A stretch of 64,000 bases of DNA, taken from Cordylochernes scorpioides (taxonomy: Eukaryota > Arthropoda > Arachnida > Pseudoscorpiones > Chernetidae). The notes beneath the pieces were generated by a model. The model worked only from the letters and a program-made list of their open reading frames with translations. It had not been told where the DNA came from and searched no databases. Made by a program: the position numbers and the translations under genes. Below, in pieces: positions 1 to 64,000 of this stretch. Within the stretch, counting starts at the first letter, position 1. Every line of letters begins with the position of its first letter. The stretch spans positions 19,316,702 through 19,380,701 of the forward strand of contig CP092879.1 of NCBI GenBank assembly GCA_030710605.1. The letters are read 5' to 3'.

Positions 1-64
1 ATAAACACAAATAAATAGGAATTTTATTTTTGTGAAGCTTTCATATTCCTGTTTGTAATATATT

Positions 65-250
65 CAGTAGAACCTCCCTTTAGCAGACACCTCTCTATAA
101 AGGACAGTTTTCATTTTCAAAATGACCATTTTTACTATTTAGCAACTCTCCAGTAAGAGGACACCTCTCCCTAAAGAACAGTTTGGCTCTGCAATTAGGT
201 GTTGTCCTTTACAATTAGGTGTTGTCCTTTACAGGGAGGTAGTTCTACTG
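65..250. repeat. Short pogo/Tigger-type MITE (about 175-bp family)
   Basis: Non-coding element with terminal inverted repeats: CAGTAGAACCTCCCTTTAGC on the left and a matching right end closing in GTTCTACTG. The same family recurs at 13802-13976, 33166-33340, 37974-38147 and, interrupted, at 16642-18209. CAGTA-type ends and TA target sites are usual for pogo/Tigger elements. A 25-bp stretch near 200-235 is duplicated in tandem. The left TA target base is mutated here. Confidence 0.7.
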
Positions 251-539
251 TATATCCACTCTATCTGAACCTGCTGTAAGAAACCACCCAACAAACCTAA
301 AGTTAGTCAGCCATTGAAGGTGTTGGATCAGGGCGAGTCTTTTGGGATTTTCTACAGCTACTGGCTCAAAGAGGTAGCTCCTCCCTTATCAGATAAACAG
401 GAGCTTAATTATAGGTTTGACTTTCAAAGTTATAGAGTCTCTTTGACTTGTGGCTGCTTTCTGCAAGAATTGATCGCCGGGGATTTCACCAATCCCTTGC
501 AGACCTTGTGAAAGCAAAGCTCACTCTGGATTGACAAGT
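251..539. other. No gene recognised
   Basis: Unique-looking sequence between a MITE and a LINE relic. It holds a 65-codon open frame at 314-511 that resembles nothing I know. It could be further decayed LINE sequence continuing into the relic at 540. Confidence 0.4.
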
Positions 540-735
540 CCATAGTCACATCGTGCGACGCAGGGGAATGGAGTACACCATACTGACCGGAAAGACATCT
601 GGGCAATGCATACCTAGATGCTCGCCAACACACTTCATGGACCAATTAAAGGAACTCACTGGCTCAATGATTGCCGAAATGGTACATCAAGCTCAAGACA
701 GAGATGGCTGGCATCGCATCGTGTTTGGGATGTAA
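540..735 (+). pseudogene. LINE reverse-transcriptase C-terminal relic
   Basis: The + frame ends in a short protein whose last 35 residues follow the pattern seen after the reverse transcriptase of RTE/CR1-like LINEs: Arg-rich start, a W/F-x-D/E 'LKELTGSMIAEM' helix, then 'AQDRDGWHRIV' and a stop. In intact elements this is the tail of ORF2, after the 'YGCESW' segment. Everything upstream is missing or decayed, so this is a fragment. The exact clade cannot be told from so short a piece. Nothing recognisable lies between its stop and 890. Confidence 0.6.
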
Positions 736-891
736 TACATACAGTGGGCCACAACATTCAATCACGAATAAAAAGATTGTAAAAATGCAAAACATGGTCC
801 TCAAGCGGGCATTCTGAATTTTCCAAAAGCAGATGTTGTAGCTTTATTACTGTCCAGAGTCTGCTAGACAGTCCATAGATGGCTCATAGTT

Positions 892-1596
892 TTGTTGATA
901 TTCAGATGTTTTAGGAACGCTTTCAGACTCAGGAACAAAAGAATATTCATAAATAAAGATTACCCTCCAACTATTAGATACCAAAGGATATTGCTAATTA
1001 GCAAGCGAAAAGAACTCATGAGTAAGGGAACTGTTTCCAAACAAAGAGATAACAGGATAATTGTCCGTGGCATAAGCTACTCTGTTTTAAATGGCCGCGT
1101 TGTCAGCTCCAACGGGGATGCATTATAGCAAACTTCGGATAGCATTCATACTGTACCACCGTCCAACCTAATTTTTCACAGTTAAAATATCTTTCTCAGG
1201 ATTAATTTTTGGGACAACCTAGACAAGAACTATCACATGATTGCTCATTTCTAAAAACATAAAAAAGTCGTCAATCTGCGCTTGTAGCTCAGCATAAACA
1301 TTCTAATTATCAAAATAAAATGTTAAATCACTAAGGAACAATCGTCATAGAATAATCTCCTGGAATATAGGTGGACTCTGTAGAATTATTATTTTCTCAA
1401 TGAGAGTTCACTCACGGTAATAGAAGACAGATCTATCAGTGATAAATATGGAAACTTTTATTCTTCAACTCAAGGATCCTCAGTTATAGATCTTTCTATT
1501 GTTTCGCCTGCACCACTTGAGCTGATTGTTGATCTTACTATTGAATGCATGCCTTATTTAGATCATCTACCACTTGTCTTAATGGTCTAAACAATA
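892..1596 (+). pseudogene. LINE relic, part 1 (ORF1 tail plus endonuclease pieces)
   Basis: Residues from 892-1128 match the C-terminal pattern of L1/CR1-type ORF1 proteins ('DYPPTIRYQRILL', then a basic stretch, then 'NRIIVRGISYSVLNG'). At 1358 a frame reads 'IISWNIGGL', the usual start of the apurinic-type endonuclease domain of ORF2. From about 1395 another frame reads into 'GSSVIDLSIVSPAPLE' and 'PYLDHLPLVL', the end of the same domain. The middle of the endonuclease is deleted and frames are broken, so it is dead. A mariner element interrupts it at the TA at 1595; it resumes at 2670 and again at 3489. Confidence 0.65.
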
Positions 1597-2667
1597 CAGA
1601 GGGTGTTCACACTTATAGGAAACAAGCGCCCGGTATAAAAAAGGAACTATTACTTTATTTTAAAAAATCAACAACATGGAATTCGAAAAGGCGTAAGCTA
1701 ATTCTAACACGCAATACATTTCTTTTGTTATTTAAAAAAAAAAATGCCCTTCAAATACAATAATTTCATAAGAGGTTATATTTTAGGACTTTCCAGAGCT
1801 AATCTTACCTATAATTTGGACATAATTAAAATATGCAAACAAGATGATATCAACATTTCTAAAAAAGGTATTTATAATATTATTCACGACAAAAATATCA
1901 AGTTTTTATTCAAAGCACCTACGGAGAAATGGAAAAAAGATTTCTTGGCTGCTGATAGATGGAAATTTATTGTTACATATGACGAAACATAGGTATATTT
2001 AACCGATTGCGACAGAAAAAGAGCTATAAACTATCAAAAAAAGGGTGGAAAAATCTAAGCCAATTTGGTTGAAGGAATGTGCCGAAAGTTACCCCAAAGG
2101 ATTTATGGTGGCATGCGGTATATCATATGAAGGAAAATTAAAAATAAGAAAAGTTGAAAGAAATGCCAAAATAAACTCGGAGTACTATCAAAACAACATT
2201 TTAGAACCTATATTTTTGATTGATATTCCCTCTATCTATGGAAAACAGAGCAACAAAGTCTGGTTTCACCATGATAACGCCACAAGTCATACCTCATCTT
2301 CAACCCAAGCTTATTTGGAAGATCTAAGGCAAAGAACAGGAATCAACATTATTCCAAAGAACAGAATCCCTGTAAAATCTCCTGATTTAGCCCCGATGGA
2401 TTTTTGCATTTTTAGATGCCTTAAAAGAGCACTTTGAAAGAGACACCCTAGGACAATTGAAGGTCTCTGGAAAGTGGTAAAGGAAGAATGGGATCTTTTG
2501 AGTATGACCATGATCAGAAAGTGTCTGCTATCGTGGAAAATCAGGTGCCGTTCTGTAAATAAACAAAAAGGCTTTCAAATAGAACATTTGAAAATTTTCA
2601 AATATGGTGTTAATTTTTAATATTTTATAATAAAACTTGTTTACCCTATAAGTGTGAACACCCTCTG
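1597..2667 (+). mobile_element. Tc1/mariner element (DD41D type)
   Basis: A 1071-bp DNA transposon with perfect 23-bp terminal inverted repeats beginning CAGAGGGTGTTCACACTT, flanked on both sides by TA. Perfect ends suggest it moved fairly recently, although its transposase frame is broken. It sits inside a LINE relic, which continues on both sides, so the order of events is clear: LINE first, mariner second. Confidence 0.92.
1744..2620 (+). pseudogene. Tc1/mariner transposase, disrupted
   Basis: The cut-and-paste transposase of the surrounding element. A helix-turn-helix-like N-terminus (about 1744-1900) is followed by the DDE domain: first Asp in 'VTYDET' just before a stop at 1990, second Asp in 'FHHDNATSH' (near 2273), third Asp in 'SPDLAPMDF' (near 2400). 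Counting residues between the second and third Asp gives 41, the spacing reported for the rosa-type DD41D group rather than DD34D mariners. An in-frame stop at 1990 and a frame change near 2410 break the frame; C-terminal sequence continues to a stop at 2618. It cannot make a full protein as it stands. Confidence 0.88.
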
Positions 2668-2669
2668 TA

Positions 2670-2779
2670 TAAAGGCAAAAGATGATACGAAGTTTCGTTC
2701 TGTTGGCAAGTATTCCTGGGCAGCTGACAAGGCTACATCTTACAAGGGCAGCTTGAGGGATTCAACTAATTTACTAGTG
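2670..2779 (+). pseudogene. LINE relic, part 2
   Basis: The LINE frame resumes after the mariner and reads 'KDDTKFRSVGKYSWAADKATSYKGSLRDSTNLL', the linker usually found between endonuclease and reverse transcriptase of L1-like/CR1-like LINEs. It ends at the 12-bp site (2768-2779) that is duplicated at 3489-3500 around the hammerhead-bearing insertion. Confidence 0.6.
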
Positions 2780-2966
2780 AAAAAATAGTACAAATGTAAT
2801 ATTGTACTGGGATAAGGTGCATAAATTAAGAAAAAGGCATCTCCTTATCGTGAAACTGAAAGTTGCTGATGGCTTGCGCCATCTATCGGAATAAATATCA
2901 ACTATTCTCGTTGATTTTTAATTATTCCAGAATTGGACAAATACCCATTCTTGATTAATCAAGAAA

Positions 2967-3020
2967 AGCTAACCACGGACGCGTTTCGGGCTGTTGGCCC
3001 TCATCAGCGTGGTGCAAGCT
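2967..3020 (-). ncRNA. Hammerhead ribozyme, copy A
   Basis: Reverse-strand copy of the motif described for copy B, identical over all 54 nt. It has the core CUGAUGA, stem II GGGC/GCCC with loop CAACA, GAAA, a two-pair stem III, and GUC at the predicted cleavage site between 2978 and 2977. Stem I pairs ACCACG with CGUGGU and AGCU with AGCU. Confidence 0.85.
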
Positions 3021-3291
3021 GTACCTCAACGACCAAAAAAAAAAAAAAAAAATTGGTCATTAAGGCATCCTTGGCGCAAGCCATCAGCAACTTTCAGTTG
3101 CTCGATAAGAAGAAGCCTTTTTCTTAATTTATGCACCTTATCCCAGTACAATATTACATTTGTACTATTTTTTCACATTGTGTAGCGTTCTCACGCAATT
3201 CTGGCCTTAACTACCCGTTTCATGATTTTTCAGGATGCCTTAATGACCAATTTTTTTTTTTTTTTTTTTTTTTTTTTGGTTGTTGAGGTAC

Positions 3292-3345
3292 AGCTTGCAC
3301 CACGCTGATGAGGGCCAACAGCCCGAAACGCGTCCGTGGTTAGCT
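3292..3345 (+). ncRNA. Hammerhead ribozyme, copy B
   Basis: All invariant parts of a type I hammerhead are present in order. Stem I 5' strand is 3299-3304 (ACCACG), core CTGATGA is 3305-3311, stem II GGGC (3312-3315) pairs with GCCC (3321-3324) around loop CAACA, and GAA is 3325-3327. A minimal stem III (A3328-T3333, C3329-G3332, loop GC) leads to the GTC triplet with cleavage expected after C3334. Stem I then closes with CGTGGT at 3335-3340, an internal loop, and AGCT/AGCT. Such short stem III versions are known from Penelope-like elements and satellite hammerheads, where they cleave best as dimers. Activity here is inferred from the fold only. Confidence 0.87.
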
Positions 3346-3488
3346 TTTCTTGATTAATCAAGAATGGGTATTTGTCCAATTCTGGAATAATTAAAAATCA
3401 ACGAGAATAGTTGATATTTATTCCGATAGATGGCGCAAGCCATCAGCAACTTTCAGTTGCTCGATAAGAAGAAGCCTTTTCTTAAAAT

Positions 3489-3859
3489 AATTTTCTAGTG
3501 GAAGACTCCACAATTGACTCACAGGTCAAAATGCTTACAAGTGAAGTCCAACTGGCAATGTCAAGGGCGGGGATGATGACTAGGAAAAGTTCAACATAGC
3601 TAAGTCTCAGAGCTGCTACCAAATAACTCCACAAGACCTAACACGACGTGGTAAATCCATGTATAGTAACTTTCTTTGCCTCCAATTTGTCCAGATTAAT
3701 CTATTAACTTGATTGTATTTATATAATTTTCCCTGTATATAGATAGATATCATGTTACCATTAAGTTCTATTACTGTTTTTCCTTCATGTTATCCTATAT
3801 TTCTGCTTGGAGAATCTGTATAAGACTAAAAGGTCTTAATAAAGCTTTTGTTGTTGTTT
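3489..3859 (+). pseudogene. LINE relic, part 3 with 3' tail
   Basis: After the hammerhead insertion the LINE frame continues ('NFLVEDSTIDSQVKMLTSEVQLAMSRAGMM') and soon meets a stop, followed by an AT-rich 3' UTR. It ends in 'TAAAAGGTCTTAATAAAGC' and a (TTG)n tail at 3848-3859. The 3' UTR matches 56560-56856, which ends the same way. The reverse transcriptase is deleted. This is the 3' end of the LINE begun at 892. Confidence 0.6.
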
Positions 3860-4030
3860 ATATTTAGATGTTATATTTTCTATATTCTTCAAATATTATA
3901 TATACATTGTATTTAGTAAAACAATGCATACACAGTGCTAATAGTAGCATCAAATAACTTTGTTAGTAAACACTCACTTCATGTATTTAACACCACCTTA
4001 TTGGCATATTAAAAAGCAGGAAAAAAAATA

Positions 4031-4197
4031 AACACAAGGTAATAAGACCAAATCCAAATAAATAAATAGTGTGTGACGTTTCAATAACAGCATAGTTACC
4101 ATCTTCATTCAGTACTTTTGTTTGAAGATGGTAACAATACTGTTACTGAAACGTCACACTTTATTTATTTGGATTTGGTCTTATTACCTTGTGTTTA
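4031..4197. repeat. Foldback (palindromic) repeat, AAGGTAATAAGACC family
   Basis: Long inverted repeat: the left arm runs from CACAAGGTAATAAGACC through an A/T-rich stretch to GTGTGTGACGTTTC, and the right arm is its near-perfect complement ending TTATTACCTTGTG. The loop holds GGTAAC-type hairpins and CTTCATTCAGTAC. At least ten copies or part-copies lie in this window. Many are bordered by a further shared motif, AATCCAAATTGTGCCTTATC or its complement. Confidence 0.85.
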
Positions 4198-4252
4198 TAA
4201 TCTATAATCCAAATTGTGACTTAGCATGTGAAAATATAATCCTATAAAAATA

Positions 4253-4365
4253 AAGTGCAATGTGATAAAGCACAATTTGGATTATAGTTTATAGCTACAA
4301 AATAATAAGACCTAATCCAAATAAATTAATAGTGTGGATTAGGTCTTATTTTCTTATAGCTAAAA
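4253..4365. repeat. Foldback repeat, shortened variant
   Basis: Contains the outer motif (GCACAATTTGGATTATAG), then AATAAGACCTAATCCAAATA and its inverted copy ATTAGGTCTTATTTTCTTATAG. The central GGTAAC hairpin and the GTGTGACGTTTC segments are missing. A diverged member of the same family, similar to the variants at 9589-9795 and 50738-50790. Confidence 0.7.
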
Positions 4366-4566
4366 GTGGAATATAAAATGTTATTGTTTGAAGATTTAAC
4401 TACTATCTCTATAATAATATTTCTTACACACAAATCCACTCTTCTACCAGTGACTTCAAATCTAGCTCTAGACATGAGGTACCCTTATAATATAGGCAGG
4501 ATTAGGAATAATGAACCACCTTTACTATATACTGGCTTTGAGTATCATAAGTTTATTTAATTGATG

Positions 4567-4707
4567 AGGCACAATTTGGATTGTAGATTATAAACACAAG
4601 GTAATAAGACCAAATCCAAATAAATAAATAGTGTGTGACGTTTCGGTTGTTACCGAAACGTCACACACTATTTATTTATTTGGATTTGGTCTTATTACCT
4701 TGTGTTC
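4567..4707. repeat. Foldback repeat, near-perfect palindrome
   Basis: Arms of about 55 bp (4592-4648 and 4650-4706) are almost perfectly complementary and meet at CGGTTGTTACCG. Here the centre is deleted to a few bases, so the transcript or single strand would form one uninterrupted hairpin. The outer motif GGCACAATTTGGATTGTAG precedes it. It lies about 100 bp upstream of a LACTB2 exon. Confidence 0.85.
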
Positions 4708-4804
4708 ATAAGTTTATTTAGTTCCTTGCATCCTTCAGTACTAGAAGTCATATGGTAGTGTAAATGCTCATCAGACCCTGCTAACCAAAGAAGTGGTGCA
4801 GTAG

Positions 4805-4965
4805 GGTGCTGGTGGACACAGGAGATGGCAAGCAGCAGGAGTACGTGAGCCTGCTGCGCTCAGTGCTGCATGATGCCGGCTGTAACATCAACACAGTGAT
4901 ACTGACCCACTGGCACATGGACCACATTGGAGGTGTGGATGCTGTCAGAGTGGATGCCAACCCTG
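4805..4965 (+). CDS. LACTB2: LACTB2 exon with HxHxDH motif
   Basis: Acceptor TAG before 4805, donor CTG|GTAAAT after 4965; phase 2 in, phase 1 out. Encodes 'VLVDTGDG' (the beta strand before the first metal site), a helix, then '[14 protein letters not shown]' with the primary zinc ligands. The next exon completes the split Gly codon. Confidence 0.93.
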
Positions 4966-7900
4966 GTAAATATCCACAATGGAAGGACATCATGAGCTAC
5001 TATGTTAGTGCTCTCTAGGTCTATGCTATCTATCTGTGCATAGACAGAGTCAACTGATTAATAGAACCTGCTGAATCCAGTGTTTATCAGTACTTCCAAT
5101 TCATCAATGCATGTTTAAACTACAATCAAACTTAGATAATTCAAAGCCCAAGGGACCAAAAAAAATTGAATCATCCAAAAATTTGAATTAAAAACGTTTT
5201 GAATAAAAGAGACCAAATTCTAGGGACCAGGATAAATATTTGAATTAAAGACATTTTCGAATTATCCAAGTTTTCTACTGTAATATCAATCTCTCCCACA
5301 CACATATATAAAATATATAAACCCTCTCTAGGTGATGGTGTGTGCACACACACACAATGTGTGGTTTATAGATAAACATTACAAGGATAACAAGACAAAT
5401 TCAAATATGTCATTTACATGTGAAACTCCGCCCTTGCCGGTCCCAAGCCCGGATGAAAAAGGAGGAGGGGGGGAGCAGTAACAAGCTCACTAAAAAACCT
5501 GGGCTCAGCTGGCTCGGCTGATAGTACCCTGTAAGGGTTCCTAATCCAGGGATACAGGATGAGCAGCATTTATACTCCATGTTAGGAGCGGCTGCACATG
5601 GCGTCTGTTCCTCATGTCAGAGGCAGCCATTTCTTTTAGGAGCTAAGTCGGCCTGCCACTGAGTAGTGCTCCCAGTCTTAATGACAAAGGCAGACGCATT
5701 CTACTTCACCCAGTGTGAAGATAAGAAAGAAGAAGATTTACATGTGAGGTAACAGCATTGTAACAATCCTCAGACAAAATCTCTAAAAGAAAAAAATAGA
5801 AGGCGATAACATGTCATCTATATATAAGACATGGAAGCATGAATGTTTCTTTTAAACATAAAATTCTACTGTCCTTACTGTGATGAAAATATATTGGGAG
5901 GGTTTGGCTCATCAGTAGTGAACCCTTCCAGCGATTTCATTAATTTAATCTACCAGATCACTTCTTAGAGTTATAATACTGTATTGGATGATTCTTCTTA
6001 TATATGCTACAATGAAGGGTGGAATCTTAGAAATGGCATTCAATCAAACTATGGACATAAGAAAAAATATATATACAGTAAAACCCCTCTATAGTGAACC
6101 CCAATCGGACAGAGCTTTTGGTTCACTATAGCCACGGTTTGGCTATTTTTTTTACTTTTCAAATATTTTAGGCCATATAATTAAAAAACAGCCATTCACA
6201 CAAGAAGAGGCTGCCTCTTAATAGTGGTCACTTTATTTTAATTCCCTTAATTGACCAATTTCCTTATATTAATACTAAATAATAATAGAAATCATTAGAT
6301 GATAGGTTCTTCTTATCATTAACATACATGTACCTCTATGTCTAATTTAAAAATCAAGACAAATCCTAGGCAAAGTTTTATTAAATATATATTCAAAAAT
6401 ATGAAATGATTTTAAAACATCATTATCACATTATATAATACAATTTTTACTTGAAAAAATGTCTCTAATACTTTGTTGTTTCAAAGCATTCTTCCAAGCA
6501 TTGCACCATTCAAATAAAGTTAGTGTTTTTCTTCCATTTCATGTTTCCCCATATTCTTCTAGATCTAGATTTCGTTTTTTTTTTTTTGTTTTTTTTTTTA
6601 ACCTGTCATGCAAAACATTGCTGGCTTTAAAATCAGCATTGTTCATGGCATAAAAATAATTTTTGTTTCATCACGGGCCCGTTTATTTGGATGTTTTTTT
6701 TTTTTTAGCCCTAACACGTACGATCGCGATCACGGCAAAAGTTGAGGTTGATTCCTCTTGTAACAATTTTTAATAACCTTATATTTTATATCTTATAATA
6801 GAAAAGTTATATTCTCTTATTTTAATATGTTCTTAACATTTGCCTGTGTTGTTTCACTTTGAAAAGTTCTGAAAATGGCCTTTTTTTTTTTTTAAGAAAT
6901 AACGCCTTTGTTTTATTCATTTTGGAAGCCATTTGTATTTTTATATTTCAAATTTAATGGATGCAAATATATTCTATTTAATAAAAAGTATAACGTGTTA
7001 AAATTTATACAACATACAGCAAAAATAAAGTGCAAAATTCAAAACAAACAATGCCGCTATATTTATTGTTTTGAAATCGCGATCCGCGAGCTGAAACATG
7101 CTCAAAATTTGGTTGTTTTAATTTTTTCTCAAAGTAAATTTTTCCCATATGATTTTGAGTTTATAAAAAATTGCTCCAATGGTCCTGATTCTTGCAAAAG
7201 TCCAACCTAACCAAGTGCAAGTAACCAAATGAAGCTCTCCCTTGTGAGGGAAAAAGTTGAACTGCTTTCCACCTGTGTAGACATATGATGCACTTACAGT
7301 AAAGGAAATTGCCAACTTCTACCCACCATGATTATCTCTCATGGCCTGTATCATATGTACTAAGGATGATACAAAAAAAATTGAGATTATTGCCATCAGC
7401 ATGCCCAAAAGTAAACTCTATACCTTTCTTATCAGCTTTCAAGCCGTAAATCCATTTTGTGCATCAATAACCTTATCAACCGCCACCAACATAGGAAATG
7501 AGATAAGAGGACTTAAAATTTGTGGTGCAATGGTACAAGGTCTAGGCTGATTGGAGCAACATTTCTATTCGTCAACATTTTTTATTGTTTCTCTTTATCT
7601 GGCATAGAGTATGTATAAATGTTGTCTTGTTAGAGTAGTGCACTCTTTCTGGAGATTAATTCTAAGGTTTACCTTCAGAACACCATAGCCTCATATTGCA
7701 CTTGATAATATCAACAGGGGTTAGTAGTGACAGCCACACAGAGCTCTTGTGGTGCTAGTCCAAAGTGCAACCTTACACCACATCTTTTACATTTGACACA
7801 ATAAGAAAGCATTATAAACACAAGGTAATAAGACCAAATCCAAATAAATAAATAGTATGTGACCTTTCGGTAACAATGCTGTTGCCGAAACTTCACACAC

Positions 7901-10900
7901 TATTTATTTATTTGGATTTGGTCTTATTACCTTGTTTTTATAATCTACTAGATGAATGACCTGGCTTCGCCTGAGAATTCCCCTGAATGCAATTTCCTTC
8001 ATACTGAAATAACATCAATAATAAATGGTAGAAGTGCCATAGAATAGCAATACAGGTTTATAAAAAGCGACATGCAAAATTTGGTACCAATTGGTTCAGT
8101 AGTTTTTGAGTTTATCGCGAAACAGACAGACAGACATTGACTTTTATATCCCTATATATATAAAAGTCAGTGTATGTATGTATGTGTGTTTGTTCCTATG
8201 TCGGCTATACACGTCCACAATACGTAACTAATCTGACTGAAATTTTAACAGTATATAGAGTAGAATCTGGAAAAACTTATGGTGAAAATTTCAGGTCTCT
8301 ATCCCGAATATTCTTCAAGTTATTTGCAAATTGCTTTGCAAATTTGCCCTTTCGCTCGCAAGCAGCGCCTCTAGCGGTGAAGATGGGAGATAATATCAGT
8401 TGACTTAATGTACATGTAAAACGTGTTTTAACAGGACGTAGAGAAAAATCTGGAAGAGATATTTTTTGGATTTTTAGCCAAGAAAAATTGAAATTGACAG
8501 GTTGTGGGCATAAATAGTTGTTTTTTAGTTAAAAAATGATGATGACAATATTTCTGTATCATATTTGATTATCAGATGCAAATTCATATCAGGAAAAATT
8601 CCAAAAAGCAGAGACCACGGGTGAAGCCAGTTCTTTTTTAGTATGCAGGGACAAAATTCTAACAGAAAAACATTCATTTGAGTAGAAGACACAAAGCCAG
8701 ATCATCTCTTTATAAAATATCGCTTATCAGACATAAAGTTTGGAGCGGGACGTTTCACAAGAGTGACATCCACGGCGCCAATTTATAATTGTTACGAATA
8801 GTATTTGAATAAAAACATTTAATCGGGTAAAACCCGGGCGTTGCCCGGGTCATTCGGCTAGTATAAGATAATAATATAAATTAGTTTTAAAAATTGTAAA
8901 AAAAAAAAATGCATCGGCCGGGAATCGAACCCGGGCCGCCCGCGTGGCAGGCGAGCATCCTACCGCTGAACCACCGATGTTTATAAGAAATGGCCATATT
9001 TGGGTATTTATTCCATTCACAAAAGCAAACGATGACAGAATTGATTGTTGATGACTCTGATACTTGTATAATCTACTAGCCGAATGACCCGGGCAACGCC
9101 CGGGGTTTACCCGATTAAATGCTTTTATTCAAATTCTATTTGTTACAAATAAAATTGGCGCCGTGGATGTCATTCTTGTATAATATATAAATGAGTTTTA
9201 AAAATTGTAAAAAAAAAAAATGCATCGGCCGGGAATCGAACCCGGGGCGCCCGCCACTATAATATATAAATGAGTTTTAAAAATTGTAAAAAAAAAAAAA
9301 ATGCATCGGCCGGGAATCGAACCCGGGGCGCCCGCGTGGCAGGCGAGCATTCTACCACTGAACCAAAAGCAAACGGTGACAGAATTAAGAACGCAAGACG
9401 CTGATAACTGTATATATTAATATATAATCCAAATTGTGCCTTATCAAGAAAGCATTAAGTATGCAAATGTTTATTTTATAAATAAATCCAATATAAGGCA
9501 GGATCTATATACAAGAAATGTGACCATGTTTCTTTTTTAAATAAATTCAATATAAGACAATAACACACTATCTATATACAATAAATGAAACCCAGATACA
9601 AGAAAATAAGATAAAATAAATTAATAGTGTGTGACGTTTCAGTAACAGCATTGTTACCATCATCAGACAAAAGAATAAATGAGAAAAATGATGATGAAGG
9701 TAACAATGCTGTTACCGAAACATTGCACATTATTAATTTATTTGAATTAGGTCTTATTTTCTTTTAACTATAATTCAAATTGTGCTCTATCAAGAAATGA
9801 GACCATAAAGCATTTTTCTTTTTTAAATAAATCCAATATAAGGCATTAACACATCATTTATATACAAGAAATGAAACTGTTAAATATGAATATCACTTTC
9901 ACATTTGACAATGTGATCCTGAAACCAAACCAGGATGTAAAAACTATTATTTCCTTATGTTGGTATCAAAAATAGATCCATTTTTATTAGTCTCCAGTTT
10001 TGATTCAAATATTATAGAGGTTGGCAAAAGCAATTGTCTGCAAAGATTATCTCATCATAGCTGCTGAAATGGCATCTGTGCATGATGAACTTCTTGAATG
10101 TCTTATATCTAAAACTGCTGCAGGTATCAATTGACAGCATATTTTGAAGTTTGTTAGAACCTATTTGACAACTGTCATTCAGAATCCTTTTTATAAATTA
10201 CTTCAAATATAGTTTTTACATTTTATACTGGTATTATATGTTTGCCAGATGGAAAAGTTGAAGTTTATGTAGAATACCAGGGTAGAACACCCTACCAAGA
10301 ACTTTTTACTTTTCCCGAGGTATACAATGTGTTATTGGGACACATATGAATTTTCCATCACAATATAAACCTACAAGATATTGTGCTAAAAAATAAAAAA
10401 CTTGTATGCTGCCTCCCTCTCTCAAGTATATTAGATATACAATATAGTAACAAAGTATCCAGAAATTTTTGTGCCTGGAGTATGTACAGTAAAACCCCTC
10501 TATAGTGAACCCCAATAGGACAGAGCTTTTGGTTCACTATAGCCACGGTTTGGCTATTTTTTATTTTTTTTTACTTTTCAAAATTTTTAGACCGTATAAT
10601 TAAAGGACAGCCATACACACAAGAAGAAGCTGCCTCTTAACAGTGGTCACTTTGTTTTAATTCCCTTAATTGACCAATTACCTTACATTAATACTGAATA
10701 ATAAAAGAAATCATTAGATGATAGGTTCTTCTTATCATTAACATACATGTACCTCTATGTCTAATTTAAAAATCAAGACAAATCCTAGGCAAAGTTTTAT
10801 TAAATATATATTCAAAAATATAAAATGATTTTAAAACATCTTTATCACATTATATAATACAATGTTTACTTGGAAAAATGGCTCTAATATCTAGTTGCTT

Positions 10901-13900
10901 CAAAGCACTCTTCAAGCATTGCACCTTTCAAATAAAGTTAGTATTTTTCTTCTATTTCTTGTTTCCACATATTCTTCCAAGTCTAGATTTCGTTTTTTTT
11001 TTTTTTTTAACCTGTCATGCAAAACATTGCTGGCTTTAAAATCAGCATTGTTCATGGCATAAAAATAATTTTTGTTTCATCACGGGCCCGTTTATTTGGA
11101 TGTTTTTTTTTTTAGCCCTAACACGTACGATCGTGATCACGGCAAAAGTTGAGGTTGATTCCTCTTGTAACAATTTTTAATAACCTTATATTTTATATCT
11201 TATAATAGAAAAGTTATATTCTCTTATTTTAATATGTTCTTAACATTTTGCCTGTGTTGTTTCACTTTGAAAAGTTCTGAAAAGGGCCTTTTTTTTTAAG
11301 GAATAACGTTTTTGTTTTTAGAATGCCATTGTTTTCTTCATTTTGGAAGCCATTTGCATTTTTTCTATTTCAAATTTAATGGATGCAAAGATATTCTATT
11401 TAATAAAAAGTATAATGTTCAAAATTTATACAACATACAGCAAAAATAAAATGTAAATCAAAACAAACAATGCCGCTAAATTTATTGTTTTGAAATTGCG
11501 GTCCGCGAGCTAAAATATGCTCAAAATTGTTTTAATTTTTTTTTAAATTACAATTCTAAGTTTGTTATAAGCATAGTATTTTTAATAGATTTTATTATTT
11601 TGGGACCAAAAGTAGGTTCGTTATAGGGGTAGTCGTTATTTTAAAAAAATTGCAAAGTTTGTTATAACGATGGAATTTTCAATGGAATGGAATTGGAAAT
11701 CACCTTAGGTTCATTATAAGGGAAGGTTCGTTATATCCAGGGTTCGTATTAGCGGTGTTTTACTGTATATGCAAATATGAAAAGGTTTTGACAACCTGGT
11801 AATTCTATATACAGTTACGAGCGTCATGCGTCATCTCTGTCACCGTTTGCTTTTTTTATGGAATGGCGCTCTCCTATTGGTTGGCTATGATCACGTGGCT
11901 ACGATGGCGCCGCCACTACGCGAGACACTTTGTTTATGACTTTGACCCCCCCCCACTCGCTTTTTGGTTTTTGTAACTATTGTGTTGGAGCGGGTCGTTC
12001 CTTAAATAAATGCATATATTAGTTAATAACTAAATGGAATCCTCTCTTTCTTTTTCCCAGTAAGAGACGCCTACGGAAGCCAACAGTACATAGACAGATA
12101 AAGCACATAGGCTATAGTTATTAACTAATTTATGCATTTATTTAAGGTGCCAATTTATAATTGTAACAAATAGTATTTGAATCAAAACATTCAATCGGGT
12201 AAAACACGGGCGTTGCCCGGGTCATTCGGCTAGTTTCATATATATATATATATCCTTCCTGCAATGAAAAAATATCACAGTAAGGAGAGTAGAAGTTTAT
12301 TTTATATTTAAAAAGAAACATTCGTGCTTTGATGATTCCATTTTTTATATAGAGATGTCACGTTATCGCCTTTTAATTAATTATGCCTAACTGGTCTTGT
12401 ACTTAGTGTTTGTGGAATAGCATTGCTCAATGCAAATATTTATATGTAATGCTGCTCTCCTAAAAGCTTATGTCCAAAGTTTGCTTGAAAATCTAAGATT
12501 ACACCCTTCATTGCAGCATATATAAACAAAATAGTCCAATACAGTATTAGAGCTCTAAGAAGCAGTCTGGTAGATTAACCCTTAACTGGACGGGTTGGGT
12601 TGATTCCGCCCATGCATAAACTTAATATAGGAAAATATATATTTTTTTCAGTTTACTGAGAGCTACCAGCTTTCATGTATTCCAATTTTACAGTGATACA
12701 AACATTTTCCATCCATCATTTATAAATATCAATTTTGGGAGGGGGGTTAAATTTGCATGTGGGGGCGGATTCCGCCCAGCCCATCCAGAAGTGTGAGAAT
12801 TTTTCCTCTCAGAGTTAGCTCGAGGCTCATACTTGAGTCGCTATCTTCCTCTATTTTTAGCTTCCTTTTATAAAATAACACATCTTTCTTTGGATAAGTA
12901 GAATTATCAATCAAGTCGACAGAGAGAACTATCCCTGCCAGCTCAAAATATATATAAGTTTTAGAGATTAGTCGACCACTTTGGAAGAGTAATAGAAATA
13001 TTCCAGCAGACAATTGATTCACTTCAGTAGAATTAGTTGATAAGTTGAAAGAACATGGCCTTACATATTTAGGAACGATACGAAAGAACAAATCGTATAT
13101 TCCATCACAATTTGAACCGCATCCTAATAGAGAATCAGGAACATCTATTTTTGGTTTCTCTGGAACAACCACATTAGCTTCCTATGTTCCAAAAATAATA
13201 AAAATTGGTAATCAGATTGATAGAAAGAATAAAAAAGGAAGGAATAATTTTATTGGTGATCTTGGGAGAGCATTGATTGATGAACACCTGGGAACACGTA
13301 AGCTCAATTCTCTCCCTCTGGAATTACAGACGACAATTCAAGAAGAATGATGATTCAAGTACATCAAGGGAATCTACGATGCCACGACAATCTAATACTC
13401 CAAGAAGGTGCTACAAATGTCCATAAAAAAAATGCGGTAAAAAATAAAAACCCTTTGGTCTGTATGTCAACTAAGCGTTTGCAAAAAAACATTTCTTAAA
13501 ATTTGTGTAAACTGTAAATAGGTTATATTTAGAATTTTTATAAGTCAATATCTGTATATTAATATTTGTATCAATTAAATATTTTTTTGAATATGGATTT
13601 CAATCATTATTTAGGTTTATTTCATAAATTTACATAAGTGGGTTGAATCTACCCAACCCGTCCAGTTAAGGGTTAAATTGGTGAAACCGCTGGGAGGGTT
13701 CACCACTGATAAGCCAAGCTCTCCCAATATATTTTCATTGCAGTAAGGACAGTAGAAGTTTTATGTGTAAATGAAGCATTCATGCTTCCATTTATTATAT
13801 ACAGTAGAACCTCCCTGTAAAGAACACCTAATTGCAGAGCCAAAATGTCCTTTAGGGAGAGGTGTCCTCTTATCGGAGAGTTGCTAAATAGTAAAAATGG

Positions 13901-16900
13901 TAATTTTGCAAATGAAATCTGTCCTTTGTGGAGAGATGTCCATTACCGGGGTGTCCACTAAAAAGAGGTTCTACTGTTTATACTCTTTAAGTTCTTCTTC
14001 TTCTTTCTTATCTACACTCAATCATTAGGGTATCAAGTTGTGACCCTTGATGGTATTTGACAACCATCATGACTGGGTGAAGTAGAATGCGTCTGCCTTT
14101 GTCATTAAGACTGGGAGCACTACTCAGTGGCAGGCCGACTTAGCTCCAAAAGAAATGGCCGCCTCTGACATGAGGAACAGACGCCATGTGCAGCCGCTCC
14201 TAACATGGAGTACAAACGCTGCTCATCCTGTATCCCTGGATCACGAGCCCTTACAGGGTACTATCAGCCGGGCCAGCTGAACCCAGGTTTTTTAGCGAGC
14301 TTGTTACTGCTCCCCCTCCTCCTTTTTAATCCGGGCTTGGGACCGGCAAAGGCGGAGTTCTCTTTAAGTTGACATCTGCAAATGGATGTTACAATTTAGA
14401 TATGTAAATAAGATTGACCCATATTTGGTTCTATACAGTTAAATTATGGGAAGTTTTATTACTTAAATATTATCCTATGATGGCTGACCATCATATCTGA
14501 CATGACAGTATAAGGAACAAACAATGTAAAAAGTAACAACAAATAAATAATCCACATGAACAATGACCTTGATGTATCAAATTTTCTAACAATCATCAGG
14601 CATTGTTTACTTATCTGGCCTTATTGCATTTCATTTTTATCAATGTTTGTTTACAAACAACATTGTGTACTCTGGGTATCTTCTTGCAAAGGTTATCAAT
14701 ATTTGGTATTTTCAAACAGAAACTATAACAAAAACCCAATCACTTTTATACATTAGGTCTATTTGATATTTTATCTAGGAATTTATTAAAAGCCTCCATG
14801 ATCTTGTATAAGTATACAATGGGATAATATATATTTTTAAAAAGATTATACTTCTCTCCTCTACCACAGTATAGACACACCACAGTATAAAGAGTAAAAT
14901 ATTGGGTTGTATTATGATAAGACACAATTTAGATTATAGATTATAGGCACAAGGTAATAAGACCAAATCCAAATAAATAAATAGTGTGTGACTGTTACCG
15001 ACGTCACACACTATTTATTTATTTTGATTTGGTCTTATTACCTTGTGTCTATTGGGTTGTATTATTCCTTGTTCCAATTTTATTGTTGAACCTCACTATA
15101 ACATCATTAATTGGGACCAAGATTTTAAATTGTTATAACCATGGTTAAAGCAATTAGAACTCAGAATTATGATGCTATAACAAGGTTCTACTATAATTTC
15201 GAGAAGATTTTAGCCAGGGATATGCTCTAGTGATTTCAACAAGAAATCTATCAAGAAGTTTACAAAAGGTCCGAGTAACTCAGGAGCATATTTTCACCTT
15301 CAAATATATGCAAATATAGTGGAACCAGAAGGTCCAGGGGAGAACCCCCCACACCCCCTGTTGTGGGGTAGAGCCCCTTGTGAGCCACAAAAACATTGTT
15401 GTTTTTTTACCCCTTTTGATATAACCTTCATGAATGGCGCCCATATATTTATATTACCATTTATCCATCCTAACATATATCTTTGAACTACACAGATTTT
15501 GGTCTTGTCATTTGATTTCCTTAAAGCTACTTAGTGTTCATTGTCCAGAGACTATTTCAAACTGTTAGAAAATTTTAAGTTTGCAAAGATGTAAATTTCT
15601 ATGTAGAGAACATCCCGCATTGGACACTTTTTTCTGTTTAAAAAAAAAAAATGCTCCAATGGCCCCCGATTCTTGCAAAAGTCCAACCCCACCAGCGAGT
15701 GCAAGTAACCAAACAGGGCTCTGGCACATTTGTAAGTGCAAAGTCGAACTGCTTTTCACATGTGTAGATATGTGGTGCGCTTACAGTAAAAGCAGTCGCT
15801 AACTACCCACCATGATTATCATGGCCTGTACCACGTGTACTAGGGATAAGCAAAAAAAAAGACCAAAGTCTCTAGGATTCTTGTTGTGTGCAGCAAGTGA
15901 TTCAAGTACATCCCATAAAACCTCTTAAAAGCAACTTATCAGATGACCAACCACCTCCCAGAGTAATTGCCAATATTAACTAAATAATCCAACCTCTAAT
16001 AAGAGACCATCTCTGGACTTAAATGCCAAATTCTACTGGATCTACAAAAATTGATTTTTGTTAATATTTTTATTAAAGCATTATAAATATACAGGCTTGG
16101 TTCTCCATCTCTCTCTAAAAGGCAGTAAGTTGCAAAGCCAAAGTGTTCTTTAGAAACAGGAGCCCTTTTATTGGAGAGCAGCTAATTGGTTTTTAAAAAA
16201 TGTCCTTTGTAGAGAGATTTCCATTCATGCAGATTCTATTGTATTTGTTTATTTTTCCCCCATTGTAGATTGATCAATTCACAAAACTGAGGAAAGAAGT
16301 GGTTTCCATGTTTCTTCTCTGAGCTGATTGTGAAGAACAAAAGCTTAAAAGCTTACTAGGATATTGTTATTAAAAATAAAGATATTGCGAAATGTTTTGA
16401 TCTCCCACTTAAATAATAAGGTGCACACAATTTTTGGAATATATATTAGAAAAACACATGATTATGAGACCAATTCCAAGTATATAAATAATGTGTGATA
16501 TTTTAGTAACAGCCTTGTTATCATCATCAGACACAAGTACTGAATGATGATAACAATGCTGTTACCAAAGCATCAAACACTATGTATTTGGAATTGGTAT
16601 TATTACCTTGTGTTACCTTTTAAATAATTGTATTGCGATTACAGAGTAGAACCCCTATGAGAGGACACTCTTGTCCTAGAGAACTCTTCTTTACAAAGAA
16701 CAGTTTTCAATATCACACACACACACACAAAAGCCTTTATTAAGACACACAGGTCTTACAGAGGATTCTCCTTGGGGTTACAAAACGGAGAAAGTGGGAA
16801 ATAAAAATGGTGAAAGAATATATAAATATGGTAAATATATACAGATTATAAGAATAAAGAAATAAGAAGAATTTTAAAAAATAAATAAATAAAATAAAAA

Positions 16901-19900
16901 AATTTTGGAAATATGGATGGGAGAAGTGGAGAGCGAAAAGAGGAAAGAAAACAGGTATTTACATATGGAACAAGACAATTTAAGCTCTCACACAGCACAG
17001 GTGGGCCATGTATTTTTTAGGAAATCTTTAAGAGATTTCCCAGGAAAATCCGCGTGTTCAGGGTTGTAAGGTAAACACCGTTTTATCAGTGTGGGGGTTA
17101 ACTTATTGTATCTGCCTAAACAAATAATTGGATGTTGGTTCTGTCCTTCTCATCAAACAGAATTTTTTGGTATGTTTGGATGTTCGGTTAAGTCTTTCTT
17201 TTTTTCAGCATTTTTATGGAAGTTATATAGATTCAGAGCTACTGAACTATTGTCTATAAAGTTGGATAATAAAGAATATAATGTGAAGTGTGTATGGCCT
17301 ATCTTAGAAAAGAGTCTTTTTCTTTCCGTGTCAAGAGGCTTGCATTCAAATATATAATGTTCTAATTCATTTTCGGTTCTATTTTTGCATAGTTGGCAAT
17401 ACAAGTCTTCTGTCCTTAGATATTTTATATGGTCTTCTCGATATAAAACAAATAGAATTCTCAATTGCGCAATGAGGCGTTTAGTCGGCAGTGGGAGTTC
17501 CCTTAGTAGATAGTTCTCTGCTGCGAATGTTTTATGTAAATATTTGTAGTGTGTGTGCAGCTTCGAATTGGTTATTCTTGATTGATCGGTTTGGATAGAC
17601 TGTTCTATAGTGATTCTGATAATTTGAGGTATTGCTTTCTGTAGAATATTGGGGTCTGAACAATTCTTTAACCACATGAATCCAGTTGAGTTTAGGATAT
17701 TCATTAAATTTTCTGTAAAACCTATAAAGGTATTCGTTAGAGTGGATGTTTCCCATAATTGGGCTAGACAGATTGCGGGCAATCTGGATTTTTCCATTTT
17801 TAATATTCTTAACCAGAACTTTAGAATTAGTTTGGTTGCTGTGACTCCTAGTGAGAAGCGTCCGGTTTCCATGCGTAGTATGTAGCCTGGTGTGTTACTC
17901 GGCAAGTTCAATAGTCGTCGGAGATAGTTATTCTGAATTTGGTCCAAGATTTTGTACTTTTCGTTTGCCCAAATTGGAGCAGAATACAGCAGAGTTGACA
18001 GGATAATCGAGTCTAATAGTTTCATTGATGAACCAAATGAATTCAACCTGGATTTCTCCATAATTTTCCATACTTCGCCGGTAGCTGCAAGCGCTTTGCC
18101 TTTAAACAGTTTTCAATATCAAAATTACCATTTTTACTAATTAGAAACTCTCCCTGAAGGGTACTTTGGCTCTGAACCCAGATGTCCTTTACAGAGAGAG
18201 GTTCTACTGTCATACTAGTTTATAACATTTTGTTGTGTTGTGTATATTATTCCTCGCTACTGTTTTTTCCCCAATGTTAAAACATACTTGTCTAAATTTT
18301 GAAATACATTTGGCCTTTTTACTAATTTATTAAAAAGACTTACAACTTACCTTGTTAGGTTATCAAGGTACTTGAAAATGGCTAAAAGTCTAACATGCAT
18401 ATATAGTGGGAATTTCTTAATATATTAAAAAGTATTTTCAGACCAATATTCTGTAATAAAGTTAAATCCATGTGTAGTTATGTTTATTCTGATATGTGGT
18501 GGGGGGTTTGCTACCATTAGAAATAATTAGACTTTTCCTATCATTTCACTGCCTTGATAGTTTATTTCCTCTTTTTTGACTCAGTTGTGTGCTGTCAGGC
18601 CTCCAGGTGGTCAAGTACCCAAGGATATCCGACTCTGATGAATGCAAGGAGTTCTGGCAACTGAAGGACGGACAGATCATATCTACTGAGGGTGCTACTC
18701 TCAAGTGAGGAGTATTTTTGAAAGCCTTTACTTGCTTTCAATGTCTGTCCACAAGCCTTTTAATCCTTTTTAATATACACCTATCTCCCGATTTACATAG
18801 TAGATACGTTCTTGAGAAAAATGTGTAAATCGGGGGATAGGTGTACACAGAAATAAAAATAAAATGCATTGACAGGTTAAAATATGTAGTCAGCACATAA
18901 GCTCGGGATTCCTCGTGAGATGTGTACACAGCGCATGTGTTCAATCACAGTAGCATTTAGTATAATGTGATAAAAACAAAAAAAAAAACGTGTAAAAACG
19001 AAAACGTGTAAAACAAGTACCGTGTAAATCGGGGGATAGGTGTACTTCCAGACCATTTAAATGCTCTCAAATTTACATGGTTGCTCAATCCTGATGACAA
19101 TTCGAACAATCCCAAAAAACTCTTGACTTTCACATCAGGAAGCGTGTTAAGTAGAAATCAAGATGCAGAAATCTAATTATATATATATGCAAGAAAAATT
19201 TTCTCGTGCTCGAAGTGTTGAAAAACAAATGGTCGCTTGTTTTTTTAGAAAAAGTGGTTCCATTGATATGATCGAAAGACAGTTAATAGTGACTGGTATA
19301 TACAACAAAAATGCCTTCCAGCAGTATTTGAAAAAATCAAGCAAAGCAAGCCAAGAACTCAACTCAGAGGAGTCCTTCTACATCATGACAATGCAAGACC
19401 GCACACCTCAGCCCAAACATTAGACTTTTTAGCCAACTCTGGTGTCCAATTAGTCACTCATCCACCATATTCACCAGACCTAGCACCTTGGAACTTTTTA
19501 ATTTCCAAAATTAAGTTATAGTTGAAAAGGATAAAATTTGACCCTGATGAAGCACTGCAAGCCTTCATCAATGCTGTAAATTCCATCCCCGAAGATGACT
19601 GGTGTAAGTGCTTCGATAGTTGGTTTTCATGGATTAAATCTTGCATAGGTGCTAAGAGTGAATACTTTGAGAAACTCTGAAAATTTGAAAGTTGCAACTT
19701 TAATAAAAATAAGTGATTGCAAAAACTTTTGGAGTGACCCTTGTATTTTCCCTAAGTGCTCCTGAGAGGCTTTGAAAACAAGACCTTGGAGTTATCATCC
19801 CATGAAGCAATCTCTGATATGGAGGCTGTGTGGTGGGACAGATAAGCCATCAGCACTTTCTTTTGTTATTACATATTTCCTCTTCCTTATGCCAGTCTGT

Positions 19901-22900
19901 CATTAGGATGTTTGTTTTTTCTTTAAAATTATGAAATTGCCAATCATCTTATAATGGATTCTCCACAAGGCAAAGGTTCAATTCCATGTGCTTTCCAAAG
20001 ATGAACAGTTCAATGTATCTCTTTTCAAATAAGAGTCAATAGGTTCCTTATTTTTTGAAAGTGCAGCTTCTAACATGGAGTAAGGACACTTTTCACCTCA
20101 TTGTTGAAAATTCCTGGCCTCTTTCTCATATAAGAACCATTTATTGCTTGTGAAATTCCCCTCTCCGGGGCACTTATCTGATTCCATGGGAGCTGGTAGT
20201 ATCTCAGTGTGGCCAACGAGTGTTGTTTGTTGTTAGAGTCCATCAAGTCGACCCTTGGGGACTATATAGACAAATATTCTCCAAATTGGTCTGTTGGTGA
20301 CCATCCTGTAGCTTCCTTGATCCCTTCTCATTGCATCTCTCTTCTTTCTTCTATTTTTTCACATCTTTTCAAATCCATTTGCTCTCACTATGTATCCAAA
20401 GTAGGTCAGTATTTGTTTACATATTTGGTATTCTAAGGATCTACCAGGATTAATTTTATTTAAGATTGAAACATTTGTCCTTTTATCTATCCATGACACT
20501 CTGAATAGATTTTTTCATGTTCACATTTTAAAAGCTTCAATTATTTTTCTTTCTTTTATTCTGAAAGTCCAGCTCTCACATCCATAATTGATCACAGGAA
20601 ATACTAATGCCTCTACAATTTTCTTCTTTGTCTTGAATGAAATGCCTTCATCTTTCAGAAACTTGTCCAATTTCATAGTGTTATTATTCTTTTTGCTTCC
20701 TCTATGCAACCTCTCATCTTGTGAATCCTGGATCCTAAGAATTTGAAGTGACCAACTATATCAATTTTTTCTTGATGAATTAAAAAGTTATTTATATTAT
20801 TTATATAGTTATAATTTTTGTTTGGCTGATATTAATTTCTAAACCAAAAATTTTAACTTTTTTTTTTCAACTTTCTCATTAATCTCTGTTTTCTGCTAGC
20901 AGTGTGGTGTCATCAGCATAGCAAATATTGTTTATTTCCATTCCATCTATGTGGACACCTTTTTGAATATACTTGGTTATAAAATTGGGTGCATGTAAGG
21001 AGGGATAGATTTCTGGTGTGTGTGGTATGCCTCCTCCTTTGTAACTAAATGAGAGTTAGTGATGTTGGGAAACACACGCAACCTTTTCTAAATCTGCTTT
21101 AAGTATAGAAAGATCCAGAAGTTTTGTTTCTTATTTTCAAAAAAGGCAAACAAGATTGATTTAATGGCTACAATATGCTACAATATCATAATTATAAATT
21201 CCCATTTATTTTAACCCTGGTTAACATAAAATCTTACTCCCAAATGATGTTATTATAGTGAGGTGTTTGGAATGATATCCTCTTCTACAGAAAGCTCTCA
21301 TAATTTCGATAAGGCACAATTTGGATTATAGATTATAAACACAAGGTAATAAGACCAAATCCAAATAAAAAAATAGTGTGCGACGTTTCAGTAACATGAC
21401 TTTTGTCTGAAGATGGTAACAACGCTGTTACCGAAACGTCACACACTATTTTTTTATTTGGATTTGGTCTTATTACCTTGTGCTCTCATAATTTATTTTA
21501 TTAAAAAAAAGCATTCATTAGAATAGATCTATATATTTATTTGTTACATATTCTCTCTCTATTTATCTATAGAAATCATCTCTCTCCTCTCTAACTTTTC
21601 CTCTCAAGTTTTCTAGAAAAGTTTTTGCACAGCCTCTCGCAATAATACTTTTAAAAAAGAACAAACTAAATACAAGCAAACCTCTTCAACTGCTCAAGGA
21701 AAAGGTACTTCCTGTTAAATTAAAGAAGGTGTTGAAAATGTGTTCATTTAAATTAAAGTACAGTAAAACCCCTCTATAGTGAACCCCAATGGGACAGAGC
21801 TTTTGGTTCACTATAGCCACAGTTCACTATAGCCACGGTTTGGCTATTTTTTTTTACTTTTCAAAAATTTTAGACTGTATAATTAAAAAACAGCCATACA
21901 CACAAGTAGAGGCTGCCTCTTAATAGTGGTCACTTTATTTTAATTCCCTTAATTGACTAATTTCCTTATATTACTACTGAATAATAATAGAAATCATTAG
22001 ATAATAGGTTCTTCTTATGATTAACATACATGTACCTCTATGTCTAAGTTAAAAATCAAGACAAATCCTAGGCAAAGTTTTATTAAATATATATTCAAAG
22101 ATATGAAATGATTTTAAAACATCATTATCACATTATATAATACAATTTTTACTTGAAAAAATGGCTCTAATACCTTGTTGTTTCAAAGCATTCTTCCAAG
22201 CATTGCACCATTCAAATAAAGTTAGTGTTTTTCTTCCATTTCATGTTTCCCCATATTCTTCTAGGTCTAGATTTCGTTTTTTTTTTTTAACCTGCCATGC
22301 AAATCATTGCTGACTTTAAAATCACCATAGTTAATGGCATAAAAATAATTTTTGTTTCATCACGGGACCGTTTATTTGGACTTTTTTTTTTTTAGCCCTA
22401 AAACATACGATCGCGATCGCGGCAAAAGTTGAAGTTGATTCCTCTTTGTAACAATTTTTAATAACTTTATATTTTATCTTTTATAATAGAAAAGTTATAT
22501 TCTCTTATTTTAATATGTTCTTAACATTTTGCCTATGTTGTTTCACTTTGAAAAGTTCTGAAAATGGCCTTTTTTTTTTTTAAAGAAATAATGCTTTTGT
22601 TTTTAAAATGCCTTTGTTTTCTTCATTTTGGAAGCCATTTGCATTTTTTATATTTCAAATTTAATGGATGCAAAGATATTCTAATTAATAAAAAGTATAA
22701 TGTGTAAAAATTTATACAACATACAGCAAAAATAAAGTGCAAAAATCAAACAAACAATGCCGCTAAATTTATTGTTTTGAAATCGCGATCCGCGAGCTTT
22801 AAACATGCTCAAAATTTTGTTTTTTAATTTTTTTTTTTAATTACAATTCTAAGTTCGTTATAAGCATAGTATTTTTAATAGATTTTATCATTTTGGGACC

Positions 22901-25900
22901 CGAAATAGGTTCGTTATAGGGGTAGTTCATTATTCTAAAAATCGCAAAGTTCGTTATAACGATGGTATTTTCAATGGAATGGAATTGGGAATCGGCGTGG
23001 GTTCGTTATATCCAGGGTTCGTTATAGCGGGGTTTTACTGTAGGTAATTTGGTTGGGATTCAAAAACTGGTTGAGAATTATATAAAGTGTAATAGTTTGT
23101 TTAATTTAAAAAAAAAAAAGGTTATACTATATTTTATCCCTCATTGTTGTCAATAATAAAAACAAGTTCCTCTAAGTAAGTGTTATGTTGCCAGGGTGGT
23201 GCATACACCTGGACACACTGAGGACCACATTGTCCTTCACCTCCAAGAAGATAACGTTCTCTTAAGTGGAGATTGTATCCTGGGAGAGGGCACTGCGGTA
23301 AGTTGGCTTATCAACCTCATAAGTTGGGTAATCACCACTATATTATCAAAAGTCCAAAATTGTGAGGAGTTTCTTGTTAACATCATCATGAAATATAAAA
23401 CAGCCTAATGTAATACTACAGCGGTATGGTAGATTAAACTGGTGAAACCACTGGGAGAGTTCCCCACTGATGAGCCAACCCCTCCCATTATTTTGTCATT
23501 GCAGTAAGGGCAGTAGAAAATTGCTTTATTTTAAAAAGAAACATACGTGTCAAAAATAGTTTCTTATAATCATCATGAAATGCCATCTCCCATATGGAGG
23601 TCACCATCATGGTCACTTCCATGATATGACTTTGGGGCTGATACTATGTGAGAGACAGGATCAAAGTTGCCTCTTTTAGACAAGTCTCTGATCAAGGCTA
23701 GGGAGATTTGCCCTGGGTTTGAAATGAATCTTAGTTCTAAGAAGCTCCATCTGTCTTGCCTTGTATTTAGGTTTTTATGTTGCTTTTTATATAGTCAGTA
23801 TTGTCACACCATACTCTGGTGATACTACTTCTGTAGGTCCATCACTGCCTTTTTGATAAATCTTCTAAAGGGAAATCCTGCTCAGATCATAGATAGCTGA
23901 AGGCCTATTCCCTACCACCAGGTGAACTCGCCTGGTAAGCTACTTGTTGCCTTAGACATGTTATAAGTACATTATTTCAACTGCAGAGCAACAACTTTGT
24001 AAAATCTACTGCCTGAAATTCTCTGAAAAGGTTGTATTTCTAGGATGCCAGCAACAACATGATGCCATTTTTTATTAGAAATTTACACTAATATATATTG
24101 CAAAGGATTTTTTTTTTAAATAAATACAGTATAACCCCTCTATAACAAACTGTTTTAATGTCCATCTATACAGAGAGAAAAACAACAACTGACTCACCCG
24201 TGCTGGCAAGGTCACGCTCCGCTGCGTCACGTGGGAAAACATACGTAGATGTTTTCTTACATGTTCTCAGCACATCCCCCTTTTTAAGACTTGAAATATA
24301 TATATACATAACAAACTTTAAATGCATAATATAATTAATAATGAAGGCGATCCACAGGTTTAACAATTCGTCCACTCCGGGTTCTTATCTGGCCGTCTTC
24401 TGAGTCGTTAGAGGGATAATCCACAACTGGGGTCTTTTCATTTTCAACCAGTTCCTCCTCCGAAAAGGTCGGCGTCGATGGGTCGGCTGGATATTGCACT
24501 GTAACTCCTTTTCGTAGATGGAACCTGTTTCGACGTAAAGTCTCAACTGGAGTATCAACCATATATGACCTTGGTGTCGATGCTTTCTGCTTTACAATCC
24601 CCCAGGTACGCATATCTGTAATCCAAACCGTGTCACCTTCGGATAGCTCCTCCATGTCCGTAGCGCCGCAGCGTCGATCATATCTGGATTTCATATCCTT
24701 TCTCCTTCTCCCCTCCTTTCTTTTCAGGGTCTGAGAGTCCACCAACTTTGGATTAAGATTCTCTGGTGCAATTGGCAAGGTCGTTCGGAGTTTACGTCCC
24801 ATGAGAAGCTCAGCAGGGCTGTAACCGTTCTCCAAAGGGGTCGATCGATACTCCAGGAGTCCAAGCGATGGGTCTTGATTTTTCTTGAGGATCAACTTAG
24901 CAATTTTCACACCTGCTTCTGCCATCCCATTGCTCTGCGGGAATCGAGGACTTGAAGTGACATGTGTGAATCCGTACTGCCTTGCGAAATTTGCAAACTC
25001 ACGAGCAGCTCCAAATTGCGTCCCATTATCGCTTACAACAGTTTCTGGTCGAATACCGTCTTCATCCAGTATGTGCCCAAGAAAATTAATTCTTGGCACG
25101 CCAAAGACACACTTGGCCTTGTTTAGTGTAACTTTCGCCTCTTTCAGTTTTCGGAGCACTAAACGAAGAATTCGATCGTGAGTCTTGGAGTCGGAGGCAA
25201 ATATCAGGATATCGTCCAGGTAACACATTACACCGTCCATGCCTTGCAAGATTATTGACATAACTCTCTGAAAATACTCTGGGGCGAGTGAGATTCCAAA
25301 TGGCATCCTGCAGTATTTATATCTCCCAAAAGGAGTGATGAAGGTCGTTAAATGCTGGCAGTCCGGGCTCAACGGAATCTGGTGAAAGCCACTGTTTGCG
25401 TCCAGTTTCGAAAAGAATCTTGCTTCCCCCAGTTGCCCCAGCATGTGCTCCACCACTGGCATAGGATGCACTTCGCGCTGTACATGTTCGTTCAGCCTTG
25501 AGAGATCCACACAGAGTCGTATGTCGCCATTCGGTTTACCAGCAATCACAGTCGGTGCACACCATTCAGTCGCAACGTTAACTTGTGCTATGATTCCCGC
25601 CTTCTCGAGCTCTTCCAATCTTGTTTTGAGCTTTTCCATCAAAGGTATTGGTACCCGTCGAGGAGTATGCACAGCATATGGTTTTGCTCCAGGTTTCAAT
25701 TTGATTTCGTAAGGGTTTCCGATCTGTCCCAGTCCTTCAAATACTTCAGGAAATTCTTTGATCGGGTTAATTCTCGTCGCAACCACTTCAATCCGCCTCG
25801 CCAGGTTCAAGAGCTCACATGCCCGGCGACTCAGAAGAGGTTCACTCAAACGACGAATGACATAAATCTTCTCCTTGATTTCATAATTGCCATTTCGCAG

Positions 25901-28900
25901 CGTTGATATAAACATACCCACAGTCTGAAGTTCGGAGAATTCAGCAGCTCTAAGGTTGATATCACTTTCCACCAGTCGTTGCTGTCCCATTATCTTCTTG
26001 AAGAGACACAGAGGAACACATGTAACATCCGCCTGGGAGTCGAGCTTGAACTTCACCTTTTTCCCGTTCACTTGGATTTCTGCTGTCCATCGCCTCCTGC
26101 ACTCGCCTTCATCATCATCGAGATTAGATGAATCCTCCACAGCTGAGACCTCCAGGAGAAAACCAATTTCTTCATCAAGTTCAGAAACAGCTTTGACTTC
26201 CGCAGTCTTCGCCTGCTTATCTGGGCAGCAATTTGCAAAATGGCCAGTTTTTGAACACAGGTTACATCTTTGTCCTTCAGCACGGCAGGCCTGTCCTTCC
26301 CTGTGGGTGAAACCTCCGCATTTTGGACATCGTGATCTTGTTTTGGCTGACTTCTCCTTCTTTCTCGAAGGTTGCTGTTGTTGTTTCGGTGATTGTTTCT
26401 TCGAGTTGAACTTCACCTGATTGACCTTTTGGCTTGTTGAGGGACGCTGCAGGTCGACTTGCTGCTGTCGAACGGCTTCCTGCTGTCGAACCATTTTCAC
26501 CGCCTTTTCCAAAGTCAGTTCGCTGTCCAACTGCATTCTTTCAAATAAAGCTTTGTCCCTCACTCCAACCACTATTCGGTCACGGATCAACTGCTCATGA
26601 AGACCCTCAAATTCGCAACTATCAGCCAATTTGTACAATGAAGTGATGAATTCGTCCACTGGCTCCCGATCCTCTTGGATTCTTGAATTAAATTTCGCAC
26701 GTTCGTAGATAATATTCTTTCTGACACAGAAGTGGCTGTCGAACGCCTTGAGGACGGAATCAATTTTCGTTGCCTCTTCCTCCTTTTCGAACTTGAAGGT
26801 CCTGAATATATCATCCGCGCGGTCACCCATCAAGTACATGAACAAATCGATCTTGTCCGCCTCCTCTTTCTTCTTCATTCCACTGACCACGAGGTATCGT
26901 TCGAATCTCTTCCTCCATTTGGGCCATTCGTTGGGAGTCGAGAAGTCGAAAGTTTCTGGAGGTTGAATCTGAGCCATGTTGAATTATCTTCCAAGGTACG
27001 CAAAAATCGATATTTTGCGATATACGGGTTCGTATTTTATCCAGTTATCGCTGCCACCATGTTTTAATGTCCATCTATACAGAGAGCAAAACAACAACTG
27101 ACTCACCCGTGCGGGCAAGGTCACGCTCCGCTGCGTCACGTGGGAAAACATACGTAGATGTTTTCTTACATGTTCTCAGCACACAAACCATCCCTTATAA
27201 TGAACCTGAAATAGTCATTTTTATTTTATTATACAGTGAGAACTATGGCTATAATAAACCATGGTTATAATGAACTACAGGTTCAGTCCCATTGGAGTTC
27301 GCCTTAGAGAGGCTTTACTGTATAACAAATTCTACTGATCTTACTGCAATGAGAAGGTCTTGGTGGTGTTCCAGCAGTTTTACCAGTTTAATCTACCATA
27401 CCATTCTAATATTGTATTTGGATGATTTTATTTATATTTTAAGTAAAGTATAATATTAAAACGATATGTGATAAAATAAATTGGTGAAACCTCTGGAAGG
27501 ATGCTTCAAAACACCACAGATTAGGTAAATTTATAAGTAGGTAGGGCCCCACTAAACACATACACATAGCCACAACTACACCAATGTCTACTGAAATACC
27601 TACCTACCAGCAACACTTTATATTCAACACCAACCTTATCCATACCAATCCAAAAATAATACCTCTCCAGAAATTCTTAGATCAATAAGCCTTCAAATAA
27701 TTGTAAACACCAATCCATAAATCATTAAAATTTTAATCAAATAGCAGTTTTACTATAAAATAGATATTCTGACAGCAGTGTCTCTAATAAAACTGACACA
27801 ATAGAAATAAAATCATTAAACATTACCAGCCTCTTCAGCTTTAACAAATCTCAATGTGGTACTTCAGGCTATATAAGTCATCCAGTCTTCACAGACCCTC
27901 AAGTCTATCCCTCAAGAGCTGCTTCACAAGTTACTTTATGAAAGAAAGAGCTAAAACTGTAACGACCTTCAACAACAAAAAAAACATCATCATTTTGCAT
28001 CTCACATAGACATTCGGGAAATGAAAATGCAAATGCATTATGTAAATCAGGAGTCTTAAAAGAATAATAAACACCATTAAACCTAGTGATACAGACTACC
28101 TACACCAGTTCAGAGCTAGCCTTGGGAAGTAAAAGGACACCATTGATACAGCAGCAATATAAAACCAATCTCTTTCACATTGATTACATCAGGATTGCAA
28201 TGTTTAGAACAGGCCACTTGACACCATTGACATTGAGGGGGGGTGAGAAAACTCTCCCACTCACCATCAAATGCCTCACAAACCCCCCTTCACTTCATCA
28301 CATTTTATACTGCATTGGATCAAATGGAAAGAGCTCTTCCTGAACCCTAAAGAGGTTTTTGAGAAAGCTGGATGTGCACACCCTCTGGTGTGAAGACTGG
28401 AACCACCATCTAATGACATAGTGTCCCCTGTCTCCCAAATGTGGTTCCCATACAATGAAAGAGTGCAGTGCTAAGACTCCTAAATGCAGTAGATATAAAA
28501 TGAATGCTAATTCACTGGATTCATGAGAATGGTTCAACAGAAATTTAACTCAAATTTAGTAAAATAAAGGTCCTCAAAAGTGCTCAAATCATTGAATACT
28601 CTTCAACTTGTCTGGACTTGAGTAGCCCTGCTGAGAGAAATTTTGTCTTGGTACTATTACAAGAACTCCAGCATCCCTGCAGCAGGGTCCAACTTTACCG
28701 CACAATAGGATCTGTCTCATGATCCCATTTCTTATAATATGCTGCTGTGATAATAGAAAATCTCCAACTAAGATTTTTTCATCACTTTGCAACTGCAAAC
28801 ATTTGCTTTGTCATGCATGAGATAATGACTTGACAATTCCTATCTGAAATGTAGATCTTTTTGCCATTAGTTGACATTTTCTTGAGATGTAATTGAATTT

Positions 28901-31900
28901 CATCTTAAACTCTCTCTTCTCTATAATGAGGTGTTTTACTGTGGTCATTTCAATATAGAATTGTTCAAATGGAGGGATTGAGGAATTCCTTTGTCTGTAG
29001 TTAATAGATATGGCATGGGAAGAGCATTCTGTCATCAACCTTACTTTTGTTCTGTTGGCCTGGCAGACAAAATTACTGATTGGATTCCCTACCACACACA
29101 CACACACACCAGGAATTGTCTGACCACAATAGACTTCAGTTTACATTTTTTTGCTCCAAGCCAAGATGATCCACACTTCTACAGGACAAATAATATCAGC
29201 ACAATGACTTCAATTTCATAAAACCAATTGTAAGGCATTCTACAGAGTCCCACACTTATGCAATGAGTGATTATGCGAGTGATCCACCTTCTTTGAGCAA
29301 TCGAACTACTTAACAAAAAAAATGTTTTATTCCTGCCCATAACCATCTTCCTTTCTTCCCAAAAAGGAAAAATGCTTTTTTAAAAAATATTAAAGTTTTC
29401 ACTTAAACCCCAAACTCTCTAAATTGAACTCCACCCAAGTTGACCTCTTCAAAGGCAGTGTACTTGGAAACAACAATGCAGCACTGTAAAGTGAGTCTTA
29501 TAAGTATTATACAAAAATATCTTTGTTGTATTCCAATTGATTACACACAGCGCTCAACGTTAATTATACTTTAATTAACTATAAGGTAAAGGGAATATAT
29601 ATAGATTAAAAGTAAACACACATGGAGAGAAGGAACATGGCGTGGCGAGACGCCGCAGGTAGGGTTACATCAACAGGAAGTGAGTCAGCTCTAGGGTTGC
29701 CGAGTAGCCAACCGTCCGCCGCCAGGGCTCCAGCAATCTCCTCCCTCGAAGTGACCTCCTATTCATGGATCACTTCGCCGCTTAAGAGTCTCGAACGATG
29801 AAGTTCGTGCAGGTTTCTCCCCAGTGGCTTGGTCAATATGTCTGCTCGGTTTCTTCCACTTATTTACTTCGGTACTGAGGAGTTCAATTGAGTTCTGAGC
29901 ATTTCTCTGGTTCCTTAGGATCATTGGATGAGATCGAGTAGGAGAAGGCTTCACAGTATCTTCATTATGGCTGTCCTCTTCTGTAGGTGTCACGTCTTCT
30001 TGATCTAATAAAGACACTGGAATCTCTTCAATCTCCCGTTGTGTCCCATAGCTGTAGTGTTCAACTGATGGAAGCACCTCCCGGTTGCTGTCGTTCCTCG
30101 ATACATCACTCTCTTTGAAGACACAGTCCCGAGATTCCACCACTTTCTTCATCTCAGGAATCCACACTCTGTAGCCACGTCCTCTGAGTGCATATCCAAC
30201 AAGGTTACCTTTGACAGCTCTCCTTTCGAGTTTGGATTTACGGACTTGTTTTGGAATATGGACAAATACTTGACAGCCAATAGCTCTTAGGTGTTTAAGA
30301 CTAGGCTTATTCCCTGTCCACAGTTCATATGGCGTGCTTTCACCATTGTGATTGTTGAGAACTCTGTTTCTGACATAGGCTGCGGTGTAAGTCAGCTCCG
30401 CCCAGGAAGCCTTTGGCAGACCACTTCCAGATATAGTGCTCCTGACAAGATCTAGGAGTGTCCTATTCATTCTTTCAGCCACACCATTCTGTTGAGGTGT
30501 ATACGTCATAGTGTGTTCATGAACTATTCCAACGCTCTTGCAGAAAGTGTCCCATTCTTTGGAACAAAATTCCAAGCCATTATCCGTACGTATCCGTTTT
30601 AGTTTCCGGCTGGTTTGTTTCTCAGATTCTTGAATCCACTCTTTGACTTTTCCCAGGGTTCCGCCTTTGTTTTTCAGGAAAAATACACTTGTATATCTCG
30701 TAGATTCATCAATGATGGTTAAGACGTACTTGGCTCCTCCCCAGCTCAATACGTCGAGTGGACCCATCAAGTCCGCATGCACCAAGTCCAATGGCATGAT
30801 TTCTTTTTCCTCCTTGTGTGAGTGTTGAAGGAATGGCAGACGGTAAGACTTGCCGATCAAGCAGTCTTCGCACTTTTCTGGCTTTGCCGGGCTGCAATCA
30901 AGTCCTCTTACGCTTTGGTTCTTGGCCATCTTTGCTATCGTATATGCATTTACATGCATCAGCCTTTTGTGCCAAAGTTCCAGTGTAAGCTCTTCCTTGC
31001 ATTCAGATACAAGAGAAACACGATCATTCTGATCTATCGGAGAGGATGGAGTAGTCTGGACGTAGTAAAGTCTACCCAACTTCTTTCCCTCTATCAAGAG
31101 TTTACCTTTCATGTCCATAATGTGGCAACCACTCTTGTTGAAGACAACTTTTCTACCGTTTTCTATCATTTGGAGTACAGACAGAACACTGTGACGCATA
31201 TCTGGAACATACAAGGTGTTCTGGGCAACCATTTTGCTGGCATCTCCCTTGTTTCCAACAATATTGGCACTGACAGTACCGATACCACATGCTTCTATAG
31301 AAGAGCCATTCGCAATAGTGATGGAACTCATATTGCTTGTGCACTCTTTCAGACATGTGAAGTAATCTCTCTTGGGAGTCATATGGTGCGTCGCTCCAGA
31401 ATCTATGATCCAGGTCTCGGCGGTAGCTCCAAACAAAGTGTTGCACATTGCCGACATATTTACGCCTTTGTTTTGGTCAAACCTCTTTGGTCTTTGTTCA
31501 TTCTTTCCTTTCTTCCTGCATTCCCTTGCATAATGGCCTTTACCTCCACATTTGAAACAAACAACCTTTGCTTTAAATTGTTTTTTCTGTTTCAATGGGC
31601 TTCGAAGAGGCATTAACGACCATGGCACCCACATCTTTTGGTAGATTAGACGAACGCCTTTCTGCTTCTGCCAACAGCCGTCTTTTAACTGTGGCGGTCG
31701 TGAAGTCTGAATCAGGCAAGTTACATATGGTTGAGACAACGGTGTCCCAATCCTCTGGTAATCCACCCAAAAGAACCATAGCCAAATCGCCATCATCAAT
31801 TTTGTCGCCAATTTGGGCCAGTTCGTTTACAATGTAGTTTATCTTCCCCATATACCCTTCCATATTGCTGTGCTGAGTCAACCTTTCGCCATATAACTGC

Positions 31901-34900
31901 CTTCTTAGTTGTACGGCTCGATATCTACTATCCTTTGGTGCGTATAATTTTTCCAGTTCCTCCCAGACCTCTTTCGGAGTATTCAAATGTTGAACATGCA
32001 ATTGTTGTTCATCATTAATCCCGAGGCAAATTTTTGCAAACGCCTTACCCTCCCGCGACAAAAAAAGTTTTGTTGCAACAAGGTCACTAGGGTCAGGCTT
32101 AGCCTCTCCTGGATTGATCAAACTCCACAAATCGTTTTCGATTAGAACGAGTTTCATCTGGAAGCTCCAGCTGGAGTAATTAGCACCATTTAATTTTGTA
32201 ATTGTTGTGTTTGCCATTTTACAAAATATTTGATAAGTAGAAAAAAGGATGTTCCAAGTAATCAAAGGAAATTTTGTTACTCACGTTTTAGGCTTCGCGC
32301 TTCTTCAGTCTGACGTTTTAAGTCTTGCGCTTCTTCAGTCTGACGTTTTAATCCTTGCGCTTCTTCAGTCTCATAATCTTTGTTGTATTCCAATTGATTA
32401 CACACAGCGCTCAACGTTAATTATACTTTAATTAACTATAAGGTAAAGGGAATATATATAGATTAAAAGTAAACACACATGGAGAGAAGGAACATGGCGT
32501 GGCGAGACGCCGCAGGTAGGGTTACATCAACAGGAAGTGAGTCAGCTCTAGGGTTGCCGAGTAGCCAACCGTCCGCCGCCAGGGCTCCAGCAATCTTAAT
32601 GAGCATTTGCAGTGAAAGAAGGTTAAGCTAAAAATGGAAGCATGGAAAAAGACCTGTGAAATCTCTTCTGGATATAAGCATATTAAAAAAAAAAAAAAAA
32701 ACACTAGTAAGTTCCAGCCACTAACTGCACTCCCAACTGGCTCTGACTTTACTGAAACCCCACGAGACACGTTTCACACCATTGTTGTGGCCAGATTCCT
32801 TCACACACGGCCATCATAATCTTGGCTCTAGTAGACTTTTGTATGTACTGATGGTTAAACTCTTCCGACATTATTTTAATTATTTAGAATATAACTTCTC
32901 TAATTAAACTGACTACTAATCAACACTTACTCCAATTCAACCCTTTTGCAAATCCTACAATTTTTTTTTAACCACAGAAAAAGTGCTTCTCTAGATACTC
33001 CGTCTGTAATAATGGTGCAGTCATGTTTGTTCCTCTTTCTTACCCCACCCCTGGATTCAGGAAACTCCTAAGAAGTCTGATCCTAATGGTTAGACTTAGT
33101 TAGAGAGAAGGGTTCAAGCCGCATCTAACCAGTTTGGATTTAGAGATCATCTCTTTTTTCTACTACAGTAGAACCTCTCTGTAAAGGACACCACATTGCA
33201 GAGCTAAGGTGTCCTTTAGGGAGAGGTATCCTCTTACCAGAGAGTTGTTAAATAGTAAAAATGATAATTTTGCAAATTAAAACTGTCCTTTGTAGAGAGT
33301 TGTCCTCTAGTGCAAGTATCCTCTCACGGATGTTCTACTGTTCTACTTCTCTGCAATCCTTTGCTTAAAATATAGGATAGAGATTCTCAAATAAAAGATT
33401 CCATATAATGAGACATTTCTTTTAGAAAATTATATAAGATTGTTTAAAAACTACAAAAATGCCTTCATAATAATAAAAGGAAACTCATTGTAAGCAAATG
33501 TTTGTAGTTCACAATTTTATCTTGAATCATGAATAAGTTTGTTTACTTAAAGCATTCAAACATAGTTTACTTTTTTCTTTCAACAGCAAAGGTGTGTTTG
33601 ACAACATCCTCTTTATTGTCTGATAATGGTAACAATGCTGTGTTACCTTTCGACCCTCCATTTGAGTATTCTGCCTACATTAAGTTACAATGAGTGCTCT
33701 ACCAACATGTGCATACTTATCAAACCATTTTTAACACATTGCATTATGAGACTTGTAATCTGGGAGATGTTAAAAAGTGTCTTTAAAGGATGTCTCCCTC
33801 ATTTGTATTTACTGTGAACTCTTGAGGAGAACCCCATTATAGATCATATGGCCATTTTCAAACCTGTGCTGATAATATGATTGCTCTTGTCCCACAGAAA
33901 TACTAATCAATACACACTATCCCACAGGAAACATTCATTAAGATAATTGAACAGTGTGTCCTATACAATCTGTAACTTAGTCTCAGAAATGGCAGGCTGT
34001 TTCTCCTCAGACCCCACTCCAGAATGGCCATTCATCTGTGGCATGTAACATACATACCACAAATCTTTATTAAGGCTTATAGTCTTTTACATGGATTCAC
34101 CATCAAGTATGCTTTGCGCAGAGGCGATATCATAGCCCATGAGGATCTTCCGAGGCGCGATTATTGCTAGTTGAAAACTTTACCCACCATCAAGTATGCA
34201 AAGAGTTAAAAAAGCTTAGTTAAGACAATCAGTTTCACACATGGAGAGATTTGTATGATAAGTCTATAAGGAAAACAAAAATAATAATAACAAAAACACA
34301 GATATTTACATATGATAACTGCATACATAAGTCTTTAGTTAGACCATTCATCTTTTACAAAAATTATTCCTACAAAGAACGTGATAGTAAGAAGTTAAAA
34401 TTTACATGAATTATGTATGAGAGATTTGAATATCAATGGAAGTTCACCCAGTGGTACTGGGGGTGTTGTTTAACAGCATGTGATGGATGTCCACAGAATG
34501 TACCCTTGATTTACCTAGGCAACCAATTTCAATTTTGGATTCCTCTACCTGTAATAGTTCTACCAGCCTTTTCTTCCCCTGAATGGTATCATAATTCTGC
34601 AGGATTCTCCTCCCTCTTGATTAAGAAATCTAGGCAGGAAATGATGTGTATCTGCAAAGATGCACTACTCTCCCTATTTTAATCAAGCCTTTACCATGTA
34701 GACTAACTTATCATCCTTGTTACAGGACACTTCTTATCTAATCTTCAATGTGACAGATAGCTAAAAAGATAGAACTGTGCCAGCATATCCAGTTTGAATG
34801 GCGCACCTATCTATACTGAATCCTACTCTCCTATTTCCTGGCCTTTAGAGTGACTAAAGTACTTACCTCATGCCTGTGTAATTGTGTTGTGGTATGAACT

Positions 34901-37900
34901 AACAATGGACATTTGAATCTTTTTTTTATTATTATTTATTATTAATACAAGAAAAGGGCACTTTTTTTTATTTATTATTAAATTAATATATTGAGATTAA
35001 TGATTTTTTTAAATCATAAAATAATAAACAAAAATTATAAAATAAATAAAGCTTCCAGGGCTAAGTTTCTTGTGCAACTTTTTATTTTCAAGCTTTCGGA
35101 CTTGTCAGTCCTTCAACAAAAATGCATGTATAGATAGCCAGCAACACATTTGGACACCATGGGGGGCAAGTATTAGGAATTTATAATGTTGGGGTTTTAA
35201 GTCATCTTTCTGCCAATTTTTAAGAGAGCTTATCTTTTCAAATGAAACAAATTTGTAACGATGGTCTCTATAAGGTTAAATCAAATTCCTGCCTGAACAG
35301 TGGGGCTAAAATGGGTCAAGTAGGGGATAGTAGATATTTGAAGGAGGGAGGGGTTCTGGCATCCCAGAGTGCTCTCACCTGGCCCCCTGTGGTATTCCAG
35401 ATCAGCATTCAATAAAAGGTGTTGTGGGAGGACGCTCTAAACCTCGCACTGTTTTCTTTGGTCTTACCCCGAAGACAAATTAACAACCATGGGTACATCA
35501 GCTTACTGGGCACCATTGATTGGATTCATGTGGATAGATCCTCTCTCATACACATAGTCTACAAAGGATAGATCTGAGACCCGGGTAGAGATGAAATAAT
35601 TGGTTGCATGTTTTGAACATGAAAACCTCTAAGACTTGAGAACTGACCTTATGTTTACAGGGTCAACTAGGGACTTAGGCTTTGTGCCATTTTCATTGCA
35701 GTACTTCTTATGGAATAAAAATTTGGAAAGCAATATAGATTTCATTAGATAAGTCAAACTGTGGGTTTGCATTAATCCCCAACATTATATTCTCACTTCA
35801 CTTAACCAAGCCATTTTTGCTATTATCATTATTGGTGGGGAATGAGAGTTTGAAACAGGTTTTTTTGGTGAGGGGAGTTTTTGAGTAAAGATTCATGGTA
35901 ATTGATTGGACAGGTTGCCTGAAGGAGGGCTGGGAATGGTGCTCAGGCTGGTAGTGGGCCTCAGGCTTGTAGCTGGTATCTTTGATAGACATTCTGGAGG
36001 TAGTTAACACATGCATAGTGAAAATTAAAGTTAGAATGATAACGTTAACTCCTAAGGTCATCATGAGAGCAATTGTCTGTTGTCAAAATATAAACCCCCT
36101 TGTCATCTTTAGGGTGACACTGTGTTCTCTGATATGAAGGGGAAAAAATAAAGAACTAAAAAATTAGATATAATGAAGATATTAAAGATAACATTCAATG
36201 TTAACAATTTAAATAAAGTTACAGTAGAACCTCTCTATAAAGTACATCTAGTTGTAAAACCACAAAGAAAGAGAGAGGGTCATATGCAAATGTATGCATG
36301 TGTAGAATCAATTTCAAATTATAATTTTATCTTATTGTTACATTTGGCCTGAAGAAAGAGGTATCTTCCCTGAAAGCTCGCAGAATATTAAATAAAGAAA
36401 ACAATTAGTTAATATGTGTTTATTGGGTCTAGCAATATTGCCCCCAGCTCAATTATTAGGACACCTCTAGACACTTTGACTCTTCAACAAAGCATCCTTT
36501 AGAGTTTTACTGTACTATATTTTAATAGAAGAACACAAGCTGAATATAAAACTTTTATTTTAATCTGAATCCTTAAATATCCAACATAGGTGGGTCAAAT
36601 ATGCATATTTCCAAATTAGACCAAATACAATTTATCCAGGTTGCAATGTTAACAACCATGAAAACTAATGTTCTATAGATTTCAAATGTAATGTGTACCT
36701 CTACCTAACATTGTATGCACTGGTGTGTTCTTTTATTTATCAAAGTAGCAGCTGTTAGAGTGATCCAGCTGCTGGCTGGTACATCTAGCTGGATTTTAAA
36801 TGGTTCTCTATCCAGGTTGAACAACTTCTTTCTGGATGCTACCTTTATAGTGTTCTTATCTTATAGTGCCCCAATCTAATAGTGTTCTTATAAGTGTTAT
36901 AATCTCTTATAGTTTCTTATTTTATAGAATCTAATCTTAGTATTCTTTTTATCTTATAGTGTTCCAATTTTAATGATAGGCACAATTTGGATTATAGATT
37001 ATAAGGTAATAAGACCAAATCCAAATAAATAAATAGTGTGTGACGTTTCAGTAACAACGCTGTTACCGAAACCTCACACACTATTTATTTATTTGGATTT
37101 GGTCTTATTACCTTGTGTTTGTTACAATTTTATTGTGTTCTAATCTCTTATAGTATTCTTATCTTGTTGAGTCTAATCATAGAGTTCTCTAATCTTAAAG
37201 TGTTCTTATCTCATAGAGTTCCAATTTAATGGTCTTCTTCTTCTTTCTTATCTCCACTCAATCATATTAGGGTATCAAGTTGTGACCCTTGATGGTGTCT
37301 GTTTGACAACCACCATGACTGGGTGAAGTAGAATGCGTCTGCCTTTGTCATTAAGACTGGGGGCACTACTCAGTAGCTGGCCGACTTAGCTCCAAAAGAA
37401 ATGGCCGCCTCTGACATGAGGAACAGACGCCATGTGCAGCCGCTCCTAACATGGAGTACAAACGCTGCTCATCCTGTATCCCTGGATTAGGAGCCCTTAC
37501 AGGGTACTATCAGCCTGGCCAACTGAGCCCAGGTTTTTTAGCGAGCTTGTTACTGCTCCTCCTTTTTGATCCGGGCTTGGGACCGGCAAAGGCGGAGTTC
37601 CAATTTAATAGTGTTCTAATTGTATCACGTTCCAATTTTATATAATGCTCAAATCTTATAGTGTCCTATTCTTATAATCTTATATTGTTCTAATTTTATA
37701 GTGTGTTCCAAAACACTGAACACTTTGAATGACTACAAGTCAAAAAAGGCTACCCTACAGTCTTATTACTGTTTAGTGCATATTTAGGTGTGTGTTTTCT
37801 TATCTAATATTCAATAATCTAGTCATCTTTTGTGATCATGAGGTTGGAGATTTTGGAAATTACAAATCAAAACATTGTAACTTTTTAAATTAACAGTAGC

Positions 37901-40900
37901 TTTCAAACAAGCCCTTCTTCAGCTAAAAAGAATATATTCAGTTTGAGAGAGTACTCTTTTTAAATAAGTTATACAGTATAACCTTTCTGTAAAGGACACT
38001 TAATTGCTGAGCCAAAGTGTCCTTTAGGGAGAGGTGTCTGCTTATTTGAGAGTTGCAAAATAGTAAAATGGTAATTTTGCCAATGAAAACTGTCCTTTGT
38101 AAAGAGGTGTCCTCTAGTGCGAGTGTCCTCTCATGGAAGTTCTACTGTATTGATTTCTAAATATTTTTTTAAAATATCAATTATTTTACTTTCATGTTGC
38201 AACCAGAAAAGGATATTTTTGCATCATATTACTTGGTAAATTTAAATGCAATTTATATATGGCATCAGCACACAAGAGTTGGCCTAAAAACATGTGTTTT
38301 CCCAATCCTCAGGGGTACATGATGTTGGCAGGTGTTTGAAGACCTCCATGACTACATGGCCTCCCTGCGCAAGATCCAGGCTCTGGCCCCGTCAGCCATC
38401 TACCCGGGCCATGGGCCAACCATCACCGAGCCCCTGCCCCGCATTGCTGAATACCTCAATCACCGGATGAAGCGGGAAGCCCAGATCTTGGAGGTCCTCA
38501 AAAGTCAGGCCTCTTCACAGCTCACAGCAATGGAACTTGTCAAGATGATTTATGTGGTAAGTAGCTAGATATATCATGTTAGAGAGATTTATATAGCTCT
38601 TGAGGATTGTTCTTTATTTCATGGACATCACATCATTTCTTAATTACATAGTCAAGCACATTTATTTGTTTCTTTATATACATTATATATAGTGTATGTG
38701 AGAAATGGGATAAATCAATATTTGTTACACTTCTCAACCAAGACTACCTAATCATTGAAAATTTTTCACATGGAGGTAGCTTAAGATGTAGCTTAACATT
38801 ATAGGCTATTTAAATGTAGTAATTCTATTAAATTAAAAAACTATTTTTTACTGATTTTTAACTCTAAGGGTAGAATGTGTTAGGGCTAATAAATAACACC
38901 ATGATATTTTTGAAACTTAACCCTTAACTGGACGGGTTGGGTAGATTCTGCCCATGCATAAATTTAACATAGGAAAAAAATATTTTTTTTGTTTACCTAG
39001 AGCTACCAGCTTTCATGTATTCTAATTTTACAGTGATACAAACATTTTCCATCCATTGTTTATAAATTTCAGTTTTGGGAGGGGGGTTAAATTTGCATGT
39101 GTGGGCGGATTCAGCCCAGCCTGTCCAGAAGCGTGAGAATTTTTCGTGTCAGTGTTAGCTCGTGGCTCATACTTGAGTCTCTATCTTCCGCTATTTTTAG
39201 CTTCCTTTTTATAAAATAACACTTCTTTCTTTGGATAAGTAGAATAATCAATCAAGTCAACAGAGAGAACTATCCCTGCCAACCCAAAATATATATGTTT
39301 TAGAGATTAGTCGACCACACTTTGGAAGAAATATTCCAGCAGACAATTGATTCACTTCAGTAGAATTAGTTGATAAGTTGAAAGAACATGGCCATACATA
39401 TTTAGGAACGATGAGAAAGAACAAACCTTAGATTCACCACAATTTCAACCGCACCCTAATAGAGAATCAGGAACCTCTATTTTTGGTTTCTCTGGAACAA
39501 CCACTTTAGTCTCCTATGTTCCAAAAAAAAAAAAAGAAAAAAATCGGTAATCAGATTGATAAAAAAGGTAAAAAAGAAAGGAGTCATTTTATTGTTGATC
39601 TTGGGAGAGCATTGACTGATGAACACCTGGCCACACGTAATCTCAATTCTCTCCCACTGCAATTACAGGCGACAATTCAAGAAGAATGATGGTTCAAGTA
39701 AACCAAGTGAAACTACGATGCCACAACAATCTGATACTCTAAAAAGGTGATACAAATGTCCATCAAAAAGCGCAGTAAAAAATAAAAACCCTTCGCTCTG
39801 TATGTCAACTAAGCGTTTGAAATAACATTTCTTTATAATTTTTGAAAACTGTAAAAAGATTATATTCAGAATTTTTAAAAGTCAAAATCTGTATATTAAC
39901 TATATATTAATTAAATATTTGTTTAAATATTGATTTCAATCATTATTTAGTGCTTATTTCATAAAGTTACATAGGTGGGTTGAATCTACCCAACCCGTCC
40001 AGTTACGTAAGAAAAATCCACCCGTCCAGTTAAGGGTTAAAATCATTTAGCTTATTAGGTAACCTAACAAAAGATGGCTGGATAATACTCAGGCAAAGCC
40101 ATTTAGTCAGTATAGATATATTTATATATATAGATAGATAAATGCTTATATTGGATTTTTTTAATTCATTGTCCCACTATGTGTCTAAAATGAAAAAATA
40201 GCTCACATGATTTAGCTCAATTCACAAACAACCTTGATAAAGAGGGGCAAGTTGCCCCTCAAAAATGATTGGGATCATATACATGTATTCTCTGTAAATT
40301 CCAATATATTTATAGATAGTAAATATGAGGATATTGTGCTCTATCTTCAAAATGATTAAATATTAAAGCTAATTTTGAATGATTTATTATCTCTCTCTCT
40401 ATGTAAGCCACGTACTAAAGTCACCAACTATCTGGGGAACCGTTTCTCTAACGATAACTTAAAGTATTAAAGTTAATAAATATTTTTTCTCATGTGTTCA
40501 ATGCTCTATATTTAACAACACAGAGTATAAATATAGAGAAAACTCCCTCTCACCAAATAAAATAAGAATTTTCACTAATAAAAACTATAACAAACCACCA
40601 CTAAAATATATCTACACATCATCAATTAAAATTTCAAATTTGAAAATATAAGTATCAGTAAAGTAACCTATAATTAAAACAAACTGTGTCCTTGGTTTAA
40701 AATATCCTGTCCAACACAAGGTAATAAGACCAAATCCAAATAAATAATTAATGTGTGACATTTCGGTAACAGCGTTGTTACCATCTTCAGACAAAAGTAC
40801 TGAATAAGAAATTTTACCACAGCATGTTTTAAATAGTTACTCTTATCATACTCATGTAATCCAAATTGTGCCTTATCATCACTGACTAATGAATCCTTCA

Positions 40901-41967
40901 TAGAAATGTGTGTAGAATTTACAGAATATAGTGGTGACCTGGTCATGGTAGGGAGGCATATATTCTCCTATAAATTGGGCATATTATCATCATCAATGAC
41001 CCTGTTGGATTTTTAAAACCAATGTTCTGTAGAGAATGGTGAAAGTTATCAATTTTTTTATTTTTGTATGTGGGGAGAATTGAGTTTCTTAACTGATTTT
41101 TTAATCCATATTCAATGATCTAAATACCTGTATATATATCTGTATCACTTAATTGCAGAGCCAAAGTGTTCTATAGAGAGATGGCCTCGTACTTAGTGTA
41201 GCTAATTGTTAAAAATGGTAATTTTGACAAAAGAAAACTGCCCTTTATAGAGAAGTGTCCTCTAATGGAGGTTGTACTACTGTATTATATGTTGAAGTCC
41301 ACCAAACAAGGAGTGTATAAAGCCATGAGTGTGGTGCAGGATACCCCAGAACATCTGCACACTGCCGCAGCCTCCAATGTTACCCACCACCTCACCAAAC
41401 TGGCTAAAGAAAAAAAGATAGGTGAGTCTTGGGAACTGGTGGACAAGTCTAGTACCAGATACTAAGAAATCAGCACTTTTCTAAAAACATATTCAAGAAT
41501 CTAAATTTTAGCATAAAGAAAACTTTTTGGTTTTAGTATACAACTGATTTTAACAATTTTGACTTTAAACCCTTTTTTTTTGTTGTTGTTGTGTGCTATT
41601 CAAGTGAATAAACATCTTCAACCTTTTTCATCAATATCCTCAGAAGAAACCACTCTGATAAATACATTAGTCTCCCATGAGACCCTACTCTCCTGGAGGT
41701 GGTCTTCTATCAAAACTTCCAAAATGACCAAGTCATGAGTTTTTCTAACAAAACAGCTACCAGGAAGATACTGGGTTTAACTACGGCAGTCCCTCATGGG
41801 AGAGAACCAGTACTAACACTACAAAATGTTTCCAAAAAGGTTTCTCTTTAAAAAAAAAAAAGTGTATGTAATGATGTCTATTCAGATAGCTGCTGTCACT
41901 CCATGTATGTGTCACAGAGGTGAGGGACTGTGAAGATGTCATCAAGTACCGGTGGAAGGAGACATAG
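4805..41967 (+). CDS. LACTB2: LACTB2, endoribonuclease LACTB2 (5' end not in window)
   Basis: Metallo-beta-lactamase-fold endoribonuclease; in mammals LACTB2 is a mitochondrial single-strand RNase. Six exons are recognised: 4805-4965, 18599-18704, 23195-23297, 38332-38556, 41340-41421 and 41918-41967. All have GT-AG borders and keep phase, giving 241 codons plus TAG. Metal ligands are in place: '[10 protein letters not shown]' (HxHxDH), 'HTPGHTEDH', 'SGDCILGEG' (bridging Asp) and 'IYPGHGP'. A C-terminal winged-helix-like part follows ('MELVKMIY', '[22 protein letters not shown]'). Compared with the roughly 288-residue family, about 45 N-terminal residues are missing; their exon must lie upstream and I did not find it. 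The introns are 0.5 to 15 kb and full of transposons. It is convergent with PABPC1. Confidence 0.93.
5123..5280. repeat. Tigger/pogo-like MITE
   Basis: Left end CAATCAAACTTAGATAATTC and right end GAATTATCCAAGTTTTCTAC form terminal inverted repeats with TA on both outer sides. The interior has repeated 'AGGGACCA' blocks and no frame. It is different from the other MITE families in the window. Confidence 0.6.
5425..5733 (+). repeat. Interspersed retroposon with (GAA)-type tail
   Basis: GC-richer sequence starting GAACTCCGCCCTTGCCGGTC and ending GATAAGAAAGAAGAAGA, found again on the other strand at 13992-14363 and 37222-37602. This copy lacks the segment 'CATGATGGTTGTCAAAC..CACAACTTGATACC' present near the tail of the others. 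The simple-repeat 3' tail and constant orientation of ends suggest a SINE or the 3' end of an RTE-like LINE. No frame. Confidence 0.65.
5800..6060. repeat. MITE family D copy ('GCAGTAAGGACAGTAGAA' family)
   Basis: Shares with 12236-13800, 23430-23545, 27325-27430 and 60285-60460 the blocks CTACTGTCCTTACTG, GGGAGGGTTTGGCTCATCAG, TTAATCTACCAG and ATACTGTATTGGATGATT. Reverse orientation relative to 12236-13800. No coding content. The ends are not sharp enough to define a target-site duplication. Confidence 0.6.
6076..7130. mobile_element. 1.28-kb pogo-like non-autonomous element, right end lost
   Basis: Left inverted repeat CAGTAAAACCCCTCTATAG at a TA site, then colinear with the complete copies at 10487-11765 and 21761-23040 for about 1050 bp. 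The last 150-200 bp, with the right inverted repeat, are missing; the match fades near 7130 and a SINE fragment starts at 7164. No long frame, so it must have been moved by another element's transposase. Confidence 0.85.
7164..7350 (+). repeat. tRNA-derived SINE, 5'-truncated copy
   Basis: Body sequence shared with 15604-15860 and (reverse) 44210-44657: TTCTTGCAAAAGTCCAACC, GTGCAAGTAACCAAA, GAACTGCTTTCCACCTGTG, CACCATGATTATC, then TGTACTAAGG. The tRNA head seen at 44575-44657 is absent. Confidence 0.7.
7351..7813. other. No gene recognised (LACTB2 intron)
   Basis: Intronic sequence between a SINE fragment and a foldback element. A 69-codon open frame at 7341-7550 has no recognisable features. 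I see no splice-bounded frame resembling a LACTB2 exon. Confidence 0.4.
7814..7937. repeat. Foldback repeat
   Basis: Member of the AAGGTAATAAGACC family: arms 7817-7870 and 7885-7937, loop GGTAACAATGCTGTTGCC. Arms differ at only a few positions (for example GTATGTGACC against GTGTGAAGTT). Confidence 0.8.
7948..8146 (-). mobile_element. Short non-autonomous Helentron
   Basis: On the - strand it starts ATATAAAAGTCAATGTCTG with a (GTCT)n run, as Helentron 5' ends do, and finishes with a hairpin (CAGGCGAAGCCAG) followed by TCATTCAT and CTAG against a T. About 200 bp, no coding sequence. It abuts a second, oppositely oriented Helentron starting near 8152, the two 5' ends facing each other. Confidence 0.75.
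8152..8861 (+). mobile_element. Non-autonomous Helentron
   Basis: Begins TATATATATAAAAGTCAGTG with (TATG)n and ends with hairpin CCCGGGCGTTGCCCGGG, eight bases, then CTAG before T, the signature of Helitron-type 3' ends. The 710-bp interior carries no Rep/helicase. Its last 300 bp are shared with the element at 45942-46456, and its last 100 bp with the tRNA-carrying Helitrons. Confidence 0.85.
8910..8980 (-). tRNA. tRNA-Gly(GCC), possibly a pseudogene
   Basis: Reverse strand reads a near-complete 71-nt tRNA: acceptor ACATCGG, D arm with GGTTCAGCGGTAGG (A box), anticodon arm CTCGC-CTGCCAC-GCGGG with anticodon GCC, T arm CCGGG-TTCGATT-CCCGG (B box), 3' acceptor CCGATGC and discriminator A. A run of T follows as a pol III terminator. 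The first acceptor pair is A-C because the usual G1 is A, so it may be inactive or edited. Its 3' flank (T-run, ACAATTTTTAAAAC) is the same as that inside the tRNA-carrying Helitrons, so it is either their source type or a better-preserved copy. Confidence 0.75.
9076..9412 (-). mobile_element. Helitron carrying tRNA-Gly sequence, with internal duplication
   Basis: The 3' end (left side) has CTAG, hairpin CCCGGGCAACGCCCGGG and the GGCGCCGTGGATGTCATTC block. Going inward on the + strand come TATAATATATAAATGAG and the complement of tRNA-Gly: first a cut copy (9222-9250), then a repeat of the flank and a longer copy (9302-9366) lacking only the 5' acceptor strand. The 5' end reads TATATACAGTTATCAGCGTC on the - strand, shared with 11804, 44815-45088 and 58687-58955. 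No protein. Confidence 0.78.
9589..9795. repeat. Foldback repeat, long-loop variant
   Basis: Arms carry AATAAATTAATAGTGTGTG and the complement, with outer TATAATTCAAATTGTGC. The loop keeps GACGTTTCAGTAACAGCATT and AATGCTGTTACCGAAAC plus CATCATCAGAC, which on the - strand gives the hammerhead-like order CTGATGA, hairpin, GAAACGTC. Confidence 0.75.
9796..10486. other. No gene recognised (LACTB2 intron)
   Basis: AT-rich intronic sequence. Short frames at 10306-10546 (- strand) have no recognisable domain or splice context. Nothing repeated elsewhere in the window apart from short AT tracts. Confidence 0.4.
10487..11765. mobile_element. 1.28-kb pogo-like non-autonomous element, complete
   Basis: 1279 bp between TA target sites, left end CAGTAAAACCCCTCTATAG, right end ...GTTTTACTG. 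Subterminal blocks near the right end repeat 'GGTTCGTTATA'-type motifs. Nearly colinear with 21761-23040 and most of 6076-7130. No transposase frame. The CAGT ends and TA duplication point to mobilisation by a pogo/Tigger transposase. Confidence 0.88.
11804..12233 (+). mobile_element. Non-autonomous Helitron with a nested MITE
   Basis: 5' end TATATACAGTTACGAGCGTC and 3' end with hairpin CGGGCGTTGCCCG, TCATTCGG and CTAG match the tRNA-carrying Helitrons. The tRNA-Gly segment is replaced by about 190 bp of GC-richer sequence containing ATTGGTTGGC and TCACGTGGC boxes, which looks like a captured promoter region, and by the nested MITE at 12000-12147. Confidence 0.75.
12000..12147. repeat. MITE nested in a Helitron
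   Basis: 148 bp with about 33-bp terminal inverted repeats, CCTTAAATAAATGCATAT on the left and its complement ending TGCATTTATTTAAGG on the right, including the palindromic TAGTTAATAACTA block. The interior is a CT-rich stretch ending CAG plus about 70 bp of unknown sequence. Confidence 0.7.
12579..13672 (+). mobile_element. piggyBac-like element, internally deleted (copy 1)
   Basis: 1094 bp with terminal inverted repeats CCCTTAACTGGACGGGTTGG / complement, between TTAA duplications (12575-12578 and 13673-13676), the specific target of piggyBac. It contains only the 3' third of a transposase. A second copy with the same structure is at 38921-40036. Confidence 0.92.
13009..13521 (+). pseudogene. 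piggyBac transposase C-terminal fragment
   Basis: Reads '[16 protein letters not shown]', where DN.FTS is the conserved segment holding the second catalytic Asp of piggyBac transposases. Then comes 'YLGTIRKNK' and '[12 protein letters not shown]', then, after a stop and a frame change, the Cys-rich tail ('RCYKCP', '[10 protein letters not shown]', 'CVNCK') that binds zinc in this family. The upstream two thirds, with the first Asp, are deleted. The stop inside DN.FTS is also in copy 2, so it predates the spread of this deleted form. Not functional. Confidence 0.85.
13802..13976. repeat. Short pogo/Tigger-type MITE
   Basis: 175 bp, CAGTAGAACCTCCCTGTAAA to ...GGTTCTACTG, with internal mirror blocks GTCCTTTAGGGAGAGGTGTCC and CTGTCCTTTGTGGAGAG. 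Same family as 65-250. Confidence 0.8.
13992..14363 (-). repeat. Interspersed retroposon with (GAA)-type tail
   Basis: Full-length copy (about 370 bp) on the - strand: starts GAACTCCGCCTTTGCCGGTC and ends GATAAGAAAGAAGAAGAAG. Near-identical to 37222-37602 and, reversed, to 5425-5733. Confidence 0.7.
14364..14947. other. No gene recognised (LACTB2 intron)
   Basis: AT-rich intronic DNA. A 66-codon frame at 14556-14756 shows no known motif. The only repeat-related part is the outer motif of the next foldback (ATAAGACACAATTTAGATTATAG) at 14927. Confidence 0.4.
14948..15048. repeat. Foldback repeat, minimal loop
   Basis: Two complementary arms of about 48 bp meeting at GTGACTGTTACCGACGTCAC. One of the shortest copies of the AAGGTAATAAGACC family; the hairpin would be almost continuous. 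Confidence 0.85.
15083..15195. repeat. pogo-like MITE relic
   Basis: Starts near TTGAACCTCACTATAACATC and ends CTATAACAAGGTTCTACTA, giving imperfect inverted ends of the pogo style with the interior motif TTGTTATAACCATGGTTA, also seen at 27250-27275. Degenerate. Confidence 0.5.
15196..15603. other. No gene recognised (LACTB2 intron)
   Basis: Contains a GC-richer patch (AGAACCCCCCACACCCCCTG, 15343 onward) ending in GAGCCCCTTGTGAGCCAC, which may be part of an unrecognised repeat. No frame or structure I can name. Confidence 0.35.
15604..15860 (+). repeat. tRNA-derived SINE, 5'-truncated copy
   Basis: Starts in the last bases of the tRNA-like head (ATCCCGCATTGGACAC), passes TTTTTTCTGTTTAAAA, then the body (GATTCTTGCAAAAGTCC, GTGCAAGTAACCAAACAGGG, CACCATGATTATCATGG) and ends TACTAGGGATAAGCAAAAAA. 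Same orientation as 7164-7350, opposite to 44210-44657. Confidence 0.75.
15861..16448. other. Mostly unassigned; degenerate MITE at about 16090-16240
   Basis: From 16090 there is a decayed copy of the 175-bp pogo/Tigger MITE: 'GCAAAGCCAAAGTGTTCTTT', 'CCTTTTATTGGAGAGCAGC', 'TGTCCTTTGTAGAGAG', 'GATTCTATTGTA'. The rest of the interval shows nothing I can name. Confidence 0.5.
16449..16613. repeat. Foldback repeat, diverged
   Basis: Arms with AGACCAATTCCAAGTATATAA and the complement, loop with AGTAACAGCCTTGTTATCAT and ATGATAACAATGCTGTTACC. More diverged than the other copies, hence probably older. Confidence 0.7.
16715..18104 (-). mobile_element. 5'-truncated LINE with (TG)n tail
   Basis: 1390-bp retroposon, flanked by perfect 16-bp duplications AACAGTTTTCAATATC (16699-16714 and 18105-18120). 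On the - strand it holds the end of ORF2, a 3' UTR with GACCTGTGTGTCTTAATAAA and a (TG)n tail at its 3' end (16715-16732). The same 3' end recurs at 60495-60564. 5' truncation is usual for target-primed reverse transcription. Confidence 0.9.
17153..18061 (-). pseudogene. LINE ORF2 C-terminal part
   Basis: A 302-residue open frame covering the region after the reverse-transcriptase catalytic core: thumb-like start '[17 protein letters not shown]', the '[21 protein letters not shown]' segment typical of LINE thumbs, and near the end a zinc-knuckle-like C-x2-C-x8-H-x4-C ('[19 protein letters not shown]') seen at the C-terminus of many LINE ORF2 proteins. No internal stop, so the insertion is fairly young, but the endonuclease and YADD core are absent because the copy is 5'-truncated. 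It cannot move on its own. Confidence 0.85.
18599..18704 (+). CDS. LACTB2: LACTB2 exon '[12 protein letters not shown]'
   Basis: Acceptor GCTGTCAG before 18599, donor CTCAA|GTGAGG after 18704; phase 1 in, phase 2 out. Encodes the segment between the two metal-binding loops, ending '[14 protein letters not shown]', which in the family is followed by 'xVxxTPGHT', found at the start of the next exon. Confidence 0.92.
18776..19044. repeat. MITE with TACACCTATCCCCCGATTTA ends
   Basis: 269 bp. Left end ACACCTATCTCCCGATTTAC and right end GTAAATCGGGGGATAGGTG are inverted copies; the right-end motif also occurs once inside the left part (18829-18843). Inserted at TA. The central A-run and two 'ACGTGTAAAA' blocks are simple sequence. 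It follows a LACTB2 exon by only 70 bp. Confidence 0.75.
19163..19735 (+). pseudogene. mariner (DD34D) transposase relic
   Basis: The first part reads '[19 protein letters not shown]', matching the 'MVACFFSKSGHV' block of mariner transposases. After a frame change near 19375 it continues through '[37 protein letters not shown]', where the third catalytic Asp is Asn. It ends '[18 protein letters not shown]' and a stop (19678). The right terminal sequence AAAACTTTTGGAGTGACCC (19717-19735) is present; the left end and N-terminal third are not seen. Clearly dead, and a different lineage from the DD41D element at 1597. Confidence 0.85.
19736..20200. other. No gene recognised (LACTB2 intron)
   Basis: Intronic sequence between a mariner relic and an RTE-like relic. 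It may include decayed LINE sequence on the - strand, but no motif is clear enough to call. Confidence 0.35.
20201..21060 (-). pseudogene. RTE/BovB-like LINE reverse-transcriptase relic
   Basis: Read on the - strand from about 20940, the frame gives '[15 protein letters not shown]', the YADD catalytic box of LINE reverse transcriptases. Further on come '[47 protein letters not shown]' and then decayed sequence like '[17 protein letters not shown]'. 'VFPV..YGCESWT' is characteristic of RTE/BovB-type and related LINEs. Several stops and frame changes. The fragment at 540-735 could be the tail of a similar element. Confidence 0.8.
21061..21300. other. No feature recognised
   Basis: Decaying AT-rich DNA between the LINE relic and a foldback; a TTATTATAGTGAGGTG segment near 21250 may be a trace of a pogo-like end. 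Confidence 0.3.
21306..21483. repeat. Foldback repeat with clear hammerhead-like loop
   Basis: Outer motif ATAAGGCACAATTTGG at 21308, arms 21339-21390 and 21430-21482. The loop contains CTGAAGA (21410-21416), T, GGTAAC-AACGCT-GTTACC, GAAAC and GTC in this order. Arms are nearly perfect. Confidence 0.85.
21761..23040. mobile_element. 1.28-kb pogo-like non-autonomous element, complete
   Basis: 1280 bp between TA sites, CAGTAAAACCCCTCTATAG to GGGTTCGTTATAGCGGGG..ACTG. Contains a small local duplication of the left subterminal 'GTTCACTATAGCCAC' block. Colinear with 10487-11765. No frame above background. Confidence 0.9.
23195..23297 (+). CDS. LACTB2: LACTB2 exon 'HTPGHTEDH'
   Basis: Acceptor GTTGCCAG before 23195, donor GCG|GTAAGT after 23297; phase 2 in, phase 0 out. 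Encodes '[16 protein letters not shown]' and '[14 protein letters not shown]', holding the second metal-binding His and the bridging Asp. The exon is short and every active-site residue expected for it is present. Confidence 0.94.
23430..23545. repeat. MITE family D fragment
   Basis: GGTAGATTAAACTGGTGAAACC, CACTGATGAGCCAACCC, CATTGCAGTAAGGGCAGTAG, AAAGAAACATACGTG: same blocks and order as 12571-13790 without the piggyBac insert, which confirms the empty-site structure there. Confidence 0.7.
23546..24126. other. No gene recognised (LACTB2 intron)
   Basis: Contains sequence with some low-AT patches (23580-23900) that looks like decayed retroelement, but I could not match it to a domain on either strand. 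Confidence 0.35.
24151..24274 (-). repeat. Gypsy 3' LTR
   Basis: 124 bp, + strand TGTTTTAATG...CTCAGCACA. Unusually short for Gypsy. Contains a TCACGTGGG E-box-like site. Differs from the 5' LTR at two positions (near 24178 and 24203). Confidence 0.9.
24335..26977 (-). CDS. Gypsy Gag-Pol polyprotein with in-frame deletion
   Basis: A single 880-residue open frame. Gag occupies residues 1 to about 290, with two CCHC-like zinc knuckles near 215-250. An aspartic protease follows with 'LDSQADVTC' near 312, where the usual third residue Gly of D-S/T-G is Gln. The reverse transcriptase has the 'YLDD' box near 587. At about residue 642 the reading passes directly from 'DEDGIRP' (after the RT) to '[12 protein letters not shown]' of the integrase core. 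The connection, RNase H, the HHCC domain and the first integrase Asp are thus deleted without loss of frame. The C-terminal integrase part and a tail follow. It cannot complete its own cycle but could still supply Gag, protease and RT-like protein. Confidence 0.92.
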   Translation of the reverse strand: MAQIQPPETFDFSTPNEWPKWRKRFERYLVVSGMKKKEEADKIDLFMYLMGDRADDIFRTFKFEKEEEATKIDSVLKAFDSHFCVRKNIIYERAKFNSRIQEDREPVDEFITSLYKLADSCEFEGLHEQLIRDRIVVGVRDKALFERMQLDSELTLEKAVKMVRQQEAVRQQQVDLQRPSTSQKVNQVKFNSKKQSPKQQQQPSRKKEKSAKTRSRCPKCGGFTHREGQACRAEGQRCNLCSKTGHFANCCPDKQAKTAEVKAVSELDEEIGFLLEVSAVEDSSNLDDDEGECRRRWTAEIQVNGKKVKFKLDSQADVTCVPLCLFKKIMGQQRLVESDINLRAAEFSELQTVGMFISTLRNGNYEIKEKIYVIRRLSEPLLSRRACELLNLARRIEVVATRINPIKEFPEVFEGLGQIGNPYEIKLKPGAKPYAVHTPRRVPIPLMEKLKTRLEELEKAGIIAQVNVATEWCAPTVIAGKPNGDIRLCVDLSRLNEHVQREVHPMPVVEHMLGQLGEARFFSKLDANSGFHQIPLSPDCQHLTTFITPFGRYKYCRMPFGISLAPEYFQRVMSIILQGMDGVMCYLDDILIFASDSKTHDRILRLVLRKLKEAKVTLNKAKCVFGVPRINFLGHILDEDGIRPETVVSDNGTQFGAAREFANFARQYGFTHVTSSPRFPQSNGMAEAGVKIAKLILKKNQDPSLGLLEYRSTPLENGYSPAELLMGRKLRTTLPIAPENLNPKLVDSQTLKRKEGRRRKDMKSRYDRRCGATDMEELSEGDTVWITDMRTWGIVKQKASTPRSYMVDTPVETLRRNRFHLRKGVTVQYPADPSTPTFSEEELVENEKTPVVDYPSNDSEDGQIRTRSGRIVKPVDRLHY
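27060..27183 (-). repeat. Gypsy 5' LTR
   Basis: 124-bp partner of 24151-24274; followed (on the + strand) by the CAAAC duplication at 27184-27188 and the rest of the MITE. Confidence 0.9.
27325..27430. repeat. MITE family D fragment
   Basis: Reverse orientation: TTCTACTGATCTTACTGCAATG, CAGTTTTACCAGTTTAATC, TACCATACCATTC, AATATTGTATTTGGATG. Matches 5875-5995 block by block. Confidence 0.55.
27431..27949. other. No gene recognised (LACTB2 intron)
   Basis: AT-rich, C-poor on the complementary strand; includes a CA-rich stretch with CCTACCTACCAGC. No domain or repeat identified. Confidence 0.35.
27950..28345 (+). pseudogene. Possible LINE C-terminal relic
   Basis: Around 28175-28345 the + frame reads '[40 protein letters not shown]', which resembles the 'RLRTGH..LTH' and 'HILxxC' blocks after the RNase H domain of Jockey/CR1-like LINEs, but the Cys residues are mostly lost. 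This is a weak, pattern-based call. Confidence 0.3.
28346..29518. other. No gene recognised (LACTB2 intron)
   Basis: Short open frames on both strands (for example 28811-29107, - strand) show no known motif. A (CA)n run lies at 29093-29110. The Copia element begins at 29524. Confidence 0.35.
29524..29735 (-). repeat. Copia 3' LTR
   Basis: 212 bp, + strand TGTTGTATTCC...GGGCTCCAGCA; identical to 32381-32592. Confidence 0.95.
29763..31620 (-). CDS. Copia Pol fragment: zinc knuckle, protease, integrase
   Basis: The genuine part of this frame begins near 31575, where it takes over from Gag. In order: zinc knuckle '[14 protein letters not shown]', protease '[10 protein letters not shown]', the HHCC zinc site of integrase ('WHKRLMHVN', 'CEDCLIGK'), and the catalytic D, D and E in 'HADLMGP', 'RTDNGLEF' and 'NGVAERMN'. 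The Copia-type C-terminal integrase region '[23 protein letters not shown]' follows. Near 29880 the reading runs into a deletion: the reverse transcriptase and RNase H core are gone and the frame ends at 29763. The last RNase H residues ('[16 protein letters not shown]') survive in another frame. The start given excludes overlapping Gag sequence. Confidence 0.9.
31573..32215 (-). CDS. Copia Gag
   Basis: Frame starting '[25 protein letters not shown]', the typical N-terminus of Copia Gag (UBN2/DUF4219-like), continuing with '[26 protein letters not shown]' and '[13 protein letters not shown]'. I take Met at 32215 rather than the upstream Met at 32265 because family members begin there. It ends just before the zinc knuckle, in an A-run near 31585 where the Pol frame is offset by one. 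Either a single-base indel or a programmed shift could explain that; most Copia elements use one frame, so an indel is likelier. Confidence 0.9.
32381..32592 (-). repeat. Copia 5' LTR
   Basis: 212 bp, identical to the other LTR; ATCTT target duplication follows at 32593-32597. Confidence 0.95.
32598..33165. other. No gene recognised (LACTB2 intron)
   Basis: Includes an A-run (32685-32702) followed by ordinary intronic DNA. Short frames on both strands have no recognisable content. Confidence 0.35.
33166..33340. repeat. Short pogo/Tigger-type MITE
   Basis: 175 bp, CAGTAGAACCTCTCTGTAAA to ATGTTCTACTG. Same interior as 37974-38147. Confidence 0.85.
33341..34097. other. No gene recognised (LACTB2 intron)
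   Basis: A trace of the foldback loop (GATAATGGTAACAATGCTG) lies at 33622-33640. At 34062-34091 a reversed LINE-like 3' end (CTTTATTAAGGCTTATAGTC) precedes the U4 copy. Nothing else recognised. Confidence 0.4.
34098..34198 (+). pseudogene. U4 snRNA retrocopy, 3'-truncated, with target duplications
   Basis: 34112-34184 matches the first 73 or so nucleotides of spliceosomal U4 snRNA: TTTGCGCAGAGGCGATATC, ATAGCCCATGAGGAT, CCGAGGCGCGATTATTGC, TTGAAAACTTT. These are the 5' stem-loop and the U6-pairing stems I and II. The copy stops before the central domain and Sm site. It is flanked by a perfect 14-bp duplication CACCATCAAGTATG (34098-34111 and 34185-34198), so it was inserted by LINE-type retrotransposition. 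No poly(A) tail is seen. It lacks the Sm site and its own promoter, so it should not work as U4. Confidence 0.88.
34199..35048. other. No gene recognised (LACTB2 intron)
   Basis: A frame at 34413-34682 has no known domain. From 34920 to 35045 the DNA is almost pure A/T with TTATTATT runs, possibly a degraded retroposon tail. Confidence 0.4.
35049..35125 (-). repeat. Hammerhead-derived retroelement tail motif
   Basis: On the - strand: TTGAAGGACTGACAAGTCCG, AAAGCTTGAAAATAAAAAG, TTGCACAAG. The order GAAGGACT-hairpin-AGTCCGAAAGC then AATAAA is like the 3' UTR pattern that I recall from Penelope-like elements, where it is a decayed hammerhead. A similar motif in the opposite orientation is at 36346-36400. 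The sequence between them has no RT motif I can recognise. Confidence 0.4.
35126..36221. other. Interval between two hammerhead-like motifs; no gene recognised
   Basis: Contains low-AT patches (35290-35480, 35540-35600) unlike the intronic background. A - strand frame at 35798-36064 starts with a hydrophobic run ('[17 protein letters not shown]') that could be a signal or membrane segment, but there is no homology I recognise. I suspect the body of a decayed retroelement. Confidence 0.3.
36222..36512. repeat. Broken pogo MITE ends around a hammerhead-like tail motif
   Basis: 36222-36270 starts CAGTAGAACCTCTCTATAAA and 36455-36512 ends GGACACCTCTAGACAC..GTTTTACTG, like the two ends of the 175-bp MITE. 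Between them 36346-36400 reads GCCTGAAGAAAGAGGTATCT, TCCCTGAAAGCTCG, AATAAAG, a degenerate hammerhead-like 3' motif. This may be a retroposon inserted in the MITE; no target duplication is clear. Confidence 0.4.
36513..36980. other. No gene recognised (LACTB2 intron)
   Basis: From about 36850 to 37000 and again 37130-37700 the DNA is made of a short degenerate repeat, roughly 'CTTATAGTGTTCTAATCT', suggesting an old simple-sequence array into which a foldback and a retroposon were inserted. Confidence 0.5.
36981..37121. repeat. Foldback repeat
   Basis: Outer motif GGCACAATTTGGATTATAG (36979-36997), arms 37001-37055 and 37066-37119, loop AGTAACAACGCTGTTACCG. It sits inside the 'TTATAGTGTTC' array. 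Confidence 0.85.
37222..37602 (-). repeat. Interspersed retroposon with (GAA)-type tail
   Basis: About 380 bp, - strand, 5' GAACTCCGCCTTTGCCGGTC to GAAGAAGAAGAC tail. Inserted in the 'TTATAGTGTTC' array: the flanks read CAATTTAATGG (37210) and CAATTTAATAG (37603), an apparent target duplication. Confidence 0.75.
37974..38147. repeat. Short pogo/Tigger-type MITE
   Basis: 174 bp, CAGTATAACCTTTCTGTAAA to AAGTTCTACTG, TA on both sides. It lies about 185 bp upstream of a LACTB2 exon. Confidence 0.85.
38332..38556 (+). CDS. LACTB2: LACTB2 exon 'IYPGHGP'
   Basis: Acceptor GTTGGCAG before 38332, donor GTG|GTAAGT after 38556; phase 0 both sides, 75 codons. Begins 'VFEDLHDYM', continues '[11 protein letters not shown]', which carries the last metal-binding His, and '[13 protein letters not shown]', and ends '[10 protein letters not shown]'. 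It is the largest and GC-richest exon of the gene. Confidence 0.95.
38557..38916. other. LACTB2 intron, nothing recognised
   Basis: AT-rich intron start up to the TTAA target of the second piggyBac derivative. Confidence 0.4.
38921..40036 (+). mobile_element. piggyBac-like element, internally deleted (copy 2)
   Basis: 1116 bp between TTAA sites (38917-38920, 40037-40040), same inverted ends CCCTTAACTGGACGGGTTGG. The right end is partly duplicated: ACCCAACCCGTCCAGTTACG followed by a second CCCGTCCAGTTAAGGG. Structure and internal deletion match copy 1. Confidence 0.9.
39342..39860 (+). pseudogene. piggyBac transposase C-terminal fragment (copy 2)
   Basis: Same remnant as in copy 1: the 'DN-stop-FTS' start with the identical TGA, 'YLGT', '[13 protein letters not shown]', then the decayed Cys-rich tail. 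Extra small indels (A-run near 39525) break it further. The shared stop and deletion show both copies come from one non-autonomous parent. Confidence 0.8.
40037..40714. other. LACTB2 intron, nothing recognised
   Basis: AT-rich DNA with short TA repeats (40105-40140). GGGGCAAGTTGCCCC at 40242-40256 is a small perfect palindrome. No frame. Confidence 0.4.
40715..40880. repeat. Foldback repeat, right arm missing
   Basis: Left arm ACACAAGGTAATAAGACC..GTGTGACATTTC, centre GGTAACAGCGTTGTTACC, CTTCAGACAAAAGTACTGAA, then the right arm is replaced by other sequence up to the outer motif AATCCAAATTGTGCCTTATC (40860). On the - strand CTTTTGTCTGAAGATGG and the hairpin precede GAAATGTC, a damaged hammerhead-like order. 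Confidence 0.75.
41141..41282. repeat. Short pogo/Tigger-type MITE, degenerate
   Basis: Keeps AATTGCAGAGCCAAAGTGTT, AAAAATGGTAATTTTGAC and the right end GTACTACTG, but the left inverted end is lost. It ends 58 bp before a LACTB2 exon, so the branch-point and polypyrimidine region of that intron is partly MITE-derived. Confidence 0.6.
41340..41421 (+). CDS. LACTB2: LACTB2 exon '[12 protein letters not shown]'
   Basis: Acceptor GTGGTGCAG before 41340, donor ATAG|GTGAGT after 41421; phase 0 in, phase 1 out. Encodes '[27 protein letters not shown]', the recognition-helix part of the C-terminal winged-helix region. Confidence 0.93.
41918..41967 (+). CDS. LACTB2: LACTB2 terminal exon
   Basis: Acceptor GTGTCACAG before 41918; completes the Glu codon and reads '[15 protein letters not shown]' then TAG. 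The family ends with a similar short 'W-K' tail. I prefer this exon to reading through the previous donor, which would end '[14 protein letters not shown]', because the GTGAGT donor is strong and the last exon has the expected Lys/Trp tail. Confidence 0.85.
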
Positions 41968-42032
41968 AAACTGTACTCATCCTCCTGAACAAACACCTGT
42001 GCCATATTATACCTATTGACACACATTGTTGA

Positions 42033-42038
42033 AATAAA
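42033..42038 (+). terminator. LACTB2: LACTB2 poly(A) signal
   Basis: AATAAA 66 bases after the LACTB2 stop codon, followed by a T-rich stretch (TATATATTTTTTG). The 3' UTR would be under 100 nt. Confidence 0.7.
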
Positions 42039-42104
42039 TATATATTTTTTGTTATATTGTATCTTAGATAGAATATCTAATTGTCTATGTTTAATAACAC
42101 CAAC

Positions 42105-42160
42105 TCTATAATAAAACTGCTAGGAAGGTTTACCACCGGGCCCTCCCATATGTATATATT
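42105..42160. repeat. MITE family D fragment
   Basis: Short trace of the family: ACTGCTAGGAAGGTTTACCAC and CCTCCCATATG. Too short to orient firmly. Confidence 0.35.
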
Positions 42161-42173
42161 AGGCTAATATATA

Positions 42174-42371
42174 CACTCATGAACAAAACTTAAGGAAGTG
42201 GTACCTTTTAGCATGTATATTGTGATTCAGACAATAACTGTGAAAGATATTTTATACACAGTACCTTTATTGAAAACACAAGATAACCAAGTGTGAACAA
42301 AATTGCTTGTCTCCTTAAAAAAATAAAATAAACCACCAGCAACATCAATTTCCTTAAGTTACATCTATGAA
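42174..42371. repeat. mariner-derived MITE
   Basis: Left end CACTCATGAACAAAACTTAAG and right end CTTAAGTTACATCTATGA are imperfect inverted repeats next to TA. A right end of the same family (ACTTCCTTAAGTTTTTTC, TATGAGTG) is at 58570-58656. Non-coding. Confidence 0.6.
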
Positions 42372-43040
42372 TATATATATACAGTAAAACCTAAGTCACC
42401 AGCCATGGAAGTCAATTTTGTGGAGGGAGGAATGTTTGTTTATCCATTAATTTTCTCAGGCGTCTGACAGTCTTAGAACTTGCTTATCTTGGGAATTTTC
42501 TGGTCTTAGGAGTCAATTTTTAGTGAATATTGTTTATTTATCCATTCTACTGCAAATGCATTTACCAGGAATGTTTTAATTAATCAATAAGGAAAGTTAG
42601 AGGTCCAAAGGCTATCAGATACCGCCCTAGTTATAACCATAAACAATGCCAACCAGCGATCCACCCGAGTTCCTTTAATTTTCTCAGGAATCTGACCTCG
42701 TCTAACATGTTTATATCTAAATTTTTTTTAAGCTCCTGAAGGCTAATTGGGCTGAATATCCTCGAGCATTATTGAATTTGCATAAGGCTTTAGGTTTATT
42801 ATAACCAATTTTATTCAACAATCTTGAGAGTGCATTTTTGCTTGAAACCAAATGGAAACTCTCAAGACAGGATTTAATGAACTTTAATTTAAATGTGGTT
42901 ATGAGTGTATTAAAATGTGTACCTGGATCTGTTAAAGAAAAACTTGTTCAAAATAAAGGAATTGCTAATAAATTGCCAAGAAATTAAAACTATTTGATTT
43001 TAAAATATTTTGAGTCAAAAGGCGATCCATTAATTAAGAT
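42372..43040. other. Intergenic, no gene recognised
   Basis: Between LACTB2 and PABPC1. Near 42910 there is an isolated end of the palindrome family at 43041-43226 (GTACCTGGATCTGTTAAAG). Confidence 0.4.
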
Positions 43041-43226
43041 TATATAAAAGGGTGTACCTGGATCTGTAAAGAAAAAATTTTTTTTTCTCAAAATATTTCG
43101 AGAGATTGCTCCCTCTTTATCACTGTGCAATAAATTGATAAAAGAGGGAGCAATCTCTCGAAATATTTTGAGAAAAAAAAATTGTTTTTTTTTTCTTTAC
43201 AGATCCAGGTACACCCTTTTATATAA
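43041..43226. repeat. Long near-perfect palindrome
   Basis: Arms 43041-43119 and 43141-43226 are inverted copies: TATATAAAAGGGTGTACCTG, GATCTGTAAAG, CAAAATATTTCGAGAGATTG, CTCCCTCTTTA against the complement. The loop is about 20 nt. Single arms recur at about 42910-42970, 43255-43330 and 59015-59050. A foldback MITE is likely; no target duplication is clear. Confidence 0.8.
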
Positions 43227-43999
43227 TTTTAAAATATTTGTAAATTTTTGTGCAATAAATTGACAAAGAGATAATCCCTTGAAATTCTTTGAATTTTTTT
43301 TTTTACACAGATCTAGGTACTTTTTTTTGTCTAAAATATTTAACACTCAGACTTTAATTCAGCAAAGCTTATGTCATAATCTTTAATCATCAAGAATTGC
43401 AGAGCAGTTTGGCAAAACACACCACTATAAGAATTCTATAATGATGAGCCAAGCACTTCCAATAATTTTTAATTGGGATACATTATATAAACAAAAATGC
43501 TTCCAATCTATATTATTATCTGAATAAAATTCTTCAACACAGAACTTTTGTAACTGAATTAAAGTCTCTATTGAATTATAGTCAGTTGAATATGGTATCA
43601 CTTTACAGATACTCTTTAAATGATACACTTTGTAATATGTGTGTAGGCTTCTATTTACTTCAATTTTGATCTTGTTGCGTTGCCACTTTGAGCTTGCCAT
43701 GTGAATGTATGGAAAGAGTTGCCTTATTAAAGGCCTTTTGAGTGTAAATTCAATCTATATATTGGCTATTTTTTTTCTCTCTAGGACTGACCAACATTTT
43801 GCTATCAGATTTTGGCAATTGGGCAAAAAAAAGATTGAGCAAATAAAAAAAAATACATATAGAGATTAAATTATTCAGGTTTTGGATTTTTTTTTTTCTT
43901 TCAGCTATATTGGGGATATAACTATGGGTATGCAGATGACCACTGCAGTGTCTGGAGAACTGGTTCCAGAAAGTGAGGATGGTCGAATCCAAGTAAAAA
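43227..43999. other. Intergenic, no gene recognised
   Basis: A 91-codon - strand frame at 43425-43700 and a 103-codon frame at 43750-44061 have no known motif. AT-rich. Confidence 0.35.
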
Positions 44000-44117
44000 G
44001 AATTATAGCTACAAGACCAAATAAGTGTGGAACATTTCGATAACAGCATTACCATCATCAAACAAAAATTTGGTCTTATTTTCTTGTACTTATAACCTAT
44101 AATCCAAATTGTGCCTT
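44000..44117. repeat. Foldback repeat, deleted variant
   Basis: TTATAGCTACAAGACCAAAT, GTGTGGAACATTTCGATAAC, CATCATCAAACAAAAATTTG, GTCTTATTTTCTTGTAC and the outer AATCCAAATTGTGCCTTTC. Most of the right arm centre is deleted. Confidence 0.65.
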
Positions 44118-44209
44118 TCTCCTTTTATAGACTCCAATGTACCTAAGAAGTTATTCTTCCTATGAGCTGAAGAAAATGAATTCCAAGTGAATATAAATGA
44201 TTTTTTTTT

Positions 44210-44657
44210 TTTTTGCTTATCCCTAGTACACGTGGTACCTTTCACCAAAGTGTGCCTGGATCAACGAAAGCTGCACCCCTATACCCCATTCAATGAGATC
44301 ATGAACTCATGGGATTCGTGTAATCTTTACACAAGGGGATAAGAAACAACAACAACACGTGGTACAGGCCATGATAATCATGGTGGGTACAAGGCGACTG
44401 CTTTTACTGTCAGTGCACCACATGTCTACACACATGAAAAGCAGTTCAACTTTGCATTTACAAATAAATATGCCATGAGCCCCGTTTGGTTACTTGCACT
44501 CGCTGGTGGGGTTGGACTTTTACAAGAATTGGGGGACATTTGAGCTTTTTTTTTTTTAACCAGAAAAAAGTGCCCAATGAGGGGAATTGAACCTGGGTCG
44601 TAGCGGTCGAAAACCAACAGTTTATACCAGCCTTCCACTGACCCATATGATACTCTC
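44210..44657 (-). repeat. tRNA-derived SINE, full-length, with nested insertion
   Basis: On the - strand it starts with a tRNA-like head (44575-44657): A-box-like GGGTCAGTGGAAGGC and B box GGTTCAATTCC, so pol III transcription is likely. Then come GGGCACTTTTTTCTGG, an A-run, the shared body, and an A-tail at 44210-44217. A 116-bp retroposon is inserted at 44239-44354. Other truncated copies are at 7164 and 15604. Confidence 0.8.
44239..44354 (+). mobile_element. Short retroposon with (AAC)n tail, nested in a SINE
   Basis: Flanked by perfect 11-bp duplications ACACGTGGTAC (44228-44238 and 44355-44365). Sequence from CTTTCACCAAAGTGTG to TTTACACAAGGGGATAAG and a CAACAACAAC tail. Tail sequences of the same family occur reversed at 45541-45575 and 45720-45760. 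Confidence 0.8.
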
Positions 44658-44814
44658 TCTCTCTCTCTCTAAGCTATTACTTGAAGATTCAATTTTAGAG
44701 TTCAAGATCTGAAGCTCTCCTCATTTTTACATTTATTCTTTTGTCCAATGATGGCAACAACGCTGTCACCGAAACAACAATTTATATGGTTCTTTTTCTT
44801 GGAATTATTATCTA

Positions 44815-45088
44815 CTAGCCGAATGACCCGGGCAACGCCCGGGGTTTACCCGATTGAATGCTTTTATTCAAATACTATTTGTTACAATTATAAATTGGAG
44901 CCGTGGATGTCATTCTTGTATAATATATAAATGAGTTTTAAAAATTGTAAAAAAAAAAAATGCATCAGCCAGGAATCGAACCCGGGGCGCCCGCGTGGCA
45001 GGCGAGCATTCTACCACTTAACCAAAAGCAAACGGTGACAGAATTAAGAAAGAATTGTGTATGACGCTGATAACTGTATATATTAATA
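44815..45088 (-). mobile_element. Helitron carrying tRNA-Gly sequence
   Basis: 3' end CTAG and hairpin CCCGGGCAACGCCCGGG (44815-44843), GGATGTCATTC block, flank TATAATATATAAATGAG, then the complement of tRNA-Gly (44959-45025) without its 5' acceptor strand, and the 5' end TATATACAGTTATCAGCGTC. The T arm has small changes (GCCAGGAATCGAACCCGG). Confidence 0.8.
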
Positions 45089-45941
45089 ATCCATATTGTG
45101 CCTTATCATAAAAAGGATTAATTTGTAGCAGCACAGACTAGTGAAAGCTGGTTCTAAGAACACACGAGTTACACACAACTATTTAGGTAAACACTGAAGC
45201 CAAACTATTCTCCTGTTCTTGCTCCCAATAACATTTTCTTTTACACTAAAATCAAAAGTGGAATTCAATCAAATAGCGGAATTTTTTAAATGCCTGAAAG
45301 AGGATTTTGTCAATAGCCAAATCAATTCTTGTTAAGAACATAAACAAAAAATTAAAACTTAAATCTATATAGGGTTCAAGAATTTTTTAAATTCTAGGAA
45401 TTGATATTTTGAAAAGCTGTTAGAAATGTCAAAATTTTAAGCTCTTTACAAATGTAATTCCTGACAAATTTAATGATATTAATGTATCAAATAAAGTATA
45501 TAATAAAATTAGATCCTTTTTAAATGGTATAACATTCAATTCTGTTGTTTCTTATCCCATTGTGTAAAGAATACACATCTCATTTCTAGTGCCTGTTTAT
45601 ACTTAGGTCACAGTAACTGCTTATAAGCATTTATAGCAATTTATAACCAAGTTATTTGCAACACTTCCAAGACCTCAATAGTTTGTGATTATAACAGTAA
45701 TGTAATTCAACTGTTATAATTTGTTGTTTCTTATCCCCTTGTGTAAAGATTACACGAATTCCAACTGTTATAATTTACACTTTGTATAAGCAGAAACCCA
45801 AGCTTAGTATGCTTCAAATGTTTGGGTACAACAAGCCAATTTATTACCATGGATGAATTTTTATTCTTAATGTTTAATGGGAATATTTTGTTGCCAATTT
45901 TATTGGCAGAAAAATTGTTCCATAGAAAAAAATATATAATA
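45089..45941. other. Intergenic, no gene recognised
   Basis: AT-rich DNA with two reversed (AAC)-retroposon tails at 45541-45575 and 45720-45760 (TTGTTGTTTCTTATCCC). Nothing else recognised. Confidence 0.4.
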
Positions 45942-46456
45942 CTAGCCGAATGACCTGGGCAATGCCCGGGTTTTACCCGATTAAATGTTTTTATTCAAAT
46001 ATTATTCGTTACAATTATAAATTGGCGCCGTGGATGTCACTCTTGTGAAACGTCCCGCTCCAAACTTTGTGTCTGAGAAGCGATATTTTTATAGAAAGAT
46101 GATCTGGCTTTTGTTTTCTGCTCGAATGAATGTGTTTCTGTTAGAATTTTGTTCCTGCGTACAAAATAATGAACTGGTTTCACCCGTGGTCTCTGCTTTT
46201 TGGAATTTTTCCCGATATAATTTTGTAGCTGATAATCAAACATGATACAGCAATATCGTCATCATTTTCTGAATAAAAAAATATAGTTTTAATAATTGAT
46301 TTATATATTTTTTAAAATAGCCTATCGTCTTCCCCGTATTTTTACCTATGTATGGAAATTTTGGTTTGAATTAGTGAACTACTGCGAATTTGTATACCGG
46401 ACATACAGACCAACAGACAAACATACAAACATTCATTTTTATATATATATAGAGAG
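45942..46456 (-). mobile_element. Chimeric non-autonomous Helentron
   Basis: 3' half (45942-46260) matches the end of the element at 8152-8861: CTAG, hairpin, TTGGCGCCGTGGATG, GTGAAACGTCCCGCTCC. The 5' half (46270-46456) matches the 5' end of the other Helentron family (53859-54216 and 61445-61804): GCCTATCGTCTTCCCCG and the ACATACAAACATTCATTTTT terminus. The switch is near 46265. Confidence 0.8.
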
Positions 46457-46782
46457 ATATAGCTAAAAGAAAGTAATAATTTACAAGTGCATGGTTTGAA
46501 TTGATGTGGTGATGAATGGTAGAAAGCAAAATTGTGAAGCAAGCATGTAGCAGGAAATACATTAAGGCAAGTCATGGCTGTTGGTAATAGCAGCTGTGCC
46601 CAGTCAACAATAGTAAAGCATCAAACTTGATATCAGGTCATAACTCAGTTAATTTTGATATTATAGTTACAAATGCATTTTTTAAAAGGCTATTAGGAAG
46701 AGCTGAAGGGTGAGCAGTAAACTACACGTAAGAGGGAAGAAAAACAACTTTTTTTTTTCAAAACAAATGGTTAAACAGCCCC
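46457..46782. other. Intergenic, between the convergent genes
   Basis: Downstream flank of PABPC1. No repeat or gene recognised. Confidence 0.4.
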
Positions 46783-46788
46783 TTTATT
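46783..46788 (-). terminator. PABPC1: PABPC1 poly(A) signal
   Basis: AATAAA on the - strand 66 nt after the stop codon, followed by GGGGCTGTTTAACC and then a GTTTTG region. A further AATAAA overlaps the stop itself (46853-46858). Confidence 0.75.
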
Positions 46789-46853
46789 GAATAAAAATAC
46801 CCACATACAAGAAACACAGGGTAACTTAATAGTTCTTGCCGGTGGGTGGTTAT

Positions 46854-51746
<4,893 letters not shown>

Positions 51747-51932
51747 CTATATTAACAAAACGTGAATTAGGCTTAAGAAACATGCTTTTTACGAGAAAAA
51801 ACTAAACTACTTACTTTTGTAAATTATCTATAAGAAAGATAATTTTTTTTGTCTTTTAGAAGTTTTTAATTTTTTTTGAAAGTTTTAAATTTTTATAATT
51901 TTTATGGTTTTTTTTATATTTTTATATATAGG
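51747..51932 (-). promoter_or_regulatory. PABPC1: PABPC1 promoter, A-rich 5' leader and leader intron
   Basis: Read on the - strand: a TATA box (CTATATATAAAAATATAAAA, 51932-51913) is followed by an extremely A-rich stretch (about 51905-51835) with several runs of six to eight A. A donor then follows (CAAAAGTAAGTAG, about 51816-51820) and an acceptor (AATATAG) at 51748 just before the ATG. A-rich 5' leaders are a known feature of PABP mRNAs, where PABP binds its own message and represses translation. The same control is inferred here; transcription start and intron are predictions. Confidence 0.6.
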
Positions 51933-53404
51933 GGACACACAAACAACTACATATATCTACGAAAATTGTTAAAGAAAAAAGAACGCACTAGATTCACTAA
52001 ATATAAACCACGTTGGCAAGACTGCCTTGATATCCTTCCGCGTTAGTAGAAAAAAAGGACTATATGCTGAAACAGAATATTTATACTATATTTGAAGAAA
52101 ATAATTCTATGATTAGTTTTTAAAATTGTATATATTTTTGAAAAATAAATAAGAAAGTTCTGTAAATTATAGAACTTTTTCTTTTGCGCATGAATACATC
52201 ACGTAAGAAAGGTGGGGTGGTCAATATAAATTCAGAACAAAATTTTTGGTCAAATTTTAAAAAATAAGTATGGGGAAAAGGGGGTGGTAATTCCAACTTT
52301 TAAATATTATTTCATTTTTTGAAATATCTATAAAGATTTTAAATATTTTTTGAGAATTTCAATATACCTTTCTCGTTTCTAACTCATATATTTTCAATTT
52401 CGTTAGTTTTTGTTTTCATTACTATTTATCATCTATTTCTCTACAAGGAAATAATATTTCCGGCCATTTTTTTGCTCTCAAAGGAGCCATAAGTTAAATA
52501 AAGCTTAATATTTTGAATATTCACGCTTATCATCCCTTTTCTCCTAGCCAATTAATTTTAAAATTTTATAATATAAATAATTTATCCACTTGTATACAAA
52601 AGTTTGTATAGTAAAACCGAGAAATATTTAATAAAGACATGATATTCTCTCAATAATATATTATTTTAATTTGTTATTCCTATTTAATCCATCAATCCAT
52701 TTTAGATGTAGTACAAATTGTTATTTTGAGGATTTGTCATCATAACCTGGCAACATAAGTACGCTCCGTGATTATAAAATATATTATCATAAACTAAAAT
52801 ATTTGTAACACTTTTTAACAGATCAACTGAGGTCTGCTGAGGTAGTTTTTGATGATTTAAATCATAAGAAATATAAGTACATAAATTTTGTTAAATTTAT
52901 ACATAGATGGACAATTTAAATAACTATATGAAAATCAAATTTTGGGATTTATTTTTAAATAATTTTAAAATAAACAAGCGGGTTATAATAATAAAACTTT
53001 CTATTTAAAGTTAATTACTCTTTAATTGTGACTCCAACAATGAATCAAGAGACTTCTGCATCAGTTCTTGTGAAATGTTCTGAGGTATCAATGTTACAGA
53101 TTAATGGGTGCCTTCAATATCATCTAACGTGTCTTATTAGTTGGGAGGTACCAGAAAATAATCTTAGCAACTCGAATATGGTGAATAAGGTGGGTGATAT
53201 TAAGCACACATATTTATTTATTGTCCAAAATATCTTGCTCAACTTTCGTTCAGTAAGCAGGAATATTGCCATTAAGAATAAATTCACTAGTTTTGCATAA
53301 TCAGTAATTTTTTATTGAATACTCTTTTATAAAATTCACCTAAATTATTTTAAATAATATATATCAAGAATTAACAGCTTGCCCTTCAGGGAGTATAATG
53401 CCCT
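51933..53404. other. No gene recognised upstream of PABPC1
   Basis: Very AT-rich. Besides possible PABPC1 promoter sequence, it holds only short frames (for example 53028-53300 +) with no known domain. Confidence 0.4.
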
Positions 53405-53600
53405 TGCTGTCGTGAAAACACGCAAGACCACTTTTCCAGGGATATTTTCCAATAGGATAATGCTCGTGACCATACTACTGTTGTCATCCAATGTGCTCTA
53501 TTGAATGTCAACATGTTTCTTTGCCTGCAAGATCACCAGATGTTTGCTGATTTAACTGATCAAGTGCAACCAACAGGTAACTCCATCTCGAAAAATGACA
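53405..53600 (+). pseudogene. Tc1-like transposase relic
   Basis: From 53425 the + strand reads 'RDIFQ-stop-DNARDHTTVVIQCALLNVNMF', matching the 'FQQDNARPH' block around the second catalytic Asp of Tc1-like transposases. After a frame change comes 'ARSPDV', the block before the third acidic residue. Only about 60 residues survive. A third, separate Tc1/mariner lineage in the window. Confidence 0.65.
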
Positions 53601-53858
53601 CATGTAACTTTTACAACCCAAATGCCTGCGCGTTTGCATGCTTGCATCCTACAGCGTTATTAATGTGCCACCATTTTACTTTTGAAATTGTTTTTTTTCG
53701 AGAACTATTGTTTGATATTTTTATAAAATAAATGTGCTACCTAGAAGGATGTTTTTTCTCTATCTTAATGTCATTCTTTTTTTGTGTGTGTTGGAGGAAT
53801 TTGTTTCTGTACATATATTGATTTGTATATGTTGAAAGAGAGATAGGTATATATAAAA
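53601..53858. other. No feature recognised
   Basis: AT-rich flank of the Tc1-like relic; a T-run at 53690-53698 and nothing else of note. Confidence 0.3.
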
Positions 53859-54216
53859 CTATACGGGTGACCCGGGCTTCGCCCCGGGATTGACCCGTGT
53901 GCACATCTACCCGAGTGATATATATTTAGATAAGATTTTTTAAAATAATTGTTTGTTATTAGCATTATCTATTTGTTTGCATCAGCATAATTTAATCTAA
54001 TCTTTGATAGAGGGCGCTGTTCGTGAGCTAAGTAGAATAATTTGAATATATAGTTTTAATAATTGATTTATATATTTTTTAAAATAGCCTATCGTCTTCC
54101 CCGTATTTTTAAACCTATGTATGGAAATCTTGGTTTGAATTAGTGAACTACTGCGAATTTGTATACCGGATATACAAACAAACAAACATACAAACATTGA
54201 TTTTTATATATATAGA
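53859..54216 (-). mobile_element. Non-autonomous Helentron (second family)
   Basis: About 355 bp, near-identical to 61445-61804 in reverse. 3' hairpin CCCGGGGCGAAGCCCGGG then TCACCCGT and ATAG (the usual CTAG has one change). 5' end TATATATATAAAAATCAATG with (GTTT)n runs. No coding sequence. Confidence 0.85.
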
Positions 54217-55405
54217 AGAAGATATAGTTGTAGTTTCTATTAGAAAAGAAATTCCTCAATATGTAAAATATTCATCATAAATTTATTATTGACCTTTACA
54301 ATGCACCATAATGACCATAACTGAATTCAATGTAGTTTCTTACTATGTTTTGATTAGATATTGTAATGTTATGGCATTCGAGATCAATATATTGATTTCT
54401 AACTGCTATTATTGAATATTTAGTTTAGTGAATAAATAATAGTGGTTTACAAATATTAATAAGGTAAATAAATATAGATTAAAATATGATAAATATTGAA
54501 CAATTTATATAACCCAAATAATTTTTATTCTTTTTTGAGTTATTTAGAGGGAAACAAGTATAATTTTATAAATAATGATGTGGAAAATGTTGAAAAAAGA
54601 GCAATATTTTATGCATTATACAAGTATACTTGTATAGTATATTTGTATGTTACAAAGAAATATTTAAGTTACTGACCTTTCCCAAAAAGATATTGGAGAC
54701 AACTGAAAAATTAAAAGTCACCTTTTTTTTTTTCCTAAACTAAAACTCAGTGATTTAAATTCACAAAAATGGCAAAGGAGAAGTAAAATGAGACTATAGT
54801 AGAATTTGTGTCCGCTCTAAAATACTAGCAGTAAGCTCTGTATTTGCTGTTCTTGAAGATAGATTACGAGATGCATTGGTGTGGCATAATAAGTGAACAG
54901 ATGTAGACTATTCTGTAAATTGGCAGCACGCTTCAGAAACAGCATTAGCACAAGACGCTGCAAGAACAAATGTGTCAGAAAAAAAGTGAGCAATATCGAG
55001 AAGAAATCAGTGCTATGGGAAAAATAAAAGAAAAATAAAAATCAAAGCAATAGCAGAAATGCTTCAGATCCGGCAAAACTAAGAAGAAAATTTTTATATC
55101 AAGGAAAACAATATAAGCCAAGTTGAGAACACAAATAGGTCTCATAAGTATGTAAAAACGCGAGTAATCAAAATGCTAATTAACTGAGGAATATAAAATG
55201 GTATTGTTTCTTAAATAACATATGAGTAAACATGGACAGAATCAACATAGAGAAGGAGACACAACAGTGCAGTGGGATAGACAGACGTTGCCATTTTTTG
55301 TAAGATATTGACAGAGAAGTAAAGGTAATTGGAAGAAATATAACCATGGAAATGCTCGTAGTGGAAGGTCCAGGTCTAAACCTTATAGGAAATACTCAAA
55401 AAAGT
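54217..55405. other. No gene recognised
   Basis: AT-rich DNA with purine-rich + strand stretches (54930-55380). No domain, repeat or structured RNA identified. Confidence 0.35.
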
Positions 55406-55745
55406 TACTGTAGTTAGAGTCTCTCTCGACCGAGGAGACAATTCTGGTTATTTATGATTGTCTCCTCACCAGTGGTAAGTTTTAACAGATACTATTGTAG
55501 TTAGAGCGCCTCTCTACAGAGGAAGTACTTATGGTCAGTCTTGACTGTCCCACTTCCAGTGGTAAGGTCTGAAAGATACTACTGTAGTTACAGTCTCTCT
55601 CGACAGAAGAGATAATTCTGGTTATTTCTGATTGCTCCTCCACCAGTGGTAACTTCTAACAGATACTATTGTAGTTAGAGCGCCTCTCTACAGAGGAAGC
55701 ACTTATAGTCAGTCCTGACTGTCCTTCCACTCTAAAAAGCATGAA
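55406..55745. repeat. Higher-order tandem repeat with internal hairpins
   Basis: Four monomers of about 86 bp in the order A-B-A-B (starts near 55406, 55492, 55579, 55666). A and B share CTACTGTAGTTAGAG at the start and CCAGTGGTAA near the end but differ between. The A1 monomer contains the perfect hairpin GAGGAGACAAT/ATTGTCTCCTC; B monomers contain GGAAGT/ACTTCC and GTCAGTC/GACTGTC. The A-B dimer (about 174 bp) is the true repeating unit. Confidence 0.8.
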
Positions 55746-56194
55746 AATGTTCAATTGGACGATCTGATCTGTATGTTGTTCTCTTTCCGTTCATCCGTGA
55801 TCTCCAGAAACCCAGAGAAGAATTGAATGTTTTTATTAAATGTATGGTGATTTACTAATTCAACCGAGAGAAAATCGTGGAATTTCTTGTATGCATATAA
55901 CTTCCAGTGATCTTTCCCAATCAAATTCTTTAAAAATACCTTTTGGCGAGGTTCTCGAGTGGCTTCTCCCCTAAAAAAGTGCTATAAATTCAACTTAGAA
56001 GTGTCTGCGGAGTGCATGACTAGGATTAGAAGATGCAATGATGGAATTGTAGCTTCTCCAACGACTCTATCTGATTGTGATCTATCTGTAAAGTATAGTG
56101 CTTCATTTAAATAAACAGCGCGCCATCTATATAGGCGAAATAAAACTATTTAACGTGAATATTTATTTTTTACAATATTAAAACAACTTCCTTT
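55746..56194. other. No gene recognised
   Basis: Ordinary AT-rich DNA following the tandem repeat. Confidence 0.35.
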
Positions 56195-56345
56195 CCTTAC
56201 TGAGATAAAAAAATATTAGAAGGACGAGCTTAGCCTTCCCAATATTTTTACATCCTAGTGAGGGCAGTAAAATTTTTTTTTTTTCAAAAGAAAAATTAGC
56301 ACTGAGCAGTTCCACTCTTCTCAAATATAGCGCATGTCTAGTGTA
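56195..56345. repeat. MITE family D-like fragment
   Basis: CTTTCCTTACTGAGATAAAA, GAAGGACGAGCTTAGCC, TTCCCAATATTTTTACATCC, AGTGAGGGCAGTAAAA: palindromic blocks around CCTTACTG/CAGTAA as in family D, but diverged. Confidence 0.4.
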
Positions 56346-56429
56346 GCAAAATATTGAGAGAACTTTTATTCTTCTATAATTTCATAACTCAAAAATATTG
56401 TTAAAAAGTTTTTATTATTATTATTATTA

Positions 56430-56858
56430 ATTTGGCGTATGACCAAGTAGCGTCCATCTTTTAAATTTTGCCTCTTGATTTGATTCTCATCCGGCAACTC
56501 CAGAGAGAACACTCCGAATTCAAGAACTTTCACAATGCTCTAACCTTGTAAATATGTAAATACACTGTATATGTGAATAACCTGTACATATTATTCAATG
56601 TAAATAAGACTCCGTGGTAAATCAATGTAAAATATATATTTTTTCAATTTACCCAGACCAATCTATTTATTAGCTTGATTGTCTTAATTAAGTTTTCCTG
56701 TATATAAATTTCATATTAACTTTATGTGATTAGCTTTAATATAATAACAACAATGCTTATTACTGGTACTATTGCTGTTATTCCTGAATGTACTCTACAT
56801 TTCTACTCGGATTATCTATATAAGACTGAAAGGTCTTAATAAAGTTTTTTGTTGTTGT
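56430..56858 (+). repeat. LINE 3' end with (TTG)n tail
   Basis: Matches the 3' UTR at 3640-3859 (GTGGTAAATC, CCAGACCAATCTATTTATTA, GACTGAAAGGTCTTAATAAA) and ends TTTTTTGTTGTTG. It may begin before 56560, where similarity is no longer clear. No coding part survives. Confidence 0.65.
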
Positions 56859-57244
56859 ATCAAACTGGTGAAGTGGTAGAGTTTCTAGGGTCTTTTTTTG
56901 GCATATTCGGCCAATCGGCCGGATTCATTACTCCTTCGTCAGGACGTTAAGAAATCGAAACCTTTTTCCTTTACTAATGAAGACCGTAGCCCCCCCGTGA
57001 TTTACAGGTTGGTCTATTAGTCAGAATTTGTTTAAAATACCGTTGTGGCTTATTCTTTGATCTGAATTGACGCGATCTGTTCCAATAAAAGAATTGCTGA
57101 TGGATTTAGTAAATCATTATAAATACACATTACACAAACAATGCCATTTTTTTTTTAATTTGACATATCGGACGCGATATCCCAGCTTAGGATACTTTTT
57201 AACAGTTTATATACAATTCGATAAACAAGACTAAACACAAAATT
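56859..57244. other. No gene recognised
   Basis: Contains the small inverted repeat CGGCCAATCGGCCG (56910-56923). Nothing else recognised. Confidence 0.35.
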
Positions 57245-57580
57245 AAAACTGAAAGGTTGGTTTTCTCAAACAGAAAAGAAAGTCTGAAATGAATTTACAA
57301 AAAATTTTGAATTTCATATAGGTGACTTTGTTATATACAAATTCACACATTTCTTCGATGGGATAAAAAAGATTATTTCTGTAGCTGTGAAAGATTGGAC
57401 ATTCTATTAATAAATGTATTGAGTCTTGGTTTTATTTTCCACAGAAGCAGCTAGGATCATCTGTTGCCCCGATTTTCGCCAGAAATTCTCCAAAATTACC
57501 ATGATGTTGTCTCACGTACAAGCATTTCGGATTTATAACTTCAGAATACTGGAATTTACTTTTGTTATTTGAACTCATTT
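57245..57580 (-). pseudogene. Jockey/R1-type LINE RNase H/C-terminal relic
   Basis: On the - strand from about 57540: 'LYVRQHHGNFGEFLAKIGATDDPSCFCGK-stop-NQDSIHLLIECPIFHSYRNNL'. The 'HGNF..L' block and the C-x-C...H-x4-C cluster are the conserved end of ORF2 in R1/Jockey/I-type LINEs. One stop interrupts the zinc cluster, and sequence on both sides is decayed. Confidence 0.7.
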
Positions 57581-58569
57581 GTAGATTGGATTCGGACAAG
57601 GATGAGTTTAAATGAAGTGATTTGATATTAAATGCAAATTAAAAACTAAACAATTAACATGTAGTCAAAATCCACGGAGATTTCAGTTTACTTTTGAGGG
57701 TGAAGATTGCTCTTGAGCCTAAGTGGCCGAAAATGACAGCTCAGATTACAAACTTTTTTTTAAACAAAATATATGAAAATCAACAGTCTCTATAATAATA
57801 TGTCACTTAGTTTATATTCAATTAATGATTCAAATAACATTTGAACTTTAATAATTTTCCTTTTTTTTTTGTGGCTAGCATTTATTTATGCTACTGCAAA
57901 TATTTAATACGTGGGTGAAGAAAAGCCAGAGCTATTGCACTGCAAATATTTCCTTTCCCTTATAGATTTTTCGAAAGATTTTTGCAAGTGAGTCTAGAAA
58001 AAGATTTGTCAGCTTTCTCCCTGTAAAAATACTACTACTAAGCGATTGATAAATAACCCTGACGTGCAGAATGCTACTGTAATGCCATTTGATATGATAA
58101 GATGGTTTAGAGAGAGAGAATTGCACAAAAAGGAAGGAAATATAAAAAAAAATTAGTTGAAAAATTCTCTTAAGACAAAGTAGGAAGGATAATATGAGAA
58201 AGAGCGGTTGTGGCCGAAATGTAACACCGGAGATCAAATGACAGGAACTGACTCTCGGGTACGATAACCGTGTTACAAGGTGTACCAGCTGCTCCGTGAT
58301 TGTGGACAAGTTATTTTGTGCTCCACAAGATTTCCAAGTAGCTCTATTTTCTTAATCCAATGTCTCAAGCCATATTTGGGTTGTTGAGATTTTGCGACGG
58401 CTTCTTGGGGATACAACACGATAACTTATCTACGAGGAATACAAGCTGATACAATCTGGAGACAAAACTTAAGTCTTTGATGTCGCCGTTGTCTGTTTTT
58501 TTTTTTTTTTGGAGACAGAGGCAATATTGTTCACACTTGGTTATCTCGTGTGTCTTCAATAAAGGTCAC
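57581..58569. other. No gene recognised
   Basis: A 125-codon - strand frame (57932-58309) shows a hydrophobic middle ('LFLILSFLLCL..LIFFYISFLFV') but no homology I recognise; in AT-rich DNA such frames arise easily. Confidence 0.35.
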
Positions 58570-58656
58570 TGTGTATCAAATAGCTTTTATAATTATTGTC
58601 TGAATCCCGACATATATGCTAAAAGATACAACTTCCTTAAGTTTTTTCTATGAGTG
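58570..58656. repeat. mariner-derived MITE, right end only
   Basis: TTATTGTCTGAATCCCGAC, ACATATATGCTAAAAGATAC and terminal ACTTCCTTAAGTTTTTTC, TATGAGTG beside TA. Same family as 42174-42371. Confidence 0.5.
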
Positions 58657-58686
58657 TATATAAGAAATTAAGAGATTATATATATA

Positions 58687-58955
58687 CTAGCCGAATGACC
58701 CGGGCAACGCCCGGGGTTTACCCGATTAAATGCTTTTATTCAAATACTATTCGTTACAATTATAAATTGGCGCCGTGGATGTCATTCTTGTATAATATAT
58801 AAATTAGTTTTTAAAATTGTAAAAAAAAAAAAAAAAATGCATAGGCCGGGAATCGAACCCGGGGCGCCCGCGTGGCAGGCGAGCATTCTACCACTGAACC
58901 AAAAGCAAACGGTGACAGAATTAAGAACGCATGACGATGATAACTGTATATTATC
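58687..58955 (-). mobile_element. Helitron carrying tRNA-Gly sequence
   Basis: CTAG and hairpin at the 3' end (58687-58715), GGATGTCATTC, flank, T-run, then tRNA-Gly complement at 58840-58903 lacking the 5' acceptor strand, and the 5' end ATACAGTTATCATCGTCATG. One to two changes from 44815-45088 in the tRNA part. Confidence 0.82.
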
Positions 58956-60284
58956 CGTGACAGAGGCGGCCGATGAGGAAAGACGGTCGTGACTATATAA
59001 AGTAATAAAAGAGCGTACCTGTGGATCTATTAAAGAAAAAAAAATCAAAATATTGTTACGTCTTTTTTTATATAATTACTGATCGAATTTTAACTCAAAT
59101 TAGGAGATTATGTTCCAAGTTTTACATGAAGTTCTATACGGTTATCCCAAAGTACATCTGTGCGACGTCTTCTTGGATAGAACCCAACAAGTGTTCCAAG
59201 GAATAGAAAATGCTACAATCAGCTAGGTTATGTAATGCCTTCTTCAGACGGAACAGCTGGAATGTTGGCTGGGAGATAAGATTGTGAGAGGAGCGCTAAA
59301 ACAAATAAGACGGCCCTCCAGGAGAAAATAGATAAGAAATAGTCGATCGATTTGCCTCCAGAAACTTTCTATTTCTTATTTATTTCTATTTTGTCTCAGT
59401 TTACAGGTGTTACATTCGAGTCACCTTGTTCTGGCTATTTACACATGGAGAGTTGGTGGAGTAGAGGTGGTCCCCCCAGACCTTGCAGGAGGGCAGCTGT
59501 TGGATGATGAGCTCCTAACTAAGCGTCAGGTCGTCGGAATCAGGGATTGATATCTCCTTTATTTCAAAGAATATCTTGTATGGTTGGATTGGATGAATTT
59601 TGAAGTTGAAGGTATAAATTCTTAACGGAAATTTGGTACATATCTTTTATATCGGGTTGGTATTTATTTCTTTGAGTCTATTTTTAAATTAAGTAAATAG
59701 ATCGTGGGTCAAAAATGTTCTTAATGACAGAAATACACATGTCGTTACCAAAATATTTCGTTTAAACGTGTCTCGGAAAGAGAATCTGTTTTCATTCGTT
59801 TCGAAACAAAAGTGTATCGTTAATTTGATCCAAATCGACACATTTTTTTAAGACAAAGATCAATCAAGTGATTTAATATATCGTGATCAACTTAGAATGA
59901 TTGTTAATTCAAATTCTAAATAGCTGAGGCCATCATAAATGTAGTCCATGGTCAAAGAAGTGGCTGAAGACAACCATCGTGGTAGATCTTAGAATCAGTT
60001 ATTGTCTTCAAAGTTAGAGAATTCCATTCTCCTCCTAACTGAATACTTTATAGACATATATCCAGGGAAATTATATATACACATAATTTTCTAAATGTTT
60101 GTGGAGGCATTTATTTGTATATAGGTCTGGAAGGCGTCACTCACACAGTTTCAATTTCGAAATGTGCTGATTGGTCTGATAAAGGGGTTAATCTGCATAT
60201 TTTGGTGTAGTCAAATTATTATAATTTTATAACGGTAATATAGAATTATATGTCCATAGTTACTTGAAAATACCATTTATAAGA
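58956..60284. other. No gene recognised
   Basis: One arm of the palindrome at 43041-43226 is present at 59015-59050 (GTACCTGTGGATCTATTAAAG). The remainder, including lower-AT patches at 59230-59330 and 59440-59550, is unassigned. Confidence 0.4.
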
Positions 60285-60460
60285 TTCAGCATATATAAGC
60301 AGAATACAGTATTAGAGCTCTAATACAGTCAAATACAGTATTAGAGCTCTAAAAAGCGGTAAGATAGATTAGATTAGCGAAACCCTCCCAAGGATGCTAA
60401 AAGCTTGTCTTATGTGTAAAAGAAACATTCGTGCTTTAATCCTTTCCTTTCTTATATAAT
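60285..60460. repeat. MITE family D copy
   Basis: AATACAGTATTAGAGCTC appears twice in tandem (60306 and 60345), then GATTAGCGAAACCCTCCC, GTGTAAAAGAAACATTCGTG. The stretch GAGGGTTC..GCAGTAAGG is deleted. Confidence 0.6.
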
Positions 60461-60494
60461 AATATCAATATATTAATAAAATATATTTTAGCAT

Positions 60495-60564
60495 TACAAC
60501 CCCAAGGAGAATCCTCTGTAAGACCTGTGTGTCTTAATAAAGGCTTTTGTGTGTGTGTGTGTAT
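60495..60564 (+). repeat. LINE 3' end with (TG)n tail
   Basis: CCCCAAGGAGAATCCTCTG, GACCTGTGTGTCTTAATAAAG, then (TG)n. The same 3' end as the LINE at 16715-18104; severely 5'-truncated (about 70 bp). Confidence 0.75.
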
Positions 60565-61069
60565 TTTAGCATTACTGTTATTGGCTGCGACTCTGTCTAT
60601 CTTTAAAAACAGTAATAGTAATCTTGTCAGGGCGTCTGATACAATATTTCAATTCGGACCACTTTAGGAATTAGTCTTTACTAATTCAATTTTTGGAGCG
60701 ATTGTTTATGACATTAAAGGAGGAAGAAATCCTAAAATCCAGGTTTCCATCTAAAGCCTCTTTGGAGATTCAAGGCAATGACTGTCAAAAATCAACATTA
60801 AGATTCAACGGATGCGTGGGCACGTGCTCCAGTCGGCTTCCCCGCCGTTTTAAAGGCATTTAATACCTGATGGAGAAATTTTGATTTTAATACCTGATGG
60901 AGAAATTTTGATTTTCAAAATCCGCATAGTCCTTCACTGAACAGAGTGTCGGAACCTTTTTGGAGACAAATTTTCACAGTTACGATTTAAAAACCTTTGA
61001 TTTAATTACACAAGTGCTGGAACATTTTATTGTACAAAAACGGGATGAGTTCATAGCCAAATTTCGTAC
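60565..61069. other. No gene recognised
   Basis: A 28-bp stretch, TTTAATACCTGATGGAGAAA and following bases, is duplicated in tandem at 60858-60915. Otherwise unassigned. Confidence 0.4.
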
Positions 61070-61440
61070 TACAGAATCCTTTCAATAAATTTTTGACTCC
61101 ATAAATTTTTGTAAATGATTTTTAAAAGTTCTAAATAATTACAGTGTCATCGTAGGTGAGAAAGTAAAAACTCACAAAGACACTTATCAAACATATTTAC
61201 AACTCAGAAACTCTTTTATATAACTATATATGATATATATTTCATAATAATCGTCACCTCCCCCCTTAATATCCTCATTTTTATTTATAGTCATATAAAA
61301 GAGTTTTCAAGTTGTAAATATGTTTGAAAAGGCCTTTGTGAATTTTTACTTGCTCACCTACGATGATACTGTAATTATTTAGTACTTTCAAAAATCATTT
61401 ACAGGGATTTTTTGAGTCGAAAATTTATTGTAAGGATTAT
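61070..61440. repeat. Imperfect inverted repeat (about 370 bp)
   Basis: Left arm about 61070-61225 and right arm about 61290-61440: ATCCTTTCAATAAATTTTTG, AATGATTTTTAAAAG, AATAATTACAGTGTCATCG, TAGGTGAG, ACTCACAAAG, AACATATTTACAACT against the complements. A diverged foldback transposon or MITE; no target duplication seen. Confidence 0.65.
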
Positions 61441-61444
61441 ATCT

Positions 61445-61804
61445 TCTTCTATATATATAAAAAATCAATGTTTGTATGTTTGTTTGTTTGTATGTCCGGT
61501 ATACAAATTCGCAGTAGTTCACTAATTCAAACCAAAATTTCCATACATAAGTAAAAAAATACGGGGAAGACGATAGGCTATTTTAAAAAATATATAAATC
61601 AATTATTAAAACTATATATTCAAATTATTCTACTTAGCTCACGAACACAGCGCCCTCTATCAAAGATTAGATTAAATTATGCTGATGCAAACAAATAGAT
61701 AATGCTAATAAACAATTATAAAAAAAATCTTATCTAAATATATATCACTCGGGTAGATATGAACACGGGTCAATCCCGGGGCGAAGCCCGGGTCACCCGT
61801 CTAG
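61445..61804 (+). mobile_element. Non-autonomous Helentron (second family)
   Basis: 360 bp, starts CTATATATATAAAAAATCAATG with (TTTG)n and ends with hairpin CCCGGGGCGAAGCCCGGG, TCACCCGT, CTAG. The nearly identical partner is at 53859-54216. Confidence 0.88.
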
Positions 61805-61818
61805 TATAATATTAAGGA

Positions 61819-62560
61819 CTAGACGAATGGCCCGGGCAACGCCCGGGTTTTACCCGAGTGCGAATATATTTTAAAAACGTTGTCTTGGGTGGTCGCTATA
61901 GACAGGGTGGTCTGTATAGACAGGTGTATGTATCACACAGCTGATAACAGGGTTGTCTAGAGTGGCCGCTATAGACAGGGTGGTCTGTATAGACAGGTGT
62001 ATGTATCACACTGCTGATAACAGGGTTGCCTAAAGTGACCGCTATAGACAGGGTGGTCTGTATAGACAGGTGAATGTAACACACTGATGATAACAGGGTT
62101 GCCTAAGGTGACCGCTACAGACAGGGTGGACTGTATAGACAGGTGGATGTATCACACAGCTGATAACAGGGTTGTCTAGAGTGGCCGCTATAGACAGGTG
62201 TATGTATCACACAGCTGATAACAGGGTTATCTAGAATGGCCGCTATATACAGGGTGGTCTGTAAAGACAGGTGGATGTATCACACAGCTGATAACAGGGT
62301 TGTCTAGAGTGGTCGCTATAGGCAGGGTGGTCAGTGGTCGCTATAGACAGGGTGGTCTGTATAGACAGGTGGATGTAACACACTGCTGATAACAGGGTTG
62401 TCTAGAATGGCCGCTATAGACAGGTGTATGTATCACACAGCTGATAACAGGGTTGTCTAGAGGGGGGCAGGGAGGACACGTGTTCGCCGGCAGCCAATGG
62501 GCGCGCATTCTATCCGTGAGCTTCAGACATAATAAGGCAATTATATATATATAGATATAT
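61819..62560 (-). mobile_element. Non-autonomous Helitron/Helentron with minisatellite core
   Basis: 3' end at 61819 (CTAG, GACGAATGG, hairpin CCCGGGCAACGCCCGGG, TTTTACCCGA) and a probable 5' end near 62560 (TATATATATAATTGCCTTAT on the - strand). Most of the interior is a 73-bp tandem repeat. Its 3' end lies 14 bp from the 3' end of the oppositely oriented Helentron at 61804. Confidence 0.65.
61889..62461. repeat. 73-bp minisatellite, about nine units
   Basis: Unit starts at 61889, 61962, 62035, 62108, 62181, 62236, 62309, 62334 and 62407. Six are 73 bp, two are 55 bp (the same 18-bp deletion of GTGGTCTGTATAGACAGG) and one is a 25-bp stub. Each unit reads GTGGCCGCTATAGACAGGG, ...CACACAGCTGATAACAGGG, TTGTCTAGA. 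The recurring 18-bp deletion lies between two copies of 'TATAGACAGG' inside the unit, so slippage explains it. Confidence 0.9.
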
Positions 62561-62561
62561 A

Positions 62562-62801
62562 TATATATGAAAAAAACAATAGAAAATAAAAAAATAAGTG
62601 GGTCAGGTGTTGATATTAAAAATAAAGAAAGCATATCTTGACCAGGATATAGTTGCGGGAGGATGATATTCATGGTACCAAAAGTGGTCCCTTTCCTTTT
62701 AGAAATACACTAAATCAATAGATTTTGTTTATCGTCTCAGTATCAAATGTAATGGGGGCGATAAAGAATGAACCACACACACAACACCAGTATTGGAAAT
62801 C
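62562..62801. other. No gene recognised
   Basis: Simple TA repeats and unassigned AT-rich sequence between two Helentron-type elements. Confidence 0.35.
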
Positions 62802-63431
62802 TATATATATATAAAATTGAATGTCTGTCTGTCTGTCTGTACTCTATAGATTCAAAAACCATACATCCAATCGCCGTGAAATTTTGGGATATTATTAGGT
62901 ATATCACCGGGAAGGTTTTTGAAAAATAATTTCATGAATATCTTGAATATCCTTAGAGTTATTTGCAGATTTGTAGATTTAACTCGCAAGCAGCGCCCCC
63001 ATTGTGACGATGATAACAAGTTTTCTTATCACTAAGTTTGTTATCTTAAATATTATTTATCAAAAGTAAGATTATCTCAGGATGACACGGCAATTTATTT
63101 GAGACAAGAATAATGATACAATTCCAAGGCGAAGATACTATTCCTTTAACTTCCAATTACCGAGGGAACCAATTAATATTGATTTTATTCAACTTATCGA
63201 GTATTTTTCAAAGGACCGGGAAAAATGTTCACTAGATAAAACTATGATTTTCTAATGTAGAAAATTAGGAAAGACAAAATTCAGGATGACACGGCACACA
63301 GGGACCGGGAAAAAATGTTCACTTTATCGAGAGATTCATTTAAAAGTTTTTAGAGAATTGTTTTAATAAATGTTCGCTAGACAAACCTTTACTCGGGTAA
63401 AACCTCGGGCGAAGCCGGGTACGTCCGCTAG
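62802..63431 (+). mobile_element. Non-autonomous Helentron (third variant)
   Basis: Starts TATATATATAAAATTGAATG followed by (GTCT)n, with the motif 'ATTCAAAAACCATACATCC' and 'CGCAAGCAGCGCC' seen also in the 8152 element ('CGCAAGCAGCGCC'). Ends hairpin CTCGGGCGAAGCCGGG, TACGTCCG, CTAG. Two direct repeats inside (CAGGATGACACGGCA at 63077 and 63281). No coding sequence. Confidence 0.82.
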
Positions 63432-64000
63432 TTTCAGATAAAAAGAGCTAACCTCTATTATGAATATTTTCCAAGAGTTTTTTTTAAAGAATGCCTTCCT
63501 CGGGAGGTGTTGGCTGCAGCAGCCGAACAAAACAACCACATATTTTGGTTGGTCTACCAAACACCAAACGGTAGAGGAAGTCTCAAGGAAGGTGTTACGA
63601 AACCATCATATCCTGATCTACGGCAGTGGCGATTGTAGCGGCGAATGTAGTCGGTGTTTTTAAAAGAACCCTCTCAAAAGGCAACTACAGACAGCTTATG
63701 TCAATTCAAGTGATTTTAATAAGCGCTATAATCAATCGTTTGTTTGTTCAGAGTCTATATAATTTCTTCAAATATCTCTCTCTATATTAATAAAAGTAGT
63801 TTCAATCTATCTTTCTGTGAAGTTAGAGGAAAATCACTTCTGTTATTGAATACTCTTTATTGTACTTTCTCTCTAAAAACGGTGTATAGACTTTAGAGTT
63901 GTGTAGGTATTTTCCTCTCTTTGTTGAGTATCTCCTGTGTTTTTTCGCCCCTCTCCCATAAGTTACGGAAATATGTATATAAAAAAGGATAGAAGGAGAG
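63432..64000. other. No gene recognised to window end
   Basis: A 67-codon + frame at 63460-63663 has no known features. The GC content at 63490-63650 is higher than the surroundings, so a decayed coding relic is possible, but I cannot name it. Confidence 0.35.

Follow-up and report, generated by a model that had tools for sequence, protein, structure and literature searches.

The window, a 64,000-nt stretch of Cordylochernes scorpioides DNA, carries a short non-coding mobile element with a hammerhead motif, present as two opposite-facing copies (Table 1). The two copies, their orientation, their unequal 3' ends, a period of 359 nt, intact hammerhead sites and a target-site duplication can all be read directly at the locus. 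The bounds of the insert (2780-3488, 709 bp) given in the first-pass annotation hold on re-examination. Target duplications of 12 bp had also been described; a duplication is present, although it measures 12-13 bp and includes one mismatch. An equally good match was reached by 53 of 2,000,000 random 13-mer pairs. The duplicated bases are A+T rich, whereas the target flanks (57% A+T, compared with 65% in the window) are not notably so.

Table 1. Features of the insert and its target site (positions in the window)
Feature	Position	Strand	Remarks
Left target-site duplication	2767..2779		TAATTTACTAGTG; 12 bp without the first T; 12/13 identical to 3488-3500
Right target-site duplication	3488..3500		TAATTTTCTAGTG
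Minus-strand copy of the unit	2780..3071	-	292 nt, 5' end 3071, 3' end 2780; without the 55-58 nt linker
3' extension (tail)	2780..2825	-	46 nt; minus copy only
Type I hammerhead motif	2967..3020	-	54 nt
Head-to-head junction	3071..3072	.	copies joined by their 5' ends
Plus-strand copy	3072..3488	+	417 nt, ~1.16 rounds of the 359-nt unit
One full 359-nt unit	3072..3430	+	
Linker	3174..3231	+	plus copy only
Type I hammerhead motif	3292..3345	+	54 nt; cleavage predicted after C3334, by position
Second copy of the 3' part of the unit, shortened at its 3' end	3431..3488	+	direct repeat of 3072-3132

The plus-strand copy runs from the 3' part of the unit through the linker, a T tract and the hammerhead into the 3' part again, and thus contains a partial direct repeat (61 nt, period 359). 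Its homology stops at 3485; 3486-3487 are extra bases and 3488 lies in the duplication if this is 13 bp long. The minus-strand copy comprises ~0.8 round of the unit, begins just beyond the linker and extends 46 nt 3' of the last homologous base of the plus copy. At the junction of this tail with the target, unit and target overlap by 3 nt (CAC). The inverted junction brings together differing parts of the unit, and no palindrome was seen there (best 12-nt arm match 5/12). The inverted arms span 232 nt at 96% identity, and the insert had been taken for a foldback unit. It lacks the symmetry of a foldback. Towards their ends the arms no longer mirror each other, and matching terminal inverted repeats were not found (left terminal 46 nt against the reversed right terminus, 8/46); the direct repeat of the plus copy had been missed.

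When the flanks are joined, the empty site has an open frame that runs for 72 codons before a stop, the last 32 lying on the far side of the join. As this frame is continuous across the join, it supports a single insertion, in line with the earlier proposal that the unit went in as one piece. The target had been called a LINE, which is plausible when judged by eye and from the open frame across the join, but Pfam named neither of the two short target pieces. A mariner-type element with a Mos1-like frame sits between both presumed LINE parts. This Tc1/mariner-type element, just left of the insert at 1594-2670, has 26-bp ends that match each other; its transposase frame is broken and similar to Mos1 (PDB match, E 1.2e-4).

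The two 54-nt hammerhead segments are letter-identical in the hammerhead sense and lie on opposite strands. Each has CUGAUGA, a GGGC/GCCC stem II with a 5-nt loop, GAAA, GUC and a six-pair inner stem I, which is followed by an internal loop (UUGC/UA) and an outer AGC/GCU stem. All core nucleotides, stems I and II and an open stem I are present, as in type I hammerheads. The identical pair with all its elements, noticed in the first-pass annotation, was confirmed by sequence identity and by a strict descriptor (core, 4-bp stem II, GAAA, the A-U pair of stem III and the next pair, UH, 5-bp stem I). This descriptor found these two sites alone in the 64 kb, and none in 100 Mb of random order-2 Markov sequence with the trinucleotide make-up of the window. 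As sequence motifs, the hammerheads are well beyond chance.

A search of both strands with a hammerhead covariance model had been proposed, and it gave a match in rank but not in score. An Rfam cmscan of 2700-3600 (901 bases), in which the clan's best model alone is listed, placed Hammerhead_HH9 (RF02275) first on both strands with 26.5 bits (E 3.4e-4), below the gathering cut-off of 52; a default Rfam scan of the whole window did not report a hammerhead. The motif shares with HH9 the core, the GCUGAUGAG junction, a CAA-type loop II and the UU.C/UA internal loop of stem I, but it scores half of the gathering value and has a much shorter stem III. The exact ribozyme pattern was absent from prokaryote genome contigs, as expected for animal DNA. 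Seven IMG/VR loci with the ribozyme pattern are chance matches, since a stem II of 4 bp or a stem I of 5 bp forms in none of the seven, none can be aligned to the element and none is named by Rfam at gathering.

Stem III does have the two pairs described earlier, but they enclose a loop of 2 nt, too tight for a normal hairpin. Its ACGCGU is self-complementary, which suggests that the predicted type I hammerhead would work best as a dimer. In the isolated 54-nt motif, the centroid fold corresponds to hammerhead stems I and II, and the minimum-energy fold has extra non-native pairs; 21 of 200 shuffles fold equally well. Whichever strand of the insert is transcribed, the ribozyme's complement is made before the ribozyme itself, and the arms pair along 232 nt; for these reasons the inverted copy is probably silenced. 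The predicted fold of the whole insert reaches -463.3 kcal/mol. Cleavage by a transcript of the whole insert is doubtful, and a long hairpin would probably form instead.

The underlying unit, repeated directly with a period of 359 nt, is of the retrozyme type. It falls in the range of ~170-400 nt, has one type I hammerhead and lacks a coding part; read as a circle, it has 36.8% G+C and a longest ATG frame of 51 aa, with no reverse transcriptase (RT) or GIY-YIG frame. At this locus its partial tandem is a 1.16-mer. Folded as a circle in the hammerhead sense, the unit reaches -101.2 kcal/mol (shuffle mean -65.6, sd 4.7, z -7.6; 0/200 shuffles as low), with 63.5% of bases predicted to be paired. 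This fold keeps hammerhead stems I and II, and at minimum energy it adds non-native pairs that involve the core and the cleavage-site bases. The antisense unit is also below 200/200 shuffles, with a less extreme z of -3.7. With the T tract shortened, z becomes -7.0 for sense (0/200 as low) and -3.0 for antisense (2/200). In the circular fold 40 of the 58 nt of the linker are paired, 22 of them with 3352-3378 behind the hammerhead. Only 2 of 150 linker shuffles reached the energy of the real fold, from which the linker seems, in this folding model, to belong to the unit.

Metazoan non-LTR retrozymes are described as units of 170-400 nt with type I hammerheads, which occur as linear and circular RNAs whose circles are strongly self-paired (Cervera and de la Pena 2020, PMC7229834). 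Like them, the insert is non-coding, has one hammerhead per unit, a size within their range, low G+C, predicted strong self-pairing, a partial tandem and a target-site duplication of more than 4 bp. It differs from that description in being a head-to-head inverted pair and in the long T tract of its unit. Its helix III is weaker than that of most invertebrate retrozymes described there, and closer to that of the amphibian retrozymes that work as dimers (PMC7229834).

The arrangement of the copies resembles that of Penelope-like elements (PLEs). In the account of Penelope families of the rotifer Adineta vaga, inserts have head-to-head inverted pseudo-LTRs (pLTRs), partial tandems and a tail at one inverted 3' end; target-site duplications, when there are any, measure 8-10 bp (PMC3846280). 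Some of these inserts have no duplication, or direct pLTRs alone, so the PLE layout is variable; solo pLTRs exist as well (PMC3846280). A curation guide likewise figures individual PLE copies with inverted pLTRs and short 3' extensions (PMC8969392). The purified PLE protein of the anole (Poseidon, Anolis) is reported to cleave and extend both target strands in vitro, to have two start sites whose spacing matches the tail, and to use what seems to be mainly unprocessed RNA as template (PMC11167929). The insert has a head-to-head inverted copy and a partial tandem inside one short target-site duplication, together with an uncut hammerhead, as such insertions do (PMC3846280, PMC11167929). Its tail is found on the minus copy only and, at 46 nt, is longer than the 30-40 bp quoted for PLEs (PMC11167929). 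It differs from PLEs in lacking an RT or GIY-YIG frame, and from the rotifer inserts, whose inverted junctions are reported with palindromes (PMC3846280), in lacking one. Among the 120 relatives listed of 3641 for a PLE probe, none matched the window and none bore the name Cordylochernes, only part of these entries being named.

A link to PLEs and retrozymes, proposed when the motif was first noticed, gains support from the layout and from the 359-nt unit. The companion idea that an inverted arrangement would be an unusual non-autonomous form fares less well, because head-to-head copies, partial tandems and one-sided tails recur in published PLE insertions (PMC3846280, PMC8969392). The inverted pair is best read as a signature of insertion and not as a new element design. 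Since this layout is known from PLEs, it hints at the machinery that moves such elements.

The insert is probably a 359-nt element of the retrozyme kind that entered in a single event, in which a PLE-type enzyme would have copied onto both nicked strands of the target. It is real and of a known kind, and at this single locus its layout speaks for mobilisation by PLEs. For the steps, which include an RNA circle, an enzyme, priming on two sides and mobilisation in trans, we infer the following order. The template would be retrozyme RNA, either multimeric or closed again into a circle, in which the hammerhead site had stayed uncut or been re-ligated; both copies cross an intact cleavage site, which points to template RNA that was unprocessed or re-ligated. 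Transcripts of a tandem array would account for the 1.16-mer equally as well as a circle. A Penelope-like reverse transcriptase/endonuclease working in trans would bind the RNA, nick the target on both strands 12-13 bp apart and prime reverse transcription from each nick. The first cDNA, of 417 nt, would cover more than one full round of the unit; the second, of 292 nt, would begin 46 nt further downstream, probably on another template molecule. The cDNA ends would then be joined head to head, and repair would yield the duplication. In tandem or circular form the hammerhead could give rise to unit-length RNA. More tentatively, circular hammerhead RNAs could be direct substrates of the PLE enzyme, with two separate circles used to prime both target strands; we consider this possible but would not rely on it.

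Over the 245 nt that align between the copies there are five substitutions, four of them within 15 nt, and the indels lie mainly in the T tract. Such crowding has P ~0.003, in a test framed after seeing the data. The two copies of the 3' segment on the plus strand agree with each other at the crowded sites and differ in the length of a T run and at the very end. Because the differences are crowded in the minus copy and the plus-strand copies agree, the pattern favours two separate template molecules over one copied fold. Alternatively, the minus copy may have acquired the crowded substitutions later, in a burst of mutation.

The region concerned is 2835-2853 compared with 3459-3476, where four substitutions and one T indel fall within 19 nt of otherwise near-identical sequence. 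A GCAAC/GTTGC hairpin is broken there in the minus copy.

The same retrozyme unit might instead have been inserted by a LINE, with twin priming on RNA in multimeric or circular form leaving a 5' piece inverted. Both the length of the target-site duplication and such a 5' inversion agree with that process, and the insert lies in or beside a presumed LINE. However, twin priming on a single RNA normally splits one copy and would not duplicate ~245 nt, the two copies look like products of different templates, and neither 3' end carries poly(A). A one-sided tail, too, is a mark described for PLEs (PMC3846280). On balance this route is unlikely.

It is also quite unlikely that the insert is a solo non-coding remnant of a PLE, made up of pLTR pieces that an autonomous element left at this site without its reading frame. 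Solo pLTRs are known (PMC3846280), the insert has the PLE layout, and the minimal stem III recalls the minimal type I hammerheads that PLE pLTRs carry (PMC7761336). However, the non-coding period is 359 nt, whereas the repeat period of a PLE is the whole element, and the linker takes part in the fold of the unit. Moreover, the motif aligns to HH9 at loop II and at the internal loop of stem I, whereas PLE hammerheads, compared by description only, are said to be without helix III or loop contacts (PMC7761336).

Self-primed synthesis, in which the second copy is made from the first on an antisense template, has been proposed for head-to-head PLE structures (PMC3846280). Under this model the inverted junction should hold a palindrome, but the best arm match there is the 5/12 given above, and the crowded substitutions separate the two copies; disfavoured by the junction in particular, the model is very improbable here. 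As it has the same element and enzyme as insertion from two templates, the confidences given to the different explanations overlap, and their total slightly exceeds one. A DNA foldback or MITE with the hammerhead as a passenger can almost be dismissed, for the 232-nt inverted arms and the short duplication fit it, but the unequal ends speak strongly against it, a transposase acting on terminal inverted repeats would need matching ends, and there is a partial direct repeat within the insert.

As movers of animal retrozymes, PLEs are named as candidates on the grounds of co-occurrence and common hammerheads (PMC7229834). A retrozyme-type unit in PLE layout is anatomical evidence on the mover, at one locus. 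The idea can thereby be tested through a count of such footprints in genomes; if PLE enzymes do use circular hammerhead RNAs in the way suggested above, an inverted pair of retrozymes whose tail is on one side only would be the footprint tying metazoan retrozymes to PLEs. Among the matches listed (titles and abstract openings) none reported retrozymes as an inverted pair or from an arachnid, and such reports may still exist; the term hammerhead ribozyme was likewise absent among the 10 matches listed, of 1,403, for Cordylochernes scorpioides. In another listing for this species, the one paper that names it concerns Wolbachia.

Other repeats and genes are found elsewhere in the window. A U4 spliceosomal RNA gene or copy lies at 34110-34245; it scores 71.6 bits and is weak in its 3' part. 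A good tRNA-like gene, on the minus strand, is accompanied by three decayed near-copies (8910-8980, 9302-9370, 44961-45029 and 58846-58901 for the four), with one near-copy inside an 81-bp tandem (9179-9335); together they may be a tRNA-derived repeat family. Of the long minus-strand frames at 24335-26983 and 29763-32280, one has RT and integrase domains, and the Pfam domains of the other look like those of a copia-type polyprotein. Exons of a poly(A)-binding protein gene are found at 46958-48416; the gene matches PABPC4 of the pseudoscorpion Cordylochernes scorpioides at 98% along the entire query, and the other 119 hits listed are all at 75% identity or less, so that the window is very probably from this species. 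Satellite-like tandem arrays with periods of 87/174, 73/146 and others lie at 55406-55724 and 61879-62462.
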